Origin: a virus
IMG/VR virus record: IMGVR_UViG_3300024333_000005
Coordinates: 1 to 64,000 of that record
Direction: 5' to 3' (one strand)
Length of the DNA stretch: 64,000 nucleotides
Shown here: piece by piece, positions 1 through 64,000 of the stretch
How positions within the stretch are numbered: position 1 is the stretch's first letter
Layout: the number at the start of each line of letters is the position of its first letter
Notes under the pieces: model-generated
What the model saw: only the letters and a program-made list of their open reading frames with translations
What the model was told of the DNA's origin: nothing
Databases searched by the model: none
Made by a program: the position numbers and the translations under genes

Positions 1-12
1 TGCCGCTGTACG

Positions 13-2769
13 GTGGACGTGGAGAAGGGGGCCCAGGTCAAGGCCCCCGGGATGCCGGCCAAGCCGGGGCCTCCGCCTCCGAAGCCGCCGCCCCCGAAGC
101 CGGCCCCTCCGCCCGCTGTACCCCCGAAGCCCCCGGCCGCGGCCAAGCCTCCGCCAGCGCCGAAGCCGGCCCCTCCGCCTCCGAAGCCAACCCCCCCTCC
201 CGGGGCCTTCCCCTGGGCGGAGAGCGAGCTGACGGCCGGCCCCCCGAAGACGAAGGGGGCGCACGAGGGGTACTTCTACCGCGCCCCCGACGGGAGCGAG
301 TGGCTGTTCAAGCCGGTGCCCGAGCAACTGGCGGTCTCGGAGCGGGTGGCTTGCCACGACCTCGCGGTCCGCCTTGGGCTCCCTGGCCCCGACGCCTATG
401 CCGTCCGCCTCCGGGGCAAGCCGGGGGTCGTGCAGCGGTTGTTCCCCGGGGTGAAGGGCGACCTCGAAGGGATGCCCTTCGAGCAGCTCACCGAGAGCGA
501 CACGGACACCATTCTTCGGGAGGCGGCCTACAACTGGCTCATCGGCGAGAACGACGGCCACGCCGGAAACTGGCTGCGGCTCGCGGACGGCCGCCTGGTC
601 GGGATCGACAAGGGGCAGGCGTTCAAGTTCTACAACGCCGACAAGCTGGACTGGGACTACCACCCGAACACTGGCTTCCACGGCGGGCAGTACGACCACC
701 TGCTCCTTCGGGCCTACGCCCAGGGCCAGGGGCCGGCCAGCATTGATCCGGCCCGGCTTCCCCAGCTTGCCGCCTTCCTGGACCGGGTCGAAGCTCTGCC
801 GGACGAGGAGTTCCTGGCCATCCTGCGGCCGATGGCGGTCGGGCTGCACGCCGCCTCGGCCGGCAAGCCCTTGCCCGGGGTCTTCGGGCAGAAGGTCGGG
901 TGGTCGGTCGACCAGTTCCTCGAAGAGGCCCTGCGCCGGAAGAAGGGCCTGCGCCGGGACTTCCTCGGCTACCTGGAGCGGGCACAGAAGGAGCGCAACA
1001 AGGCCCTGGGGGTCCAGGTCCCGGCAGCCGCAACCCGGCGGGCTCGGCAGGCCGCGGCCACCGTCGCCGAACCAGGGGTGGTCACGCCGCTCAACGCCGA
1101 GTGGGTGCGGAAGGCCAAAGCCTCGGGCTGGCGCGGCCGTACCATGTTCCTGGGAGGCCAGGACTGGGAAGACATGCAGGCGGTGGGCTACACCTTGGAG
1201 GACGGCACCTTCATCCTGGAGGGCAAGCTGCGAGAGGATGGCAACAGAAGGCTCGTTGACGCAATCCTCTCCCGCGGGATAGCCGCCTCCACGTCCGAAT
1301 CTGGCGGAGCCCTGACCCCCTCCGAGTTCCGACTCCAGGCGCTTGCGTTTGCAATCGCGAAGCACACGAACCACCACTTCGACCCGGCCAGCCTCGGCTA
1401 CGACCAGAAGATCAACCTGAACCACAAGGCCAACGCCACAGAGGCTTGGCGCCTCATCAGGCAGATGGCGAAGTCGTCCAACCCCGACGAGCGGGCGGCC
1501 GCCAAGCACTACGCCGACTATCTCGGCGGCCTGTTGCACTGGGATGCCGAGGGCAACCCGACTTGGAAGGAGAAGCCCAAGCTGGCGAGCGCCGGACACA
1601 AGCTGGTGTCCTGGGCCGACGCGCCCCAGCGGCACGGGCTGAAGGGCCCACCCACGACCTTCCGCGAGCGGCCGGTCAACACCCCCAGCCGCCGGTTCCG
1701 GCCAGACGGGCCGCCGCAGGCGACCGACGAGCCGCCCCTGGAGTGGGGCGGCAAGATGTACGAGGGGCACCTGGCCCCCGGGGTCCAGCTCCGCTACGTC
1801 CCCTGGTCCTCCCCGGGGGCGTTCGCCGGCCGCATCGAGCTGGTGCTGGACAAGGCGGAAGCGACCCCCGCAGGGATCGAGGCGGCCCTGGTCAAGCTGC
1901 GGGAGCTGGGCGTCGAGTGCCGCCTGGCGGACAAGAAGGACCTCCGGCTCCTGTACCTGCGCAAGACCACCCGGGCCGCGAAGCTGGAGGGCTACGTAGG
2001 CTTCAGCCCCAAGGAGGACCGGCCGGTAGACGAGCAGATCAAGGAACTCCACACCGCCTGGAGCCGGCGGCTGGGGCGGCCGCCCGAGCAGATGCCGGGC
2101 TACCAGGAAGCGCCGACCTGGGACCACGAGGAGTTCGACGGCCGGCCCCGGTGGCTGCGGTTTGACGTATCCGACGAAGACATCGCCGCCTACCAGGAGG
2201 AGGGCTACACCATCGCGCAGAGCATCAACGCCCTCTCTGGCGGCGGCCATTTGGACAACAAGATCGGACAGGGGCACCTGGAAGCCATACTGAGAAGCGA
2301 CTCGCTGCTGTCTTCCTGCGAGCGAATGCGAGTCGGCATCTACAATGCTGTCTCGCGGCAGGGCGAATCGGTGGACCGCGATGTCCCCTCCGGCGGCGCG
2401 GCCTACGTTTTCACCCGGCTGCGAAGGTGGCAAGGCCGCGGAGCCCCGCCCTTCGACCTGGAGTTCGACCTGCGGCTCTGGAGGGACTGCGACGCAATCC
2501 ACTACTCCGGCGATATGTTTGGTCAGACCGTAAGGGGGGCCACTTCGCGGCGGATAAATGGGAACTGGGAGGGGAGCGCGGGGGCCGCCAGGAGTTCGCC
2601 AGATAACGAGCTGGACTTCAAGAGCCGGGTCGGAATGCTGGCCTGGCTGCGGGCTGTTCATGTCCGCTCCAAAGAGAGCCGGGAAGCGGTGCTGGACCTC
2701 TTCCGAAAGCTCGGCATCAAGAGGGTCCGGGGCCGGCCGATAGAAGCGCTGGTGAAGGTCGGGGGCTAG
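13..2769 (+). CDS. kinase-fold, proline-rich phage protein, possibly 5' partial
   Basis: The protein has about 918 residues from the GTG at 13, but the frame is open to base 1, so the true start may lie upstream. Residues 10-70 are a proline/lysine-rich linker (PPPPKPPPPKP). Residues about 80-330 look like a protein/lipid-kinase-like fold of the HipA/PI3K type: a candidate ATP lysine in WLFKP (K100), a catalytic-loop-like GENDGHAGNW (D181, H183, N186) and a metal-binding-like GIDKG (D199). The rest (about 350-918) I do not recognise. Parts near 1190-1400 and 2200-2700 are visibly less GC-rich than the surroundings, which may mean an acquired C-terminal domain. Its position just before head genes suggests a virion or minor-head-associated protein, as kinase-like domains are sometimes fused to such proteins. 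Function is inferred; the kinase fold is moderately supported. Confidence 0.6.
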   Translation: MDVEKGAQVKAPGMPAKPGPPPPKPPPPKPAPPPAVPPKPPAAAKPPPAPKPAPPPPKPTPPPGAFPWAESELTAGPPKTKGAHEGYFYRAPDGSEWLFKPVPEQLAVSERVACHDLAVRLGLPGPDAYAVRLRGKPGVVQRLFPGVKGDLEGMPFEQLTESDTDTILREAAYNWLIGENDGHAGNWLRLADGRLVGIDKGQAFKFYNADKLDWDYHPNTGFHGGQYDHLLLRAYAQGQGPASIDPARLPQLAAFLDRVEALPDEEFLAILRPMAVGLHAASAGKPLPGVFGQKVGWSVDQFLEEALRRKKGLRRDFLGYLERAQKERNKALGVQVPAAATRRARQAAATVAEPGVVTPLNAEWVRKAKASGWRGRTMFLGGQDWEDMQAVGYTLEDGTFILEGKLREDGNRRLVDAILSRGIAASTSESGGALTPSEFRLQALAFAIAKHTNHHFDPASLGYDQKINLNHKANATEAWRLIRQMAKSSNPDERAAAKHYADYLGGLLHWDAEGNPTWKEKPKLASAGHKLVSWADAPQRHGLKGPPTTFRERPVNTPSRRFRPDGPPQATDEPPLEWGGKMYEGHLAPGVQLRYVPWSSPGAFAGRIELVLDKAEATPAGIEAALVKLRELGVECRLADKKDLRLLYLRKTTRAAKLEGYVGFSPKEDRPVDEQIKELHTAWSRRLGRPPEQMPGYQEAPTWDHEEFDGRPRWLRFDVSDEDIAAYQEEGYTIAQSINALSGGGHLDNKIGQGHLEAILRSDSLLSSCERMRVGIYNAVSRQGESVDRDVPSGGAAYVFTRLRRWQGRGAPPFDLEFDLRLWRDCDAIHYSGDMFGQTVRGATSRRINGNWEGSAGAARSSPDNELDFKSRVGMLAWLRAVHVRSKESREAVLDLFRKLGIKRVRGRPIEALVKVGG

Positions 2770-2771
2770 GC

Positions 2772-3167
2772 ATGAACTGGGAGCCAACCATCGTCGCCTA
2801 CCTGCAAGAGATGCGAGGCCAAGCTCTGGTCGAAGTGCTGGACCGTTCGGCGGAGGGGCTGCTGCTCTGGCGGAGCGGCGAGCATCCCTGCGCCGCCTTC
2901 GCGGCGCGGGAAGACTGGTTCGTCTGGTGGTCGCTGGGCTCCGACGGAGAGCACGCGTTGCGAGTGCGGAAGGCCCTCCGGCAGGTCGACGACCTGTACC
3001 TGGATGGGGTGCCCTTCCCTAGCGGTGAAGTCCGCCGGCTCTGCCTCTCCCCGATCTGGCTTCCCGAGCAGCGGGCCGATTTGGCGGCCTGGGAACAGCG
3101 GAGGCCGGGCGACTGGGCCCGGCGTTGCGTACAGGAGTTGCTCGATGCCCGTATTCGTGGCGAGTAG
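2772..3167 (+). CDS. hypothetical protein
   Basis: A 131-residue protein starting at ATG 2772, two bases after the previous stop. It is acidic and tryptophan-rich (DWFVWWSLG near residue 55) with no signal peptide or membrane segment. I do not recognise a family. Its 3' end overlaps the next gene by 23 bases, so the two are probably translated together. High-GC codon use matches the neighbours, supporting a real gene. Confidence 0.6.
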   Translation: MNWEPTIVAYLQEMRGQALVEVLDRSAEGLLLWRSGEHPCAAFAAREDWFVWWSLGSDGEHALRVRKALRQVDDLYLDGVPFPSGEVRRLCLSPIWLPEQRADLAAWEQRRPGDWARRCVQELLDARIRGE

Positions 3168-3489
3168 CCTGGCCCTGTCCGAGATGCCGGGGGGCGGCCC
3201 TCCCTTCCGAGTGGTCGCAGTGCTGGCGGTGGACCCCCGCAACGGGGAGCACGCGGTGGCAACCGAGCTGGGGGCGGACGTGGTCCGGGCCAACATCGAG
3301 ACCCGAGTCATGGATGCCCGGAGAGCCGGCCGATCCCTGACCGACCTGCTCGACTACCTGGCCTCCCAGGGCAACCGCTACTTCCGCTCCTGGGAAACCC
3401 CGGAGAGCGTCCAGGCGCCGACCGTCGAGGCGGCAGCCGACCGGCTTCTCCTGTCCCTCCGCCCCGAGATGGAGGTCCCGCCCCTATGA
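3145..3489 (+). CDS. hypothetical protein
   Basis: A 114-residue protein. The ATG at 3145 is chosen over earlier in-frame starts because an AGGAG lies at 3133-3137 with good spacing, and because upstream residues would lie inside the previous gene. It has a short beta-rich start (MPVFVASSLALSEMPGG) followed by predicted helices. No known motif is seen. Its stop overlaps the queD start (ATGA at 3486), linking it to the preQ0 genes; whether it takes part in that pathway is unknown. Confidence 0.6.
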   Translation: MPVFVASSLALSEMPGGGPPFRVVAVLAVDPRNGEHAVATELGADVVRANIETRVMDARRAGRSLTDLLDYLASQGNRYFRSWETPESVQAPTVEAAADRLLLSLRPEMEVPPL

Positions 3490-3896
3490 GCACCATCGTC
3501 GTCGCCTGCGAACTGGAGTTCGACGCGGCTCATCGACTGCTCGGCCACCCGGGTCGGTGCGCTTCCCTGCACGGGCACCGCTACCGGGTCGAGGTCCGGG
3601 TGGCGGGCGGACCCGGCGAGGATGGCCTGGTGCTCGACTTCTCCGACCTCAAGGGCCGGCTGCGTGGCCTGCTCGACCCTTGGGACCATGCCACCCTGCT
3701 CCAGGAGGGCGACCCCCTGCTCCCGGTCCTGCGAGCTGACCCAACCTGCCGGGTGGTCGCCTGCCCCTGGCCCCCGACTGCGGAGCGGATGGCCGAGGCT
3801 GTCCACGGGAGCCTTGCCCGCTCCCTGCCGCCGGACCTGGCCGTCGCCGCGGTGACGGTCTGGGAGACCCCGACCAGCTCTGCCACCGCGGCATGA
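3486..3896 (+). CDS. queD: 6-carboxy-tetrahydropterin synthase QueD
   Basis: A 136-residue member of the 6-pyruvoyl-tetrahydropterin synthase/QueD family. It converts 7,8-dihydroneopterin triphosphate to 6-carboxy-tetrahydropterin, the second step from GTP to preQ0. Visible signatures are FDAAHRL (zinc ligand H16), LHGHRY (ligands H29 and H31), the catalytic cysteine C25 in HPGRC, WDHATLL and a PTAE motif in the second half. Length is normal for the family. It starts four bases inside the preceding stop and its own stop overlaps the queE start, so it belongs to a tightly coupled operon with queE, folE and queC. That context favours QueD over a biopterin enzyme. Confidence 0.93.
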   Translation: MSTIVVACELEFDAAHRLLGHPGRCASLHGHRYRVEVRVAGGPGEDGLVLDFSDLKGRLRGLLDPWDHATLLQEGDPLLPVLRADPTCRVVACPWPPTAERMAEAVHGSLARSLPPDLAVAAVTVWETPTSSATAA

Positions 3897-4561
3897 GCCG
3901 GGGCTACGCCGTCCACGAGGTCTTCGCCTCGCTCCAGGGCGAAGGTCTGCACACCGGCCGCCCCGCCCTGTTCGTCCGCTTCGCCGGCTGCAACCTGTGG
4001 TCCGGCCGGGAGCAGGACCGGGCCCGGGATGCCGAGCGCCATGAGGCGGCCTGCCCAGCCTGGTGCGACACCACCTTCCGGGGGCCGCCTGGCCGCCACG
4101 GTGGCCAGCTCTCTCTGGCCGCCCTGCTCCGGGCCTGCGAGCAGGAGGCCGACGGTGTCGCCTTCGTGGTCCTGACCGGCGGCGAGCCGCTGCTCCAGGC
4201 GGACGCCGAGCTGATCGGGGCCCTGCGCCGGCGGCTGGCGCTCCCCGTCCACGTCGAGACCAATGGGACCCTGCCCCTGCCCCCGGGGGCGAACCCGGAC
4301 TGGATCGCCCTCTCGCCGAAGACGCCGCCGGACCGGCTGGCCCTGCGGGTCTGCGACGAGCTGAAGGTGGTCTACCCCTCGCCGGTTCCCCCGGTGGCCT
4401 ATGCCCAGGCGCTCCGGGTCCTGGCCCGGGATGCCCTGCTCGTGCAGCCGCGGGCGGGACCCGACTTGCCGGCGGCCGTCGGGGCGTGCATCCTGTACGT
4501 CCGGGAGCACCCCGGCTGGCGGCTCGGGGTGCAGGCGCACAAGGTCCTCGGCTTGCCGTGA
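3893..4561 (+). CDS. queE: 7-carboxy-7-deazaguanine synthase QueE
   Basis: A 222-residue radical-SAM enzyme that rearranges 6-carboxy-tetrahydropterin to 7-carboxy-7-deazaguanine. Signatures are an N-terminal EVFASLQGEG, the cluster region CNLWSG...CPAWCDT, TGGEPLL (SAM-binding GGE), HVETNGT and SPKTPP. The cluster cysteines appear to be C33, C54 and C58, a C-X20-C-X3-C spacing that is longer than common QueE arrangements (see findings). It is translationally coupled to both neighbours by 4-base overlaps. Family assignment is firm. Confidence 0.93.
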   Translation: MSRGYAVHEVFASLQGEGLHTGRPALFVRFAGCNLWSGREQDRARDAERHEAACPAWCDTTFRGPPGRHGGQLSLAALLRACEQEADGVAFVVLTGGEPLLQADAELIGALRRRLALPVHVETNGTLPLPPGANPDWIALSPKTPPDRLALRVCDELKVVYPSPVPPVAYAQALRVLARDALLVQPRAGPDLPAAVGACILYVREHPGWRLGVQAHKVLGLP

Positions 4562-5220
4562 CCCCCTTCGACCTCGACCGAGTCCGCTCCCACCTGGAGC
4601 GGGCCACCGCGGCTCTGGCCGTCCCCGGCGACCCCGAGCAGGCGCGGGTGGCTCTGTGGCAGGAGGCAGTAGCCCTCCAGCTCGCGCTGATGGGGGAGGA
4701 CCCGGGGCGGGAGGGCCTGCGGGACACCCCCGCCCGGGTGGTCCGCTACTGGCAGGAGGCCCTATCGGGCTACGCCGTCGACCCTGCCGCCATCCTGGCC
4801 CGGTCCTTCGAGGAGACCGAGGGCTACGACGAGCTGGTGCTGGTGCGGGACATCGCCTTCGACTCGACCTGCGAGCACCACCTGCTCCCGTTCCGCGGCA
4901 CGGCGGCGGTCGGGTACGTCCCCTCCCAGATGCCCCAGGGCCGGGTGCTCGGGCTGTCGAAGCTGGTCCGCCTGGTCCGCTGCTACTCCGCCCGGCTTCA
5001 GCTCCAAGAGCGCATGACCCGCCAGATCGCGGCCGCCCTCTGGGAGCACCTGCGCCCGCTGGGCGTCGGGGTGGTGATCCGGGCGGCGCACGGGTGCATG
5101 GAGTGCCGGGGAGTGCGGGCGAACGGGGCCAACGCGGTGACCTCGGCCATGATGGGGGTCTTCCGCCAGGACCCGTCTGCCCGGGCCGAGCTGCTCGCCC
5201 TCTGCGGGGCGGCCCCGTGA
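4558..5220 (+). CDS. folE: GTP cyclohydrolase I
   Basis: A 220-residue FolE. It opens the GTP ring to give dihydroneopterin triphosphate, the entry step for 7-deazaguanine synthesis. Zinc-site residues are visible in STCEHHLLPF (C105, H108) and HGCMEC (C180); GLSKLVRLV and QERMTRQIA are family signatures. The GTG at 4558 overlaps the queE stop (GTGA) and gives a family-typical length, so it is preferred to start codons further upstream inside queE. Its presence in the queDEC run suggests it supplies DNA modification rather than folate. Confidence 0.93.
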   Translation: MTPFDLDRVRSHLERATAALAVPGDPEQARVALWQEAVALQLALMGEDPGREGLRDTPARVVRYWQEALSGYAVDPAAILARSFEETEGYDELVLVRDIAFDSTCEHHLLPFRGTAAVGYVPSQMPQGRVLGLSKLVRLVRCYSARLQLQERMTRQIAAALWEHLRPLGVGVVIRAAHGCMECRGVRANGANAVTSAMMGVFRQDPSARAELLALCGAAP

Positions 5221-5717
5221 CCTGGTTCTGGGCCGGCCTCTACCTGGCTGCGGCGGTGGCCGCGAACCTGGCGGTGGCGGCCTGGGGCCCGGCCGCCACC
5301 CTCCCGGCGGCAGCCCTCTGCATCGGGTGCGACCTCACCGCCCGGGATGCCCTGCACGAGCGCTGGGAAGGGCCGGGCCTGGTCGGGCGCCTGGGCGCCC
5401 TGATTGCCGCGGGGTCTGCGCTGACCTACCTCGCCTCCCCGGCTGCGGGCCGGGTGGCCCTGGCCTCTCTCCTGGCCTTCGCCGTCTCGGCCACGGTGGA
5501 CTCGCTCGCCTACGGCGCTCTGCGCCAGCACATTCCTCTGGTGCGGGTCAACGGGTCCAACCTGGCTTCGGCTCTCGCGGACTCCCTGGTCTTCCCCACG
5601 GTGGCCTTCGGTGCCCTGCTCCCCTGGGTGATCCTCGGGCAGTTCGTCGCCAAGGTGGCGGGCGGCGCCCTCTGGTCGCCCCTGGTAGTGGCCCTGCGCC
5701 GGCGGAGGGCAGCGTGA
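5217..5717 (+). CDS. VUT/YhhQ-family transporter, probable 7-deazaguanine precursor uptake
   Basis: A 166-residue, strongly hydrophobic protein with about five or six membrane segments, for example AGLYLAAAVAANLAVAAW, GALIAAGSALTYLA and ALASLLAFAVSATVDSLAYG. The second segment carries CIGCDLTARDALHERW, similar to the family's intramembrane aspartate motif. YhhQ (VUT, DUF165) proteins import preQ0/preQ1 in bacteria, and placement between folE and queC fits that. The start is GTG 5217, overlapping the folE stop. The exact substrate is inferred from context. Confidence 0.75.
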   Translation: MTWFWAGLYLAAAVAANLAVAAWGPAATLPAAALCIGCDLTARDALHERWEGPGLVGRLGALIAAGSALTYLASPAAGRVALASLLAFAVSATVDSLAYGALRQHIPLVRVNGSNLASALADSLVFPTVAFGALLPWVILGQFVAKVAGGALWSPLVVALRRRRAA

Positions 5718-6406
5718 CCCCGATGCCGGCAGTGGTGCTGCTCTCCGGCGGGCAGGACTCGACCACCTGCCTGTACTGGGCCCGGGAGCGCTTCTCCCCG
5801 GTCGCGGCTCTGGCGGTCAACTACGGCCAGCGGCACGTGGCCGAGCTGTTGGCGGCCCGGGCGGTGGCCGAGCTGGCCGGCGCCTCCTTCCGCCTCCTGA
5901 CCCTGGAGGCCCTGACGCAACTCGGGGGCTCGGCTCTGCTCCCGGGTGGCGGCGAGCTGCGGGAAGCGGGCGGCCTGGTCGACGCCGAGGCCCCGGCCGG
6001 GCTCCCAACCTCCTACGTCCCCGGCCGCAACCTGCTCCTGCTCGGGCTTGCCGGGGCCTACGCGGCCAGTCTGGGAGTCCGGGACCTGGTGTGTGGGGCG
6101 AGCCAGGCGGACTACTCGGGCTACCCCGACTGCCGGCGCCCGTTCATGGATGCGATGGAAGCGGCCCTGACCCTGGCCCTCCCGACCACCTGCGGCCCCC
6201 TCCGCGTCCACGCTCCCTTGATGAACTGCACGAAGGCCGACACGGTGCGCCTGGCCTGGGCCCTTCCCGGGTGCTGGGAGGCGCTGGCCCTGACCGTGAC
6301 CTGCTACCGGGGCCTGCGGCCGGGCTGCGGCGTCTGCCCGTCCTGCCGGCTGCGGGCCCGGGGCTTCGCCGAGGCCGGTCGGCCCGACCCTGCGGCAGGG
6401 GCCTGA
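5714..6406 (+). CDS. queC: 7-cyano-7-deazaguanine (preQ0) synthase QueC
   Basis: A 230-residue ATP-dependent enzyme converting 7-carboxy-7-deazaguanine and ammonia to preQ0. It has the PP-loop LLSGGQDSTTC (S11-S16), YGQRH, VPGRN, and a C-terminal zinc cluster C197...C205-GV-C208-PS-C211. The GTG at 5714 overlaps the transporter stop; ATG 5723 is an alternative giving MPAVVLLSGG. It has no fused amidotransferase domain, unlike the Gat-QueC form linked to archaeosine-type DNA modification. It ends one base before the DpdA-like fusion gene. Confidence 0.93.
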   Translation: MTPMPAVVLLSGGQDSTTCLYWARERFSPVAALAVNYGQRHVAELLAARAVAELAGASFRLLTLEALTQLGGSALLPGGGELREAGGLVDAEAPAGLPTSYVPGRNLLLLGLAGAYAASLGVRDLVCGASQADYSGYPDCRRPFMDAMEAALTLALPTTCGPLRVHAPLMNCTKADTVRLAWALPGCWEALALTVTCYRGLRPGCGVCPSCRLRARGFAEAGRPDPAAGA

Positions 6407-6407
6407 C

Positions 6408-9400
6408 GTGCCCAAGGTCCGCACCACCCTCTTCTACGTCACCCTCCCCTGGGGCACGCCGCTCCTGAAGCGGATGCGCATCGAGAACGTCATGGTCAGC
6501 TTCCGCCACTTCGGGCGGAAGCTGCCAGAGTTCCCCCGGCTCATCGTCGACTCGGGGGCCTACTCGGACGCCAAGCTGCGCAAGGGCGAAGGTGAGGGGA
6601 AGGGCCGGGAGAAGGAGGACCGGAGCGGCAAGGGGTACGCCCGCTACCTCGACGAGTCGCCGGCCGAGCGGAGCGTGGTCTTCCGCGTCATGATGGACAA
6701 GATCGGGGACCAGCCGGCGACCTGCCGCCGCTTCGACCGGCACCTGGCCAAGGGGCACTCCTGCGCCTTCGTCTACTACTCCGACGCCCGGGTGACGCCG
6801 GCGGTGGAGGCGGCCCTCAAGCGCTCCCTGACGGCCGCCGGCGCAGCGTGCTTCGCCGGCATCACCACCGGCTACCTGATCGCCCGCAAGATCGGGATGA
6901 ATGAGGTCTTCCGGGGCCTGGAGCGGTGGTGGGGGGCGGTGGAGAAGGTCCTGGGCAAGGGCCCCCGTCCCCGGACCCACCTGCTCGGTTCCTTCCGCAT
7001 CCCGGTGCTGTCCCGCTTCCCCTTCACCTCGGCCGACATCTCCTCGCACTTCCTGGCCAACCGCTACGGCCGCTTCTGCACCTACCTCCGGGACGAGCGG
7101 GGCCTGCGGGTCTCGGGCATTCCCCACCACCAGGCGAAGAACGTTGAGGGCCGGCTCTCGCCGGCCATGCGTAGGCTCCAGGAGGCCAGCTACGCCTCGG
7201 CCCGCAAGCTGGGGCTCGACCTCGACGTGGAGGACGACCGCTACTGTTGGAACATCCGGGCCTACAAGCTGCTGGAGGCGGCCCTGGCCCGGGGCGACGT
7301 GGAGAAGGCCGATGCCGGGCTCCTGCTCGACACCCCGGGCCTGACCCCCTGGGCGGAGGGGGCGGTGGCGCCTCCTTCCTCGGTGGCCTACGACTTCGGC
7401 TTCTCCCCGGGGGAGCTGGCCGACCTCGGCAAGACCGAGGACGAGCATGACGGAGAGCGGGAGGGAGCCGAGGACCCGGGGGACGAGTGGGCGGCCGACG
7501 ACGAGGCCGAGGACCAGGGCGAGGACTCGGCCGAGGCGACGGCGAAGGACGCCATCACCACCGACGCCCTGGCAACTGGCGGCCGCAAGGCCCCCGAGCA
7601 GGGCGGTCCTCCGCCCCGGCGCCGCCGGCGCCGGCAGGAGGAAGAGGAGAAGGCGGCGCCCCCGACCGGAGTGCTGCCGGCGCTCAAGATGCCGGACCCG
7701 GCCTTTCTGCTCGACCGCCTGGAGGCGGGCGAGTCGGCGGGCATCCTCTCCCGCCGGGCGCAGGCGGAGCGGGTGGGCGAGCCCGAGTTCCTGGTCAACG
7801 AGGTCGCGCCGCTCGGCTTCGACCGGGCCTTCGTCTGGGCGGTGGTAAAGCACGGAGCGGCCGAGGCGGTCGCCGACCTGTCCGCGCTGGACCCGCTGCG
7901 CCGGGCCGGGGTAGACGCTCTCGCCCGCCAGGAGTTCGCCGGGGAGCGGGACTTCTTCTACCTGCCCCTGGAGCTGGTCGAGCGCTACGAGGCGCCCCTG
8001 CCCCTCAAGCGCCCGCCGGCGGGCCGGCGCTTCGGGGCCGAGGTGGACCTGGAGCGGGACGTGGCAAAGGCCGCGGTCCCTTCCCTGCCCCCCGCCGGCG
8101 ACGACCCGCCCGAGGCCGAGGCAGACGACGAGGGCGAAGGTGAGGTTGGCAAGCGGGTCCGCCAGCCGTTCGGAGCGCCAGCCGGCAAGTCGGCGGTGGC
8201 CGGCCGGGTGGCCGCGGGGCTCCCCCGCCACCGGACCTACGTGGAGCCCTTCGCCGGCGGGGCCGCGGTCCTGTTCGCCAAGGCCCCTTCGTCGTCGGTG
8301 CGGGAGGTCCTGGCGGACCTGGACCCCGAGGTCGTCGGCGCCTTCTCCTTTCTCCAGCGGGCGACCTCCCGGGACCTGGACGATCTGCGGGCACGGGACT
8401 GGCGCTCGACCCCCGAACAGCTCCGGCAGGCGGTGGCCCTGCAACCCCGCTCCGACGCCGAGCGCTTCTGGCGGCTCGCGATGCGCCGGTACTCGGGCTG
8501 GCGAGCGGCGAGCGGCGGCTACAACCCCGCCCGGCAAGGGCGGGTCTCGACCTTGCCCGGCCGCCTGGAAGAGGTCCAGCGGCGCCTCGCCGGGGTGGTG
8601 CTGCGGCGCCAGGACTGGCGGGAGACCCTGCGGGAGTTCGACGCCCCCGACTCGTTCTTCTACCTCGACCCGCCCTGGCCCTCCCGCAAGGGGGCAGCGC
8701 CCGAGGGCCTGGAGCCGGCCACTCTGGCGGCCGCTCTGGCGACCCTCAAGGGCACCTTCCTTCTGCACTACGACCCGGCCCACGCCGACGCCTTCCGCCG
8801 GGAGGGGTGGGGGCTGCGGGAGGCCGATGGGCTTCTGGAGGTCACGAACGCCCCGGACCGGGTGGGCAAGGCCGCGGCCGAGCCCACGCCCGGGGAGCTG
8901 GCGGCGGAGTGCCGCGGACTCCTCCGCAAGCTGGCCCAGGACGCCCCAGGACGCACGGAAGCGGTCTGCCGGCTGGGGGAGCCCGGCCCGGACGATCTCG
9001 CGGCCCTGCGGGCCGCTCCGGGCCGCCTGCAAGCCGCGGCCGAGGCGCTGGCCGCGGTGGAGCTGGTGACCCCCGAGCCCTCCCCCGGCCCGGGCGACCC
9101 GGCCGCCCGTCTGGCCGCCCTCCTTCCCCGGCTGTTCCCGGCCCTGGAGGGGGCGGACGAGCTGCACAAGGCCCTGGAGGGTGGGCATGAGGCGGCCGCC
9201 CTGCTCGCCCGCCTGGGCGGGTTCTCCGGCACTGGCGACGGTGGTAGCGCCAGGCTTTGCCCCGCGTGCCTCGCTGCCCCTGCCCCGGAGGCTACCTGCC
9301 GGGTGGTGAAGGTGCTGATCGCCGGGGTGGGCTCCGTGCCTCCCGAACGGCTCGACGCCGAGAGGCTGCGGGACCTCTCCGATGGCCAGCTCCGGGAGGC

Positions 9401-12400
9401 CGACGCTTCCCTCCACGGGCTCTACGACCGGGCCTTCGGCGAGGGCGGGAAGGGCGGCGAGAACCGGGAGGTCCTGGTCAACGCCCACCTGTTCGTGCTC
9501 GCCGAGCTGCGCCGGCGGCGCCTGGCCCACGAGGGGGACCAGGGCGACCCCCTGGACGCGGCGACTCTGGCCCTGGCGCCCGACGCCTATCGGGGGACGG
9601 CGAAGGCTGCCGGACCCGCGTCAGACCGTACCACCGCCGCAGTCTACCCCGGCGGGCAGGAGGACTTCGGGAGCGAGATCGCCCTCTCCGAAGTGCTCCC
9701 CTACGCCCAGGACATCGTGCTCCGGGCGCCGGCCGTCTACGTGGTGGGCGGCCTGGCGGTCCACGGCCGCACCCGGGGCGACCTCGACCTCCTGGTGCGG
9801 GGGCCGCTCGACGAGGCCACCCGGCGGGTGGTCGAGTTCCGCCTGGGCCGGATGCTGCCGCCCGACCTCTCCCAGCGGGTGCAGTTCCTCGACGACGAGC
9901 TGGGCGGCCCCTTCACCGACCACGTCGAGCTGTACGACCTGGTGCTGCGCCGGCGGGAGGACCTGGGGGTCAAGCGGATGCGGCTGGAGAAGGCCGACGA
10001 CCCCCTGCTCGACCTGCCGCCCCGAGGGAGCCAGAAGCGGTCCTCCGCGTTGCAGTACCACTTCCGGGGCCGCTCCCTGCACGCCGACCTCCGCTTCAAG
10101 GTGGCCGACGACTACCTGGTGGGCTGGACTCTGGCCCTCCAGCGGGAGGGCCGGACCCCCGACGTGAACTCGGTCGCCGAGGCCAAGCAGATCGCGGCCA
10201 CCTTCTCCCCGGAGGGGAGCCGCTACTCCAAGCCCTTCCTCGCCCCGGCCCGACTCTGGGCTACCCCCAAGGCCCGGCAGCCGGTGGCGTGGCTGAACAT
10301 CGAGGCGGAGACCTTCGCCCCCGGCTCGGTCGGGGCGACCCGCTTCGAGGAAGGCACCATCGTCCTGGTCGACCGGCCCCGGGTCGAATGGGGGCTCCAG
10401 AAGCCCTACAGCCACGAGTACTTCCTGACCGGCAAGGGGCCGCTCGTCGGCATCCTCTTCTTCCGCCTGCTCGTCGGCGAAGGCGAGGGGGACGAGACGC
10501 CGGCTCGGACCCCGGAGGGCGAAGCCTTCTGGACCTGCACCCTGACCCGCAGCCTGCTCCCCGGGGTGCTCAAGCCGCGGGCGGTGGAGACCGGCGACGT
10601 GCCGCCCCAGCACTACTCCGGCCTGCCGGCGACCCTGGCCGAAGTGGTGCCGTCCTCCTTCCGCTACTGGGAGGCGGCGACGCCCCGGGAGCGGCGGGAG
10701 GTGCGGGACGCCCTGGTCGGCGAGCGGTTCTTCACCGAGGCCGGCATCCGGCTGGTCGACGGCGAGTTCCGCCGAGTGGTGCAGAAGCTCTACGTCTACA
10801 CGCCCCAGGCGGCCGACCTGGCCAAGGGGCCGCCGGTGGTCGACTTCGCCCTCTCCCGCCAGACCTGGCAGGGGCAGACCGTGATCCGGGGGGTGCCCTC
10901 CCGCACCGTCTGGCACCTGGTCCTCGATGGGCCGGGCGAGGGGCTGCGGGGCTGGGAGCTGCAAGCCGACCCGCTGGAGGAAGGGGAGCGAGTCGCGGCC
11001 CTGGCCCACGACCACCCGGAGAAGGAGCTGCTGCACTTCGAGGGCGAGGTCAAGCCGGGTGCCCGAATCGGGGGCGAGGTCCTGAACCCCACCCGGGCGA
11101 CGCCCTCCGACGTGGCCCTGCTCGACCGGGGCAAGGCCACCATCCTCGACGACGTGCCCGGCCGGCTGCGGGTCCGCTTCGCCGGTCGCAAGCTGCACGG
11201 CGCCTGGACCCTGGTTCAGGAAGAGGAGCGCTCGCCGGTCTGGACCCTGGGCCGGGGCGAGCTGCCCGGTCGCCGCCAGGCCGAGAAGGAGGCCGGCGAG
11301 GGGGCAGAGGACGGCCGCGGCCGCGGCGACCTGGAGAAGCGCACCGGCAGCCGAGGCCCCTACCCGCACGACGAGTGCATGTTCCCCCGCTGCTCCAAGG
11401 CCCCCGAGGTCGAAGTGGTCTGGGCCGACGGCCGCGGCCGGGCCTGGTTCTGCAAGGAGCACCTCGCCCGCTGGCGGGACCGGGGGGAGCCCGACGGCGA
11501 CCCGCCTGGCGACCGGGAGATCATCCGGGAGCGGGAGGTCGAGGGGGGCCGGGTCGGCCCCCGCTACGGGGCGCCCCCGCTGGCCAAGGCCATCCCCCTC
11601 CGAGATGGCGTCCAGGTCTGGGACCCCGACCGGCGGGACCCCGAAGCCGACCGTACCCAGCTCCGGCCCCTGGCCCTGTTCCGCCCGCAGAAGCCGGCGC
11701 CCCGGCCGACCAACGAGTTCCGCGACCCGGAGGATGCCCTGGCCTTCGCCACGCCCGCGGCCCTGCGGGACGGCATCCTGGTCGAACCCAAGTGGAACGG
11801 CTTCCGGGTAGTGGCCGAGAAGGCCGGCGGCCGAGTCCTGATCTTCACCGAGGACACCCAGCGGGACATCTCCCCGGCCCTGCCCGGGGTCACCCGGGAG
11901 CTGGCCGGGCTGCGGGGCGACTACGTGCTCGACGCCGAGCTGATGGCCTTCGACGGCGAGAGCCCCGTTCCCCGCCGGGAGCTGGCCCGCTTCCGGGGCG
12001 AGCGGCCGACCGACGACGCCCAGGCCGCGCTCTGCGTCCACGACGCCCTTTACCTCCCCGGGCCGGGGAACCTGACGGCGAAGACCAACGCCGAGCGGCG
12101 GGCGGCCCTGGAGGCGTACCTGCCCGCTCGGGCGAAGCACCTGCGCCTCTCCCCGGCCCGGCTGGTCCACCGGGAGGCGGCCCTGCGGGAGGCCCTGCGC
12201 TGGGCCTCCCATCTCCCCGGCTCCGAGGGGGCCATGCTCAAGCTCGCCGGCTCCACCTACAGCCTGGGCGGCGAGAACGACGGCTGGGCGAAGTTGAAGC
12301 TGGTGCGGGAGGTCCTGGCCATCGTCTACCGGCTGGAGCCGGTCGAGGGCTCTCCTGGCGTCCACACCCTCTACTGCGCCGTCGGCCCCATCCCCCCCGA

Positions 12401-13088
12401 CGAGCGGGACCGCTGGCGGGAGGTGGTCGAAGTCGCCGGGAAGCTGGCCACGCCCATCGGCCGGACCTTCAACACGAAGGCGGACGTTGAGGTCGGCAGC
12501 GTGGTTCGGGTGGAGGTCACCGAGCTGCTGTCCGACCAGCGGCCGGAGGCCAAGCGGTCCCTCACCTGGTTCACCCCGACGGTGGTGGAGGGCCCGGTCG
12601 AGCGGCGGCCCATGACCCCCGCCGAGGCCGAGGCCCTTCTCCTCCCCGGCGAGGTCAAGAAGCTCCTGGCCGAGGCCGCAGTGGCGAAGGACCTGGAGGT
12701 GATCGCCAAGGCCGGCGACGGCGAGCACTACGCGCTGGGGGTGGTGCTGGAGCCGACCGACGAGGCGGCCGGGCTCAAGCCCGACGCCCAGCATGACGTG
12801 TACTCGGCCGAGGAAGTCCAGCGGGCGGCCCACTACTTCATGGAGGCCGGCGGCCGGATCGGCTTCATGCACCGGGAGATCATCGGGGACAAGGCCCGGG
12901 TGCTGGAGACCTACCTCGCTCCGGTCACCTTCGAGCTGCCCCTTCCCGGCGGCGGAGTGCGGCGCATCCGGGAGGGAACCTGGCTGCTCGCCCTCCGGGT
13001 CCTTGACGCCGACCTCTGGCAGGCTGTAAGGTCGCGGAAGTTCGCCGGCCTGTCGGTCGGCGGCACGGCGCGCCGGGAGGCCGCTTGA
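6408..13088 (+). CDS. giant fusion: DpdA-like transglycosylase, DNA methyltransferase, nucleotidyltransferase, ligase, XkdF protease
   Basis: One 2226-residue open frame. Residues 1-330 resemble TGT-fold DpdA proteins: DSGAYSD (D48), MMDKIGD (D97, D101), ITTG, HLLGSFR and a following FTSADIS; DpdA inserts preQ0 into DNA. After a charged linker, 580-810 is a D12-type adenine methyltransferase (EPFAGGAA near 613, DPPW at 754-757). About 1085-1190 is nucleotidyltransferase-like (YVVGGLAVHG then DLDLLV). About 1210-1650 has LigD-phosphoesterase-like pieces (YHFRGRSLHADLRF, HGAWTL). A C..C..C..H finger lies near 1655-1690. About 1770-2060 is an ATP-dependent ligase core: EPKWNGFR with K1795 (KxNG, not the usual KxDG), VLDAELM, EGAMLKL, WAKLK. 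Residues 2090-2226 match XkdF prohead proteases (H2155 in GFMHRE, S2216 in GLSVGG). It starts at GTG one base after queC. Whether it is cleaved, or internal starts are used, is unknown. Confidence 0.75.
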   Translation: MPKVRTTLFYVTLPWGTPLLKRMRIENVMVSFRHFGRKLPEFPRLIVDSGAYSDAKLRKGEGEGKGREKEDRSGKGYARYLDESPAERSVVFRVMMDKIGDQPATCRRFDRHLAKGHSCAFVYYSDARVTPAVEAALKRSLTAAGAACFAGITTGYLIARKIGMNEVFRGLERWWGAVEKVLGKGPRPRTHLLGSFRIPVLSRFPFTSADISSHFLANRYGRFCTYLRDERGLRVSGIPHHQAKNVEGRLSPAMRRLQEASYASARKLGLDLDVEDDRYCWNIRAYKLLEAALARGDVEKADAGLLLDTPGLTPWAEGAVAPPSSVAYDFGFSPGELADLGKTEDEHDGEREGAEDPGDEWAADDEAEDQGEDSAEATAKDAITTDALATGGRKAPEQGGPPPRRRRRRQEEEEKAAPPTGVLPALKMPDPAFLLDRLEAGESAGILSRRAQAERVGEPEFLVNEVAPLGFDRAFVWAVVKHGAAEAVADLSALDPLRRAGVDALARQEFAGERDFFYLPLELVERYEAPLPLKRPPAGRRFGAEVDLERDVAKAAVPSLPPAGDDPPEAEADDEGEGEVGKRVRQPFGAPAGKSAVAGRVAAGLPRHRTYVEPFAGGAAVLFAKAPSSSVREVLADLDPEVVGAFSFLQRATSRDLDDLRARDWRSTPEQLRQAVALQPRSDAERFWRLAMRRYSGWRAASGGYNPARQGRVSTLPGRLEEVQRRLAGVVLRRQDWRETLREFDAPDSFFYLDPPWPSRKGAAPEGLEPATLAAALATLKGTFLLHYDPAHADAFRREGWGLREADGLLEVTNAPDRVGKAAAEPTPGELAAECRGLLRKLAQDAPGRTEAVCRLGEPGPDDLAALRAAPGRLQAAAEALAAVELVTPEPSPGPGDPAARLAALLPRLFPALEGADELHKALEGGHEAAALLARLGGFSGTGDGGSARLCPACLAAPAPEATCRVVKVLIAGVGSVPPERLDAERLRDLSDGQLREADASLHGLYDRAFGEGGKGGENREVLVNAHLFVLAELRRRRLAHEGDQGDPLDAATLALAPDAYRGTAKAAGPASDRTTAAVYPGGQEDFGSEIALSEVLPYAQDIVLRAPAVYVVGGLAVHGRTRGDLDLLVRGPLDEATRRVVEFRLGRMLPPDLSQRVQFLDDELGGPFTDHVELYDLVLRRREDLGVKRMRLEKADDPLLDLPPRGSQKRSSALQYHFRGRSLHADLRFKVADDYLVGWTLALQREGRTPDVNSVAEAKQIAATFSPEGSRYSKPFLAPARLWATPKARQPVAWLNIEAETFAPGSVGATRFEEGTIVLVDRPRVEWGLQKPYSHEYFLTGKGPLVGILFFRLLVGEGEGDETPARTPEGEAFWTCTLTRSLLPGVLKPRAVETGDVPPQHYSGLPATLAEVVPSSFRYWEAATPRERREVRDALVGERFFTEAGIRLVDGEFRRVVQKLYVYTPQAADLAKGPPVVDFALSRQTWQGQTVIRGVPSRTVWHLVLDGPGEGLRGWELQADPLEEGERVAALAHDHPEKELLHFEGEVKPGARIGGEVLNPTRATPSDVALLDRGKATILDDVPGRLRVRFAGRKLHGAWTLVQEEERSPVWTLGRGELPGRRQAEKEAGEGAEDGRGRGDLEKRTGSRGPYPHDECMFPRCSKAPEVEVVWADGRGRAWFCKEHLARWRDRGEPDGDPPGDREIIREREVEGGRVGPRYGAPPLAKAIPLRDGVQVWDPDRRDPEADRTQLRPLALFRPQKPAPRPTNEFRDPEDALAFATPAALRDGILVEPKWNGFRVVAEKAGGRVLIFTEDTQRDISPALPGVTRELAGLRGDYVLDAELMAFDGESPVPRRELARFRGERPTDDAQAALCVHDALYLPGPGNLTAKTNAERRAALEAYLPARAKHLRLSPARLVHREAALREALRWASHLPGSEGAMLKLAGSTYSLGGENDGWAKLKLVREVLAIVYRLEPVEGSPGVHTLYCAVGPIPPDERDRWREVVEVAGKLATPIGRTFNTKADVEVGSVVRVEVTELLSDQRPEAKRSLTWFTPTVVEGPVERRPMTPAEAEALLLPGEVKKLLAEAAVAKDLEVIAKAGDGEHYALGVVLEPTDEAAGLKPDAQHDVYSAEEVQRAAHYFMEAGGRIGFMHREIIGDKARVLETYLAPVTFELPLPGGGVRRIREGTWLLALRVLDADLWQAVRSRKFAGLSVGGTARREAA
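8943..8961 (+). repeat. dispersed in-frame repeat, copy A
   Basis: The 19-base core GCCCCAGGACGCACGGAAG occurs here and at 40680-40698 and 59065-59083. It is read as APGRTE in each host gene. Here it lies between the methyltransferase and nucleotidyltransferase parts of the fusion protein, in the context LAQDAPGRTEAV. The match extends imperfectly about ten bases upstream. Confidence 0.8.
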
Positions 13089-14104
13089 GTGGACCTGCGA
13101 AGGACGACGACGACCTCTACCGCCTGCGGGACCTCAAGGTGGAGGAGGTCAGCATCGTCGACCGCCCGGCCAACCGCATCGAGTGGCTCATCGTCAAGCG
13201 AGACGGGGAGGACCCCATGAGCGCAGGCCCCGAGGTCCGCGAAGGCGCGGACGGGAAGCTCACGGTCGCCAAGGCCGACCCGGCCAAGCCGGAGGACGAG
13301 GCGGCGAAGGCCAAGGTTCCGCCCGAGGACGAGGCGGCGAAGGCGAAGGCTCCGAAGCCCGAGGACGCCGAGAAGGCCGGCGGCCGGCTGGAGGCCGGTG
13401 CCCGGGAGGCGGCCGAGCGGCTGCTCTCCCTGGCCAACCAGGCCAAGGGCAAGGCCCCCGACGCGGCGATGCTCCGGGAGCTGAAGGCGGTCTCGGGCCT
13501 GCTCACCGGGCTCGCCGACAAGTACCCCTCGCCGAAGGCCGGCGTGGCGAAGGCGGAGGCCGACCTGATCGCCGAGGGTCGGACCTTCGACGGGGTGCTG
13601 CACACCGCGGCCCAGGCCATCCTCGGCGGGTCCCGGGAGCAGGCGGCCGCGGCGGTCGCCGGCGTCCGGGCCGCCATCGACTACGCGGTCGGGAAGGCCG
13701 CGAAGGTCGAGGACGAGGAGCCGGAGGACGAGGCGAAGGCGAAGGCCGCGAAGCCGAAGGACCTCCCCGGGGCCGGCAAGCGGTTCACCGCCGAGCGGGT
13801 CGGCAAGCTGACCTCGGCGCTCGGCTCGCTGCTCGACGTGCTCAAGGACCTGGGCGTCACCAACCTCCCCGCCCTGCTCAACGTGGCGAAGAGCGACGGC
13901 ACGGCGGAGGGCGAGGTGATCGCCAAGGCCCTGTCCGCGGTGGGCGTCGACGCCGAGGCGGCCCGGGCCGCCGAGGCCGACGGCAAGCTCGCCGACCTCC
14001 AGAAGCGGCTCGACCGCCTGGAGACGGCGGGCCTGGCGAAGGGCCTGGGCGGCGACGCGGTCGCCAAGGCCGTGAAGCCGGACCTCTGGAAGGGGATCGT
14101 CTAG
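13085..14104 (+). CDS. scaffold protein with XkdF C-terminal segment
   Basis: A 339-residue, Ala/Lys/Glu-rich, probably helical protein immediately before the major capsid gene, as expected of a scaffold. Its first 45 residues contain LKVEEVSIVDRPANR and LIVKRDG, which normally form the end of XkdF-type proteases, so the protease family signature is split between this gene and the end of the preceding fusion. The TTG at 13085 overlaps the previous stop (TTGA), implying termination-reinitiation. An internal ATG at 13217 preceded by GGGGAGG at 13206-13212 could make a shorter scaffold of about 295 residues lacking that segment, similar in arrangement to lambda C/Nu3. Runs of EDEAAKAK repeat near residues 65-95. 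Confidence 0.75.
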   Translation: MSGPAKDDDDLYRLRDLKVEEVSIVDRPANRIEWLIVKRDGEDPMSAGPEVREGADGKLTVAKADPAKPEDEAAKAKVPPEDEAAKAKAPKPEDAEKAGGRLEAGAREAAERLLSLANQAKGKAPDAAMLRELKAVSGLLTGLADKYPSPKAGVAKAEADLIAEGRTFDGVLHTAAQAILGGSREQAAAAVAGVRAAIDYAVGKAAKVEDEEPEDEAKAKAAKPKDLPGAGKRFTAERVGKLTSALGSLLDVLKDLGVTNLPALLNVAKSDGTAEGEVIAKALSAVGVDAEAARAAEADGKLADLQKRLDRLETAGLAKGLGGDAVAKAVKPDLWKGIV

Positions 14105-14120
14105 CGCCGCCGAGCGGCGC
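14104..14120 (+). other. hairpin between scaffold and capsid genes
   Basis: A perfect 7-bp stem, GCGCCGC (14104-14110) with GCGGCGC (14114-14120), and a CGA loop. It sits directly after the scaffold stop and upstream of the capsid ribosome-binding site (GGAGGG at 14125-14130). No T-run follows, so it is more likely an RNA-processing, stability or translational element than an intrinsic terminator. Role is inferred. Confidence 0.5.
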
Positions 14121-14137
14121 CCGTGGAGGGCTGCACC

Positions 14138-15325
14138 GTGACCAACGAAGAGCTGCTTCGCAAGGCCGTCATCACCACGGACGCCCTGGCGGCGGCCGGC
14201 AAGCTGAACCCCGAGCAGGCGGACAAGTTCATCGACTTCGTCCTGGACGAGACCGCCCTCAAGGGTTCGGTCAGGACCATCAGGGTCAAGACCGACTGGG
14301 AGATCAACAAGATCGGGGTCGGCGCCCGGGTCGCGATGCCCGCGGCCGAGGCCAAGGACCCCGGCCTCCGGCGCGGCATCACCACCTCCAAGGTGACGCT
14401 CAACGCCAAGGAGGTGATCGTCCCGTTCGAGATCGGGGACTCCTTCCTGGAGGAGAACATCGAGGGCGAGCCGAGCGCCGAGCACATCGTCCGCCTCATG
14501 GCGACGAAGGCGGCGAACGAGCTGGAGGAGCTGGGAATCCTGGGCGACGCCCTGGGCGTGGCGGCCCTGGAGTCCGACCTCATCGAGGGCGGCGACGCGG
14601 TCCGGCACGTCCGGGACTCCTACCTCGCCCTCTTCGACGGGTACGCCCGGCTCGCCGACGGCGGCAGCATCTTCAACGCCGCCGGGGCCAACATCGGGCT
14701 CTCGATCTTCGGCGGCATGCTCCGGGCCATGCCGACCAAGTTCCGCAAGGACCCCCGGCGCCTGCGCTACCTGGTGAGCCCCGACCTGGAGCAGCTCTGG
14801 CGGGAGCGGGTCAGCACCCGCGGCACCGCCCTGGGCGACCAGGCGGTGCAGGGCGACTCCCGGATCAAGGCGTTCGGGGTCGAGATGGTGCCCCTGCCGC
14901 TGCTCCCCTTCCGGCCCCGGGTGGTCGAGCACGTGGTCCTGAACGGTCTGGTCGCCGCCACCCTGCGGTACCAGAACCTCGCGAACGCCGTCGTCCACCT
15001 GGCGACCCTGGGGAACGTCCCGACCGCCCCCTACACCGCCGGCGTCGACTACACCCTCGACGCGGCGGCGGGGACCATCGTCCGCATCGGCGGCGGCGGC
15101 ATCGCCGACGGGGCGACGGTCAAGGTCACCTACGACTCGCCCCCCATCGCCATCCTGACCCACTTCGAGAACCTGCTCCTGGCCATCGGGCGGGACATCC
15201 GCATCGAGAAGGACCGGGACATCTTCCGGCGGGTCAACCAGTACGCCATCACCATCAAGGTCGGGGTCGGGGTCGAGGAGGCGGCGGCCATCGTGAAGGC
15301 CCGCAACCTCGGCACCGGCATCTAG
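14138..15325 (+). CDS. major capsid protein
   Basis: A 395-residue protein, the likely HK97-fold coat protein. GTG 14138 is preferred to GTG 14123 because the earlier codon forms part of the GTGGAGGG ribosome-binding region, 7 bases upstream. N-terminal helices (TNEELLRKAVITTDALAAAGKL) are followed by a beta-rich body with DFVLDET, TTSKVTLNAKEVIVPFEIGD and a helix near 120 (IVRLMATKAANELE). Length, position after protease and scaffold, and the pattern DxFLEENIEGE resemble PBSX/XkdG-like capsid proteins. No delta-domain-like N-terminal extension is apparent, consistent with a separate scaffold. Confidence 0.85.
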   Translation: MTNEELLRKAVITTDALAAAGKLNPEQADKFIDFVLDETALKGSVRTIRVKTDWEINKIGVGARVAMPAAEAKDPGLRRGITTSKVTLNAKEVIVPFEIGDSFLEENIEGEPSAEHIVRLMATKAANELEELGILGDALGVAALESDLIEGGDAVRHVRDSYLALFDGYARLADGGSIFNAAGANIGLSIFGGMLRAMPTKFRKDPRRLRYLVSPDLEQLWRERVSTRGTALGDQAVQGDSRIKAFGVEMVPLPLLPFRPRVVEHVVLNGLVAATLRYQNLANAVVHLATLGNVPTAPYTAGVDYTLDAAAGTIVRIGGGGIADGATVKVTYDSPPIAILTHFENLLLAIGRDIRIEKDRDIFRRVNQYAITIKVGVGVEEAAAIVKARNLGTGI

Positions 15326-15340
15326 CCGCCCCGGGTAGCG

Positions 15341-15655
15341 GTGCTCTGGGTCAACCGGGCGGATGGTAGTACCGCCCGGTTGACCCTGGGCCCGTTGCCC
15401 CTGACCCTTGATCCGGGCCTGCGGGGGGCCAGCCTTGGCAACGGCGAGCAGCGGGTGGCGGTGCAGGCGCCCCGGCGCTTCGGGCGGGTCGCCTACTCGG
15501 CCGAGGCCGACGACGCCGGTGCCGAACGGCTCGACGTGCAGGCTGGCGAAGTGCTCCTGACCGTGATACGCTACGCCTCCGGTATGGTCCGGGTGGGCCT
15601 GGTCCGCACCGGCCACCCCCGCTACCTGCCGGCACTCGACGGGAGGCCACTGTGA
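15341..15655 (+). CDS. small hypothetical head protein
   Basis: A 104-residue protein from the GTG at 15341. The first 15 codons are built from a perfect 15-bp hairpin, so translation may instead begin downstream, for instance at TTG 15380. The remainder is beta-rich and basic-acidic mixed (VAVQAPRRFGRVAYSAEADD), without known motifs. Its stop overlaps the next start by four bases (GTGA). Position after the capsid gene suggests a decoration or completion protein, but that is context only. Confidence 0.55.
   Translation: MLWVNRADGSTARLTLGPLPLTLDPGLRGASLGNGEQRVAVQAPRRFGRVAYSAEADDAGAERLDVQAGEVLLTVIRYASGMVRVGLVRTGHPRYLPALDGRPL
15348..15386 (+). terminator. 15-bp perfect hairpin after the capsid gene
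   Basis: GGGTCAACCGGGCGG (15348-15362) pairs perfectly with CCGCCCGGTTGACCC (15372-15386) across a 9-base loop ATGGTAGTA. It begins 22 bases after the capsid stop. It lacks a downstream T-run, so it may attenuate transcription, stabilise the capsid mRNA 3' end, or be a processing site rather than a classical terminator. Confidence 0.5.
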
Positions 15656-16116
15656 ACCTGACCGCCGCGTTCTGGAACCTGCTCCGGCGCCGCTCCGACG
15701 GCACCGGAATCGGCACCGACCACGCGATCCCCTTCTGGGACGCCCTGCGCAACACCCTCTGCGGCCGGCAGGCCCGCTGCGTGCAGATCGAGTCCCCCTA
15801 CGCCGAGTGGGCGGCGGGGGCGGCGAACGCGGCCGGGGCCGTGTTCTTCGTCTCCGGGGGCTCGACCCTGCGGGTCTGGGACCACGGGCTGCTGCTCGAC
15901 GACTCGAACGTCACCTGCCGCCTGCGGAACATCACCGACGGGGCCAACGTGCTCGCCGTCGTCGGCCCCCGGGCGGTGGTCGAGTCGGACGGCGAGACGC
16001 CGCTCGCGACCCTGGCCGGCGGGGGCGCGGGGAAGTTCGTCCGCTTCGAGTTCAGCAACGCCGACGGGGTCAACCCCCACCGCGGCGGGGCCTACATCAA
16101 GGCGACGCTGGAGTAG
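15652..16116 (+). CDS. hypothetical head-associated protein
   Basis: A 154-residue protein from GTG 15652, with GGGAGG at 15641-15646 upstream and a GTGA overlap with the previous gene. The second half is beta-strand rich (CRLRNITDGANVLAVVG). An ANAAGAVFFVSGG stretch near residue 57 is mildly hydrophobic but does not look like a membrane anchor. I do not recognise a family. Head-module position suggests a virion protein. Confidence 0.55.
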   Translation: MNLTAAFWNLLRRRSDGTGIGTDHAIPFWDALRNTLCGRQARCVQIESPYAEWAAGAANAAGAVFFVSGGSTLRVWDHGLLLDDSNVTCRLRNITDGANVLAVVGPRAVVESDGETPLATLAGGGAGKFVRFEFSNADGVNPHRGGAYIKATLE

Positions 16117-16120
16117 GGCC

Positions 16121-16516
16121 GTGGCCCAGGTCGAGAACACCCTGACCGGCGGCGGCGTCTTCTCCCGGCACCGCCTCAAGACCGGCGCTCCGGTGGCGGC
16201 CGATGCGGCCCCGGACGGGAGCTTCCCGAACCGGCGGGCCCTGCTCAACTGCCGGGGGTGGGACACCATCATCGGCCGGGTGGAGCTGACCGGCGGCGTG
16301 GGGCCGACGGTGGACCTGGAGCCGCTGCTCTACGACCAGGACACCGACAGCTTCGCCAAGCACACCCTCACCGGCGCCCTGGCCACCGGCGACGCCTTCG
16401 AGTGCCTGGTGGTCTCGGGCCGGGTCTTCCTGCGCATCAACGCGGTGGCGGGCGCCCCGACCGCGGTGGAGATCCGCGTGACCGGGGGAACCCGCAGCCG
16501 CCGGCCCGAGGAGTAG
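16121..16516 (+). CDS. hypothetical head-associated protein
   Basis: A 131-residue protein from GTG 16121, predicted mainly beta-strand (DTIIGRVELTGGVGPTVDLEPLLYD, then CLVVSGRVFLRINAV). The domain ends in a short basic-acidic tail SRRPEE. Compact size, all-beta look and location shortly after the capsid gene are compatible with a capsid decoration protein, but no family signature is seen. Confidence 0.55.
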   Translation: MAQVENTLTGGGVFSRHRLKTGAPVAADAAPDGSFPNRRALLNCRGWDTIIGRVELTGGVGPTVDLEPLLYDQDTDSFAKHTLTGALATGDAFECLVVSGRVFLRINAVAGAPTAVEIRVTGGTRSRRPEE

Positions 16517-16562
16517 CGCCCTGTCCCTCAAGCTCCATCCCCGGCGCTACGGCCAGGGCGGG

Positions 16563-16832
16563 ATGTTCTCCCCGCCCTCCGGCGGCGGGGCCAACCCGGG
16601 GCAATGGGAGGTCGAGCAGTGGACGGTCGCCGTCCCCGGCGAGACCCAGTACACGGTGGCGATGGCCGTGGCCCTGGACGCCGACGGCACGCCCCTCATC
16701 CGCATCGAGTACGGGGGCGTCAGCTACGGCATCGGGGACGACTTCACCCTGGCCGACAAGACGATCACGTGGACCTGCGGCATCCTCTTGGAGGCCGGCG
16801 AGGTCCTGGATGTCTGGTACGTGCAGGCGTAA
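16563..16832 (+). CDS. small hypothetical beta-rich protein
   Basis: An 89-residue protein from ATG 16563. The frame remains open upstream to 16521 with coding-like residues (LSLKLHPRRYGQGG), so a CTG start at 16521 would give about 103 residues and almost abut the previous gene; I keep the ATG because CTG starts are rare. The sequence is rich in strands and aromatic residues (QWEVEQWTVAVPGETQYTVAM). It ends with TAA, the only TAA stop among the genes listed here. Function unknown. Confidence 0.55.
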   Translation: MFSPPSGGGANPGQWEVEQWTVAVPGETQYTVAMAVALDADGTPLIRIEYGGVSYGIGDDFTLADKTITWTCGILLEAGEVLDVWYVQA

Positions 16833-16856
16833 CCCGCCTGCTCAAGGAGGTTGCTC

Positions 16857-18212
16857 ATGCCGCTCATCAAGGGGAAGCAGATCGCCGACAGCGCAATCAC
16901 CGAGGCCAAGATCGGGTCGGGCGCGGTCACGGTCGGCAAGATCGGCACGGGAGCGATTGTCGAGGGCAAGATCGGCACGGGCGCGGTCACGGTCGACAAG
17001 ATCGGCACGGGCGCGGTCACCGAGGGCAAGATCGGCACGGGCGCGGTCACCGAGACGAAGATCGGCGCCCTGGCCGTCTCCGACGGGAAGCTCGCCGGGG
17101 ACATCTCGGACGCGAAGCTGGCGACCCCCTACCTCAAGGCCGACGGCACCCGGGCCCTGACCGGCGACCTGTCCGCCGGCACCAAGAAGATCACCAACCT
17201 GGGCACGCCCTCCGCCACGGCCGACGCGGCCACGAAGGGCTACGTCGACGGGGTGGTCCAGGGGCTCGACATCAAGCCCTCGTCCAAGGCGGCGACGACC
17301 GCGGTCCTGCCGGACTGCACCTACTCGGGGGCGGGCAACGGCACCCTGACCGCCGACGCCAACGGCGCCTTCCCCACCGTCGACGGGGTGGCCCCGGCCC
17401 TGAACCAGAAGTACCTGGTCAAGAACCAGGCGACGGGGCTCCAGAACGGGCTCTACTCGCTGACCACCGTGGGCGACGCCGGCACCCCCTGGGTGCTCAC
17501 CCGCGTCGACGAGCTCAAGCACGGCGCGTCCGCGGCCGGGGCCTTCTCCTTCGTCGAGGAGGGCACGACCAACGGCGACGCCGGCTTCGTCTGCACGACC
17601 GGCGACGTGGTCGGGACCGACGCCCTGACCTTCACCCAGTTCTCCGGGGCCGGGCAGATCGAGGCGGGCGCCGGCCTGACCAAGACCGGCAACACGCTCA
17701 ACGTCGGCGCCGGCAACGGGATCGCGGTGGGGGCGGACTCGGTCGCCGTGGACCTGGCCGCGGCCAACCCCGGACTGGAGATCAGCGAGAGCAAGCTCCG
17801 GGTCTCCGCCCACGGCAACGGGCTCACCGGCGGCGCCGGGTCGCTCCTGGCGGTCCTGGCCGAGAACACCTCGGTCGTGGTCGGCGTCGGTGGTGTCAAG
17901 GCGGCCCGCCCGACCAAGGCCAACAAGGCGGCCGCCTCCGCCGTGACCTCGGGGAACTACCAGGACACCGGGGTCGACATCGCCGCCACGCCGGCCGGGG
18001 ACGGCTACGTCCGGGTGCTGGTGAATGGCCTGGCCTACGAGCTGGGCGACGGCGTGCGGACGAAGGACTGCTACTTCTCCGCCGACGGCGGCAACACCGC
18101 CCGGGCCATCGACGACATCGCCGCTGCCGACTCGCTCTACTGGAACGGGGTCATCGCCGGCTTCGACCTGGCGATCACCGACATCATCGACCTCGACTAC
18201 TGCACGACGTAG
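16857..18212 (+). CDS. fibre-like protein with decapeptide repeats
   Basis: A 451-residue protein. ATG 16857 is chosen over TTG 16851 because AAGGAGG at 16844-16850 is ideally spaced from it. Residues 18-77 hold about six near-perfect decapeptides of the form KIGTGAVTVG, typical of extended beta-fibres. Residues about 95-135 read TNLGTPSATADAATKGYVD, a motif common at the start of phage fibre shaft domains. The C-terminal half is Gly/Ala/Asn-rich and ends in a small domain (YFSADGG...LYWNG). The gene lies between head and connector genes rather than with baseplate genes, so it could be a head fibre or a tail fibre encoded out of place. Confidence 0.7.
   Translation: MPLIKGKQIADSAITEAKIGSGAVTVGKIGTGAIVEGKIGTGAVTVDKIGTGAVTEGKIGTGAVTETKIGALAVSDGKLAGDISDAKLATPYLKADGTRALTGDLSAGTKKITNLGTPSATADAATKGYVDGVVQGLDIKPSSKAATTAVLPDCTYSGAGNGTLTADANGAFPTVDGVAPALNQKYLVKNQATGLQNGLYSLTTVGDAGTPWVLTRVDELKHGASAAGAFSFVEEGTTNGDAGFVCTTGDVVGTDALTFTQFSGAGQIEAGAGLTKTGNTLNVGAGNGIAVGADSVAVDLAAANPGLEISESKLRVSAHGNGLTGGAGSLLAVLAENTSVVVGVGGVKAARPTKANKAAASAVTSGNYQDTGVDIAATPAGDGYVRVLVNGLAYELGDGVRTKDCYFSADGGNTARAIDDIAAADSLYWNGVIAGFDLAITDIIDLDYCTT
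16908..17087 (+). repeat. 30-bp tandem repeats in fibre gene
   Basis: Six consecutive 30-base units, each starting AAGATCGG at 16908, 16938, 16968, 16998, 17028 and 17058, encode the decapeptide KIGTGAVTxG. Units two to five differ at only a few positions, so the array could expand or contract by recombination or slippage. Confidence 0.9.
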
Positions 18213-18214
18213 CC

Positions 18215-19027
18215 GTGGCAGAAGCCCGCGCCGTCCTCTCCCCCTACCGCCCGCCGGGCCGGGTCCCGCAGGACGCCCAGCTCCCCCTGCGCCCGGCCCG
18301 ACGGGTGCTGCTCGACCGGCCCGAGCTGGTCCAGCTCTTCACCGGGGCAGCGCCCTACCGGGGCGGGCCCGAGCTGGCCCACGGGGAGGCGCCGGCCGAG
18401 GGCGAGCCCGTCTATGTCACCGTCGAGCAGGCCCTTGCCGGCCTGGCCGAGCGCACCCTGGCCCTGTCCTCTGGCCTGGCAAGCCTGGGGACCTTCCTCC
18501 GGCAGACCGTCCACGGCGCCATCGAGGAGGGGCTCCGGGTCGCATGGAGCGAGGGCCACCGGGAGTTGACCGTGACCGGCGGCCGGCTCTGGCAAGTCGA
18601 GATCGGGGAGGGCGGGGTCCCGACGATCTCCCTCTGCCCGGTGGTGGCGCTGGCGCCCCTCCGAGTCTGGCTGGTGGCCCACGGGGCCCTGGTCGGGAGC
18701 AATCCCCGGGAGGCGGTGCCCGACGACCTGGCGTCGAACGGAGAGGCGGTCGTCCGCCTGGAGCGGGGCGAGGTCCGGGCCGACCTCCTGGCGGTGGCGC
18801 CCCAGGGCGAAGATGGCCGGGTCGAGTGGTACCTCTTCCTTGGGCCCCGGTCCGGGATCAAGGCGACCGCCCTGGCGGCCCGGGTGCCGACCCCCGAGGT
18901 CCCTCGGGAGTACCTGGCCCGGGTCTTCCCCTTGGCCCGGGTGGTCTCGCAACAGGGGCGGTCCGGCGTGCTGGAGGTTGAGGAAGTCGCCAACCGGCTG
19001 CGGGCCCTCACTGGCACCGGGGCCTAG
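18215..19027 (+). CDS. hypothetical virion-module protein
   Basis: A 270-residue protein from GTG 18215, two bases after the fibre gene stop. Residues 60-110 form a likely helix (EPVYVTVEQALAGLAERTLA) and 140-240 a beta-rich region ending in PEVPREYLARVFPLARV. No signal peptide or membrane segment is apparent. I do not recognise a family. Adjacency to the fibre-like gene might indicate a fibre partner or chaperone, but nothing in the sequence proves it. Confidence 0.55.
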   Translation: MAEARAVLSPYRPPGRVPQDAQLPLRPARRVLLDRPELVQLFTGAAPYRGGPELAHGEAPAEGEPVYVTVEQALAGLAERTLALSSGLASLGTFLRQTVHGAIEEGLRVAWSEGHRELTVTGGRLWQVEIGEGGVPTISLCPVVALAPLRVWLVAHGALVGSNPREAVPDDLASNGEAVVRLERGEVRADLLAVAPQGEDGRVEWYLFLGPRSGIKATALAARVPTPEVPREYLARVFPLARVVSQQGRSGVLEVEEVANRLRALTGTGA

Positions 19028-19056
19028 CTTCCCCTCGCCGGCGCCGCTCTGGTAGG

Positions 19057-20085
19057 ATGCCCCTCGTGGCGTCTACCCTGGTCCAGAGCCAGGCCCACCC
19101 GGCCGACCTGCTCGCCCTCTACCTGCACACCGACGGGGTGCTGGCCGACGCGACCAAGGTCGAGTACGCCGTCTTCGACGCCTCCGCCGGCTACCCTGGC
19201 AACCAAGTCCTCCCCGTCGCCGGCCGCACCGAGGTCACAACCGGCGCCGGGCACGTGGCGACCGGGGTGTACGGGGTCTACAACCCGACGACGCTGGCCT
19301 TCTGGGCGCCGGCCGCGACCATCAAGCGGGGCCGGGTGGTCTGGTACTTCCGCCGGACGGCGACCGCGGCCGAGGAGGTCCTGGAGCGAGCCTTCGAGGT
19401 CTTCCCCGCGGCCACCGTGCGGACCCCCTCGTCGGGGCTGGCCCTGGTGCAGGACGCCCGGGATGCCGGCGTCCCGGCGGCCCGCACCGACGCCCAGGTA
19501 TTCGCCGCCCTGCTCCGCTGGCGGGACCTGATCGAGCGCACCTGCCGGCAGCGCTTCCGGCCCGTGCGGGAGACCCGGACCCTGCGGGGCAAGGGCGGCG
19601 CCCTGCTCCAGCTCGGCGAGCCCCTGGTCGGGCTCGCCTCCTGGTCGAACGGCGGCACCACCTGCTCCCTCTCGGCCCTTCAGGTCTACGGCCACTCGGG
19701 CGCCGACCGGCACAACCCCTACCTGGAGGTGGCCCGGGAGGACGCCAGCATCTTCACCGCGGCCGCCTCATCCGAGTTCACCTGGGGCCTGCCCCAGGCC
19801 ATCGCGGGCGTCTGGGGCTTCGTCGATCCCGACTTCGAGCCGCCGCTGGAGATCCGGGAGGCGGCCCTGCGGGGCGTCTACCTGGGCTTCACCGACGCTC
19901 CGGTGTCGGCGAGCGGGGTGCGCAAGGCCGAGACCACTGACAAGCACTCGGTGACCTGGGCGCTCGACCACGCCCCGGCCCGGCCGGGGCTGCTCGCCCT
20001 GCTCCGGGACCCGGCGATCCAGGCGGCCTGCCGCCTCTACCGAGCGCCCCTGGCCCTGGGGGCCCCGGGCGGGGACAGCCGCTAG
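19057..20085 (+). CDS. head-tail connector (adaptor-like) protein
   Basis: A 342-residue protein from ATG 19057. The N-terminal 125 residues are beta-rich and may be a separate domain. From about 145 the segment FAALLRWRDLIERTCRQRFRP followed by RETRTLRGKGG and a Leu-rich strand resembles gp6/YqbG-type head completion adaptors, in which a helical domain packs against the portal. The order adaptor, stopper, gpG-like, tail terminator-like matches other myoviruses. Confident as a connector, less so about subtype. Confidence 0.65.
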   Translation: MPLVASTLVQSQAHPADLLALYLHTDGVLADATKVEYAVFDASAGYPGNQVLPVAGRTEVTTGAGHVATGVYGVYNPTTLAFWAPAATIKRGRVVWYFRRTATAAEEVLERAFEVFPAATVRTPSSGLALVQDARDAGVPAARTDAQVFAALLRWRDLIERTCRQRFRPVRETRTLRGKGGALLQLGEPLVGLASWSNGGTTCSLSALQVYGHSGADRHNPYLEVAREDASIFTAAASSEFTWGLPQAIAGVWGFVDPDFEPPLEIREAALRGVYLGFTDAPVSASGVRKAETTDKHSVTWALDHAPARPGLLALLRDPAIQAACRLYRAPLALGAPGGDSR

Positions 20086-20493
20086 GTGCCCCTCCCGGCC
20101 CTGCTCCACCCGGTCACAGCGGTCGTGCAGGCGGCCGACCGGGGCAGCACCCCCTACGACGACGACGCTCGGGAGCCCCTGCGCACGGTCCGCCGGACCC
20201 CCTTCTCGGTCCCGGCCCAGGTCGAGTACGCGGGCCGCCGGGAGCCGAGCTACGACATCGGCGGAGCGGCCGAGGACGTGGAGGGCTACCTCGTCCTGCG
20301 GCGGATCGACGTGGAGGCGGCTGGCTGGACCCCTCGCCGGGGCGACCGCCTGGTCAAGCTCGGCTGGCGGGACACCAGCCTGTTCATCACCCAGGTCGAG
20401 GACGCCGGGCACTACGCCGACACCGAGGGAGCCTCCCTCCTGATCGCCCACTTTGCCGACCGGCGCCCGAGCGCCGACCGGCCGGCGCAGTAG
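20086..20493 (+). CDS. head closure (stopper-like) protein
   Basis: A 135-residue protein beginning at GTG 20086, directly after the preceding stop. It has the small mostly-beta look of phage head-closure proteins: an N-terminal HPVTAVVQA strand, VPAQVEYAGRR, then GDRLVKLGWRDTSLFITQVEDAG. Assignment rests on size, fold impression and position between the adaptor and the gpG-like protein. Its stop shares a base with the next GTG start. Confidence 0.5.
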   Translation: MPLPALLHPVTAVVQAADRGSTPYDDDAREPLRTVRRTPFSVPAQVEYAGRREPSYDIGGAAEDVEGYLVLRRIDVEAAGWTPRRGDRLVKLGWRDTSLFITQVEDAGHYADTEGASLLIAHFADRRPSADRPAQ

Positions 20494-21146
20494 TGGCCGG
20501 CAAGGGCAAGGCGGGCATCAAGCTCACTGGCAAGTGGGCGGCCCTGTCGCACGCCCTATCCAAGTCGGGCCCGGCTATCGAGGCCGAGGTCGGGAAGGCT
20601 ACCCGGCTCAACGCCCACGTCGCCGCCGCGGGCATCCGGCGGGAGATCAAGGCCGGCATCCCGCCGGCGCTGGCCCCCCTGACCCGGCGCATCAAGCGGC
20701 GGACGAAGCCCCTGGTCGACCGCGGGGACCTCTGGCACGCCGTCACCGGGACGGTCTTCTCCTGGCGCTTGGCCTATGCCGGCATCCTGCGGACTGCCAA
20801 GGGCAAGGACGGGAAGTCCGTCTTCAACCTCGCCTACCTCCAGCACCAGGGCGAGACCATCCCCGTGACGCCCCGGATGCGGGCGATGTTCCGCCGGCTG
20901 GCCGGGGCCTCCCGGGCGAAGTCCGGCGCCGGCCTGACCGGCCGCGCCCTGGCCCTGTGGAAGCGCAACCCGAACCTGCGCTGGCGGCCCCTGAAGCCGA
21001 CCACGACCCACCTGAAGATCCCCGGGCGGCCCTTCGTGCGCTACGCGTTGCAGGACCCCAAGCTCAAGGCCGAGATCAAGAAGAACTGGACCGAGGCCGT
21101 ACAGCGAGCGCTTGAGGGTGGCGCGGCAGCGCCGGCGGCCCCATGA
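20493..21146 (+). CDS. virion morphogenesis protein, Mu gpG/HK97 gp10-like
   Basis: A 217-residue basic protein from GTG 20493. It shows the typical pattern of the phage virion-morphogenesis/tail-completion family: an early helix rich in Ala/Lys, IRREIKAGIPPALAPLT, a basic RIKRRTKPLVDRGDLWHAVT loop, YLQHQGETIPVTPRMRAMF, then IPGRPFVRYAL close to the C terminus (the family's conserved P-x-R-P-F). It joins tail to head in relatives. The stop overlaps the next ATG (ATGA). Confidence 0.75.
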   Translation: MAGKGKAGIKLTGKWAALSHALSKSGPAIEAEVGKATRLNAHVAAAGIRREIKAGIPPALAPLTRRIKRRTKPLVDRGDLWHAVTGTVFSWRLAYAGILRTAKGKDGKSVFNLAYLQHQGETIPVTPRMRAMFRRLAGASRAKSGAGLTGRALALWKRNPNLRWRPLKPTTTHLKIPGRPFVRYALQDPKLKAEIKKNWTEAVQRALEGGAAAPAAP

Positions 21147-22387
21147 TCCGCACGGTCGCCCGGGCCTTCGACTTCGCCTTCGGGGAGGCCGGCTACGCCT
21201 TCTCCGACGCGGCCAAGGTCCACCTCGACCCGGCCCGGCACGGGCTGGAGCTGCGCCCGGCGGCAGACGGGACCTACCCCCTGACCGCGAACCTCTGGGG
21301 TCGGACCCCGACGCTCAACCCGGAGGCGGTGCGGGCCTGGCGGGGACTCGACCTGGAGTACGCCACGCCGGTCGGCCCGGCCGGGCAGGCGGCGACCTCG
21401 GTGCGCCTGCGGCTCTACGACGGGGCGGTCGACCGCTACTGGAACGGGGCGGCCTGGGCGGCGGCCGGGGCGGGCAACTGGAACACCCTGGCCGAGGCCC
21501 AGGACCACTTTGCCACCTTCCCCCTGACCAACCGCCGGCTGGCCCTGACCCTGGGGCTGGCGACTACCAACCCGACCCTGACCCCGAGGGTCGCCCGGGC
21601 TGCTCTGCTCTACGACGTGGAGCTGGGGAGCGGAGTCGAGGATGCCGTCCTGCGCACCCTGCTCCGGGCCCTACGGGAACGGCTGCGGCCAGAGGCGGAC
21701 GTGACCGTCCGCTGGCCCGGGGGCGTGCAGTACAACTTCGGCTCCCTCGACCTGGAGGAACCCCCGGGCAAGGACCGCGCCCCGGTGGCGGCCTACGACC
21801 TGACCGCCGATCCCGGGCTCACCACCAACCTGTTCGCCAGCTACGTCGGAGGCATCCTGACCCTGACCGCCGACCCCGGCGCCGGGCACAATGTCCTCCT
21901 GCGGGTGGCCTACACCCCCCACGTCGCTCTGGCGACCTCGCCGGACTTCGACGAGGTGGCGGGGCTGCCGGCGATCCTGGGCGAGCGGGTAGCCGAGGTC
22001 CTGGTGGGGGAGGGCATTGGCCCGGAGGCCGCGATCCGGCGCTCCGACCACAGCGCCTGGTCCCTGGGCGCCCCCCGCCAGGTCCGCTACGAGGTCGGGT
22101 TGCGGGTGGTCGCCTCCCGGCTGCTCGACCTGCTCCGGCTGGGCGAAGCCCTGGAGGCTTCCCTCCGGGCAAGTCCTCTGGTACGCTCTGCGGCGCTCGA
22201 CGTGCAGTACGCAGTCACCGTCTCCGAACCCCTCTCCCTGGCGCCCCGCACCGGCGAGGCCCTGGTCCATGAAGGGGGGTTGGCCCTGGCGCTGCGCGGC
22301 GTCGAGCTGTGGTACCGGACCCCGGTGGCCGGCGCCGGGGTCAAGCGCCTGGTGCTCGGCGGAGACCTCGCCGGCGCCATCGAGTAG
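21143..22387 (+). CDS. probable tail completion/terminator protein
   Basis: A 414-residue protein from ATG 21143. It has an N-terminal beta domain (DPARHGLELRPAADGTY) and a second helical-beta part beginning VEDAVLRTLLRALRERLRP, which looks like a gpU/tail-terminator style segment, though the total length is larger than usual. Location directly upstream of the sheath is where myoviruses keep the tail terminator. I have no motif that settles it, so function is inferred from position. Confidence 0.5.
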   Translation: MIRTVARAFDFAFGEAGYAFSDAAKVHLDPARHGLELRPAADGTYPLTANLWGRTPTLNPEAVRAWRGLDLEYATPVGPAGQAATSVRLRLYDGAVDRYWNGAAWAAAGAGNWNTLAEAQDHFATFPLTNRRLALTLGLATTNPTLTPRVARAALLYDVELGSGVEDAVLRTLLRALRERLRPEADVTVRWPGGVQYNFGSLDLEEPPGKDRAPVAAYDLTADPGLTTNLFASYVGGILTLTADPGAGHNVLLRVAYTPHVALATSPDFDEVAGLPAILGERVAEVLVGEGIGPEAAIRRSDHSAWSLGAPRQVRYEVGLRVVASRLLDLLRLGEALEASLRASPLVRSAALDVQYAVTVSEPLSLAPRTGEALVHEGGLALALRGVELWYRTPVAGAGVKRLVLGGDLAGAIE

Positions 22388-22396
22388 GAGGCCGCG

Positions 22397-25132
22397 ATGG
22401 GTGTCACACGGCGGTTCGGTCCGGTTCAGGGCGCAGGCGTGGCAGTGGTGGAGCGGGAGCCCGAGGAGGGAATCCAGGCGTCCGCCCTGGGCGTGGCGGC
22501 CCTGTTCGGCCAGTTCGAGCGGGGGGACGTTTCGACGGTGGCCTCCCCGAAGCTGAACCGGGTCTCCGGGCTGGCCGGCTTCACCCGCATGCTGGGCGGC
22601 CGCATCGCCGCTTCGGTCGCCCCCGACGTGGCGCAGGACTACTGGGCCCACGGCGAGGGAGCAGGCGAGCTGGTCTGCGTGCGCCTGACCGACGGGAGCG
22701 AGCTGACCGCCGAGCTGACCCTCTTCAACCGGAAGTGGGGCACCGACTGGCATGCCCCGGCCTCTGCCAAGGGCAACGAGGCCCAGCTCAAGCGGGCGGT
22801 CCTGAAGGTGACCGCCCGCAACGCCGGGGCCTGGGGCGGCAAGCGGCGGACGCTCTGCGGCGAGTTCGGGGGCGGCGAGCTGACCGAGACCACCCTGGCG
22901 ACCGGCCAGACCCTCAAGGTGAACGAGCTGGCCGGCGCCACCCTGGCCCTGGGTGGCGTCGCCTTCCGCACCTACGAGGTCCTGTCCAATACCGCCGCCG
23001 GCGTGGCCACGGTCAAGGCCGGCGCGACCATGGTAACCGACCTCGGGCTGTCGGCCGACAAGGAGTGGCGCATCACCCTGGACAACGGCATCGCCGTGGC
23101 CGGGGGGCGCAAGGCCCTGGGGGTCAAGGTGGTCGGCGCGGAGGTCGAGCCCACCCTCAACTTCGGGCTGGAGGTCTACCTCGACGGGGTCCTGACCGAC
23201 CGCTACCCGACCCTCTCGATGGACCCGGCGAGCCAGTACTACGTCGAGAAGGTGCTGGCGGCCGACGACGACGCCCTGATCGCCGTCAACGACCTCTGGA
23301 AGCTGACCGGGGAGCCGGTCGAGCCGGACACCCGGCCGGCGAACTTCCACGGCCGCCTGACCGCGGTGGACGCCACCACGGCCACGGTCGAGTGCGTGCA
23401 GGCCATCCAGGTCGACTCGGCCAACGTTCGCCTGGTCGCCGTGCGCTACCCGGCCGCCCCGGCCCTGGTCCCGCACCGGCTCACCTTCACCTGGGTCCTG
23501 GCGGACACGAAGTACACGGTGGCGGCGGCCGCCCTGGCCCGGCCGGGCGTGATCCTGACCGACCTCCCCGACTTCACCGTGGGGGCCGGCGAACAGCTCG
23601 GCAAGGACTACGACCCGGGCTACCCCTTCACCGTGGGGCTGCGCCTGGACCACGCCGCCTCTCCGGTCAACGGCACGAAGATCATCCTCGACGCGCTGCC
23701 CCTGGACGCCGCGGCCATCGCCGGCGGCGAGCTGGTCCCCAACGCGGCGAACCCCTACCGCAAGCTGCGCGTCCGGTCCGCCACCCACCGGGTCCTGACC
23801 GTCGAGTCCGGGGACCCCTCGGTGCTCGGGACCGGCTCCACGGCGGGCGCGGTCACCGGCACCATCGCCGAGCCCTACGCCATCGTGGTCGGGGTCAACG
23901 ACGCGATGCGCATCGCGGTGGACGGCCGCAAGACCGTCGCCGTGATCCTGGCGCCCGACGCGGCGAAGACGGCCGCCGCGGTCGCCCTCGACATCAACGC
24001 CGCCTTCGACGCCATCTTCCCGGCCGGGACCCTGCACCCGGCCACGGCGGTCGCCGGCCGGGTGGTCCTGACCTCGCCCGGCGGCTTCTCCGCCGGCGGC
24101 CCGGCGTCGACCGTGGAGCTGGTCGACGCGCCCCAGAACGCCTACGCCACCCTCGGCATGGCGGTGGGGCTGGTCCGGGGCACGGCCGGGTCGGAGGCCG
24201 ACGTGGGGTGGCTGGACGAGCCGGCGAACGGCTTCGACGGCGGGACGCCCGCCGACCAGAAGTACCTCGACGCCCTGTCCCTCGCCGACACCCCGCTCCG
24301 CCAGCTCGCGGACCAGGGCAAGGGCGTGATCCAGTTCGCCTGCCCCGGGACCACCGCGACCGCCGTGCAGAAGCAGATGATCGCCCTGGCCGAGGGGATG
24401 AACTACTACGCCCACCTGCTGCTCCCGGCCGCCACGACCACCGAGCAGGCGGCGGTCGACCTGATCAACACCACCATCGGGCGGAGCGACTTCGCCGCCA
24501 CCTACTTCCCGAGCTACGGCTACGTCAACGACCCCGACCGGGACGGGGTGCTCAAGCTGATCCCCCTGGTCGGCATGGTCCTGGGGCGGGACGCCCTCTA
24601 CGCCCGCCGCTACGGGGGCTACCACCGGCCGGCGGCCGGGATCGACGCCACCCTGCCCCGGGTGGTCAAGCTCCCCACCGGGGACACGGTGCTCAACGAG
24701 GAGATCCTGAACCCCCAGGGTCTCAATGTGGTCAAGAAGCTCCGGGGCAACTTCGTGCTCTGGGGCGCCCGGGGCCTGGCGAAGACCTCCGCCTTCCGCT
24801 TCCGGGCGCACCGGCTCCAGCTCTCCCACTACGAGTGGGTCTTCCGCGGGGCCTTCGACTGGGTGATCTTCCTGCTCAACACCGCCGCCCTCTGGGCGCA
24901 GCTCGTCTCCGCCTTCAAGGGCTACTTCGCCAGCGAGTTCGCCAAGGGCGCGGTCTACGGCGTCGACCTGGACGACGCGGTGACGGTCAAGATCGACGCC
25001 GAGAACAACCCGCCCGCCAGCATGGCGGCCGGGGACCTGAACGCCGAGATCGGGCTGCGGCTGCCCGACGTGGTGGAGCGGTTCGTCGTCACCGTCGGCA
25101 AGCGGGGCGTCTACGAGGGCGTCTCCGCCTAG
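22397..25132 (+). CDS. contractile tail sheath protein
   Basis: A 911-residue protein from ATG 22397, with TAGGAGG ten bases upstream. The start GPVQGAGVAVVEREPEEG, the early ALGVAALFGQFERGD, a central region with DGGTPADQKYLDAL and YYAHLLLPA, and a C-terminal domain with EWVFRGAFDWVIFLLNTAALW and LRLPDVVERFVVTVGKRG follow the sheath pattern. It is longer than typical sheaths of 400-660 residues, suggesting inserted surface domains between residues 150 and 560. The following gene is the tube protein, the normal order in myoviruses. Confidence 0.85.
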   Translation: MGVTRRFGPVQGAGVAVVEREPEEGIQASALGVAALFGQFERGDVSTVASPKLNRVSGLAGFTRMLGGRIAASVAPDVAQDYWAHGEGAGELVCVRLTDGSELTAELTLFNRKWGTDWHAPASAKGNEAQLKRAVLKVTARNAGAWGGKRRTLCGEFGGGELTETTLATGQTLKVNELAGATLALGGVAFRTYEVLSNTAAGVATVKAGATMVTDLGLSADKEWRITLDNGIAVAGGRKALGVKVVGAEVEPTLNFGLEVYLDGVLTDRYPTLSMDPASQYYVEKVLAADDDALIAVNDLWKLTGEPVEPDTRPANFHGRLTAVDATTATVECVQAIQVDSANVRLVAVRYPAAPALVPHRLTFTWVLADTKYTVAAAALARPGVILTDLPDFTVGAGEQLGKDYDPGYPFTVGLRLDHAASPVNGTKIILDALPLDAAAIAGGELVPNAANPYRKLRVRSATHRVLTVESGDPSVLGTGSTAGAVTGTIAEPYAIVVGVNDAMRIAVDGRKTVAVILAPDAAKTAAAVALDINAAFDAIFPAGTLHPATAVAGRVVLTSPGGFSAGGPASTVELVDAPQNAYATLGMAVGLVRGTAGSEADVGWLDEPANGFDGGTPADQKYLDALSLADTPLRQLADQGKGVIQFACPGTTATAVQKQMIALAEGMNYYAHLLLPAATTTEQAAVDLINTTIGRSDFAATYFPSYGYVNDPDRDGVLKLIPLVGMVLGRDALYARRYGGYHRPAAGIDATLPRVVKLPTGDTVLNEEILNPQGLNVVKKLRGNFVLWGARGLAKTSAFRFRAHRLQLSHYEWVFRGAFDWVIFLLNTAALWAQLVSAFKGYFASEFAKGAVYGVDLDDAVTVKIDAENNPPASMAAGDLNAEIGLRLPDVVERFVVTVGKRGVYEGVSA

Positions 25133-25152
25133 CTCGGAGGGGAGGAAGAAGC

Positions 25153-25596
25153 ATGCCAGCGAAGGGCACCATCAAGCCGGACCACATCCCGGTCAACAAG
25201 TTCATGCTGCTCGTCGCCGGGCTCCCGCCCCTGACCATCCTCAAGGTGGCCGGCATCGAGGAGGAGCTGGAGACCGTCGACCTGCCCGACCGCACCCGGG
25301 CCTCCGGCGGGAACACGAAGCCGTCGACCTTCGACGTGACCACGCCCCTGCACCATGTCGTCGAGCAGGCAGCCTGGGAGGCGTGGTACAAGGAGGCGCA
25401 GGACCCGACCTGGCCGACCGCGAAGAAGGTCGGCACCCTGGTCCTCCAGAGCATCTCGGGGGCGGTCTTCCGCTCCTTCTCCCTGCTCGGGGTCTTCGTC
25501 CACAAGCGGGCGCTCCCCGAGCTGGACATGGCCAACGAGGGCGAGCTGGCAACCGTGGTCTGGACCCTCTCGGCCGACGACGTGCTGCCGGTCTAG
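25153..25596 (+). CDS. tail tube protein
   Basis: A 147-residue protein from ATG 25153 with GGAGGAAG just upstream. It has the gp19/tail-tube pattern of contractile phages: NKFMLLVAGLPPLTILKVAGIE, a loop DLPDRTRASGGNTKPSTFDV, then EQAAWEAWYKEA and a C-terminal ELPELDMANE-like strand with VVWTLSADDVLPV. Length is right for the family. Hundreds of copies per virion would be needed, so strong expression is expected. Confidence 0.85.
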   Translation: MPAKGTIKPDHIPVNKFMLLVAGLPPLTILKVAGIEEELETVDLPDRTRASGGNTKPSTFDVTTPLHHVVEQAAWEAWYKEAQDPTWPTAKKVGTLVLQSISGAVFRSFSLLGVFVHKRALPELDMANEGELATVVWTLSADDVLPV

Positions 25597-25635
25597 CCGC
25601 CGGCGGCCAGCGCTCCACAAGCCCGGCCACCGGGC
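25596..25635 (+). other. paired short hairpins after tube gene
   Basis: A 12-base perfect palindrome GCCGCCGGCGGC at 25596-25607 overlaps the tube stop codon, and a second hairpin GCCCGG (25621-25626) / CCGGGC (25630-25635) follows. Together they could lower downstream transcription or translation relative to the abundant tube protein. No T-run is present. Confidence 0.4.
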
Positions 25636-25651
25636 ATCTGGGAGGCGCCGC

Positions 25652-26575
25652 ATGCCCCACCTCAAGACCCTCGACGACCTGGGACCTTCGCTGCCGGTAG
25701 GCATCGAGGGGCCTGCCGGCGACCGGCTGCTCGACTACTCCTTCCGCCCCTGGCGGACCTCGACCGAGCTGGCGGTCAGCAAGGTGCGGGACCGGGAGCG
25801 GACCCTCACCCCGGCGCAGACCGTCTCGGTGGTCCTGGCCCACCTCCTGCGGACCTGGGGCGGCCTGGACTTCGACCGGCTCACCGAGGGCGAGCGGCGC
25901 CTGGCCTTGGCCCGGGCCTACGCCGCCGACGTATACGTGGCCTGGGTGCAGCTCCGCCGACAGGTCCTTGGCAACGAGTACGAGCAGCGGGTCACCTGCG
26001 GCTTTTGCCGGCACGCCTTCGTCTACGCGGTGGACCTGGGCTCCCTGGAGGTCCGGGCACTGGACTCGGACGAGGAGGTCTCCCGGCCGGCGCTGCTCCG
26101 GGACGGGCTGCTCTACCAGGGGCAGGAGCGGCGAGTTCTGACCCTGCGGCCGGTGGCCTGGGCCACCTACGAGGGCATGGCGGCGACCTTCGACGTGGCT
26201 CGCCTCAAGCTGGGCGTCCTGGCCGGGGCCATCTGGGGGATCGAGGGAGCGGACCGGAACCCGGTCCGCCTGGTCCCCGAGCAGATCGACCTCACCAAGC
26301 GGGACCTGGAGGCGCTGGTCCGGGCCATCGACGACGAGGAGCCCGGCCCCAACCTGGCCCTCGACCTGGCCTGCCCGAGCTGCGGAACGCCCATCCGGCA
26401 GGCGCTCTCCTGGGTCTACGACCCTTTCTTCTCGGCCCGGGCCTCTGGGACTGGCCCGCGGCCGACGCCGTCCGGGAAGAGCTGTTCGTCCTCGCCTACG
26501 CGGTTCCCGGAGCCCGACTCGACCTCGATGCCTGCACCCCCGAGGACCGACGGCACTACCTCCGGCTGCTCGTAG
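25652..26575 (+). CDS. tail assembly chaperone, unshifted form
   Basis: A 307-residue protein from ATG 25652 with GGGAGG upstream. It sits between tail tube and tape measure, the fixed place of tail assembly chaperones. Two CxxC pairs, CGFC (near residue 117) and CPSC (near 242), suggest one zinc site, as in T4 gp26-like baseplate/chaperone proteins. After residue about 258 the unshifted frame becomes low-complexity (SSSPTRFPEPDS), unlike a folded domain, which together with the coding-like -1 frame indicates a programmed frameshift at 26422-26428. Confidence 0.75.
   Translation: MPHLKTLDDLGPSLPVGIEGPAGDRLLDYSFRPWRTSTELAVSKVRDRERTLTPAQTVSVVLAHLLRTWGGLDFDRLTEGERRLALARAYAADVYVAWVQLRRQVLGNEYEQRVTCGFCRHAFVYAVDLGSLEVRALDSDEEVSRPALLRDGLLYQGQERRVLTLRPVAWATYEGMAATFDVARLKLGVLAGAIWGIEGADRNPVRLVPEQIDLTKRDLEALVRAIDDEEPGPNLALDLACPSCGTPIRQALSWVYDPFFSARASGTGPRPTPSGKSCSSSPTRFPEPDSTSMPAPPRTDGTTSGCS
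26422..26428 (+). promoter_or_regulatory. -1 ribosomal frameshift site CCCTTTC
   Basis: The heptamer CCCTTTC is read C CCT TTC in the chaperone frame and fits the X XXY YYZ slippery rule, allowing both tRNAs to re-pair one base back (CCC TTT). From here the -1 frame gives a well-behaved protein segment with no start codon of its own. This is the usual device by which phages make a short and a long tail assembly chaperone. Confidence 0.75.
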
Positions 26576-26628
26576 CCCAGAAGGAGCGAGAGGAGAGCGC
26601 CTTGCGGAAGGCCAGCGGCAAGCGGTAG
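26422..26628 (+). CDS. tail assembly chaperone, -1 frame extension
   Basis: About 68 residues reached only by a -1 shift from the preceding frame: WDWPAADAVREELFVLAYAV, then DACTPEDRRHYLRLL and a charged tail ending RKASGKR. Composition and predicted helices look genuine. No ATG or GTG lies in this frame between the slippery site and the stop, and the only TTG (26602) is close to the end, so independent initiation is unlikely. The long product would span 25652-26628 and would act with the short one in loading the tape measure protein. Confidence 0.7.
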   Translation, partial: PFLLGPGLWDWPAADAVREELFVLAYAVPGARLDLDACTPEDRRHYLRLLVAQKEREESALRKASGKR

Positions 26629-26637
26629 GGTGGGGCG

Positions 26638-28950
26638 ATGGACCGGCTCGGCATCGGCGCCATCCTGGAGTTCTCGGCGGGCACGGCAGTCGCCGAGATG
26701 CTCGCCGCCGGGCGCCACGTCGAGGCCCTGAAGACCGGGTTCCGCTCCCTGGGAGCGGGCACCGCCCAGGTTTTCGGCGGCCTGATGCAGGGGCTCATGA
26801 TGGTTGCTCCGGCCCTGCTCGCGGTCAAGGCGGCCGCAGCCGGGGCGGTGGTCAAGTTCGCCCTGTTCGAGGAGGGCCTGGCGAAGATCGGGACCCTGCT
26901 CCCGGGCGGGACCCGGCAGGCCACCGAGTACGCCGACGCCATGAAGGCCCTGGCGATCACCTACGGACAAGGGCTGGCGGTGATCGGCGAGGGGGTCTTC
27001 CAAGCGATCTCCGCTTCGGTCAAGGCGGAGGAGTCCACCGCCTTCATGCACGTCGCGGCCCAGACCGCGGCCGCCGGCTTCACCGACATCAAGACCTCGG
27101 TGGATGCCCTGACGAACGTCATCAACGCCTACGGCGCCGCCCTGGGCACGAACGCCACCGCGGCGGAGAAGGCGACCCGCATCGCGGACGCGATGTTCAC
27201 CGCCAACCGGGAGGGCAAGACCACCGTCGACGAGCTGTCCCGCTACCTGGGCCAGGTCGTCTCCACCACGGCGCAGGCGAAGATCCCCTTCGAGGAGCTG
27301 ACCGCGGCCATCGCCGCCCTGACCAAGACCGGCCTCAACACCGCGATGTCGGTCACGTCCATCAACCAGGCCATCCTCGCCTTCGTCTCCCCGAGCAAAC
27401 AGGCCAAGGAAGCGGCGGCCCGCTTCGGGGTGGACCTGTCCGCGGCCACCCTGGCAAGCCGGGGGCTCCAGGGGGCGCTCGCCCTGGTCAAGAGCAAGAT
27501 CGGCGGAAGCATCGAGGCGATGGCGCAGTTCTTCCCCGAGGTCCGGGCACTGCGCGGCGCCCTGGTCCTGGCCGGCGAGGGGGCGGCCGACTTCGCCAAC
27601 ATCCTGCGCCTTACCCGGGAGGAGAGCGGCATCACCACCCAGAAGTTCGCCGACGTGGCGCAGGGGATCACCTTCCAGTTCCAGCGGGTCCTCCGGGCTG
27701 GCGAGGTGGCGGCGGTGGACGTGGGCGAGGCGATCTTCCGGGGGCTGGCGATCAAGCCCCAGGAGGCGGGCGACCGCCTGGTCGCTCTCTTCGGCCGGCT
27801 GGGGGAGAAGGTCGAGGGCTTCGTGGCCCTGGTCAAGCGCGGCTTCGCCGAGCTGGGGCTGCCCGAGAAGCTGAAGGCGGCCCGGGAAGGCTTCGAGCGG
27901 CTGGGCGCGGCCATCGACGAAGCGTTCGGGAGCGAGGCCGCAGGGCGAGCCGCGGCCATCGCCGCCGCCCTGGGGACCCTGGCCGCGGTGGCCGCGCCCG
28001 CGGCCCTGGCCCTGCTCCCCCTGGGTATGGGGCTCTCCAGCCTGGTCACCGTCGGGAGCGGCCTCTCCACCATGATCTCCGGGCTGGTCGGGGTGCTGGG
28101 TGGCGCCGCCGGCCTGCTCTCGGGGCCGGTGCTGATCGGGATCGCCGCGGTGGCGGGGGCCATCGCCGCCTTCGCCCTGAACGCTGGCGGCCTGCGAGAC
28201 GCCGTGATGGACCTGGTCGGGGCAGTGCTGGAGGCCGCCAAGCCGGCTTGGGAGGCTCTGCTCGGGGTCTGGACCGCGCTCCGGCCGCACCTGGAGATCC
28301 TGGTCGCCGTGCTCGGGTCTGCCCTGACCCCGGTGGTCCAGCTTCTGACCCCCATCGTTAGCTTCCTGGTCGACACCGTTGCCCGCTGGGCGCGGGCGCT
28401 GGGAGCGCTGCTGACCTTCCTTCAGCCCGTGAGCGCCCTGGTCGGGACCGTGTTGGTGGTCGCCTTCAAGGGGCTGGGCGTAGTCCTTGACGCCACCATC
28501 ATCCCGGCCTTCGAGGCGCTCCGCTTCTGCCTGGGGTGGGTCTTCGACAAGCTCATGGGGATCATCGGGGCGATCAACGAGGTCCTCCGCCTGGGCGGCC
28601 TGCTCGGCCAGAGCAAGGGGCTCCTGGCGTTGAGCCAGGTGACCATCGGCGGGGCCCGCCCCGGCATGCCGGCACCATCGCCGGCCCTGGCCCCGGCCGC
28701 GGCGACCGCGGTGGCCGAAGCCAAGGGGTCCGAGGTCAAGGCGGCCGCGGTGGCGGCGGGCATGGCCGCGGTCGCCCCGCCTCCGGCCCAGGTCACGGTC
28801 GAGAACCGGGTGAGCCTCGACGGAAGGGAAGTGGCCGCGGCGACTTCCCGGGCGCAGCTTGAGATCACCGAGCGAGCCGGGGCCCGGCTCACGCCCTGGC
28901 AACGGCGGCAGATCGTCGCCGGGGGCCTGACCCTGGCGGCGGCGAGGTAG
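26638..28950 (+). CDS. tail tape measure protein
   Basis: A 770-residue protein from ATG 26638. Its N-terminal two thirds is Ala-rich and helical and follows the TP901-type tape-measure pattern: YADAMKALAITYGQ, then TAAAGFTDIKTSVDALTNVI, STTAQAKIPFEELTAAIAAL and a GLNTAMSVTSINQAI segment. Hydrophobic stretches occur near 335-520 (LGTLAAVAAPAALALLPLGM). At about 0.15 nm per residue it would set a tail near 115 nm. It follows the frameshifted chaperone, as expected. Confidence 0.85.
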   Translation: MDRLGIGAILEFSAGTAVAEMLAAGRHVEALKTGFRSLGAGTAQVFGGLMQGLMMVAPALLAVKAAAAGAVVKFALFEEGLAKIGTLLPGGTRQATEYADAMKALAITYGQGLAVIGEGVFQAISASVKAEESTAFMHVAAQTAAAGFTDIKTSVDALTNVINAYGAALGTNATAAEKATRIADAMFTANREGKTTVDELSRYLGQVVSTTAQAKIPFEELTAAIAALTKTGLNTAMSVTSINQAILAFVSPSKQAKEAAARFGVDLSAATLASRGLQGALALVKSKIGGSIEAMAQFFPEVRALRGALVLAGEGAADFANILRLTREESGITTQKFADVAQGITFQFQRVLRAGEVAAVDVGEAIFRGLAIKPQEAGDRLVALFGRLGEKVEGFVALVKRGFAELGLPEKLKAAREGFERLGAAIDEAFGSEAAGRAAAIAAALGTLAAVAAPAALALLPLGMGLSSLVTVGSGLSTMISGLVGVLGGAAGLLSGPVLIGIAAVAGAIAAFALNAGGLRDAVMDLVGAVLEAAKPAWEALLGVWTALRPHLEILVAVLGSALTPVVQLLTPIVSFLVDTVARWARALGALLTFLQPVSALVGTVLVVAFKGLGVVLDATIIPAFEALRFCLGWVFDKLMGIIGAINEVLRLGGLLGQSKGLLALSQVTIGGARPGMPAPSPALAPAAATAVAEAKGSEVKAAAVAAGMAAVAPPPAQVTVENRVSLDGREVAAATSRAQLEITERAGARLTPWQRRQIVAGGLTLAAAR

Positions 28951-28953
28951 GCC

Positions 28954-29730
28954 ATGAGCGTCCTCCGGGGCGGCTCGCACAGGATGGCGGTCTGGACCCT
29001 GGTCCACTTGGACGGCTTGCGCCGGGGGAGCATCGTCGACGGGCAGTATGCCTGCGAGGGCTACACCGAGCGGCTGGGCGCGGCCTGGGCCGAGGTTCCT
29101 CTGCCGCAGCGGGCGCCGGCCTGGCAGTGGACCCGGGCCGAGGCCGAGGGGGCAACCTTCATCGCCCGCTTCTGGGCACCGAACGCGACCCTGATCGAGC
29201 GGCAGCGCATCCTCGACCGGGTGGCCGCCCTGCGAGAAGCGGTGCGCTCCGACCCGACCCTCGGCCGGCCGCCCCGGATGCGCTTCACCTGGGGCAGCCT
29301 GGGCTACGACTGCGTGGTCGCCGGGGTGGGGGACCTGCGCTACGAGGAGCTGTGGTCGGACGGCTCGCCGAAGGCCGTGACCTGCCGGGTAGAGCTGATC
29401 CGCTACGCCGACCCGCCGGCCCTGGAGCCGACCGACCTGGCGGCCCCCGAGCACCTGTCCCGCTACCGGCCCATGCTGGAGGGCGGGACCTACGAGACGA
29501 TGGCCCTGAAGGAGTGGGACAACCCCTCGCTGGGCGTGCTGCTCCGCCAGGAGAACGACCTGGCCTTCCCGCCGGCCGGCACCATCGTCCGCTGCCCGGC
29601 CGCTGACCACTTCACCGGGAAGGCCCTGCGGCCGGTCGCCTACGCCCTGTCCGACGCCGAGCCGGCGGTGGCGGCCCGGAACGCCCTGCTCGACGCCCGG
29701 GGCGGGGCGGTCGAGGTCGCCTACCTGTGA
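28954..29730 (+). CDS. baseplate/tail-tube-like protein (CIS tube type)
   Basis: A 258-residue protein from ATG 28954. Residues 105-150 (PRMRFTWGSLGYDCVVAGVG followed by LRYEELWSDGSPK) match the pattern of contractile-injection-system tube initiators and gp53-like baseplate proteins: F-x-W-G, a short strand, then F/W-x-x-D-G-x-P. The C-terminal 60 residues could be a LysM-like fold, often attached to this family. It lies between tape measure and hub, which suits a tube-to-hub adaptor. Confidence 0.65.
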   Translation: MSVLRGGSHRMAVWTLVHLDGLRRGSIVDGQYACEGYTERLGAAWAEVPLPQRAPAWQWTRAEAEGATFIARFWAPNATLIERQRILDRVAALREAVRSDPTLGRPPRMRFTWGSLGYDCVVAGVGDLRYEELWSDGSPKAVTCRVELIRYADPPALEPTDLAAPEHLSRYRPMLEGGTYETMALKEWDNPSLGVLLRQENDLAFPPAGTIVRCPAADHFTGKALRPVAYALSDAEPAVAARNALLDARGGAVEVAYL

Positions 29731-30926
29731 CCGACCTGATGGCCCCGGCCTTCGCCCTGCGGGTCGAGGGCGGCCGCCTGGGCGAAGACGTGACCCGCCG
29801 AGTGCTGGGTGTGCGCTGGGAGCACACCCTGGACCTGGCCGCGTGCCTGGAGGTCGCGCTCGACGACACCGGGCACACCCTCTCCGATGGCAAGTGGTTC
29901 GCCCCCGGCAACGAGCTGGAGCTGTACCTGGGCTACGGCACCGAGCTGACCTTCGTCGGCCGGGGCGAGATCATGCGCCACCTGCCGACCTACCCCCGGG
30001 ACGGGGCCCCGACCCTGCGGGTCCGGGCCTATGACCGGGGCTTCCGGCTGGGCCTGGCCCAGACCGAGGTGACCGGCGGCCGGAGCGACCGGCCGAAGCG
30101 CAAGCCCGGAGCGCAGGCGGGCCGGGTCCACAAGGGAGAGCTGGGCCGGGTGGTGGGCGAGTTGCTGGACGCCCACGGCATCACCCCGCTGGTCGACCCC
30201 GAGCTGGTCGGCGAGCGGGTGACCTACGTGCAGAAGAAGGGCACCACCGACCTCCAGTTCCTCCGGGCACTGGCCCGGCTCTGGGGAGCCGAGCTGGCGG
30301 TCGAGTGGGAGCCGGACTCGACGAGCTGGGTGGGCTACTTCCTCAAGCCCGGCCGGCGGCCGCAGACCGAGCGCTACACCTTCCGCTGGGGCGACGGCGA
30401 CCGCACCACCCTGCTCGCGGTGGAGCTGGAGTTCGGCACGCCGGAAGGGGCGACCGACCTCGAAGCCTACGTCTGGGACCGGGCGGCGGGCGAGTGGCGA
30501 GCGCTCCGGGAGGCCAAGTACACCGCCGGCCGCTCGGAGAAGGCCGAGCCTGGGAGCGTGGCCGAGAGCCCGGCCCTGGGGCGGCATGCCCGAGCCGGGT
30601 CCACCGTGGACCCGATCACCTCGGCCACCCGGCTGCTCCTGGCGGTCCGGGGACAGAGCGTCGAGGTGCTGACCCGACCGTTCCAGAACGCGGCCCAGGC
30701 GCAGCGCTTCGCCCTGGACTGGTGGGCGCAGCACCGGGACGCCTTCGTGTCGGCCCGGGGCCTACTCCCCGGGGTCGAGACCCTGCGAGCTGGTCAGACG
30801 CACCGGCTGGAGGGCCTGGGGGTGCGCCACGACGGGGACTACTACCTGACCCGAGTCGAGCACCGCTGGGAGCCCGGCTCCGGCTACCTGGTGAGCTTCG
30901 ATGGCCACAAGGTGCTGACCGAGTGA
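29727..30926 (+). CDS. baseplate hub protein, gpD-like
   Basis: A 399-residue protein from GTG 29727, overlapping the previous stop. It follows the late-control-D/hub pattern: an early FALRVEGGRLGEDVTRRVLGV, a domain with ELELYLGYGTELTFVGRGEI and RVRAYDRGFRLG, then GELLDAHGI and FLRALARLWGAELAVEWEPD. The end DYYLTRVEHRWEPGSGYLVSF is typical of gpD/gp27-like proteins. It would form the hub above the spike encoded by the next gene. Confidence 0.8.
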   Translation: MTDLMAPAFALRVEGGRLGEDVTRRVLGVRWEHTLDLAACLEVALDDTGHTLSDGKWFAPGNELELYLGYGTELTFVGRGEIMRHLPTYPRDGAPTLRVRAYDRGFRLGLAQTEVTGGRSDRPKRKPGAQAGRVHKGELGRVVGELLDAHGITPLVDPELVGERVTYVQKKGTTDLQFLRALARLWGAELAVEWEPDSTSWVGYFLKPGRRPQTERYTFRWGDGDRTTLLAVELEFGTPEGATDLEAYVWDRAAGEWRALREAKYTAGRSEKAEPGSVAESPALGRHARAGSTVDPITSATRLLLAVRGQSVEVLTRPFQNAAQAQRFALDWWAQHRDAFVSARGLLPGVETLRAGQTHRLEGLGVRHDGDYYLTRVEHRWEPGSGYLVSFDGHKVLTE

Positions 30927-31576
30927 GGCTCGACTACCGGGACGTGACCGAGGGCACGGTCACCGACATCGCCGACCCGGAGCGGCGGGGCCGCATCCGG
31001 GCGACGGCGCCGGCCCTGCTCGGGGATGGCCTGGAGCTGCCCGACTGGATCGAGCCGACCTTCCCCTTCGCCGGCCCGGGCTGCGGCCTGTTCCTGGTGC
31101 CCCCGGTAGGAGCGGCCGTCGAGCTGGAGCACGTGGTCGGGGCCGCCGACGACGACGTGCCCGGGACTGCTCCCCTGCTCAACCCGCAGTACCGCTGGCG
31201 GGCGGGGCTCTGGCGCAGCACCGCCGATGTGCCCGAGGACTTCCTGCGGGACTACCCCCGCCGGCTGGGCCTGCGCTCGCCGGGCGGGGCGACGGTGGTG
31301 CTCGACGACGCTGGCTCCCGGCTCATCCTCAAGGCCGGCACCCTGCGCCTGGGCGCCGACAATGCGGCCGAGCCCCTGGTGCTGGGCGAGGTCTTCCTGG
31401 CCTTCATGGGAAGCTTCATCGACTACTTCCTGGGGCACTTCCATGCCACGTCGGGCGGTCCCTCCGGCCCTCCCGACCCGGCGACGGTCGCCGGCATGCA
31501 GGCGCTCAAGGCATCCGACGTGACCGGCCGAGCGCTGGTGTCGGACGAGAGCTTCGCCCGCAAGGGAGGCCCCTGA
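30923..31576 (+). CDS. baseplate spike protein, gpV/gp5-like
   Basis: A 217-residue protein from GTG 30923, overlapping the hub stop by four bases. Residues 10-75 form the OB-fold start of baseplate assembly V proteins: GTVTDIADPERRGRIRA, WIEPTFPF, GCGLFLVPPVGAAVELEHV. A beta-helix-like part follows (GATVVLDDAGSRLILKAGTL) and a C terminus with HFHATSGGPSGPP. The spike punctures the outer surface of the host during contraction. Confidence 0.8.
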   Translation: MRLDYRDVTEGTVTDIADPERRGRIRATAPALLGDGLELPDWIEPTFPFAGPGCGLFLVPPVGAAVELEHVVGAADDDVPGTAPLLNPQYRWRAGLWRSTADVPEDFLRDYPRRLGLRSPGGATVVLDDAGSRLILKAGTLRLGADNAAEPLVLGEVFLAFMGSFIDYFLGHFHATSGGPSGPPDPATVAGMQALKASDVTGRALVSDESFARKGGP

Positions 31577-31950
31577 TGCTCAACCCCGCCAGCCTGGAGG
31601 CGGCCCTGGAGGCGGCGCTCCTGGCGTTCTTGACCAACGCCGAGGCGGTGGCCAAGCTCAAGGTGCTGGAGGCGTTCGAGCACGGCATGACGTTCACCGA
31701 CCCCGGCTCCGGGGCCCAGGCCCGCGAGGAGGTGGCCGAGCGCATCGCCGCCAGCTTCACCGCCGACGTGGCGGCCGCAGGCCACGTCGGCACCCTGGCA
31801 ACCGCCCTGGCCGCCGCCGTGGATGCCTTCGTGCGGCCGGCCGTGGTGACGGTGCTCCCGCTCGACCTGGGGCTCCAGACCAGCACCCCGCCGGGCTCCC
31901 CGACCGCGGGACCCGCGGCGCCGGCAACCATCACCGGGGGCCTGTCGTGA
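31576..31950 (+). CDS. hypothetical baseplate-module protein
   Basis: A 124-residue, Ala-rich, mostly helical protein from ATG 31576, which shares one base with the spike stop. Residues 1-90 look like a helical bundle (LEAALEAALLAFLTNAEAV); the end is Pro/Thr-rich. Its size and place between spike and wedge genes resemble small unnamed baseplate proteins of other myoviruses. No motif gives a function. Confidence 0.6.
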   Translation: MLNPASLEAALEAALLAFLTNAEAVAKLKVLEAFEHGMTFTDPGSGAQAREEVAERIAASFTADVAAAGHVGTLATALAAAVDAFVRPAVVTVLPLDLGLQTSTPPGSPTAGPAAPATITGGLS

Positions 31951-32306
31951 CCGGCCTGGCCATTCCCGTCCGGGCGGCCCAGGGCCGGGTGGTGCTGGAG
32001 TCCGGCGAGCGGCAGCTTGCGAAGATCATCTCCCTCGCCCTGCTCGACGGCGACAGCGACCACCCCTACGGCGACGACGCCGGCACCGACAGCCCGGTCT
32101 TCGGGCTGCGCACCCCGGCGCTGGAGGCCCTCTACCGCCACCGCGTCGAGGGCCACTTTGCCCGGCTGGAGGCGGGCCATCGGGCCCGGCTGCTCTCCCT
32201 CGACTTCCCCGGGGCGGCCGCGGGCGAGCTGCGGGTGGCGGTACGCTACGTGAACCTGGAGACCGACCGGGAAGGCGAGGTCGTCCAGACGATTCGGAGG
32301 GCCTGA
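31947..32306 (+). CDS. baseplate wedge protein, gpW/gp25-like
   Basis: A 119-residue protein from GTG 31947. It resembles gp25/gpW family members: an N-terminal segment with ESGERQLAKIISLAL and GDSDHPYGDDAGTD, then PALEALYRHRVEGHFARLE and a final strand ELRVAVRYVNLETDREGEV. The length fits. In T4 and P2 this subunit initiates sheath assembly at the baseplate. The stop overlaps the next ATG by one base. Confidence 0.75.
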   Translation: MTGLAIPVRAAQGRVVLESGERQLAKIISLALLDGDSDHPYGDDAGTDSPVFGLRTPALEALYRHRVEGHFARLEAGHRARLLSLDFPGAAAGELRVAVRYVNLETDREGEVVQTIRRA

Positions 32307-34462
32307 TGCCGACCGTCTCGCCGCCCGGGCTGCGCTACAGCGGCCTCTACTACCCCGAGCTGCTCCAGGATCTCCTCGTCTGGCGCCGGGCCAACCTCCC
32401 CGAGCTGGACGACGAGGACCCGAACGAGCCGCTGATCCAGCTTCTCCGGGCCTTCGCCCTGACGGGCCACTACAGCAACGTCCTGATCGACCATGTAGCC
32501 CAGGAGTGCCTGCTCCCGACTGCCCGTCTGCGGGAGAGCGTCCGGGGGCTGCTCGCGCTCATCGGCTACCGCCTGCGGCAGCCGTCTCCGTCCAGCCTCG
32601 ACCTGCTGCTCAAGCTGGCCGCACCCCTGACCGCGGCTACTTCCTTCCCGGCCCGGATGCGCTTCGGTACGCAGCCGGCCGGCGATGCCGCGGCGGTGGT
32701 CTTCGAGAGCGGGGCCGCGGCCCTGACCGTGGCCCGCACCGACCGGCTCACGCAGGCGTGGGAGTACGACGCCAGCGGGCCGACCTGGACCGACCGCACC
32801 GCCGCCCTCAACGGGCTGGCCGGGCCCTTCGATCCCTGGGGCGGAGTGCCGGCCGCCGGCGACTGCCTCTACCTGGGGCACAGCGGGGCGCTCTGGGACG
32901 AGGTGGTCCTGACCCTTGCCGCCCTGGGCGACCTGTTCACTGTGCCTGGCTGGTACGTCTGGGAGTACTACGACGGCCAGCTTGACCGGGCCTACCCGAC
33001 CGGGGTAGCCGACCTGGGCGGAGGGCAGCTCCGCTTCGACCTGACTGGCCTGCTCGGCGCCGTCACCCGAGCCGGAGCCCAGGTCCAGGTCCGCTGCCGG
33101 GTCACCGGCAAGGCCGCGACCGTCGCCTCTGCCTGGGTGGGCGGCAAGAACACCGCCACCACCACCTACCTCGGCCAGGGCGCCCCCTCCCTGCTCGCCG
33201 CCGACTACCTGGTGGGGGCGGCCTGGCGGGAGCCGGCCGCGGTCGCCGAGACGGTCGACGGGCTGGCCCGCACCCTGCGCTACGACCTGCCCGAGGGTCT
33301 GCTCCGGCGCTGGCAGACCGCCGCGGTCAACGGGACCACCGCCTACTGGCTGCGGCTGCGGGTGGTGGGGGGCTGCGCCGCTCTGGACTCGCCGCAGCCT
33401 TCCCGGGCGCGGATCGAGGGCCGGGGTCAGTGGCTCAAGATGCTGGGTACGCAGGGGGAGAGCGCCAGCGATGATCCGGCCGGGACCTCTTCCGGCCTGG
33501 CCGACCAGACCTTCACCACCGTCGAAGACGACGTGATCGAGGGCACCCTCGCAGCCTACGCCGACGAGGGCGCCGGCGACGTGGCCTACGCGGTGGTCGA
33601 CGACTTCCTGGCCTCCGACTCGGAGGACCGGCACGTGGCCGTCGCGTTCGACGCCGACGGCCGAGCGACCGTCACCTTCGGGGACGGCACCAGCGGGCGC
33701 ATCCCGCCGGCGGGCAGCGTGATCCGGCTCGACTACCGCCACGGAGCGAGCCCCGACGGCAACGTTGGCGCGGGCGAGGTGACGGTCAACCGGACCGGCG
33801 CGGCCTACGTCACCCTCGTCTCCAATCCCCGGCCGGGCGAGGGGTGGCAGGCGGCCGACGGGGCCGATGCCGCCGACCTGGCCCGGGTCAAGGTGGCCGG
33901 GCCGGCCTCCCTGCGCAACCTGGGCCGGGCCCTGACGGTTGAGGACGTGGACGCCCTGGCGGTCGAGTTCGCCGCGGCCGACGGGACCCGGCCCTGTTCC
34001 CGGGCCTACGGCATCGAGGAGGCCCTGGGGCCGAAGACGGTCAAGGTCCTGGCGGTCGGCACCGGGGGCGACGCGGTGCCCGACGAGTTGCTCGCCGAGA
34101 TGGACCTCTACTTCAACGGCGACCGGGCCTCCGGCGAGCCGGGGCTGCTGGTGCTCGGCACCGAGGCCACCTGCGCGAACTACACCCCGCACCCCGTCGA
34201 CGTGACCGCCACCCTGACCGGGGGCAGCGTGGCCAAGGCGGTCGCCGCCCTCCAGGCGTTCCTCAACGCTCTGGCGGTCGACGCCGACGGGAACTACGTC
34301 CACGCCTTCGGGGGCACGGTCTACCGGGAGCGGCTGGTCGCCGAGCTGTTCGCCGCCGACCCCCTGGTCCGCAACGTGGTCCTGACCCTGCCGGCCGCCG
34401 ACGTAGTGCTTGGCGCCGAAGAGCTGCCGGCGGTCGGGACCCTGACGGTCGTGGTGGCCTAG
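32306..34462 (+). CDS. baseplate J-like wedge protein
   Basis: A 718-residue protein from ATG 32306. The start LRYSGLYYPELLQDLLVWRR and following DEDPNEPLIQLLRAFALTGH are typical of long gpJ/gp6-like wedge proteins. Around residue 460 come GRATVTFGDGTSGRIPPAGS and IRLDYRHGASPDGNVGAGEV, the best-known baseplate-J signature, then LRNLGRALTVEDVDALAVEF. It would form the wedge ring together with the gpI-like product next door. Confidence 0.85.
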   Translation: MPTVSPPGLRYSGLYYPELLQDLLVWRRANLPELDDEDPNEPLIQLLRAFALTGHYSNVLIDHVAQECLLPTARLRESVRGLLALIGYRLRQPSPSSLDLLLKLAAPLTAATSFPARMRFGTQPAGDAAAVVFESGAAALTVARTDRLTQAWEYDASGPTWTDRTAALNGLAGPFDPWGGVPAAGDCLYLGHSGALWDEVVLTLAALGDLFTVPGWYVWEYYDGQLDRAYPTGVADLGGGQLRFDLTGLLGAVTRAGAQVQVRCRVTGKAATVASAWVGGKNTATTTYLGQGAPSLLAADYLVGAAWREPAAVAETVDGLARTLRYDLPEGLLRRWQTAAVNGTTAYWLRLRVVGGCAALDSPQPSRARIEGRGQWLKMLGTQGESASDDPAGTSSGLADQTFTTVEDDVIEGTLAAYADEGAGDVAYAVVDDFLASDSEDRHVAVAFDADGRATVTFGDGTSGRIPPAGSVIRLDYRHGASPDGNVGAGEVTVNRTGAAYVTLVSNPRPGEGWQAADGADAADLARVKVAGPASLRNLGRALTVEDVDALAVEFAAADGTRPCSRAYGIEEALGPKTVKVLAVGTGGDAVPDELLAEMDLYFNGDRASGEPGLLVLGTEATCANYTPHPVDVTATLTGGSVAKAVAALQAFLNALAVDADGNYVHAFGGTVYRERLVAELFAADPLVRNVVLTLPAADVVLGAEELPAVGTLTVVVA

Positions 34463-34463
34463 C

Positions 34464-35735
34464 GTGGACGCCTTCGAGCTGGCGGCCCGGGAGCCCCCCG
34501 ACGCGACCGCGCCGAGCGAGCGGTTCCTCGGGGTGCCCGAACCGACCGACGTGGCGCCCGGCACCCTCTGGCCCTTCCTGCCGGGGGCTCTGCGGGAGCT
34601 GGACGACTCGCAGGGCAACGGCTTCCTGCGCCGCTACCTGCTCCGAGCCGGCGTCCTGTGGTCCCGCTGGCAGCGGAAGACCTGGCGGCTGCCGCTGCTC
34701 CAGCGGCCGGCCAACGTCCCGCCCGAGGTTCTTGATCACCTGCGGGCGCTGGTGGGCTTCGGGCGCGGTTCCGGCCTGCCCGACCGGATCGCCTCCCGGC
34801 TGGACGCGGCGACCCTGCGCAAGCTCTGCAAGCTGGCGGTCCCCTACTGGGCCCGGCGAGGCCGACGAGATGCCCTGGAGGACAGTATCCGCACCCTGAC
34901 CGGGGTGCGGCCCCTGGTGGTCCCCTGGCACGAGCTGCGCAACCTTCTCGACGAGGCGGTGCTGGGCGAAGAAGGCGGCCCGGCCGACCTCTGGATGGTC
35001 CACGACCACGTGGCCGAGGTCGGCCCCGGCGACGCCGACGGCGAGGTCCAAGTCCTTCTCCGGGTGCCCGACCCGGCCGGGACCCTCGACCGCGCCCTGG
35101 TGCAGGACCTCGCCGAGCTGGCCCGGCCCCTCTGCGACCGCTACGAGCTGGCCTTCGTGGACTTCCTCGACTCCTTCTACGACGGCCGGCTGGGGCACTG
35201 GGCCACCGGCGCCGGCGACCCGGCGCCCTGGGCGCCAGGCGAACCCGGCGACCCCGCGCTCTACCCGGGCCTGCTCCTGGGGCCCGGCTGCCTGGAGGCC
35301 GCGGTCACGCCCCTGTCCGCCGGCTGGACCGACTACATCTGGCAGGCCCTCGTCCGGCTGGAGGGGAACGCGGCGGTCGGGGAGCTGCGCTTCTACGTGC
35401 AGGCCAACCCGTTCAACCACTACTTCGTCGAGGTTGCCCTGGGTATCCTGCGCCTCTGGCGCTCCGGCCCGGGGCCGGGGCCGGCGCTGCTCGACTCGGC
35501 GGCGGTCGCCACGTACCCGGGCGTTTACGCCGCCCGCATCGACGTTGCCCCGCTGGGTGGCGGCGGCAACCTGCTCCGGGTCTGGTGGGACGGCGTGCTC
35601 GTCCTGGAGCACGCCGGCGACGCGAACTACTCGCAGGGCGGGGTGGCGGTAGCCAACGCGGGCACCGACGCCCTGCGCCTGATGCGCACCGAGCTGTACC
35701 AGCGGCCGCTTGCGACCGTGACCCTGGCCCCGTAG
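34464..35735 (+). CDS. tail protein I-like baseplate protein with beta-sandwich C terminus
   Basis: A 423-residue protein from GTG 34464, one base after the J-like gene. Residues 35-150 resemble P2 gpI-type proteins (LPGALRELDDSQGNGFLRRY, FGRGSGLPDRIASRLD, KLAVPYWARRGRRDALE). From about 225 onwards a beta-rich part (AVTPLSAGWTDYIWQALVRL) looks like a concanavalin/LamG-style jelly roll, which may contact the fibre or a glycan. The fusion is plausible for a protein anchoring fibres to the wedge. Confidence 0.65.
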   Translation: MDAFELAAREPPDATAPSERFLGVPEPTDVAPGTLWPFLPGALRELDDSQGNGFLRRYLLRAGVLWSRWQRKTWRLPLLQRPANVPPEVLDHLRALVGFGRGSGLPDRIASRLDAATLRKLCKLAVPYWARRGRRDALEDSIRTLTGVRPLVVPWHELRNLLDEAVLGEEGGPADLWMVHDHVAEVGPGDADGEVQVLLRVPDPAGTLDRALVQDLAELARPLCDRYELAFVDFLDSFYDGRLGHWATGAGDPAPWAPGEPGDPALYPGLLLGPGCLEAAVTPLSAGWTDYIWQALVRLEGNAAVGELRFYVQANPFNHYFVEVALGILRLWRSGPGPGPALLDSAAVATYPGVYAARIDVAPLGGGGNLLRVWWDGVLVLEHAGDANYSQGGVAVANAGTDALRLMRTELYQRPLATVTLAP

Positions 35736-35744
35736 GAGGTCCCC

Positions 35745-38414
35745 GTGCCGACCGGCTCCCGCTACGCCAACTTCGTCGCCAAGCGCCTCCTCGGGGTCCC
35801 GCAGCTCAAGGACCACTTCCTCGACTACCTGACCGCCCGGGTGGCCGAGGCGTTGCAGCGGCTCTACCCGACCAGCGGACTCGACCGGGCGGTCTCCTTC
35901 GGGCTGGGCGCCGCCGACGTTTTCTCCCTGGCCCCGCTCGGGCTCTCCGCCTTCGACAACGCCGGCAACGTGGTCGCCCCGCCGAACGCCCTGGTGCAGG
36001 CCGTGCCCTTCGAGAACGCGGCCACGATCAACTACCAGGTCGGCGTCGAGTACGCCCGGCGCCCCTACGAGGCGGAGACCAACCCCCGGACCGGCGCTGC
36101 CCTCTACACCGCCTGGGAGGACAGCCTGGGCCGGGACGGGGCGCCCTCGTCGGTGGCATGGGACCCGGGGCTCGGCAAGCTGACCTTCGGGCTGAACTCG
36201 GTCTGCGAGGCCGGCGTAAGCCACGCCGGCCGGACCGCGGTGGTGTGGCTGAACACCCCGGCCTCCCCGGTCGCCGCCACGGCCATCGTCTCCGGCCTGG
36301 TCACCTGGGCCGGCGGCGAGAACCGGCTGGTGGTCACCGGCAAGCTGGGGCAGAGCGGGTCGCCGTCGGTCAACCCCGCCCACTACACGGTCCTCCTGCT
36401 CGGGCTCACCGTCCGCCGCAACGAGGACCTGACCCTGCTCCCCAACGTCGCCTACGTCGGCAAGGTCGTCGGCGGCGGCCCCGGCAACCCGCCGGCGGGC
36501 CAGGACCTCACCGGGCAGTTCGTCTACTTCCTGGGCGCGGCCGGGCTCAATGAGGTCCTGGAGTTCGACGGCGCCGGGCACGTCAAGGTCCGGGTGAAGC
36601 GGTGGGCGGGCGAGGCCGGCGACGCCCGGCAGATCAGCGTGATCGACGAGGCCGGCAATGTCCTCTTCCGGGTCGAGGCCGACGGCGACCTGCGGGCGGG
36701 ACACGCCGGCCTGGCCGCGAGCCCGAAGCTCCGCCTGGTCGAACAGCACGGCGAGGGCACCCTTGGGACCGACGCCAACGTCCTGATCCTCCGCAACGCC
36801 ATCGTCGGGGGTGGCATCCAGCTCACCACCCAGAAACAGGAGAGCGCCGGCTTCCGGGGCCTGGTCCTGCTCGGCGGCTACGAGGAGACCGTGGTGTCCT
36901 CGCCCGATGCCGAGATGCTGCTCGGCGACACCCACACGCCGCTCCTGGTGCCCCTCTCCGGGGCCCCGGCCAACGAGAGCCAGCTCAAGGGGGCGAGCCC
37001 GGGCAACCTGCTCGGCGCCCTCAACTGCGTGCCTACCGGAGTCGAGAACGCCCAGGGGTCGGTCCTGGTCGAGGGCGCCAGCGGGGCCGGCTCCGGCGCC
37101 GGGAAGTTCACCGTCTCCCAGGGCGGGTTCGTGATCGACGGCTGCTACCGCTGGATGGAGGAGTACCAGTTCACCGGCATCCCGGCCGGGGCCACCCGCT
37201 ACGTCGGGCTGGACGTGAGCGGGGTCGCCTACGCCATCGGCGCCAACATCTCCAGCTTCCAGGCCGAGGACGTGCTGCTCTGGCGCTTCCAGACCGACGG
37301 CGCCGGAAACCCGATCAACCTGGTGGACCTGCGCCGGCCGCTCTACCGGGACGGGAAGCGGGTGACCTTGACCGTCGGTCCCTCCGGCACCCCGACCATG
37401 TTCCGCACCATCGGCAAGGCGGTCGCCTGCATCGGCGAGCTGCGCTCCCCCCTGGCGGGGACCGGCGACACCCGGGGCTTCGAGGTGCTGGTGGTGGGGC
37501 CGACCGACGAGGGCACAAGCCCGGTGGTCCTGCCCTGCTCCGGCATCACCATCCGGGGCCTGTCCAAGGAGCGGGCCCGGATCACCTTCACCGCCCTCAA
37601 CGGCGGCCTCTTCAACCTCAACGGCAAGGACGACCTGGCCTTCCGGGATCTGACGCTGGTGGCGGACGGAGGCGCCCCCGGCGCGGCGGACCCTCCCAAG
37701 GTAGGCTTCTACCACACCGGGGCCGGCACCTACTGCGACCGGGTCTGCATCGAGAACGTGGACCTGGTGCAGGACGGGGGAGGCGACTACTGGAACGGCG
37801 TCCTCTGGAGCGACTCCGGCGGCCTGCGGGACTGCCTCCTCGACGGGGTGCGGAGCAGCGTCGTCCGGGACTTCGGGGTGGTGGTCGCCGAAGCCTCCCG
37901 CTGCACCCTGCGGGGCTGCTACTTCGCGGCCGCCAGCACGCCGTTGCGGGCGGCGGGCGAGCTGGATGGCGTACTCATCAAGGGCGGGGGGTACTGCCAG
38001 ATCGAGGGCTGCCGCCTGACCCTCTTCGCCGAGCACGCCGTCTCCCTGGAGGGTGCTTCCCAGGCGTGCTGTGTCCAGGGCTGCTACAGCAGCGAGACCG
38101 GCACGCCGGCCTACGAGGCCACGACCGCGACCCTGCGCCATCGCTTCATCGGCAACGTCGCCGGGCAGGTTGGCCCGGCCGCGGGGACGGTCCCCTGCAT
38201 CACCGTGGATGGGCAGCGCTGCGTGGTCCTGGGCAACGTCCTCCAGCCGAACGCCGGGGCCGCCATCAAGGTCGGGGTGCGCTTCGAGGTCAACTCGGTA
38301 GGTTGCACCGCCCTGGGCAACACCACCGATGCTGCGCCTTCGGTGCCCGTCTCCGACGGCGGCGCCGGCAACCTCTGGCAGACCGCCACCGACGGGGACC
38401 CGCTCAATGCCTAG
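35745..38414 (+). CDS. tail fibre/spike protein with beta-helix-like C-terminal region
   Basis: An 889-residue protein from GTG 35745 with AGGAGGT well placed upstream. The first 200 residues look like a baseplate-attachment and shaft region; 220-540 include KVRVKRWAGEAGDARQISV and LRAGHAGLAASPKLRLVEQH, a pattern seen in phage fibres. From about 555 the sequence turns into repeated short strands with Cys/Gly turns (GITIRGLSKERARITF, then CRLTLFAEHAVSLEG), suggesting a right-handed beta-helix as in tailspikes. Depolymerase activity is possible but no catalytic residues can be assigned. Confidence 0.7.
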   Translation: MPTGSRYANFVAKRLLGVPQLKDHFLDYLTARVAEALQRLYPTSGLDRAVSFGLGAADVFSLAPLGLSAFDNAGNVVAPPNALVQAVPFENAATINYQVGVEYARRPYEAETNPRTGAALYTAWEDSLGRDGAPSSVAWDPGLGKLTFGLNSVCEAGVSHAGRTAVVWLNTPASPVAATAIVSGLVTWAGGENRLVVTGKLGQSGSPSVNPAHYTVLLLGLTVRRNEDLTLLPNVAYVGKVVGGGPGNPPAGQDLTGQFVYFLGAAGLNEVLEFDGAGHVKVRVKRWAGEAGDARQISVIDEAGNVLFRVEADGDLRAGHAGLAASPKLRLVEQHGEGTLGTDANVLILRNAIVGGGIQLTTQKQESAGFRGLVLLGGYEETVVSSPDAEMLLGDTHTPLLVPLSGAPANESQLKGASPGNLLGALNCVPTGVENAQGSVLVEGASGAGSGAGKFTVSQGGFVIDGCYRWMEEYQFTGIPAGATRYVGLDVSGVAYAIGANISSFQAEDVLLWRFQTDGAGNPINLVDLRRPLYRDGKRVTLTVGPSGTPTMFRTIGKAVACIGELRSPLAGTGDTRGFEVLVVGPTDEGTSPVVLPCSGITIRGLSKERARITFTALNGGLFNLNGKDDLAFRDLTLVADGGAPGAADPPKVGFYHTGAGTYCDRVCIENVDLVQDGGGDYWNGVLWSDSGGLRDCLLDGVRSSVVRDFGVVVAEASRCTLRGCYFAAASTPLRAAGELDGVLIKGGGYCQIEGCRLTLFAEHAVSLEGASQACCVQGCYSSETGTPAYEATTATLRHRFIGNVAGQVGPAAGTVPCITVDGQRCVVLGNVLQPNAGAAIKVGVRFEVNSVGCTALGNTTDAAPSVPVSDGGAGNLWQTATDGDPLNA

Positions 38415-39123
38415 CCCTCCGCCCGACCTCTGGAGTCCGAAGGCCACCAGCTTCTCCCGGAGTCTGCGGAAGCTCGGCGCCCGGGGAACGATGCCGCAGG
38501 CGGTGGTGGTCCACACCACCGGCTCCGGCATCCTGGTCGCCGCCCTCAAGGAAGGGCGGGACCCGCTGGCCTACGCCGCGGCCTACTACGCTCGGCCCGA
38601 CAGCTTCACCTCGGGCTACCTGGTGGGCCACGAGGGGGAAGTGGTGGGGCTGGTGCCCGACAACCTCATCGCCTGCCACGCCGGGGTGGGGCAGGGCCGG
38701 GCGGCGCTCTACGCCCGGGGCCAGGCTCACTGGACCCGGCTCGCCGGCGGGGCCGACGGCGCCTGGAGCGAGGACCCGAAGCACGAGGGACGGTACCGGG
38801 ACTGGGTGGCCCGCTGGCCGGGCCTGACCTCCCCCCGGGCCCTGCTCGACGGCTACGACCTGGGGGTCAACGCCCGCACCCTCTCCCTCGACCTGCTCGC
38901 CCCGGTGCCCGGCGAAGCGCACCCCGAGGCGCAGCTCCGGGCGGCCGCCGACCTGGCCTTCGACCTGCTCCTCCGACACCGCCACGAGCCCCCGACGAAG
39001 CGGACGGTGCTTCGGCACTCCGACCTCGACCCTTTGGTCCGCTCGACCGCGGCCGGCGGATGGGACCCGCCCCGGGCCGCCTTCGTCCGGCTCTGTGACC
39101 TGCTCGGATTCGCGGCATGGTAG
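38407..39123 (+). CDS. endolysin, N-acetylmuramoyl-L-alanine amidase (amidase_2 type)
   Basis: A 238-residue protein from ATG 38407, which overlaps the fibre stop; earlier in-frame starts would lie deeper inside the fibre gene. VVVHTTGSG (first zinc His), YYARPDSFTSGYLVGHEGEV, CHAGVG, and RHSDLDPL (second His and Asp) follow the amidase_2/PGRP arrangement. It would cut peptidoglycan at the stem peptide. No signal peptide or wall-binding domain is visible, so export is presumably holin-dependent. The next gene also encodes a wall hydrolase. Confidence 0.8.
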   Translation: MPSPPPDLWSPKATSFSRSLRKLGARGTMPQAVVVHTTGSGILVAALKEGRDPLAYAAAYYARPDSFTSGYLVGHEGEVVGLVPDNLIACHAGVGQGRAALYARGQAHWTRLAGGADGAWSEDPKHEGRYRDWVARWPGLTSPRALLDGYDLGVNARTLSLDLLAPVPGEAHPEAQLRAAADLAFDLLLRHRHEPPTKRTVLRHSDLDPLVRSTAAGGWDPPRAAFVRLCDLLGFAAW

Positions 39124-39668
39124 AGCGGCGCCGGAGCCGGGTGCTGCCGCTGGGCCTGCTCCTGGCCTACGCCGTGGTCGACCAGGGCGGCCCGCGACTG
39201 GTCGAAGCGGCCTGCGCCCCGCCGCGCCCGCTGCTGCCCCGGCGGCCGCCTGCCCGGGCGCCGGCCCTGCCCCGGCCGGAGCCGGCCATCGACGCCCTGG
39301 CCGGCATGATCTGCAACGAGTGCCTGGTCTGCTCGCCGGCCGAGCGGCTGGCGGTTGGACAGGTTGCTCTGACCCGGGCCTCTCGGCCGGGGTGGTGGGG
39401 TCGGAACCTGGCCGAAGTCCTGGCCGCGCCGGGGCAGTTCGCCGCGCCTCACCCGGACTGCGCGACCCTGCCCGACCAGACCCGGGAAACCCTGCGCTGC
39501 GAGGCCCGGCTGCTCCTGGAGGGGCGATACCAAGGACCGGCGAGGGGGGCGGTGTTCTTTCATGCTCGGCGCCTTGCTCCGTCTCCCTGGCCCGACTTGG
39601 CCGCGGGCGAGGCCGAGGTGCCCCCGGAGTGGTACCACCGCTTCTACCGCCTGGAGCCACGACGATGA
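39117..39668 (+). CDS. SleB/CwlJ-like cell wall hydrolase with N-terminal signal
   Basis: A 183-residue protein from ATG 39117, overlapping the amidase stop. Basic residues and LPLGLLLAYAVV form a signal or anchor, followed by a Pro/Arg linker. Residues about 58-160 match the SleB-type hydrolase pattern: ALAGMICNEC with the probable catalytic Glu, AVGQVALTRA, APGQFAAP, LLEGRYQGPARGAVFFH. Such enzymes are lytic transglycosylases in spore formers but also occur in phages, so it does not prove a sporulating host. It forms a two-enzyme lysis cassette with the amidase. Confidence 0.75.
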   Translation: MVERRRSRVLPLGLLLAYAVVDQGGPRLVEAACAPPRPLLPRRPPARAPALPRPEPAIDALAGMICNECLVCSPAERLAVGQVALTRASRPGWWGRNLAEVLAAPGQFAAPHPDCATLPDQTRETLRCEARLLLEGRYQGPARGAVFFHARRLAPSPWPDLAAGEAEVPPEWYHRFYRLEPRR

Positions 39669-40165
39669 GCGCGTCCGAGGACCGCATCCGCACCGAGGTA
39701 GAGCCCCGCTTCCGCCGGCGCCCCTGGGCGAGGATCATCGCCCTGTCGGTCGGGGCTGCGGCTCTGGTCACCCTGCTCGACGCCACCACCGATCTGCTCG
39801 GCTACTCCCGGCGGGTCCTGGGCGCCCTGACTGCCGACTCGGCCGAGGCGGTCGCCGTCCGAGTCGCCGAGTCGGCCGTGGCCCCGGTGCGGCTCCAGGC
39901 GGCCGAGGCGAAGACGGTGGCGGTCGAAGCCAAGGGCGCGGCGAGCACCGCCCTGGACCTGGCCCGGGACACCCGGCTCGCCCAGGGGGTCGGGCTCTGT
40001 GCCCAAGCGGGCGGCGTGCCGGACCTGGCCTTCGAGGTCAAGTGCGAGTGGGACGATGGCGGCGGGAGCGAGCCACTGGACGACGTGCGGGCCTTGGCCA
40101 AGCGCGTCGGCGCCAAGCTCCGCCGAGATGCCGACCGGCGCCGGCGGGGAAGGAGAACCCCATGA
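39665..40165 (+). CDS. single-span membrane protein of lysis module
   Basis: A 166-residue protein from ATG 39665. Residues 24-44 (IIALSVGAAALVTLLDATTD) form one membrane span after a basic N terminus, giving N-in topology, followed by an Ala-rich helical stretch to 120 and a very basic tail (RRDADRRRRGRR). It could be an inner-membrane spanin-like or regulatory protein. The next gene has AAGGAGAA inside this gene's end and overlaps by four bases. Confidence 0.55.
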   Translation: MSASEDRIRTEVEPRFRRRPWARIIALSVGAAALVTLLDATTDLLGYSRRVLGALTADSAEAVAVRVAESAVAPVRLQAAEAKTVAVEAKGAASTALDLARDTRLAQGVGLCAQAGGVPDLAFEVKCEWDDGGGSEPLDDVRALAKRVGAKLRRDADRRRRGRRTP

Positions 40166-40503
40166 GCAAGTCCGCGTTGCCCCCGCCCTCCCCGGACCTC
40201 GCGCCGGGGACCGGCCTTCCGCCCCCGAAGCCCGGCTGGAAGACCACCGAGCTGTGGATCACCCTGGCCGTCCAGGTGGTCGCCGTGCTGCTCGACTCGG
40301 GCGTGCTCGGCGAGGGCCGCCTGGCCCTGGCGGCCGGGGCCCTGCTCCACGTCGCCGGCCTGTTCGGCTACGTGGCGGCCCGGACGGTGGCCAAGAAGGC
40401 CCACGAGGCGGCCCGGGCCGCGGTCCGGGTCGAGACCCTGCGGACCCTGGAAGACATGAGCCCGGAGGAGAAGGCGGCGTGGCTGGAGCGGCTCGCCGCC
40501 TGA
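40162..40503 (+). CDS. probable holin
   Basis: A 113-residue protein from ATG 40162 with AAGGAG upstream. The Pro-rich N terminus is followed by two membrane segments, ELWITLAVQVVAVLLD and RLALAAGALLHVAGLFGYVA, with a short loop, then a basic, charged cytoplasmic tail. Size, topology and position next to two wall hydrolases fit a two-span holin. No family-specific motif is seen. Confidence 0.6.
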   Translation: MSKSALPPPSPDLAPGTGLPPPKPGWKTTELWITLAVQVVAVLLDSGVLGEGRLALAAGALLHVAGLFGYVAARTVAKKAHEAARAAVRVETLRTLEDMSPEEKAAWLERLAA

Positions 40504-41045
40504 TCCTGCTCGGCGCCCTGCTCGGGCCTGCCCCAGCGGCGGCCGAGCCGGCCGACTGCCACCGGGCCAGCACCGACGCCTGCCTCTGCATCTCGGAGGG
40601 GGCGGCGGCCCGGCTGGGCTGGCCCGCGGAGCCCGGCTGCGGGGTCCCCCCGCCAGGTTGCCGTTGCCGGCCCCAGGATGCCCCAGGACGCACGGAAGCC
40701 TCGCCCCCCTGCCTGGACCCCTCCGCCCCCTCTCCCTATGCCCCTGAAGGCGCTGGCGGCCCCCAATCGGCCACCTACGTCGGGGAGTGCGTCTGCGCCG
40801 CAGCCGAGGCGGTCGGCCGCCTGGAGGCGCGCCTGGGCCTGACCGTGGACCGGCGGCACGAGTGCAATGCCTCCCCGCCGCCGGGCGAGGTCTGCCTGCC
40901 CGAGTCGGTTGCCGACCTGGTCCTCGCGGCCGCCGAGGCCGACCGGCAAGTGCCCGACTTGAAGGCCGGCTGGACGGGGCTGATCGCCGGCGCCGTTCTG
41001 GTTGCCGCCATCCTGCTCAACTGGCTCTTGTGGGCCAAGGGCTAG
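40479..41045 (+). CDS. secreted, cysteine-rich protein with C-terminal anchor
   Basis: A 188-residue protein from GTG 40479, inside the end of the holin gene, preceded by GGAGGAGAAGG. It has a classical signal peptide (two Arg, then LILLGALLGPAPAAA, cleavage after AAA). The outer part contains about a dozen cysteines in small pairs (ACLCIS, CRCRP, CVC), and GLIAGAVLVAAILLNWLLW near the end is a membrane anchor. Disulfide-rich exported domains with an anchor are unusual for lysis genes; a spanin-like or envelope-modifying role is possible. One copy of the dispersed APGRTE repeat lies in the middle. Confidence 0.6.
   Translation: MAGAARRLILLGALLGPAPAAAEPADCHRASTDACLCISEGAAARLGWPAEPGCGVPPPGCRCRPQDAPGRTEASPPCLDPSAPSPYAPEGAGGPQSATYVGECVCAAAEAVGRLEARLGLTVDRRHECNASPPPGEVCLPESVADLVLAAAEADRQVPDLKAGWTGLIAGAVLVAAILLNWLLWAKG
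40666..40698 (+). repeat. dispersed in-frame repeat, copy B
   Basis: Shares 32 of 33 bases with the copy at 59051-59083, including the core GCCCCAGGACGCACGGAAG at 40680-40698. It is read PQDAPGRTE in the secreted cysteine-rich protein, in the same phase as the other copies. A 6-bp hairpin GCGGGG/CCCCGC lies just upstream at 40639-40653. Confidence 0.8.
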
Positions 41046-41062
41046 CTCGCGGCGCGGGTAGG

Positions 41063-41082
41063 GCTCGGCGGAGGTGCCGAGC
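41063..41082 (+). promoter_or_regulatory. hairpin presenting the clamp gene ribosome-binding site
   Basis: GCTCGGC (41063-41069) pairs perfectly with GCCGAGC (41076-41082), and the six-base loop is exactly GGAGGT, a near-ideal Shine-Dalgarno sequence. The GTG start follows directly at 41083. A loop-displayed site next to the start codon is a plausible target for translational repression or protection. Confidence 0.6.
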
Positions 41083-42333
41083 GTGGGCCAGTGCAGACAG
41101 GGGTTCCAGAAGCGCCTGGAGCTGGCACTCCTGGGCGCACCCCGAGGCGGGGGCGTAGTCCTGGAGGCCACGGCCGAAGGCGGCCGCGCCTTCACCTGCA
41201 ACGTCGTCGACTGGATGGTCGACCTGGAGGTCGGCCCCTGGCCCGAGGGCCAGGCCGTGCTCTACCGGGCGGACTACGCCAAGCTCAAGGCTCTGGGGTG
41301 GCAGGGGGGAGCCAAGGTGATCGGCGAGCACTGGGTCGCCATCGGCCCCGACGGAGCCGACCTGGCGGTGCTGCCGACGGCGATGGTGAAGCCTCGCCTC
41401 GCCGACCCGCCTCTCACCTGGGTCGCCGCCGGCCCGCGGGCCTCCACGCTGGCTGCGACCCTGCGGCACGCGGCCCGCTACGCCAGCGCTGCCAACCTGG
41501 ATCGTTCTGCGCTGGCGGCCGTGCGGATTCGGGAGCACGAGGATCACCTGTGGGCCGAGGCCACCGACGGCCGCCGGCTCTACCGCTCCCCGGAGATCCC
41601 CCACCTGGAGGCCGCGCCCGAGCTGCCCTTCTACCTCCACTGGAGCGCTGCCCGGCTCGTCGCGGCGGCGGTCGCGGCCTTCCGCGACGCCCCGGTCGGG
41701 CTGGCCACCGACGGCCACCAGACCAGCCTCCGGGTCGGGCCGGCCAGGCTGACGTACTGCCCCCCATCGGGCTTCCCCGACCTCGCCTTCGTCTACAGCC
41801 TGGCGGCCCCCGACGACCGGCCCCGAGCGAAGGTCAAGGGGCCCCGCCTGCGGGAGCTGGTCGCGGCCGCTCGGGCCCAGGGGGGCGAGTGGGGGCCGGC
41901 GAAGTTCATCGTCCTGCGCTTCGGGCCCGGGGGCCTGACGGCCACCTGGGAGGGAGGCGAGGGCCTGGTGGCCGGAAGCGTCCGGGGGCAGGGAGAGGCC
42001 CAGCTCGATGCGGGCTTCCTGGCCGACGCCCTGGACCTGTCGGCCGACGATCCCGAGGCGCTGATCGACTCCGCCCTCTTCGAGACCATCGGCCGGCGGC
42101 GGCTGTGGATGCTCTGGTTCCTCACCGCGGCCGGCGACCTGGCGGTTCTCCCGCAGCGGACCGAGGCGGACGTGGCCGAAGGGCGGCGAGCGCAGGGGCC
42201 ACACCGGCTCGACTGCGGGAGCTGCGGCGCCCGCGGCGCCCCGTACTACGAGGACTGCGCCGGCTCCGCCCCCGGGGAGGTCTGCCCCACCCGGAACGTC
42301 GAGCACAACGCGGCAGCCGCGGCCCCCTATTGA
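41083..42333 (+). CDS. DNA polymerase III beta-like sliding clamp
   Basis: A 416-residue protein. GTG 41083 is preferred to GTG 41074 because GGAGGT at 41070-41075 is spaced seven bases from it. The three-domain clamp pattern is recognisable: LRHAARYASA, HLWAEATDGRRLYRSP (the DnaN ATDGhRL motif), then DAGFLADALDLSADDPEALI. The end is atypical: a zinc-like CGSCGARGAPYYEDC module replaces the usual short beta C terminus. It would tether the DnaE polymerase encoded at 52.4 kb. It is the first gene of the replication region. Confidence 0.75.
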   Translation: MGQCRQGFQKRLELALLGAPRGGGVVLEATAEGGRAFTCNVVDWMVDLEVGPWPEGQAVLYRADYAKLKALGWQGGAKVIGEHWVAIGPDGADLAVLPTAMVKPRLADPPLTWVAAGPRASTLAATLRHAARYASAANLDRSALAAVRIREHEDHLWAEATDGRRLYRSPEIPHLEAAPELPFYLHWSAARLVAAAVAAFRDAPVGLATDGHQTSLRVGPARLTYCPPSGFPDLAFVYSLAAPDDRPRAKVKGPRLRELVAAARAQGGEWGPAKFIVLRFGPGGLTATWEGGEGLVAGSVRGQGEAQLDAGFLADALDLSADDPEALIDSALFETIGRRRLWMLWFLTAAGDLAVLPQRTEADVAEGRRAQGPHRLDCGSCGARGAPYYEDCAGSAPGEVCPTRNVEHNAAAAAPY

Positions 42334-43751
42334 GGCTTGTCCGCACCGGGACCTGGTGCCAGCTCACCGACCTGGGCGACCGGGAAGCGGTCGCCCGGCT
42401 GCTCGACCGGCGCTTCTCCTATCCCGTCGAGGGCCACGTCTTCGCCCCGGCCTACCGGGCCGGGACCTGGGATGGCCGGGCGCGGCTGGTGCGCCGGCTG
42501 CGGGGCGGGGGGCTGGCCTATCCGGCCGGCCTGCACCCGGAGGTCCTGCGGCTGCTCGCCGCACAGGGCCTGGCCCCCGAGGTCGTCGAGGACTTCCCGC
42601 CGGCCGAGCCGGTCGGGCCCTGGGCCTGGGCTGGCCCCGAGCTGCGGCCCTACCAGGTTGAGGCGGTCGACGCGGTCGTGGCCTACGGCGGCGGCCTGGT
42701 CCGGCTCCCGGTGCGCACTGGCAAGACCGCCCTCGCCGCCGAGCTGATCCGGCGCCTGGGCGTCCGGGCGCTGGTCCTGGTGTCGTCCGACCTGCTCCGG
42801 CGGCAGACCATCGCGGTCCTGCGGGAAGCGCTGCCGGGAGCCCGGGTCGGGGCGGTGGGCGAGGGCGCCTGGGAGGCGGACGGGGACCTGTGCGTCGCCA
42901 CCCTCCAGAGCCTCTGCCCCCGGCTGCGCACCCGGGACTTCCGGGCCTTCGCCCGGCGCTGGCCCCTGGTGGTGCTCGACGAGGTCCACCACCTCCAGAG
43001 CGAGGGCGACGCCTGGCGCAACGTGGCCCTGGCCCTGGACGCCCGCTACAAAGTGGGGCTCTCCGCCACCGTCGAGGTCGGGCGCAAGCGGCAGAACGAG
43101 ACGGGGGCAATCTGGCTGCGCGGGCTCTGCGGCCCGGTGGTCTACTCCCGGACCCTGTCGGAGATGATCGAGGCCGGCTACCTGGTCCGGCCGACCATCC
43201 GCTTCGTCCGTCACGGCGCCCCTCCCCTGGCCGCCCGGCGCTGGTCGCCGGCGGTCTACCGGGACGGGATCACCGACTGCGCCGAGCGCAACGCCCGCAT
43301 CGTCGCCGAGGCGGTCGCCTACGCCCGGGAGGGGCGGCGGGTCCTGGTCGACGTGAGCCGGGTGGGGCACGCCCGCCGGCTGCTGTCCCTCTTGCAGCGA
43401 GGCTACGAGGGGACCGTGGCGCTGCTCCTGGGCGCCTCCCCGGCCGAGGAACGGGCCCGGGTCCTGCGGGCCTGGGCCGCCGGCCGCATTGGGATCGTGG
43501 TGGGCACGATCCTGGGCGAGGGCGTCGACGTGCCCGCGTTGGAGGTCGTGGTCAACGCCGAGGGCGGCAAGGCCCGGACGAGCACCATCCAGCGGCTCCG
43601 CAACCTGACCGTTGCCCCGGGGAAACGCGGGGCCGTAGTGGTCGAGCTGGTCGACGACCATCAGGCGCAGCTCCGGGCCTGGACCCTGGAGCGCCTGCGC
43701 ATCTACCGGAGCGAGCCGGCCTTCTGCCTCCGGGTGGAGGGCCGGAGTTGA
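42330..43751 (+). CDS. SF2 DNA helicase, UvsW-like
   Basis: A 473-residue helicase from TTG 42330, overlapping the clamp stop (TTGA). It has an N-terminal domain of about 100 residues, then Q-like RPYQVEAVDAV, Walker A VRTGKT (K132), DEVHH (D217-H220), LSATVE, and the second RecA-like half with VGTILGEGVDVPALEVVVN and QRLRNLTVAPGK (arginine finger region). This is the layout of UvsW/RAD25-like phage helicases that remodel branched DNA and can shut off R-loop replication. Confidence 0.82.
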   Translation: MRLVRTGTWCQLTDLGDREAVARLLDRRFSYPVEGHVFAPAYRAGTWDGRARLVRRLRGGGLAYPAGLHPEVLRLLAAQGLAPEVVEDFPPAEPVGPWAWAGPELRPYQVEAVDAVVAYGGGLVRLPVRTGKTALAAELIRRLGVRALVLVSSDLLRRQTIAVLREALPGARVGAVGEGAWEADGDLCVATLQSLCPRLRTRDFRAFARRWPLVVLDEVHHLQSEGDAWRNVALALDARYKVGLSATVEVGRKRQNETGAIWLRGLCGPVVYSRTLSEMIEAGYLVRPTIRFVRHGAPPLAARRWSPAVYRDGITDCAERNARIVAEAVAYAREGRRVLVDVSRVGHARRLLSLLQRGYEGTVALLLGASPAEERARVLRAWAAGRIGIVVGTILGEGVDVPALEVVVNAEGGKARTSTIQRLRNLTVAPGKRGAVVVELVDDHQAQLRAWTLERLRIYRSEPAFCLRVEGRS

Positions 43752-43776
43752 ACCGCCAGCCGAGGGAGGGTAGGCT
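43748..43776 (+). promoter_or_regulatory. weak sigma-70-like promoter
   Basis: TTGAAC (43748-43753) and TAGGCT (43771-43776) are separated by 17 bases, at the end of the helicase gene and just ahead of the structured gap. The -10 element matches the consensus at only three positions, so this is a tentative call resting mainly on correct spacing. Confidence 0.3.
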
Positions 43777-43938
43777 GGCATCGACAGCGGCGTCTGCCTC
43801 CACCCAGGGCAGGCGCCGTCGGTTCGCCGGGTCGGGCGGCTGGGGTCCCGGGTCGCTGTCGGGGCGCCATGCCCTCCTTCTCCCCCGGGGTCGCCCCTGG
43901 GTGGCCGCCCGACCCGGCGAACCGAACCGGAGATGGCC
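43752..43938 (+). other. structured intergenic region
   Basis: About 187 bases without a gene. A long inverted repeat pairs 43819-43840 with 43904-43925: the inner 20 bases GGTTCGCCGGGTCGGGCGGC are perfectly matched and two further pairs extend the outer end. The 63-base interior contains smaller stems, for example GGGGCG (43861-43866) with CGCCCC (43892-43897), and a small hairpin GCCT/AGGC precedes it. A cruciform, replication signal or strong attenuator are all possible. Confidence 0.65.
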
Positions 43939-44895
43939 ATGCCCCGACCGTTCCGCCTGACGCGGCGCCAGCTTGATGCCCTCGCGGTCCTGGCCGCGCT
44001 TGATCCCGCAGACCTCCGGCTCCACCCGGTAGGGAGCCTGGCCGGGGCCCTGGGAGTCAGTTGCCGACAAGCCTCCTGGCTGCTCTCCGGCCTGGTTCGC
44101 CGGGGTCTGGTAGCCCGGACGGGACCGGGAAGCAGGGGTGCGCAAACGTCGGACATTGTAGGAGATGTCCTTACAAAAGTGGCGTGCACGCCACTTTTGT
44201 CGGCACCCCTTGATTTACCTAGCGATTTTCAACTCACTAGCTTAGCTCTCCCGGAGGGAGAGCTTAGTGCGCGATCCGGGCCCTCCTGCCCTCTTCCCTT
44301 CCGGGCTCCCGCGGAGGTCCGGGAGGCGGCCTGCTACGCCGCCTCCCCGGGCGAGCTGGTGGGAGCCCTCAAGAAGCTCGCCGCCCGGTCGAACTGCCAC
44401 GTCTCTCCCCGGCAGAACCGGAGGCAGGCCGGAGACCTGGACTACCTGGGGGAGCTGTACACCTCCCGGCGGCGCCGGTTGGAGCCGGAGTACAATCCTC
44501 CCCCCGGCCTGCGGCGAGACCTGGCAAAGCTCCTGGCCGGCCTGACGCGGGTCCGCCTGGGGCGGAAGCACTGGCCCCTCTACCTGGACTTCTGCTTCAA
44601 GGCGTTCCCCCGGTTCGCGCCCCTGGCCTTCCCTCCGGCGAGGGCCGTGGCCGGCGAAGCGCTGCTCGACTCCTACCTGGCTTCCCTGGGTCGGCGGAAG
44701 CTCGACCTCCGCCGGGCGGCGGCCATGCTGGCCGCCGCCGGTTACGGCGACCTGCCGGCCTGGGTGGTGGCCGACATGGCCCGGAGCGAGGCGGCCTCCC
44801 CCGGGGCCCTGGCCGGCATCGAGGACCGCCGCTTCGCCGAGGCGGCAGCCTGGCTGCGGGAGCGGCTGGACGAGGTGGGGTACGCCGATGAGTAG
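43939..44895 (+). CDS. replication initiator-like protein with internal origin candidate
   Basis: A 318-residue protein from ATG 43939 (GGAG at 43929-43932); ATG 43933 is an alternative. Residues 1-60 look like a winged-helix DNA-binding domain (TRRQLDALAVLAAL, GSLAGALGVSCRQASWLLSG). Residues about 70-112 are encoded by an AT-rich, palindrome-filled block and read as non-conserved linker. The C-terminal half (from about 130) is helical with many Arg (RRDLAKLLAGLTRVRLGRKH). The next gene is a DnaB-like helicase. This matches the lambda O arrangement: binding domain, origin within the gene, helicase-contact domain. I see no family motif, so initiator is inferred from context. Confidence 0.6.
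   Translation: MPRPFRLTRRQLDALAVLAALDPADLRLHPVGSLAGALGVSCRQASWLLSGLVRRGLVARTGPGSRGAQTSDIVGDVLTKVACTPLLSAPLDLPSDFQLTSLALPEGELSARSGPSCPLPFRAPAEVREAACYAASPGELVGALKKLAARSNCHVSPRQNRRQAGDLDYLGELYTSRRRRLEPEYNPPPGLRRDLAKLLAGLTRVRLGRKHWPLYLDFCFKAFPRFAPLAFPPARAVAGEALLDSYLASLGRRKLDLRRAAAMLAAAGYGDLPAWVVADMARSEAASPGALAGIEDRRFAEAAAWLRERLDEVGYADE
44151..44269 (+). other. candidate replication origin inside the initiator gene
   Basis: In an otherwise very GC-rich genome, 44151-44250 is 52% A+T by hand count. It holds GGACAT/ATGTCC (44151-44156 and 44165-44170), a perfect 28-base palindrome at 44173-44200 (left half ACAAAAGTGGCGTG), an AT-rich spacer around 44210-44240, and a hairpin AGCTCTCCC/GGGAGAGCT (44244-44252 and 44256-44264) extended by CACTA/TAGTG (44235-44239 and 44265-44269). 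Three symmetric sites beside an AT-rich stretch is how many phage origins look. Confidence 0.6.
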
Positions 44896-46243
44896 CGGCA
44901 GCTTCGACGTGGAGCTGGAGCGGGACGTGCTCGCCCAGTGCCTCCGGGACGCGGCCTACCTGCGGCGGGCGGTGCCGGTCCTGCGGCGGCACGACTTCGC
45001 CTCCCCGGCCCTGCGCTGGCTGTGGGGGGTCCTGGCCGACGTATACTCGACCACCCGGGAGCTGCCCTCCCCGCACGTCTGGGGACTGCGGCTCGACCGG
45101 GACTTCGCCGAGGACGAGCAGCGGGCCTACCACGAGGAAGTCCTGCTCGGGCTCTGGCGGCGCCGCTCGACCTCGCCCCGGGCGGCGCTTGAAGAGGTCC
45201 GCCGCTTCGTCCAGATGGCGGCGGTGAGGGCTTCGGCGGCCGAGGCCCTGGGTGCCATCGACGACGGCGAAGTCGACGAGGCGGCCCGGATGATCGCCGA
45301 GGGGGCCAAGGCGGCCCGGACGGCCGGTGCCCTGGACGAGCCCGAGTCCTGGGCGACCTCGGGGGAGGCCCGCCTGGCCGGCTACCGGGCCGCTCCGGTG
45401 GGGCTGCGAGTCGCGACCCCGTTCCTGGCGCTCGACCGCGCTCTGGGTGGCGGCCTGCGGCCCGGTTGCCTGGGGCTGGTGGTGGCGACCACCAACATCG
45501 GCAAGTCAGCGCTCGCCGTGGACCTGGGCTTCACCGCCCTGACCCGGGCCAAGGCGGCGGTGGCGCACGTCACCACCGAAGAGACCAAGGCCGAGGCCCT
45601 GGCCCGCTACGACGCCCGCTACACCGGCATCCCCCGGGACCGGCTCATGGCCTCCCGCCTGCTCCCCGGCGAGGGCGAGCTGATCGAAGCGAAGTTCCGC
45701 AAGGCGGCTCGCTGGGGCCGGCGGCTTCAGGTCCAGGAGATCCCTCCCCGGAGCCCGGTGTCGGCGGTGGCGGCCTTCGTCGAGTCGGTCCGGGCCGAGT
45801 TCCCGGACGACCTGCTGGTGGTGGTGGTCGACAGCCCCGACCACCTGGAGCCCGACCGCAAGGCGGAGAACTACCGCCTGGGCGCCTCGGCGGTCTACTG
45901 GGCCCTCAAGGGGCTGGCGCTCGACCCGACCCTGGGGCCGGCGGCGGTCTGGGCGACCGTCCAGGCGCCGGCGAAGTTCGCCGGGAAGCGGTTGACCTCG
46001 GAGGCGGTCTCCGAGTCCTACGACAAGGCCCGGGTCGCGGACGCGATGGCCGGGCTCATGGAGAGCGAAGGCGACGAGGGGGAGGAAACCGAGGCGGCCG
46101 AGCGCAACCTCCAGCTCGTGCTCGTCAAGAACCGCCTGGGCGGAATCAAGCGGCTCACCGTCTACTGCGTGGCCAACCTGGGGACCTGCTCGTTCCGGGA
46201 AGTCGCCGCCCGTCGACCGGCGCCGGCGGAGGAAGGGGCATGA
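44888..46243 (+). CDS. DnaB-like replicative helicase
   Basis: A 451-residue protein from ATG 44888, overlapping the initiator stop. The N-terminal half has the helical FDVELERDVLAQCLRDAAYL start of DnaB-type proteins. The RecA-like motor begins GLRVATPFLALDRALGGGLR; Walker A is ATTNIGKSAL (K206), with HVTTEETK as motif H1a and LLVVVVDSPDHLEP as Walker B. The C-terminal LVKNRLGG matches the DnaB R/K finger region. It would unwind DNA at the fork with the primase encoded next. Confidence 0.82.
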   Translation: MSSGSFDVELERDVLAQCLRDAAYLRRAVPVLRRHDFASPALRWLWGVLADVYSTTRELPSPHVWGLRLDRDFAEDEQRAYHEEVLLGLWRRRSTSPRAALEEVRRFVQMAAVRASAAEALGAIDDGEVDEAARMIAEGAKAARTAGALDEPESWATSGEARLAGYRAAPVGLRVATPFLALDRALGGGLRPGCLGLVVATTNIGKSALAVDLGFTALTRAKAAVAHVTTEETKAEALARYDARYTGIPRDRLMASRLLPGEGELIEAKFRKAARWGRRLQVQEIPPRSPVSAVAAFVESVRAEFPDDLLVVVVDSPDHLEPDRKAENYRLGASAVYWALKGLALDPTLGPAAVWATVQAPAKFAGKRLTSEAVSESYDKARVADAMAGLMESEGDEGEETEAAERNLQLVLVKNRLGGIKRLTVYCVANLGTCSFREVAARRPAPAEEGA

Positions 46244-46524
46244 GCGGCTACTGCCCCGGCGACGACCTGCTCGCCCGGTTGCCTGCCCCTCTGGGGCCGG
46301 CGGTTGATGCGCTGGTCCCCCTGGCCGCGGCCGAGCTGGCGACCCTGGACCGGGTGGCCCTGGGCCGGGTAGTCGAGCGGGAGCGACGGCGGGTCCTGGA
46401 GGGCCTGGCCGCGTGCGAGTGGCTGGTCGCCCCTGGCGGCGGCCGAGAGCCCAAGGCCCCCCTCGTCGCCCCGCTGGCGAAGCTGATTGCCGCTCTGCGG
46501 CTGCTCGGGAGATCGGCCGGATGA
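46240..46524 (+). CDS. hypothetical protein between helicase and primase
   Basis: A 94-residue helical protein from ATG 46240, overlapping the helicase stop (ATGA) and the primase start. It reads as two or three helices (LLARLPAPLGPAVDALVPLA, then LDRVALGRVVERERRRVLE) and has a C-terminal Leu/Ala helix. Its place and size would suit a helicase loader or primase partner, but there is no diagnostic motif. Confidence 0.6.
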   Translation: MSGYCPGDDLLARLPAPLGPAVDALVPLAAAELATLDRVALGRVVERERRRVLEGLAACEWLVAPGGGREPKAPLVAPLAKLIAALRLLGRSAG

Positions 46525-47519
46525 GGCTGGACCTGCCCGGCTACCTGGGCGCTCGGACCACCGTGCACCACGAGGCGGCCGGGGAGCACGGCCCCGAGCT
46601 GGTCTGCGACTGCCCGCGGTGCGGGCGGGTCGGCAAGCTCTGGGTGAACGCTGCCAGCGGCCGGTGGGTCTGCTACTTCTGCGGGCAGGGGGGCGGCCTG
46701 CTCCGCCTGGTGGGTTGGCTGGACGGGCTCTCCCCGGCCGAGGCCCGGCGCACCCTGCGGGGCCTGGGCCGTCTGGCGGCGCCGGCCCTGCCGGCCGCCG
46801 ACGAGCTGGCCCGGCGCCGGTCGACCGAACCGGACGACCGCCCGGCCCCCGGGGGTCTCCCCTCCGGCTACGTCCCGGTCTACGACCCGGCCTCCGGGCG
46901 CTGGACCGTGCCCGAGTACCTGCGGCGCCGGGGCGTGCCTCTGCGGCTGGCGGCCCGCTATGGGCTGGGGGTGGTGCTGGACCCGGCCTGCGCGGACCCC
47001 GAGTGCGCCGGCCGGCCTGGCGGCTGCCGCTACGCCGGGCGCTTGATCCTCCCGGTCCGGGAGCGGGGCCGGGTCCTGACCTACCAGGCCCGCCTCATGG
47101 GCCCGGGCGAGCCGAAGTACCTGGGGCCGCCCCTGGCGAAGAAGGGCCTGCTGTTCGGGCTCGACGAAGCGGCCGGGGCGGCCGAGGCGGTAGTGGTCGA
47201 GGGAACCTTCGACGCCCTGGGGGTGGCCCGCCTGGGCCTGGCCGCGGTGGCCCTGCTCGGCAAGGTGGCTTCGCCGGCGCAGGCGCTCCGCCTGGCCCGA
47301 GCCGGTTTCGTCCGGGCCACGATCCTGCTCGACGCCGACGCCCCGGCCGCGGCGCAGGAGGCGGCCCTGGTCCTGGGCGAGCTGCTGCCGGTGCGGGTGG
47401 CGACCCTGGCCGCGGGCGACCCTGGCGGCGCGCCGCCGGAGGCAATCCGGGCCGCTCTGGCCGCGGCCCGACCCCCGAGCCTTCGGGGCCGCGGGTCGGC
47501 AAAACCCTTGGCCTTGTAG
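46521..47519 (+). CDS. DnaG-type primase (CHC2-like zinc and TOPRIM)
   Basis: A 332-residue protein from ATG 46521. Residues 28-60 form a four-cysteine zinc module (CDCPRCG...WVCYFCGQGG) like bacterial primases. The TOPRIM part has a VVVEGTFDALGV segment (conserved Glu near 226) and ATILLDADAP (Asp near 268). A second cysteine group, CADPECAGRPGGC, lies near residue 160. It lacks the DnaB-binding C-terminal domain of DnaG, so it is a short phage type. It acts with the helicase just upstream. Confidence 0.82.
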   Translation: MRLDLPGYLGARTTVHHEAAGEHGPELVCDCPRCGRVGKLWVNAASGRWVCYFCGQGGGLLRLVGWLDGLSPAEARRTLRGLGRLAAPALPAADELARRRSTEPDDRPAPGGLPSGYVPVYDPASGRWTVPEYLRRRGVPLRLAARYGLGVVLDPACADPECAGRPGGCRYAGRLILPVRERGRVLTYQARLMGPGEPKYLGPPLAKKGLLFGLDEAAGAAEAVVVEGTFDALGVARLGLAAVALLGKVASPAQALRLARAGFVRATILLDADAPAAAQEAALVLGELLPVRVATLAAGDPGGAPPEAIRAALAAARPPSLRGRGSAKPLAL

Positions 47520-47547
47520 GGAAAGTGAGTTGCCCTCTCTTTTCCTG

Positions 47548-47576
47548 TTGACTTCCCGCAACCCCGCTGCTATGCT
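47548..47576 (+). promoter_or_regulatory. sigma-70-type promoter
   Basis: TTGACT (47548-47553) and TATGCT (47571-47576) are separated by exactly 17 bases in the 79-base gap between primase and the ATPase gene. They match the consensus at five and four of six positions. An AGGAGGT ribosome-binding site (47588-47594) and ATG 47599 follow. This is the best promoter I see in the window. A weak stem GGAAAG/CTTTTCC region at about 47520-47546 lies before it and might end upstream transcription. Confidence 0.7.
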
Positions 47577-47598
47577 TGCTGATGGATAGGAGGTCGCG

Positions 47599-48522
47599 AT
47601 GGCAGAGCGGTTGCGGTTCGGGCGGTTGGAGCTGGCGGTCCGGGAGGACCTGACCCCGGCGGACGAGTTCCGGGTGCCGGCCTTCGACGAGCAGTACTAC
47701 CTCGACCCCGTCCGCCTGGAGGACCTGGCGGCTGCGGTGCAGGTCCGCATCCCCGCCTTCCTCTGCGGGCCGCCCGGCTCCGGCAAGACCAGCGTGGTCC
47801 TCCAGCTCGCGGCCCTGCTCAACCAGCCCGCGGTCCGGGTCAACCTGGGCGGACAGCCCCACGTGGCGGACCTGCTCGGCGAGAAGGCCCTGACCGTCGA
47901 GCCGGCCTCCGGGCAGGCGGTCACCGAGTGGCGGGACGGCCCGGTCACCGAGGCCGTCCGCCGGGGCTGGTGGTTGATCCTGGACGAGTACACCGCCATG
48001 CCGCCGAGCGTGACCCTGCGGCTCCAGGGGCTCCTGGAGGTCGGGGGCTCGCTGGTGCTGGCGGAGAACGGGGGCGAGGTAGTCGAGCCCCACCCGAGCT
48101 TCCGCCTGTTCGCCACCGACAACACCACTGGCCGGGGCGACGACACCGGCCTCTATCAGGGGACCCAGGCGCAGAACGACGCCAACCTGGACCGCTTCGT
48201 GGTCTTCGCCTGCGACTACCCGCCCCCGGCCGAAGAGGCGGCGATCCTGGTCCGCAAGACGGGCATCCCCGCCAAGGTGGCGAGGATGATGGTGGAGGTT
48301 GCGACCCTGGTGCGGTCCGGCATGCAGAAGTCGGAGACCTTCTGCACCCTCGGGACCCGGCGGCTCCTGGCCTGGGCCAGCTTCGCCGCGGCCTACGCGA
48401 ACGGCCACGCCTACACCGCCCCCGCGGCCCGGGCCTACCGGGTCGCGGTCCGGTCGAAGCTCGGGGCGGAGGACGCGGCCTACGTCGACGGGGTGGCGAA
48501 GCGGGTGGGGTTCGACCTGTGA
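47599..48522 (+). CDS. MoxR/CobS-like AAA+ ATPase
   Basis: A 307-residue protein from ATG 47599 with a strong ribosome-binding site and the promoter above. It has Walker A GPPGSGKTS (K63), Walker B LILDEYTAMP (D129, E130), a sensor-like LFATDNTTGRGDDTG and an arginine near RFVVFACDYPPP. The pattern matches phage and bacterial CobS/MoxR ATPases, which remodel metal-chelatase or other targets together with a VWA protein. The next gene encodes such a VWA protein, overlapping by four bases. Confidence 0.82.
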   Translation: MAERLRFGRLELAVREDLTPADEFRVPAFDEQYYLDPVRLEDLAAAVQVRIPAFLCGPPGSGKTSVVLQLAALLNQPAVRVNLGGQPHVADLLGEKALTVEPASGQAVTEWRDGPVTEAVRRGWWLILDEYTAMPPSVTLRLQGLLEVGGSLVLAENGGEVVEPHPSFRLFATDNTTGRGDDTGLYQGTQAQNDANLDRFVVFACDYPPPAEEAAILVRKTGIPAKVARMMVEVATLVRSGMQKSETFCTLGTRRLLAWASFAAAYANGHAYTAPAARAYRVAVRSKLGAEDAAYVDGVAKRVGFDL

Positions 48523-50807
48523 CCCGCCCCGCTCCCACCTCTGCCGGCCTGGGCCTGCACGGCGGCTACTTCGCCCGTATCGCCCGCACCTTCGCTCGGG
48601 ACTGGGGGGTGCAGGTTCGGGTCGGGTCCTGCGCCCGGGCGCTCCTGACGCGAGGCGTCGTCGAGCTGCCGGGCGCGGTCGAGTTCCTGGAGGGCGAGGG
48701 CCGGGCGGCCCTGGAGGGGCTGCTCGACCACGAGGCGGCCGGCCACCTGCTCCAGGAGAAGGAGTGGCCCGAGGGCCAGCGCCCGTCGGACGTGCTGATG
48801 CGAGTGCTGGAGCGGCCCGACGCGGCCCGCGTGAAGCGGCTGCTCAACGTCGCCGAGGACGTGCGGGTGGAGCGGGCGGCGGCGGCCCGCTGGCCGGGGA
48901 TCGCCGCAAACCTGCTCGCCGCTCATCGCTTCATGGCCGGCCGCCTGCGGCGCACTCACGAGACGGACCCCCTGCCAGCGGTCGAGCAGGCGTTGCTCCT
49001 GGTGCTCGCCCGAGCCCGGGGCTACGCTGACCACTACGCGTGGCTCCCACCCGAGGCGCACGCGCTGGTGGACCGCCTGGGGCCCGAGGTCGAGCGGGTC
49101 CGCTCCGCCGTCACGCCGGAGGACGCCTACGAGGCGGCCCTGGCGCTCCAGGCGGGCCTGGAGCGGCTGGCGGCTCCCCCGCCGCCCCCGCCGCCCTCCC
49201 CCGCCGCCGCCCCTGCCGGGAGCGGCGAGGACGAGGACGAGACCCCCCAGACCCCCGAGGACCCCGAGAGCGCCGGCGCCAGCGAGGGCGGGGACGACGA
49301 GGACGAGGGGGATGGCGGGGACGACGAGGACGAGGACGAGGACGGCGGCGGCGAGGGCGAGCTGGGCCCCGAGGGGGAGGACGGGCTGGGAGGGGAAGGC
49401 GAGGCTCTGCCTCCGCCCGAGCTGGACGAGGCGGACGACTCGGAGCCCGGCGAGGACGACGGCGAGGGCGGCGAGGGCGGCGAGGGGGCCGAAGGCGACG
49501 GCTGTGGAAGCGAGGACGAGGGCGAGGACGAGGGCGAGGATGGGGAGGACGACGGCGGCCGCGGGAGCGACGAGGACGGCGACGAGAGGGCGGAGGGCGA
49601 CGGCTGCGGAAGCGAGGGCGATGACGAGGGGCCTGGCGACGCCGAGGGTGCCGAGGGGCAGGAGTCTGGCGAGGACGAGGGCGGGGACGAGCAGGACGGG
49701 GCGGCCGGCGAGGGCACCGACGACAGGAGCGGCGAGGGCGCCGGGGAGGGCGGGGCGGCCGGCGCCGGGTCGGGGCCTCCCGACGAGGACCCGGACCCGG
49801 CCGACAAGGGCGAAGTCGCCGGCGAGGCGCTGGCGGTCCTGACGGGCTTGGAGGACCTGGACCCGACCGCCTCCTTCCGCGAGGGCGCTCTGAATGAGCT
49901 GGTGCGGGAAGCGGAAGCGGCGGCCCGGGAGGCTCCCTGGCGGGACCTTCCCCATCCGGCTGCCGCGGCCAGGGACCGCTTCGCCAACACCTGCCCGTCT
50001 GCCCGGTCCCAAGCGACCTACTCGGCGGCCTGGGCGGCCGCGCAGAAGGTGATCGGCGGCCTCTCGGCCCGGCTGGCCGCGCTGCTGCGGACGACCCGGG
50101 AGCAGCGGCTTGCCGACCGGCGCACCGGCCGGGTGGACCCGACCGCCCTGCACCGGGTCCGGGCTGGCCGGACCGACGTTTTCGAGCAGGACCTCCGGCT
50201 GCCGGGGCTGGACACGGCGGTCGCCATCCTGCTCGACGAGTCGGGCTCCATGAGCGGCGGGCGGGCGGGCGCGGCCCGGGAGCTGGTCCTGGCCCTGGGC
50301 GAAGCGCTGCACCGGGCTGCCGTTCCCTTCGAGGTGCTCGGCTGGTGGGAGGAACCTGCCCGGGGGGCGGGGAGCGAGGGTGGCCTCTACACCCGCATCG
50401 AGGCTCGGGTGGTCCACGAGTTCAAGACCTATGGCGAGTCCTGGCCGAGGGTGCGGGGGCGGCTTGGTCACTCGGGCGGCTACGGCAACAACGACGACGC
50501 CGGGGCGACCCTCTACGTTGCCCGCCGGCTGGCGGCCCGGCCGGAGCGGCGCAAGGTGCTCTTCGTCGTCTCCGACGGCGCCCCCTGCCACGCCGGCCGC
50601 AGCACGCCGGAGGCCCGGGAGGACCTCAAGGGCGCCCTGGGCCTGGTCGAGCGGGCCGGAATCGAGACCGCGGGCATCGGCATCGCCTCCCCCCACGGGC
50701 AGGACTTGTACGGGCGGTGGGAGACGGTTGCCTCCCTGGCCGACCTGCCCGGGGCCGCGGTCCGGCTGCTCCAGAAGCTCCTGGTCCCCTGTAGGAGGGC
50801 CGCCTGA
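48519..50807 (+). CDS. VWA-domain CobT-like protein with long acidic region
   Basis: A 762-residue protein from GTG 48519. Residues 1-220 are helical and include LLDHEAAGHLL (H71, E72, H76), resembling the HE..H element at the start of CobT-like proteins. Residues about 230-440 are an extreme acidic, Glu/Asp/Gly-only stretch. Near 565 the VWA domain begins: TAVAILLDESGSMSGG carries the DxSxS MIDAS motif (D573, S575, S577). It presumably pairs with the upstream ATPase as in cobaltochelatase CobS/CobT, but no chelatase large subunit is present, so metal insertion is not implied. Confidence 0.75.
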   Translation: MTRPAPTSAGLGLHGGYFARIARTFARDWGVQVRVGSCARALLTRGVVELPGAVEFLEGEGRAALEGLLDHEAAGHLLQEKEWPEGQRPSDVLMRVLERPDAARVKRLLNVAEDVRVERAAAARWPGIAANLLAAHRFMAGRLRRTHETDPLPAVEQALLLVLARARGYADHYAWLPPEAHALVDRLGPEVERVRSAVTPEDAYEAALALQAGLERLAAPPPPPPPSPAAAPAGSGEDEDETPQTPEDPESAGASEGGDDEDEGDGGDDEDEDEDGGGEGELGPEGEDGLGGEGEALPPPELDEADDSEPGEDDGEGGEGGEGAEGDGCGSEDEGEDEGEDGEDDGGRGSDEDGDERAEGDGCGSEGDDEGPGDAEGAEGQESGEDEGGDEQDGAAGEGTDDRSGEGAGEGGAAGAGSGPPDEDPDPADKGEVAGEALAVLTGLEDLDPTASFREGALNELVREAEAAAREAPWRDLPHPAAAARDRFANTCPSARSQATYSAAWAAAQKVIGGLSARLAALLRTTREQRLADRRTGRVDPTALHRVRAGRTDVFEQDLRLPGLDTAVAILLDESGSMSGGRAGAARELVLALGEALHRAAVPFEVLGWWEEPARGAGSEGGLYTRIEARVVHEFKTYGESWPRVRGRLGHSGGYGNNDDAGATLYVARRLAARPERRKVLFVVSDGAPCHAGRSTPEAREDLKGALGLVERAGIETAGIGIASPHGQDLYGRWETVASLADLPGAAVRLLQKLLVPCRRAA

Positions 50808-51181
50808 TGCCGACCTTGGACGAAGTTCGACGCCGCTTCTCGGCGGCATCGGCGCCTCCCGAGCCGGCCCCGGTTGACGCCCCGGACGGAGCGTCCGGGG
50901 TGGACCAGAGCAAGGTGCGGGCCCGGCGCAACCGGACGGCCGCGGCCCTGCACCGCAGTCCGGCCCCGGCGCCGTTCGCGCCCGGTGGCGCACCGCGCCT
51001 GACGAGCCGGCACTACGAGCTCCTGGACGGCGGGACCGACGCCTTGCTGCGCTTCGGCAAGCATGCGGGGAGCAAGGTGTCGGCCCTCGCGGCCCGGGGC
51101 GACGGACGCCACTACTTGTTGTGGCTCCTGGAGCAGGGGTTCCCCGAGGACCTGAAGGCGGTGGTGCGACGATGCCTCTGA
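50807..51181 (+). CDS. DUF3820-like small protein
   Basis: A 124-residue protein from ATG 50807, sharing a base with the previous stop. The first 65 residues are low-complexity Pro/Ala. The end LLRFGKHAGSKVSALAARGD followed by HYLLWLLEQGF follows the F-G-K-x-x-G-x-x...Y-L-x-W-L pattern of DUF3820-type modules found beside exonucleases and in phage genomes. Its role is not established. It overlaps the next gene by ten bases. Confidence 0.55.
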   Translation: MPTLDEVRRRFSAASAPPEPAPVDAPDGASGVDQSKVRARRNRTAAALHRSPAPAPFAPGGAPRLTSRHYELLDGGTDALLRFGKHAGSKVSALAARGDGRHYLLWLLEQGFPEDLKAVVRRCL

Positions 51182-51720
51182 AGCCCGAGGACGTGCTGGA
51201 CATCGCCCGGCAGGAGGTGGCCTCCCTGCGCCTCTGCCGGGTGCCTCCCGCGGACCGGGAGGACCTGGTGCAGGCGGGAGCGGAGCGGGCCCTGCGGGCC
51301 TGGGGCCGGCTCTCGCCAGACCGCACCGAGCGGGAGCAGCGGGCCTACCTGGGGGTGTGCGCCCGGTCGGGGATCTACGACGCCCTGTCGGCCCGGGGCC
51401 GGGCCCTCGCCGAGGTCCCCTGCGGGGCGGTCGAGGTCGACGACCTGGCGAACCCGGAGGACCTGCTGATCGCCCGGGAGGTCGGGCTGGCCCTGGCGGA
51501 GGTGCTGACCGAAGCCCTGGCCCGCATGGGGCCTCACACCCGGGCGGTAGCGCTCGCTCACCTGGGCGCCGAGCCCCTCCCGCAGTCCCTCCGGGCCGAG
51601 CTGCGGCCCGGGACCTTCTGGTGGCACGCCCACCGTGCCCGGGCCGTGGTCCGGGCCGTCGAACAGGAGAGAGGATGGGACGCCGCTTCCGGCACGGCGA
51701 GTGCCTTGTTGAGCGGCTAG
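51172..51720 (+). CDS. sigma-factor-like protein
   Basis: A 182-residue protein. ATG 51172 is chosen so the product begins MPLKPEDVLDIARQEV. Residues 25-75 resemble sigma-70 region 2: ADREDLVQAGAERALRAWGR then AYLGVCARSGIYDALSARGR. A second helical part (LTEALARMGPHTRAVALAHLG) could be region 4 but lacks a clear helix-turn-helix. It could redirect host RNA polymerase to phage promoters. The match is by pattern only and might be another helical DNA-binding protein. Confidence 0.5.
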   Translation: MPLKPEDVLDIARQEVASLRLCRVPPADREDLVQAGAERALRAWGRLSPDRTEREQRAYLGVCARSGIYDALSARGRALAEVPCGAVEVDDLANPEDLLIAREVGLALAEVLTEALARMGPHTRAVALAHLGAEPLPQSLRAELRPGTFWWHAHRARAVVRAVEQERGWDAASGTASALLSG

Positions 51721-52409
51721 GCTCGCTCCCCGGGTGCCTCGGCCACTACGCGGCCGGGGACCCCGAGTGCGACCGACCGCCGCCCTGCACCTGGGCGGTC
51801 TACTGCCGGGCCTACCGGGACTCGTGCGCCCGGCGGGGGGTGGACCCGGCGAAGGAGCGGGCCGAGCTGCCCCCGAAGCTGCTCGCCGAGCTGGTCGACA
51901 CCGCCCTCTGCCGCCCGCCCAGGGGGAAGGGCGGGCACCGGCACCAGCGGCAGCTTGCGGCCTGGGAGATGTTCGCCGAGGCGTTCCGCCAGGCGAGCGG
52001 GGTTCGGGTGGCGCAGGTAGGGGCGGCCGAGCCGGGAGAGGTCGTCTACCACGAGTGGCGGTCGCCGAGTGCCTTGTTCCGGGCCCGGGCCGCCAAGGTC
52101 GTCCTCGCCGACGGGACCCTCGCTCCCGGGGCCCTCTGGCGCTACTGGCCGACCCGGCGTCGGGTCGTGCAACCGACCATCGAGTACGCCTGCCCCCTGC
52201 GGGACCTGCTCGCCGCGTTTCCCGAGGCGGCTCGCCTCGGGGAACGGTGGCAACGGCAGGGGCCCGAGGGCCGGGGAGGGCTGGGCGCGGCGGTGCTCGG
52301 ACTGCGGCCGGAGCGCATCGGAGACGCCGGCCGACTGGCGGCTCGGCTCCTGGAGAGGGGCCTACTCGCCGGCGCCCGAGTGGTTTCTGGCGGGTGGGTC
52401 CGGCTGTGA
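51675..52409 (+). CDS. hypothetical cysteine-rich protein
   Basis: A 244-residue protein from ATG 51675 (AGGAGAGAGG upstream), starting inside the sigma-like gene. The N-terminal 60 residues hold seven cysteines (CLVERLGSLPGCLGHY, CDRPPPCTWAVYC). A central basic helix (HRHQRQLAAWEMFAEAFRQA) and a C-terminal segment PLRDLLAAFPEA follow. Metal binding is likely but no family is recognised. The stop overlaps the DnaE start by four bases. Confidence 0.55.
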   Translation: MGRRFRHGECLVERLGSLPGCLGHYAAGDPECDRPPPCTWAVYCRAYRDSCARRGVDPAKERAELPPKLLAELVDTALCRPPRGKGGHRHQRQLAAWEMFAEAFRQASGVRVAQVGAAEPGEVVYHEWRSPSALFRARAAKVVLADGTLAPGALWRYWPTRRRVVQPTIEYACPLRDLLAAFPEAARLGERWQRQGPEGRGGLGAAVLGLRPERIGDAGRLAARLLERGLLAGARVVSGGWVRL

Positions 52410-55400
52410 GCTTCGCCCACCTGCACACCCACAGCCATGCTTCCGCCTTCGATGGCTTGGGCCGCCACGTCGAGTTCGCCCGGCGGGCGGCGGCCCTGGG
52501 GCAGCCGGCCATCGCCTTCACCGAGCACGGGTCGGTACGAGGGCTCTACGAGGCGCACCTGGCCTGCGCCGAGGTGGGCCTGCGCCTGGTCCCCGGCGTC
52601 GAGGCGTACCTGGTCGAGGACGCCGAGCGCCGGGGGCTCGCCGAAGCGGAGAGGGCGGCGCTGAAGGACCGACCCGAGGCCCTGAAGCGGGCCGAGCAGG
52701 AGCGGCGGGAGCGAAGCCACCTGACCCTCTGGGCGCTCGACGACGAGGGCCTGCGCAACCTCTACCGGCTCACCACCTGGTCATGGGCCCAGGGCTTCTA
52801 CTACAAGCCGCGGGTGGACCTGGCCCGGCTCCGGCTCTACGGCGCCGGGCTGGCGGCCTCTACCGGCTGCGCGGGCGACGGCCACGTGGTCGTCCCCCTG
52901 GCCCGAGGCGACTACCGGGAGGCGCTCGACCGGCTGGAGGACCTGCTCGCCCTGTTCCCCGGGCGCCTCTACGTCGAGGTGATGCCGCACGTCCCGGCCG
53001 GCCGGGAGGCGGTGCTGCCGGCCCTGCTCCGGCTGGCCGAGCGGTTCGACCTGCCCCTGCTCGCCACCCAGGACGCCCACTATCCCGAGGCGGCCGACGC
53101 CTACGCCCACGAGGTCCTGCTGTGCATCCAGACCCGGGGCAAGATGGCCGACCCCGACCGCTTCCGGTTCGACGGGCGGGAGTACTGGCTCCGCTCCCGG
53201 GAAGAGATGGCGGCGGCCTTCCGGGCCCGGGGGCTGCCGGGACCTGCCGTCGAGCGGGCGCTCGACGAGACCCTGGCCTTGGCCGACCGCTGCGCGGCCC
53301 GGGTGCAGACGGCGGAGGCCGGGCGCTACCTGATCGCGCCCGAGCTGCCGGCGGGGATTCCGACCTACGATGCCTGGCTGCTCCGGCTCTGCCACGAGGG
53401 GATGCGGGTCCGGGGCCTGACCGGCGCCGGGGCGGCCTACCTCGACCGGCTGGCGCACGAGCTGGAGGTCCTGTGGGAGCACCGCTTCGCCCCCTACTTC
53501 CTGGCGGTCTGGGACGTGGTGCGGTGGGCCCGGGAGCAGGACATACGGGTTGGCCCTGGCCGGGGGTCCGCGGCCGGCTCCCTGGTCGCCTACCTGCTCG
53601 GGATCACCCAGCTTGACCCGCTGCGGCACGACCTGATGTTCGAGCGGTTCATCGCTCCCGGGAGGCGGGACCTGCCCGACATCGACCTCGACTTCCAAGC
53701 CGACCGCCGGGAGGAAGTGCTGGAGTACCTGCGCCGGCGCTACGGCGAGGACCGGGTCGCGGCGATCAGCACGCAGATCACCTTCGGCGGGCGGCGGGCC
53801 CTGCGGGACCTGGGCCGGGTCTTCGCCGTGCCGGACCGGGAGCTGACCCCTGCCGCCTCTCTGCTCCCCCTGGTGCCCGACCCCGGCGACGAGCGCACCT
53901 TGGCGGAGGTCCTGGGCGAGTCGGCAGTGGGCGCGGCCTTCGTGGCCGCGCACCCGGAGGTGGCCGAGGTGGCCGGCCGCCTGGAGGGGCAGATCCGGGA
54001 CGTGGGCCTGCACGCCGCCGGGGTGGTCCTGTCCTCGGTCCCGGTCGCCGAAGTGGTGCCCCTGGAGTCCCGGCCCCGCCGAGGCGGAGCCCGAGTGCCG
54101 GCGGTGGCCTACGACATGCGGGCGGCCGAGGCCGCGGGCCTGGTCAAGATCGACGTGCTCGGGCTGCGGACCCTGGTGGTCCTCGCCGAGGCGGCCCGGG
54201 CGGCGGGCGTAGACCCGGACCGGATCGACTGCGACGACCCTGCGGCCCTGGGAATCTTCGCCGGGGGCCGGCTGGCGGGCATCTTCCAGTTCGACACCCC
54301 GACCGCCCGGCGTCTCTGCCGGGCCGCGGCGAGCCGGATCAGCTTCGAGGTCCTGGTGGCCCTGAACGCCCTCAACCGGCCCGGCCCCCTGGCCGCGGGC
54401 CTGGCCGACGCGTACGTCCGCCGGCTGGTCGAGGGCGATGCCCCACCGGCCCTGCATCCTGTCTACGACCGGATCATGGCGGCGACCCTGGGCGTGCCGG
54501 TCTACCAGGAGCAGGTAGTGGCCCTGGCCCGGGACCTGGCCGGCTACTCCCCGGAGGACGCCGACGGGCTGCGCAAGATGATCGCGAAGAAGCTCCCGGG
54601 TCTGGCGGCCGAGGCCCCGCGGTTCGTGGCCGGGGCGACGGCCGCGGGTCTGGCCGAGGACGAGGCGGCCGACCTGTTCCGGCGACTGGTGGGGTTCGGG
54701 CGCTACGCCTTCAACCGCTCCCATGCCGCTGCCTACGCCTACCTCGCGGTCCAGCTTGCCTTCCTCAAGGCCCACCACCCGGTCGCCTTCTACGCTGCGG
54801 CCCTGGCGGCCGAGCCCGACGACCGGGTGCAGATGCGACTTGCCGGCGAGGCCCGGGCGGCCGGGACCCGGGTGTCGCCTCCCGACGTGAACCGCTCCCG
54901 GGAGCGGGGCTTCGGCGGTGGCGAGGGCGAGATCGTCGGTGCCCTCTCGGCCCTCAAGGGGATCGGCCCGGCGGCTGCCGCAGCCGTGGTGGCCGCGGCC
55001 CCCTTCCGGGACCTGCTCGACTTCTACCGGCGCACGGCCGGAGCCGGCTGCCGGGCGGTGACGGCCCGGACCTTCGGGGTGCTCGCCCAGGCGACGGCCC
55101 TGCGTTCCCTCTGCCCGACTGGCGGCCCTTTCCTGGCGGCGAACGCGGCGGCGGTGTGGGCGCGGCTGCGAGCTGGCGAGCAACCCGAGCTGCGGCCCGA
55201 GGCGGCGCCGGCCTGGCGGGAGGGCGAGCAGGCGGCGACGGTGTCCGCGGTCTGGCCGCTGTTCGTCGACCTCGCCGGTCAAGGCGCCTTGGAGGGCGCG
55301 GCTGCTCGCCTGCGCTGCCTCTGGGGGCCGACGCACGACCCGGCCGACCCGGCGCTCGTCGAGGCGGGCACCTACCTGGTCGCGGGCTACCTGGCGGCCT

Positions 55401-55987
55401 GTAAGCGCTTCGATGCCGACGGCTCGGCCCGGCTGGCGCTGGCGGCGACTACCGGCGAAGAGCTGTCCCTGCGGGCCGACGCCGACGTGGCCGAGCGGGC
55501 TGGCGGTGCCCTGGACAAGGTCGGCGGGGTGGTCCTGGCCCTGGTCCACCGGACCGAGCGAGGTGCCCTGTCGGCCGAGGCACTGTGGGCGGAGGCGGCC
55601 TGCAAGAGCGACCTGCTCTTCCGGTTCTTCCGCGAGCCCTGGCGGACCCGCCCGCTCGACCCGGCTGCCGCTCTGCGGCGAGCTGGCGAGGGCCAAGCCT
55701 TCGGGGTCGAGGGGGTACTGGTCCGGGTGCGCCAGCACACCGACCGCTCCGGGGCCGCAATGCGCACCCTGGGCATCGCCGGTGCCCGGGGCTACCTGCG
55801 GGTTCTGGCCTTCGCTTCCCGGATGGGTGCGGACGTTCGCGCCCTGCGGGCGGGCGACCTGGTGAGCCTGCGGCTGCGCCGGCTTGACGGCGGGGCGGCC
55901 GCGTTGACCGATGCTCCGGCCCGCAAAGGGCCCGGGGCCTTCAAGGGTAGGGCAGTAGGAGGCCACGATGGCGCGTACGAGCGATAG
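52406..55987 (+). CDS. dnaE: DNA polymerase III alpha subunit (DnaE type)
   Basis: A 1193-residue, full-length C-family replicative polymerase. The GTG at 52406 overlaps the preceding stop and puts the PHP-domain motif HLHTHSHASAFDG at the very N terminus, as in other DnaE proteins. Palm catalytic motif PDIDLDF (D425, D427, D429) and the FNRSHAAAYA motif (F769) are intact. PHP metal-binding histidines look preserved (HLHTHS, TEHGS), so intrinsic proofreading is possible; no separate exonuclease subunit is seen. The C-terminal part with an OB-like LVRVRQHTDRSGAAM would bind ssDNA or clamp. Confidence 0.92.
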   Translation: MSFAHLHTHSHASAFDGLGRHVEFARRAAALGQPAIAFTEHGSVRGLYEAHLACAEVGLRLVPGVEAYLVEDAERRGLAEAERAALKDRPEALKRAEQERRERSHLTLWALDDEGLRNLYRLTTWSWAQGFYYKPRVDLARLRLYGAGLAASTGCAGDGHVVVPLARGDYREALDRLEDLLALFPGRLYVEVMPHVPAGREAVLPALLRLAERFDLPLLATQDAHYPEAADAYAHEVLLCIQTRGKMADPDRFRFDGREYWLRSREEMAAAFRARGLPGPAVERALDETLALADRCAARVQTAEAGRYLIAPELPAGIPTYDAWLLRLCHEGMRVRGLTGAGAAYLDRLAHELEVLWEHRFAPYFLAVWDVVRWAREQDIRVGPGRGSAAGSLVAYLLGITQLDPLRHDLMFERFIAPGRRDLPDIDLDFQADRREEVLEYLRRRYGEDRVAAISTQITFGGRRALRDLGRVFAVPDRELTPAASLLPLVPDPGDERTLAEVLGESAVGAAFVAAHPEVAEVAGRLEGQIRDVGLHAAGVVLSSVPVAEVVPLESRPRRGGARVPAVAYDMRAAEAAGLVKIDVLGLRTLVVLAEAARAAGVDPDRIDCDDPAALGIFAGGRLAGIFQFDTPTARRLCRAAASRISFEVLVALNALNRPGPLAAGLADAYVRRLVEGDAPPALHPVYDRIMAATLGVPVYQEQVVALARDLAGYSPEDADGLRKMIAKKLPGLAAEAPRFVAGATAAGLAEDEAADLFRRLVGFGRYAFNRSHAAAYAYLAVQLAFLKAHHPVAFYAAALAAEPDDRVQMRLAGEARAAGTRVSPPDVNRSRERGFGGGEGEIVGALSALKGIGPAAAAAVVAAAPFRDLLDFYRRTAGAGCRAVTARTFGVLAQATALRSLCPTGGPFLAANAAAVWARLRAGEQPELRPEAAPAWREGEQAATVSAVWPLFVDLAGQGALEGAAARLRCLWGPTHDPADPALVEAGTYLVAGYLAACKRFDADGSARLALAATTGEELSLRADADVAERAGGALDKVGGVVLALVHRTERGALSAEALWAEAACKSDLLFRFFREPWRTRPLDPAAALRRAGEGQAFGVEGVLVRVRQHTDRSGAAMRTLGIAGARGYLRVLAFASRMGADVRALRAGDLVSLRLRRLDGGAAALTDAPARKGPGAFKGRAVGGHDGAYER

Positions 55988-56246
55988 GGAGCGGCGGGCG
56001 ACGGCGAGCGACATCGCCCGCCGGGCCGGGGTCGACCTGGCGGTGGTCCAGGAGGTCTTCTTGGCCATCCTGGCCGAGCTGCACCTGGGCCGGGAGGTGC
56101 GGATCGCCGGGTTCGGGTTCTTCCGGCGGCACTGGTCCCCGCCCCGGAAGCTCCGCACCCCGGTCGTGCCGGGGGGCATCGCCGAAGTCCCCGGGAGCTG
56201 GTGTGTCCGCTTCCGGCGGGCGCCGACGAGCCGGGAGAAGCTGTGA
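55968..56246 (+). CDS. HU/IHF-like DNA-binding protein
   Basis: A 92-residue protein from ATG 55968, with TAGGAGG upstream, overlapping the end of dnaE by 20 bases. It follows the bacterial histone-like pattern: ASDIARRAGVDLAVVQEVFLAI for the dimerisation helices, LGREVRIAGFGFFRRHW for the saddle (the family's G-x-V-x-I-x-G-F-G-x-F) and a C-terminal strand RFRRAPTSREKL. It probably bends or compacts DNA during replication or packaging. The DNA-contacting arm is shorter than in HU. Confidence 0.75.
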   Translation: MARTSDRERRATASDIARRAGVDLAVVQEVFLAILAELHLGREVRIAGFGFFRRHWSPPRKLRTPVVPGGIAEVPGSWCVRFRRAPTSREKL

Positions 56247-56740
56247 GGGCCGACCCGAGCCCGGGCCTGGTGCTGACCGGGGACCTGGCCACGGATTCGG
56301 CCGAGGCCCTCCGCGGCCTGGCCAGCTCGGTCCGCGGCCTGGGCGAGGCGACGCTGGAGATCGAGCAGGCGGATGCCCAATACCGGGCCTGGCGGGCAAC
56401 CGCGACCGTCGAGCAGCTTGCCGACGGGGCAAGCGCCGAGTGGAAGGTCAAGGCCCAGGTGGAGGCGCTTCCTGCCTTCCTGGTCCACAAGCGCCGGCTG
56501 GCCGAAGCCGAGGCGGCCTTGGCCCGGGCCCGGGCCCTGCATGATGCCCTCCGGGCCCAGGTCAACCTCATCCGGGACCGGGTCACCTTGGCAACGGCTG
56601 GTCTGGCCGCGGCCGAGGGCGACGCCCTGGACCCGCCGACCCGCTACCACGCTGCGCCCCCGGCCCCTCCGGCCGAGGCGCGGGAATCCCGAGCGGCCCG
56701 GGTGCGGGCCGCAATGCTGCGAGGAAAGGAGGCTCCCTGA
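56243..56740 (+). CDS. coiled-coil hypothetical protein
   Basis: A 165-residue protein from GTG 56243, overlapping the HU-like stop (GTGA). Residues 15-125 are strongly helical with heptad character (LRGLASSVRGLGEATLEIEQ, then HKRRLAEAEAALARARALHD); the C terminus is Pro/Ala then Arg-rich. Situated between the HU-like and gp32-like genes, it might be a recombination or loading mediator, but no motif says so. Confidence 0.55.
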   Translation: MRADPSPGLVLTGDLATDSAEALRGLASSVRGLGEATLEIEQADAQYRAWRATATVEQLADGASAEWKVKAQVEALPAFLVHKRRLAEAEAALARARALHDALRAQVNLIRDRVTLATAGLAAAEGDALDPPTRYHAAPPAPPAEARESRAARVRAAMLRGKEAP

Positions 56741-57954
56741 TGGCGATGGACATGGACCGCTTCCAGGCCCGCCGGGACGCCGGCAAGCGCCGGGGCGAGG
56801 GCTTCTTCCGCTTCCCCGAGGGGCACACCCTGGTCTACCTGGCGCCCCCGACCGAGGCAATGGACGGGGTGCCATTCGTCGAGCTGGCCGTCCACTACGG
56901 AGTCGGGCCGGCGAACAAGATGGCGGTCTGCCTCGACGCCTCCAACGAGGTCCTGCGCCACCCGGCGGTGGTCAAGGCGCTCGCCGCCCGCAAGGTCAGC
57001 GTCGAGGGCGGCTGCCCGGTCTGCGCGGTGGTGGACGGGATCGACCCGCTCCCCGGCGGCGGCGACTCCAAGCGCGTCGACCGGATGGCGATCAAGACGC
57101 AGTACGCCTTCGTCGTCGTTCCGTGGGCGACCCTGGAGCGGCGGGAGCGCCGCGACCTCCCGGAGGGGGAGCGGGTGCCCCGCCTCCTGCTCGCCGGCTA
57201 CTCGATCTGGGACGGCATCTGCGCCGTGATCGAGACCGAGGGCGACATCACCGACCCGGCCAAGGCGACCCTGCTCCGGGTGTCCCGCACCGGCGCCGGC
57301 CTGGCGACCGAGTACCGGGTGGCGGCCGACTCCGACACCGTCCGGGAGCCGCTGCGCCTCCCCAAGGCGCAGCGGGCCCTCCTGCGCAAGGCGCAGGACG
57401 CCGGCGGGGACTGCGACCTCCACCGGCTGGTCGCCAACCTGGTGAAGGACCGGGAGGCGGTCGTGGCCCTGCTGCGGGGCGACGCGGTGGAGCGGCGGGA
57501 GGCGGCCCCGCCCGACAAGCCCTACTGCTTCGGGCTGGACTACGACGCCGACGACGGCGAGTGCAAGGCGTGCGGCTCGGTGACCGAGTGCGCGGCCGCG
57601 ACCGGCGCCTCGGCGCCCGCCGCCGCCCCGAAGCCGACCGCCAGCGCCCCGAAGCCGGCCGCCAAGCCCGCCGCCCCCGCCGCCCCCGCCGCCCCGGCCA
57701 AGCCGGCCGCCGCCCCGAAGCCCCCGGTCGCGGCCAAGCCGAAGCCGGCGGCCCCGCCGCCGCCCCCGCCGCCCGAGCCCGACGAGGACGAGCCGGAGGA
57801 CGAGCCGGAGGATGAGCCGGAGCCGGAGGACGAGGCCCCGCCGGAGGCGGCCGCCTCGGCCCCCGCGCCCGCCGACGGCGCCGGCGACTCGGCCAGCGAG
57901 CTGGACGAGTTCGAGCGGGAGCTGTTGGCCCGCCGCAAGGCCCGCGCCAAGTGA
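56740..57954 (+). CDS. gp32-like single-stranded DNA-binding protein
   Basis: A 404-residue protein from ATG 56740. Residues 15-110 resemble the T4 gp32 core: FFRFPEGHTLVYLAPPTEAM, HYGVGPANKMAVCLDA and a zinc-binding-like GGCPVCAVVDG. Further cysteines lie at CFGLDYDADDGECKACG near 260-280. The rest is a Pro/Ala/Lys linker and a strongly acidic stretch (DEDEPEDEPEDEPEPEDE), the usual protein-interaction tail, but it ends in basic ARRKARAK rather than in acidic residues. It follows polymerase and precedes RecA, where gp32 homologs often lie. Confidence 0.75.
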   Translation: MAMDMDRFQARRDAGKRRGEGFFRFPEGHTLVYLAPPTEAMDGVPFVELAVHYGVGPANKMAVCLDASNEVLRHPAVVKALAARKVSVEGGCPVCAVVDGIDPLPGGGDSKRVDRMAIKTQYAFVVVPWATLERRERRDLPEGERVPRLLLAGYSIWDGICAVIETEGDITDPAKATLLRVSRTGAGLATEYRVAADSDTVREPLRLPKAQRALLRKAQDAGGDCDLHRLVANLVKDREAVVALLRGDAVERREAAPPDKPYCFGLDYDADDGECKACGSVTECAAATGASAPAAAPKPTASAPKPAAKPAAPAAPAAPAKPAAAPKPPVAAKPKPAAPPPPPPPEPDEDEPEDEPEDEPEPEDEAPPEAAASAPAPADGAGDSASELDEFERELLARRKARAK

Positions 57955-59042
57955 GCGTTCCCTCGCACGCTCGGGCCCGGCGCCTGGGTGCCGCCCTGGC
58001 CCGGGGGGTAGCCGGCTGCGATGCCCATATCGCGGCGGCTGCTCCCCGGGCCCGGGGCGTCCTCCCCTCCGGCTGCGACGCGCTCGACGCGGCGCTGGGA
58101 GTCGGGGGCTACCCGGAGGGCCGCCTGACGGTCCTGCATGGCCCGGAAGCCTGCGGCAAGTCCACCCTCGCCCTGCACGCGGCGGCCGAGTGCCAGCGGG
58201 CCGGCGGGGTGGTCCTCTACCTCGACTTCGAGCACAAGCTCGACGAGCCCTACGCGGCCGCCCTGGGCGTTGACCTGGGGGCCCTGGTGGTCGCGACGCC
58301 GCCCCATATCGAGCGGGCCTTCGCTCTCCTGGAGCAGGCGTGCGCCAAGCTGGCGGAGGGCGACGGCGAGCCAACGCCGGTGCTCCTGGTCTGGGACTCG
58401 CTCCACGCGGCCGTGGGCCGCCGGACCTTCGAGGCGGACTGGGAGAAGGAGCACTTCTCCCCGGAGGCCCGGGCCTACTCCCTGGGCCTGGCCCGCTTCG
58501 TCCCCACCCTTTCCCGGACTCGGGCAGTTCTGCTCGCCATCTCCCAGGTCCGCATGAAGCTCGACGGCTACATGCCGGCCGAGAAGGTCGGGGTCGGCCG
58601 GGCGCCCCTGTTCTACGCTTCGGTGATCGTGAAGCTGCGGGCCAAGCGGGCCCGGGGCACGGTGCGCCGGGAGGGCGAGCTGGTCGAGGCGGTGGTGGTC
58701 AAGAACCAGGTCGCGCCGCCCTACCGGGTGGTGAACTTCCCGATGGTCTACGGCCGGGGCGTCGACGGCCCCGGCGCGGTCCTGGAGGCGGCTCGTCTGA
58801 CCGGGCTGGCCGTGCCGGCCAAGGCGGCCGGCTGGTGGGACCTGGCCTTCGACGGTGAGTCGGTCAGGGTCCAGGGCGCCGGCGGCGTGGGCCGGATGGC
58901 CGAGCGGGAGCCCGAGTCCTACGCCCGGCTGCGGGCGGCGATCCGGGCCGCCAGCTTGGGGCCGACGCTGCCGGCTCCCGCCGAGCCCTCCCCCGCCGGG
59001 GGAGAGGGCGACGCCGACGACGCGGGCGGCGCCGATGGCTGA
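57951..59042 (+). CDS. RecA/UvsX-like recombinase
   Basis: A 363-residue recombinase from GTG 57951. Residues 35-60 (VLPSGCDALDAALGVGGYPE) lead into Walker A GPEACGKSTL (K70); LYLDFEHKLDEPYAAALGVD is the conserved strand and VLLVWDSLHA the Walker B. QVRMKLDGYM corresponds to loop L1. The end is an acidic Gly/Asp tail. It forms filaments on ssDNA and pairs homologous strands; genes for SSB, RuvC and SbcCD surround it. A hairpin CTCCCCC/GGGGGAG (58988-59004) lies near its 3' end. Confidence 0.85.
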   Translation: MSVPSHARARRLGAALARGVAGCDAHIAAAAPRARGVLPSGCDALDAALGVGGYPEGRLTVLHGPEACGKSTLALHAAAECQRAGGVVLYLDFEHKLDEPYAAALGVDLGALVVATPPHIERAFALLEQACAKLAEGDGEPTPVLLVWDSLHAAVGRRTFEADWEKEHFSPEARAYSLGLARFVPTLSRTRAVLLAISQVRMKLDGYMPAEKVGVGRAPLFYASVIVKLRAKRARGTVRREGELVEAVVVKNQVAPPYRVVNFPMVYGRGVDGPGAVLEAARLTGLAVPAKAAGWWDLAFDGESVRVQGAGGVGRMAEREPESYARLRAAIRAASLGPTLPAPAEPSPAGGEGDADDAGGADG

Positions 59043-59847
59043 CCCTGCCCGCCGGCCCCAGGCTGCCCCAGGACGCACGGAAGGAGGCCCCCCCTCCCCC
59101 GGGGGCGGCCTCTGCCCTCCCGTGCCCCCTGGTGGCGTCCAGGGGCCGTTTCGGGCCGTCGGGTGGGACCAGAGCCCGACCCATGCCGGGGTGGTGTGCC
59201 TGACCCACGAGGGCCGCCTGGCGGCCCTGTATGCCGCCTGCTCGGAGGTCCGCCACGCCAAGGCCGCTGGCCTGGCCGGCGCCGAGGCGCTGCCCCTGGC
59301 GGTCCGCGGCTGCCGGTACGCCCCCCTGCGGGAGGCCCGGCGGCTAGCCTGGTGGCGGGACTGGATCGACGGCCGGCTGGCGGACCTGGCTGACCCTCCC
59401 GCGGGCGGCCCGGTCTTCGTCGCTGTGGAGGACTACGCCTACCGCCAGGGGCTCTACGCCCACCAGATCGGCGAGGTCGCGGGACTGCTCCGCCGTCTGC
59501 TCTGGGAGCGGGCGGTGCCGTTCCGGGCCATCGACCCGATGGCGCTCAAGCTAGCCAGCGGGGCGGCGGCCGGGGCGGTGGCCGAGAAGGTCGAGGTGGT
59601 GGCCGGGGTGGCGGCGACCTGGGGCGTGGACTTCGCCCGGTATGGGGAGCAGGCGGCGGCCGACCTGGCCGACGCCTACGTGCTCGCCCGCCTGGCCCTG
59701 GCCGAGCAGCTTGTCGCTCGGGGCCTGGTTGGGCTCGATGCGCTCTCCGCCGGGGAGCGGCGGGTCTTCCTGCGCACCACTCGGGCCCGGCCCCTGAACC
59801 TCCTGTCGACGCCCCTGCTCTGCCCCTCCGCGGAGGACCCGCGGTGA
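59035..59847 (+). CDS. RuvC-like Holliday junction resolvase
   Basis: A 270-residue protein from ATG 59035. The first 40 residues are Pro/Gly-rich and contain a copy of the APGRTE repeat, so they look like an added linker. RNase-H-fold acidic residues appear in order: VGWDQSPTHAGVV (D45), VAVEDYAYRQG (E132), and AADLADAYVLARL (D210, D213), the RuvC pattern. It would cut four-way junctions made by RecA and the UvsW-like helicase before packaging. Length beyond RuvC comes from both ends. Confidence 0.75.
   Translation: MADPARRPQAAPGRTEGGPPSPGGGLCPPVPPGGVQGPFRAVGWDQSPTHAGVVCLTHEGRLAALYAACSEVRHAKAAGLAGAEALPLAVRGCRYAPLREARRLAWWRDWIDGRLADLADPPAGGPVFVAVEDYAYRQGLYAHQIGEVAGLLRRLLWERAVPFRAIDPMALKLASGAAAGAVAEKVEVVAGVAATWGVDFARYGEQAAADLADAYVLARLALAEQLVARGLVGLDALSAGERRVFLRTTRARPLNLLSTPLLCPSAEDPR
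59051..59083 (+). repeat. dispersed in-frame repeat, copy C
   Basis: Copy matching 40666-40698 at 32 of 33 bases; core at 59065-59083. It is read PQAAPGRTE at the start of the RuvC-like protein. A hairpin GAGGCC (59084-59089) / GGCCTC (59107-59112) with an inner CCCCC/GGGGG stem begins directly after it. Confidence 0.8.
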
Positions 59848-60524
59848 GCCTCGCCGCCCTGCGGGCCGACTGGTCCGCCTGCACCCGCTGCCGGCTGGCC
59901 GAGGGCCGGCGCTCGGTGGTCTACGGCGAGCCCTACCAGGCGGCGCCGGGAGAGGGCGACCCGCTGGTCCTGGTGATCGGCGAGGCCCCCGGCGAGCGGG
60001 AGGACCAGTCCGGGCGCCCCTTCGTCGGCCCGGCCGGCGAGGTCTTGCGGGGGTTGCTCCGGGAAGCCGGCTGCCGGTTCGCCTTCATCACCAACCTGCT
60101 CGCCTGCCGGCCGCCGGGCAACCGGGACCCCCGGGCCGACGAGATTGAAGCCTGCCGCCCCCGGCTGCTCGCCCTGATCGAGGCCCTGGCTCCGGCCGGT
60201 GTGCTCCTGGTCGGCCGAGTAGCCGAGGGCCAGCGGGAGGCCCTGGCCCTGGGTGCTCGGCCGGTGGCCGCGGTGGTCCACCCGGCCTGGCTTCTGCGCA
60301 AGGGCTACCCCGGGAAGGCCACCGAGGCGACCTGGCGCCTCCAGGTTGGGCGTCTGCGGCGCCTCCTGGCGCAGGCGGGGGCCCCGGAGGTCCCGCCCCC
60401 CTCCGACGCCGCCGCCTGTCGGCATCGCTACGTCGAGGCGGGAGCCTGGGTAGGCGAGCGAGGTCGACGGCCGCTGCGGCTCTGTGCCGAGTGCGGCCTG
60501 TTGGAGGCGGCATGCGCGAGATGA
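59844..60524 (+). CDS. uracil-DNA glycosylase, family 4/5 type
   Basis: A 226-residue protein from GTG 59844. SACTRCRLAEGR gives the first Fe-S cysteines; VIGEAPGEREDQSGRPFVGP is the substrate-pocket motif with the catalytic GEAPG; TNLLACRPPGNRDP and IEACRPRL provide the other two cluster cysteines; AAVVHPAWLL is the HP motif. It removes uracil produced by cytosine deamination, a real burden in a GC-rich genome. A C-terminal extension with CRHRY and CAECGLLEAAC could bind zinc. Confidence 0.85.
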   Translation: MSLAALRADWSACTRCRLAEGRRSVVYGEPYQAAPGEGDPLVLVIGEAPGEREDQSGRPFVGPAGEVLRGLLREAGCRFAFITNLLACRPPGNRDPRADEIEACRPRLLALIEALAPAGVLLVGRVAEGQREALALGARPVAAVVHPAWLLRKGYPGKATEATWRLQVGRLRRLLAQAGAPEVPPPSDAAACRHRYVEAGAWVGERGRRPLRLCAECGLLEAACAR

Positions 60525-61657
60525 CCGTGGCGGCCCTGGGCGACCTGCACCTGTGCGAGGACCGGCTCGCCGAGCAAGCGCCAGTCCTGGCCTGGATCGC
60601 CAAGGGCATCGAGGCGGCCCGGCCGGACCTGATCTTCGTGGCCGGCGACCTGTCGGGACGCACCGTCCCGCACCGGGCGACTCCCGCCGAGCGCAACGCC
60701 CTGGTGAGCTTCCTGGTCGGGCTGCCGGCGGTTCCGCGGATAGTGGTCCGGGGCAACCACGACACCCCTGGCGACTGGGAGTTCCTGAACCGGCTCCCCG
60801 ATTGCTACTACGCCGAGTCGCCGGTCTACCTCCCCTTCGCCTCGACCGTCGCCCTGCCCTGGGTGGACCGGGTTCGGGGCGAGGACCACGCCGACCTGGT
60901 GCAGCATCGCTACACCGCGGCGCTCGACGAGGCGCTGGCGGTCTCGGCTTGGAAGGCCCGCCCCCTGGTCCTGGGCCACGCGGCCCTGGTCGGGGCGAAG
61001 GTCTCCGCGTCCTGGTCGGGGCCGACCGCCGACCCAATGATCCCCGTGGGCCTGCTCCCGACCTGCATCGCCGCCTTCGGGCACTACCACCTGCCGCAGC
61101 GGCTTCCGGCCTCGCGGTCCGGCTCCCAGGCGTTTTACGTCGGGAGCCCCTTCGTCTGGCACTACGGCGAGCCCTGCACCGGCCGGGGATGGCTGCTCCT
61201 GCACCGGCGGGCCGACGGGGAGTGGACCGGCGCGATGATGGGCGCCCCAGTGGACCTGTGGGTGCCCCGGGTGCTGCTCCGGGTGCGGGGCGGCAAGGTG
61301 GTGGCGTCGGCGGGGACGCCGGCCGGGCTTGACCTGATCGGCGACGACCCTGGCCGCCTGCCCCCGGGGCTGGGCCACGTGCGACTGGTGGTGGAAGCCG
61401 AGGACGAGGCGGCCGCCGAGCGGGCGGCCGCCCTCTGGCGCCCGGCCCTGGCCGAGGTGGCCCGCACGGTCCAGGTCGTCGCCAAGGTGCCCCGGGCGGC
61501 GACGGTACGGGCAGGGGCGGAGGCGGTGGCCGCGGCGCCCTCCCTGGGCGAGAAGATGAGCCGCTTCTGGGACGGACTGGACCCCCCGCCGTCCCGCAAG
61601 AACCGCGAGCGGGCGACCGACCTGCTCGCCGAGCTGGCGAAGGAGGCAGAGGCATGA
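60512..61657 (+). CDS. SbcD/Mre11-like nuclease subunit
   Basis: A 381-residue metallophosphoesterase. ATG 60512 (GGAGG at 60503-60507) is chosen over ATG 60521. The family motifs come in order: LGDLHLCED, VAGDLSGR, RGNHDTPG, LGHAALVG and GHYHLPQ, all with metal ligands present. The C-terminal 130 residues match the capping and SbcC-binding part. It cuts DNA ends in complex with the SbcC-like ATPase encoded two genes on, as gp46/gp47 do in T4. Confidence 0.85.
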   Translation: MREMTVAALGDLHLCEDRLAEQAPVLAWIAKGIEAARPDLIFVAGDLSGRTVPHRATPAERNALVSFLVGLPAVPRIVVRGNHDTPGDWEFLNRLPDCYYAESPVYLPFASTVALPWVDRVRGEDHADLVQHRYTAALDEALAVSAWKARPLVLGHAALVGAKVSASWSGPTADPMIPVGLLPTCIAAFGHYHLPQRLPASRSGSQAFYVGSPFVWHYGEPCTGRGWLLLHRRADGEWTGAMMGAPVDLWVPRVLLRVRGGKVVASAGTPAGLDLIGDDPGRLPPGLGHVRLVVEAEDEAAAERAAALWRPALAEVARTVQVVAKVPRAATVRAGAEAVAAAPSLGEKMSRFWDGLDPPPSRKNRERATDLLAELAKEAEA

Positions 61658-62043
61658 GCACGACCGCAAGCGGAACCATCACCAAGGCCGGGAAGAGGGG
61701 CCGGGCCGACTACTCGGAGAAGCCCTCCGAGTCGGTGCCGGTGGCGACGCCCGCCGCCGCGGCGCCGGGGCCGACCACGGCCGCCCTGGCCCGGGTCCGG
61801 TACGCCCAGGGCGTGACCCTGAACCTGGGGAACTACGAGTCGCAGCGCATCGACGTGGAGCTGGCGGTCCCCTGCCGCCCCGGCATCGACGCCATCGAGG
61901 CGGCCTACGCCTTCGCCCAGGAGTGGGTCGACGGCAAGCTGGCCGAGGAAGTCGAGGCGGCCCGGGGCGGCGGGAAGGAGAAGGCGACCGAGAAGGACGG
62001 GGCCGACAAGGGCGGCAAGGACGACGAGGACATCCCCTTCTGA
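61654..62043 (+). CDS. small protein with SSB-like acidic tail DEDIPF
   Basis: A 129-residue protein from ATG 61654, overlapping the SbcD stop and the SbcC start. Residues 50-100 form a compact strand-strand-helix part (VRYAQGVTLNLGNYESQRID, then DAIEAAYAFAQEWVDGKL) that I have no name for. The last residues are KDDEDIPF, matching the C-terminal tip by which bacterial SSB recruits partner proteins. It could therefore dock host or phage repair proteins onto the SbcCD module. Function is not known. Confidence 0.65.
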   Translation: MSTTASGTITKAGKRGRADYSEKPSESVPVATPAAAAPGPTTAALARVRYAQGVTLNLGNYESQRIDVELAVPCRPGIDAIEAAYAFAQEWVDGKLAEEVEAARGGGKEKATEKDGADKGGKDDEDIPF

Positions 62044-64000
62044 TGCGCCTCGAACGCTTGCGGCTGGCGGGCCTGACCCGGTACCGGAAGCCGGTGGAGC
62101 TGGACCTGGGCTCCCTCGGCCCGGGCCTGGTCGCTTTTGCCGGCCCGAACGGGGCCGGCAAGACCACCCTCCTGGAGTGCTGTGGTCCGGGGTGGCTGTA
62201 CCGGGAGCTTCCCACCCGGGACCCGCCCCTGCTCCAGCACTGGGCGGGCCCCGGCGGGGCCCGCCTGGAGGTCGAGGCTCTGGTCGGAGGGGCGATCTGG
62301 AAGGCCGAGGTCCTGGTCGACCGGCCCGGAGCCTCGCCGACTGCGGCCCTGGAGGTCGCGGGCCGGACCGTGGCCAGCAAGGCCAAGGAGTACGACGCCT
62401 ACGTGCGGGAGCGGCTGGGGCCGCTCCCGGCCTTCCTGGCCTCGTCCTTCGCTGCCCAGGGCGGCCGCGGGCGCTTCGCCGCGCTCTCGGTGGCCGACCG
62501 CAAGAGCCTCTTCCGCTACTACCTGGACCTGGGCCGGCTCGACGGTCTGCTCGCCCGGGTGCGGGGGCGAGCGGCCGAGTGCGACCGGGCGGGGAAGGAG
62601 GCGGCGGATCTGCGGGAGGCCCTGGTCGACACCTGGCGCCGGGAGCGGCCGGCCGCTCACGATGCCCTCCGAGCGGCCGAGGCCGCGGCGGAGGCGGCCC
62701 GCCCGGCCCTGGCCGCGGCCTCTGCCCGCCACGACCGAGTACGAGAGCTGGTCGCCCTGCGGGAGCTGGCCGGGGCCTACGAGCGAGCCCTGAACGAGGC
62801 GGCCGCGGCCGCGGACCGGCTGGCCGAGCTGGAGGAAGCCCCGCTCGCTCCGTACCCGGAGGAACCGTGCCCGGACGTGGGCGCGGCCCGCCGAGCGCTA
62901 GACGAGGCCCGGGCTGCGGCCGAGCGGCTGGCCGCGGCGAACGCGGCCGCGAACGAGGCGCGCATCCGGGCCCGCCACACCGCCGACATGGTCGCCGCAG
63001 CCAGGGAGGTAGCGAAGCTCCTGGGGGAAGTTCCCTGCGAGGGCGAGGGGGTCGGGGCCGACTGCCGGCTGCTCGGCAACGCCCGGACCTCGGCCGCCGC
63101 TCTGCCGGGCTTCCGGGAGGAGGCCGCGGCGGCGGGGGAAGCCCTGCGCCGCGCCCGGGCGGCCCAGGGGGCCGCGGCCGAAGCCTGCCCGGACGACCGG
63201 GTCGCCGCCGCGCAAGCGGCCCTGCGGGCGGTCGAGGCGGCTGCCGCCGAGTGGAGTAAGGCAGTGAGCCGGGCCGACCTGTCCAAGGCGGCCCTGGGGC
63301 ACGCCCGGACCCGGGCCGCAGAGGCCGCGGCCCGAGCCCGGGAGCTGCGGGCCCGGCTGCCGGCGAAGCTGCCGGAAGACCTCCCGACCGGGGAGGACGC
63401 CCGCCATGCCGCCGAGGCCGAGAAGGCGGCCCGGGCGGCCGTGGAACGGACGACCCGGGAGGTGGCCGAGGCGGCCGGCCACTGGCGGGCTCTGGAGGAC
63501 CGCTTGGCCGACCTGAAGCGCAAGCTGCGGGCGGCCCGCTCTACCTCGCGGGACTGGCCGGCCCTGAAGCTCCTGGAGCAAGCGCTCGGCCCCGGCGGGG
63601 TGCAGGCGCTCGAAGTGGCCGCGGCTGGCCCTTGCCTCTCCGCCACCGCCACCGACCTGCTCTCGGTCTGCACCGGCGACCGCTTCGCCGTGGAGGTCCG
63701 CACCACCCGGGAGCTGCGCTCGCGTGAGGGGCTGGCCGAGGACTTCGAGGTGGTCGCCTACGACACGGTGCGGGGCGGCTGCCGCCCGACCGCCGCCCTC
63801 TCCGGCGGCGAGCAAGTCCTGGTCGACGAGGCGGTCCGGCTGGCCCTGGGCCTGCTCGCCGCCGAGCGAACCCGAGTGCCCTGCGAGACCCTGTTCCGGG
63901 ACGAGACGGTGGGCGCCCTGGACGCCGATTACGCGGCGGCCTACGTGGCGATGCTCCGGCGAGCCCGAGAGCGGGGCGGCTACCATCAAGTCCTGTTCGT
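62043..64000 (+). CDS. SbcC/Rad50-like ATPase, 3' partial
   Basis: At least 652 residues from ATG 62043; the frame is open at the window end. The N-terminal lobe has Walker A AGPNGAGKTTL (K40). Long Ala/Glu/Arg coiled coils (about 180-540) enclose a hook-like VPCEGEGVGADCRLL with two cysteines, as in short phage SbcC proteins. The C-terminal lobe has the ABC signature LSGGEQVLVDEA (near 586) and the Walker B/D-loop LFRDETVGALDADY. It should pair with the SbcD subunit to process DNA ends. Confidence 0.85.
   Translation, partial: MRLERLRLAGLTRYRKPVELDLGSLGPGLVAFAGPNGAGKTTLLECCGPGWLYRELPTRDPPLLQHWAGPGGARLEVEALVGGAIWKAEVLVDRPGASPTAALEVAGRTVASKAKEYDAYVRERLGPLPAFLASSFAAQGGRGRFAALSVADRKSLFRYYLDLGRLDGLLARVRGRAAECDRAGKEAADLREALVDTWRRERPAAHDALRAAEAAAEAARPALAAASARHDRVRELVALRELAGAYERALNEAAAAADRLAELEEAPLAPYPEEPCPDVGAARRALDEARAAAERLAAANAAANEARIRARHTADMVAAAREVAKLLGEVPCEGEGVGADCRLLGNARTSAAALPGFREEAAAAGEALRRARAAQGAAAEACPDDRVAAAQAALRAVEAAAAEWSKAVSRADLSKAALGHARTRAAEAAARARELRARLPAKLPEDLPTGEDARHAAEAEKAARAAVERTTREVAEAAGHWRALEDRLADLKRKLRAARSTSRDWPALKLLEQALGPGGVQALEVAAAGPCLSATATDLLSVCTGDRFAVEVRTTRELRSREGLAEDFEVVAYDTVRGGCRPTAALSGGEQVLVDEAVRLALGLLAAERTRVPCETLFRDETVGALDADYAAAYVAMLRRARERGGYHQVLF

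Follow-up and report, generated by a model that had tools for sequence, protein, structure and literature searches.

Why would a virus encode enzymes that modify and repair DNA in the same polypeptide as its prohead protease? This question is raised by one reading frame in the window analyzed here, a stretch of 64,000 nt (positions 1 to 64,000 of the IMG/VR virus record IMGVR_UViG_3300024333_000005). An initial annotation, made from the sequence alone, described in this frame a DpdA/TGT-like domain, a D12 adenine methyltransferase, a nucleotidyltransferase-like domain, pieces resembling the phosphoesterase (PE) of LigD, a zinc finger, an ATP-dependent ligase core and an XkdF-type protease, in this order, and noted that the combination was unfamiliar. 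Our analysis confirms that a late gene of the head operon encodes this chain of enzymes with the catalytic residues retained, followed by the prohead protease XkdF.

An intact giant frame

The frame opens with a GTG codon and runs over 2226 codons with no internal stop. Its GC-content at codon positions 1, 2 and 3 is 0.77, 0.51 and 0.94, respectively, and the same pattern was observed in the neighboring genes. Two additional IMG/VR assemblies (L002 and L003) match the window at 100% over 21,085 bp, the fusion sequence is identical across the three assemblies and its homologues span 43–71% GC. The single frame assumed in the initial annotation is therefore real: stops or frameshifts separating the domains are excluded by the open frame and the three identical assemblies, and the latter, together with the codon-position GC, rule out a misassembly or frameshift artefact. 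We also considered that the frame might be an assembly error, a read-through of unrelated genes or a decayed fusion without function, since high GC-content generates long chance ORFs on both strands. The long antisense ORFs of this locus are indeed a by-product of its 74% GC, and GC3 and homology ruled them out as true genes. The fusion itself presents identical assemblies, homologous fusions across a broad range of GC-content and retained catalytic residues; the artefact version of this explanation is already refuted and the explanation as a whole is highly improbable.

The end of the 85-kb record joins the start of the window and the two are contiguous in L003, which indicates that the genome is circular or permuted.

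The head operon and its preQ0 genes

The operon reads, in order, terminase, portal, MuF-like protein, QueD, QueE, YhhQ, QueC, fusion, scaffold-like protein and major capsid protein (Table 1). The QueC stop lies one base ahead of the fusion start, and the start of the scaffold-like gene overlaps the fusion stop. The major capsid protein matches annotated capsid proteins at 35–38%. The fusion is thus encoded among virion and portal-terminase genes, as are phage polyvalent proteins. The preQ0 pathway genes that are expected near a DpdA were found directly upstream of the fusion (QueD, QueE, YhhQ and QueC), and homologues of the QueE-like gene adjoin other DpdA fusions; FolE (GTP cyclohydrolase) was not found when preQ0 pathway genes were sought in the genome. 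Based on this gene order, the DpdA domain represents the end of a preQ0 pathway within the head operon. The preQ0 genes (window 3486–6406) are embedded in this operon and not in the early region.

Table 1. Features of the fusion and of its operon. Coordinates are window positions unless the record is named; aa, residues of the fusion.
Feature	Coordinates	Strand	Basis
Terminase large subunit	81033-82457 of record		
Portal	82485-84212 of record		
MuF-like protein, 1265 aa, HipA-like segment	84214 of record across join to window 1..2769	+	L003 junction
QueD (PTPS family)	3486..3896	+	Pfam E 5.5e-29
QueE-like radical SAM	3893..4561	+	Pfam E 1.9e-7
YhhQ-like (Vut_1) preQ0 transporter, start uncertain	5094..5717	+	Pfam E 1.1e-12; phrog_4899 E 8e-32
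QueC, start uncertain	5723..6406	+	Pfam E 8.5e-62
Fusion polyprotein, 2226 aa	6408..13088	+	ORF and translation; L002/L003 copies; GC3 0.94
DpdA-type (TGT-like) transglycosylase, aa 20-300, D48 and D210	6465..7307	+	leave-out HMM; invariants; model/Foldseek
Domain common to arrays, aa 415-565	7650..8102	+	46% identity to L015
D12 adenine methyltransferase, aa 582-795, DPPW 754-757	8151..8792	+	Pfam; PHROG 56; residue check
Helical domain ahead of nucleotidyltransferase, aa 983-1063	9354..9596	+	kept in most arrays
Pol-beta-type nucleotidyltransferase, aa 1073-1192, GG...DxD (D1125, D1127)	9624..9983	+	11-relative alignment
PE1, LigD-type phosphoesterase, aa 1203-1400, H1218, H1225, D1227, R1229	10014..10607	+	ligand conservation; homology to PE2
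PE2, second LigD-type phosphoesterase copy, aa 1478-1631	10839..11300	+	TIGR02777 E 7e-6; 3p43 E 7e-7
Putative zinc finger, Cys/His-rich, about aa 1655-1700	11370..11507	+	sequence pattern; 39% match to L029
ATP-dependent DNA ligase core and OB fold, aa 1776-2075	11733..12632	+	Pfam; motifs; Foldseek
XkdF (Peptidase_S78_2) prohead protease, aa 2097-2224, H2155, E2167, S2216	12696..13079	+	Pfam; residues
Scaffold-like protein, xKA-rich	13085..14104	+	N-terminal match phrog_3017/13975; KA counts
Major capsid protein (phrog_1623)	14123..15325	+	E 2.1e-67

Because the preQ0 genes belong to the same late operon as the fusion, the DpdA substrate would be made when the fusion is made. This, and the position of the array next to the portal and scaffold genes, would fit a finishing step during packaging, in which an array retained inside the procapsid or at the portal seals nicks, cleans 3′ ends, methylates and inserts preQ0 before being destroyed or expelled along with the scaffold and the protease. 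ATP, SAM and preQ0 would, however, need to reach enzymes inside the procapsid, fusion would not be needed for the methylase and DpdA to act at an earlier stage and, to our knowledge, large cargo does not normally remain where HK97-type proteases have acted. We therefore consider such a step unlikely.

Like the fusion, the MuF-like protein contains more than one domain: it has a HipA/PI3K-like segment and a further C-terminal domain (HipA_C, E = 0.0017; the MuF call is based on motif and position), and may be a second polyvalent protein. A PI3K-like match is also present in L029 (4693–7407). Relative to the junction of the record end (85241) with window position 1, L002 carries an in-frame insert of ~277 codons in this protein (L002:128–959) that is absent from L003. 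The insert begins with Cys, ends with Ser-Asn before a Cys and matches Pfam Intein_splicing under the cut-off (E = 3.6e-4); it is probably an intein that one population carries and another lacks.

Domains of the fusion

Each domain was tested separately with stock profiles and with profiles built from relatives. Apart from the nucleotidyltransferase and the zinc finger, which were named from motif or pattern, the claimed domains were significant, and the list and order given in the initial annotation proved correct; to these we add the helical domain and the domain at aa 415–565, the latter also present in L038, L039, L043–L046 and L048. With stock profiles, the XkdF, ligase and D12 segments all scored over their Pfam cut-offs, whereas the LigD PE was not significant with Pfam alone (LigD_N, E = 0.11) and the nucleotidyltransferase segment matched neither Pfam nor any other library.

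Among the base-modification domains, DpdA scores weakly with stock models (E = 4.6e-6 for phrog_887). When 21 relatives were combined into a profile that left out the window sequence, aa 20–237 was matched with E = 3e-14 among 1436 sequences. Residues D48-S49-G50, D97, H191 and D210 are shared by all 23 sequences compared, and the domain presents the two catalytic Asp in a TGT-like barrel. Searching phage records with tblastn gave no match and a first search of viral contigs recovered identical copies only; our initial doubt on this call was overturned by the leave-out profile and by L020 and L040, which contain DpdA domains. The D12 domain was matched by Pfam over aa 593–760 (E = 4.4e-7; 30.3 bits relative to a cut-off of 22) and by PHROG 56 (E = 3e-22).

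In the central part of the chain, the nucleotidyltransferase was named from its motif, as library searches gave no match. Its G-G and D-x-D signature is kept in 11 relatives, including the archaeal virus ANMV-1; the third acid varies among relatives, and the structural model is of low confidence in that region. For the phosphoesterase, a profile of ten relatives matched the solved archaeal PE 3p43 (E = 7e-7), as well as 3p4h (E = 1.8e-5) and the LigD PE 3n9b (E = 0.017); the match to TIGR02777 (E = 7e-6) fell under the curated cut-off. The two copies are homologous, and thus form a tandem (hhalign 93.8%; E = 1.8e-7), but the metal ligands are kept in PE1 only: in an alignment of relatives the H-x(6)-H-x-D-x-R ligands of PE1 are in register, with H/H/D invariant and R nearly invariant. 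The putative zinc finger owes its name solely to its Cys/His pattern, located at about aa 1655–1690, with no profile support.

The ligase presents motifs I, III, IV and V and the OB fold of ATP-dependent DNA ligases, and the motif residues K1795, E1844, E1940, K1945 and K1962 are invariant or nearly so (DNA_ligase_A_M, aa 1788–1964; Pfam E = 2.5e-17, over the cut-off). Structure prediction supports the ligase fold and, more weakly, that of DpdA. The OB fold was found in the model of the ligase, with a Foldseek match to DNA ligases at E = 3e-16; the output for this 1177-aa model was dominated by the ligase, which masked the PE, nucleotidyltransferase and XkdF folds. The AlphaFold model of DpdA (mean pLDDT 75; pTM 0.78) found tRNA-guanine transglycosylase 3bld as its best PDB match, with a weak E of 2.8e-3. 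No match to a LigD primase-type polymerase domain was detected in the fusion chain by profile searches. At the C-terminus, XkdF was matched by Pfam over the cut-off (E = 5.5e-18), and H2155, E2167 and S2216 are invariant across 10 arrays.

The fusion therefore unites enzymatic domains of several kinds in a single chain, another property of polyvalent proteins, and these form two sets: one for base modification (DpdA and D12) and one for end repair (nucleotidyltransferase, PE and ligase). From their families, DpdA is predicted to insert preQ0 and D12 to methylate adenine at N6, and the nucleotidyltransferase, 3′-phosphoesterase and ATP-dependent ligase are predicted to heal and seal ends.

A family of viral arrays

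Related viruses with the same or a split architecture were found in numbers. A search of IMG/VR with the PE domain yielded 95 relatives, of which 80 were kept. Using local profiles, 88 loci were grouped into 67 clusters at 90% identity (window left out), nearly all of them viral. The ligase is found in the same ORF as the PE in 42 of the 67 clusters and in an adjacent ORF in 14; the nucleotidyltransferase shares the ORF in 30 clusters and lies nearby in 17. XkdF ends the array in 25/67 clusters and is a separate downstream gene in 9/67, and a protease-capsid fusion lies next to the array in four. No protease was found fused or nearby in the other 29 clusters, which implies that capsid targeting driven by XkdF is not general. 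Among clusters with more than 4 kb of flank, a portal gene lies upstream in at least 27 of 49 and a capsid protein downstream in at least 34 of 53; these counts are lower bounds because the profiles of those genes were built from few sequences.

The cargo of the arrays is shuffled and includes DpdA, D12, C5 methylase, 2H, metallo-beta-lactamase and UDG. One array (L013) consists of the core alone and is 50% identical to the fusion. In L015, the D12 domain sits between the two PE copies, and in L004 the set is split over two genes with an additional 2H and C5 methylase. The extra cargo is UDG in L005 and metallo-beta-lactamase in L026 and L027. In ANMV-1, a nucleotidyltransferase-ligase-tandem PE protein adjoins the portal gene.

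The 2H domain, which is also present in the L055 array, raises the question of whether the ligase, PE, nucleotidyltransferase and 2H domains mend tRNA or mRNA after cleavage by anti-phage nucleases of the host. RNA ends can be substrates for families of the PE and nucleotidyltransferase kinds. However, the ligase most resembles OB-fold DNA ligases and the other cargo (D12, C5 methylase, UDG and DpdA) is DNA-directed, so that RNA repair appears very unlikely.

Some array proteins seem, from their domain matches, to carry inteins themselves: in L022 (2968–7926), Intein_splicing/Hint-like matches lie within the ligase, and in L024 (3143–6133) a LAGLIDADG domain interrupts PE1. In cellular genomes, PE arrays were detected at four loci among 84,980: L104, L106 and L107, on contigs of Archaeoglobales and Thermoprotei MAGs, and one locus in a planctomycete MAG. 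The three archaeal loci probably represent viral contigs that were binned with archaea, since L106 contains portal and capsid genes.

Recurrent link between DpdA and the protease

Searching for DpdA returned 76 loci; at about 69 of them DpdA is a gene of its own, frequently in the vicinity of QueC. DpdA and XkdF share one ORF in L109/L110, L112, L113 and L115, are linked in L049 and L055, and are encoded by consecutive genes in L111. In L114, DpdA lies with the ligase-PE set in one ORF that is cut by the contig end. The DpdA-XkdF link is thus observed in at least seven contig groups other than the window, which shows that it is recurrent. Genes of the preQ0 pathway were found near L109, L111–L113, L115, L049 and L055.

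The ordinary phage DpdA is a stand-alone gene product that acts in the cell (PMC6884629), as at the 69 or so loci above, and XkdF is a separate gene in many arrays. Both observations would agree with a fusion that merely co-ordinates expression, with enzymes freed by XkdF or by host proteases to work on replicating DNA of the producing cell and XkdF alone entering the capsid. This explanation leaves unaccounted for the repeated joining to XkdF, as well as the location of the ligase, PE, nucleotidyltransferase and varied cargo in the head operon rather than in a replication module, and it is in our view doubtful.

Protease and candidate cleavage sites

Across 27 scaffolds, Lys-Ala was observed 205 times relative to 134 expected, while Arg-Ala is depleted (36 and 56, respectively). 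In the linkers of the arrays, a pattern taken from the scaffolds, [VTIA][AEGQS]KA, was counted 25 times (7.1 ± 2.4 in shuffles), but its Arg analogue is raised too (15 relative to 7.5). Because this Arg control also increases, the linker test is not taken as proof of cleavage and the motif was dropped in that role. A related Lys-Ala pattern occurs seven times in the fusion, always near or at domain boundaries; the motif is a post hoc observation, and the pattern used on the fusion was picked after inspection. The enrichment in scaffolds and linkers is suggestive and predicts candidate cleavage sites. In the fusion, the predicted cuts would follow Lys residues close to aa 300, 554, 821, 1066, 1195, 1727 and 2101.

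A model for the fusion

Capsid targeting is the simplest reading of the fusion, because both enzyme sets are joined to a prohead protease. We propose, with a probability of about 0.48, that the fusion is a capsid polyvalent protein targeted by XkdF, whose enzymes are co-ejected to modify and repair the phage DNA; packaging and cleavage are steps that we infer. XkdF would dock the enzyme chain within the procapsid alongside the scaffold and the capsid protein, and would then cut both the scaffold and the linkers between domains, possibly after the Lys of xKA motifs. Once released, the enzymes would stay in the head alongside the genome and accompany it into the next cell. There, they could mend nicks and broken ends resulting from entry, circularisation or restriction damage and finish the protective base modification. 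The recurrence of the same module between portal and capsid genes in dozens of viruses, with shuffled cargo, argues for capsid targeting. Against it, the preQ0 genes of the same operon fit action in the producing cell equally well, and a 240-kDa chain must fit in the procapsid.

A broader proposal is more tentative: phages of bacteria and archaea may carry in their capsids an NHEJ-like end-repair and base-modification kit, made as a polyprotein, cut by the maturation protease and traveling with the genome. Similar arrays in the capsid operons of dozens of unrelated viruses suggest that phages load a protection and repair kit into the head, and the array family has many members, is widely distributed and is confined almost entirely to viruses. 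If virions do deliver ligase, 3′-end processing and base-modification enzymes, the early survival of phage DNA, by circularisation, restriction resistance and repair of damage incurred in the particle, need not depend on host enzymes. Base modification would, if this is true, be tied to capsid assembly.

Comparison with known systems

Several elements of the fusion are already known separately: polyvalent proteins, D12-XkdF fusions, DpdA and the LigD PE. For their combination, searches of the open-access literature returned nothing relevant on ligase or PE in virions, on the ANMV-1 ligase or on DpdA with a capsid protease, and no report of a PE-ligase-nucleotidyltransferase set in head operons, fused to a prohead protease or to DpdA. 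The impression of the initial annotation that this combination was unknown is thus retained as far as descriptions in that literature are concerned; the fusion belongs, however, to a broad family of shuffled arrays, and effectors joined to a capsid peptidase at the C-terminus are already described among polyvalent proteins (PMC5512222).

Phage polyvalent proteins that are packaged in the capsid and end in an assemblin-like peptidase have been reported (Iyer et al. 2017, PMC5512222). Like the fusion, they contain multiple effector or enzyme domains per chain, a virion-gene context and a capsid-type peptidase at the C-terminus; like the arrays, they present pol-beta nucleotidyltransferase and methylase cargo in shuffled architectures (PMC5512222). 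Pol-beta domains are there chiefly those of firmicute mobile elements, and the terms “DNA ligase”, “queuosine” and XkdF do not occur in the main text of that paper. The fusion differs by its core, a DNA-end-repair set with base modification.

Prohead proteases of the XkdF/PBSX type resemble the fusion in that their gene sits between the portal and the scaffold or capsid genes, and PHROG 13242 likewise joins D12 to XkdF. In contrast to the fusion, the members of both groups that we examined are without nucleotidyltransferase, PE, ligase and DpdA. The XkdF of PAK_P3 (L185:2919–3335, 138 aa) is annotated as “DNA methyltransferase”, and PHROG 1530 is labelled likewise. We considered the XkdF genes of PAK_P3 and of a Lactococcus phage that bear this label as further fusions and rejected them, the PAK_P3 gene being XkdF alone. 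Methylase-XkdF fusions suggest why this stand-alone XkdF bears the label, which was probably carried over from them.

The DpdA of phage 9g presents the same catalytic Asp residues and has QueD, QueE, QueC and YhhQ nearby (PMC6884629), whereas in the fusion DpdA forms part of a giant protein, encoded in the head operon, that ends in a prohead protease. In other phages, 7-deazaguanines protect DNA from restriction (PMC6884629).

The ANMV-1 protein AJP62006, annotated as “ATP-dependent DNA ligase”, shares with the fusion the nucleotidyltransferase, ligase, tandem PE and a position next to the portal, but is without XkdF, DpdA and D12 and differs in domain order. Finally, bacterial LigD of NHEJ also unites polymerase, 3′-phosphoesterase and ligase kinds in one polypeptide, with a PE of the same family. 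The fusion differs from LigD by a pol-beta-type domain in place of the primase-polymerase and by a tandem PE, joined to a capsid protease and DNA-modification domains, and thus constitutes a new and compact version of the polymerase-phosphoesterase-ligase set.
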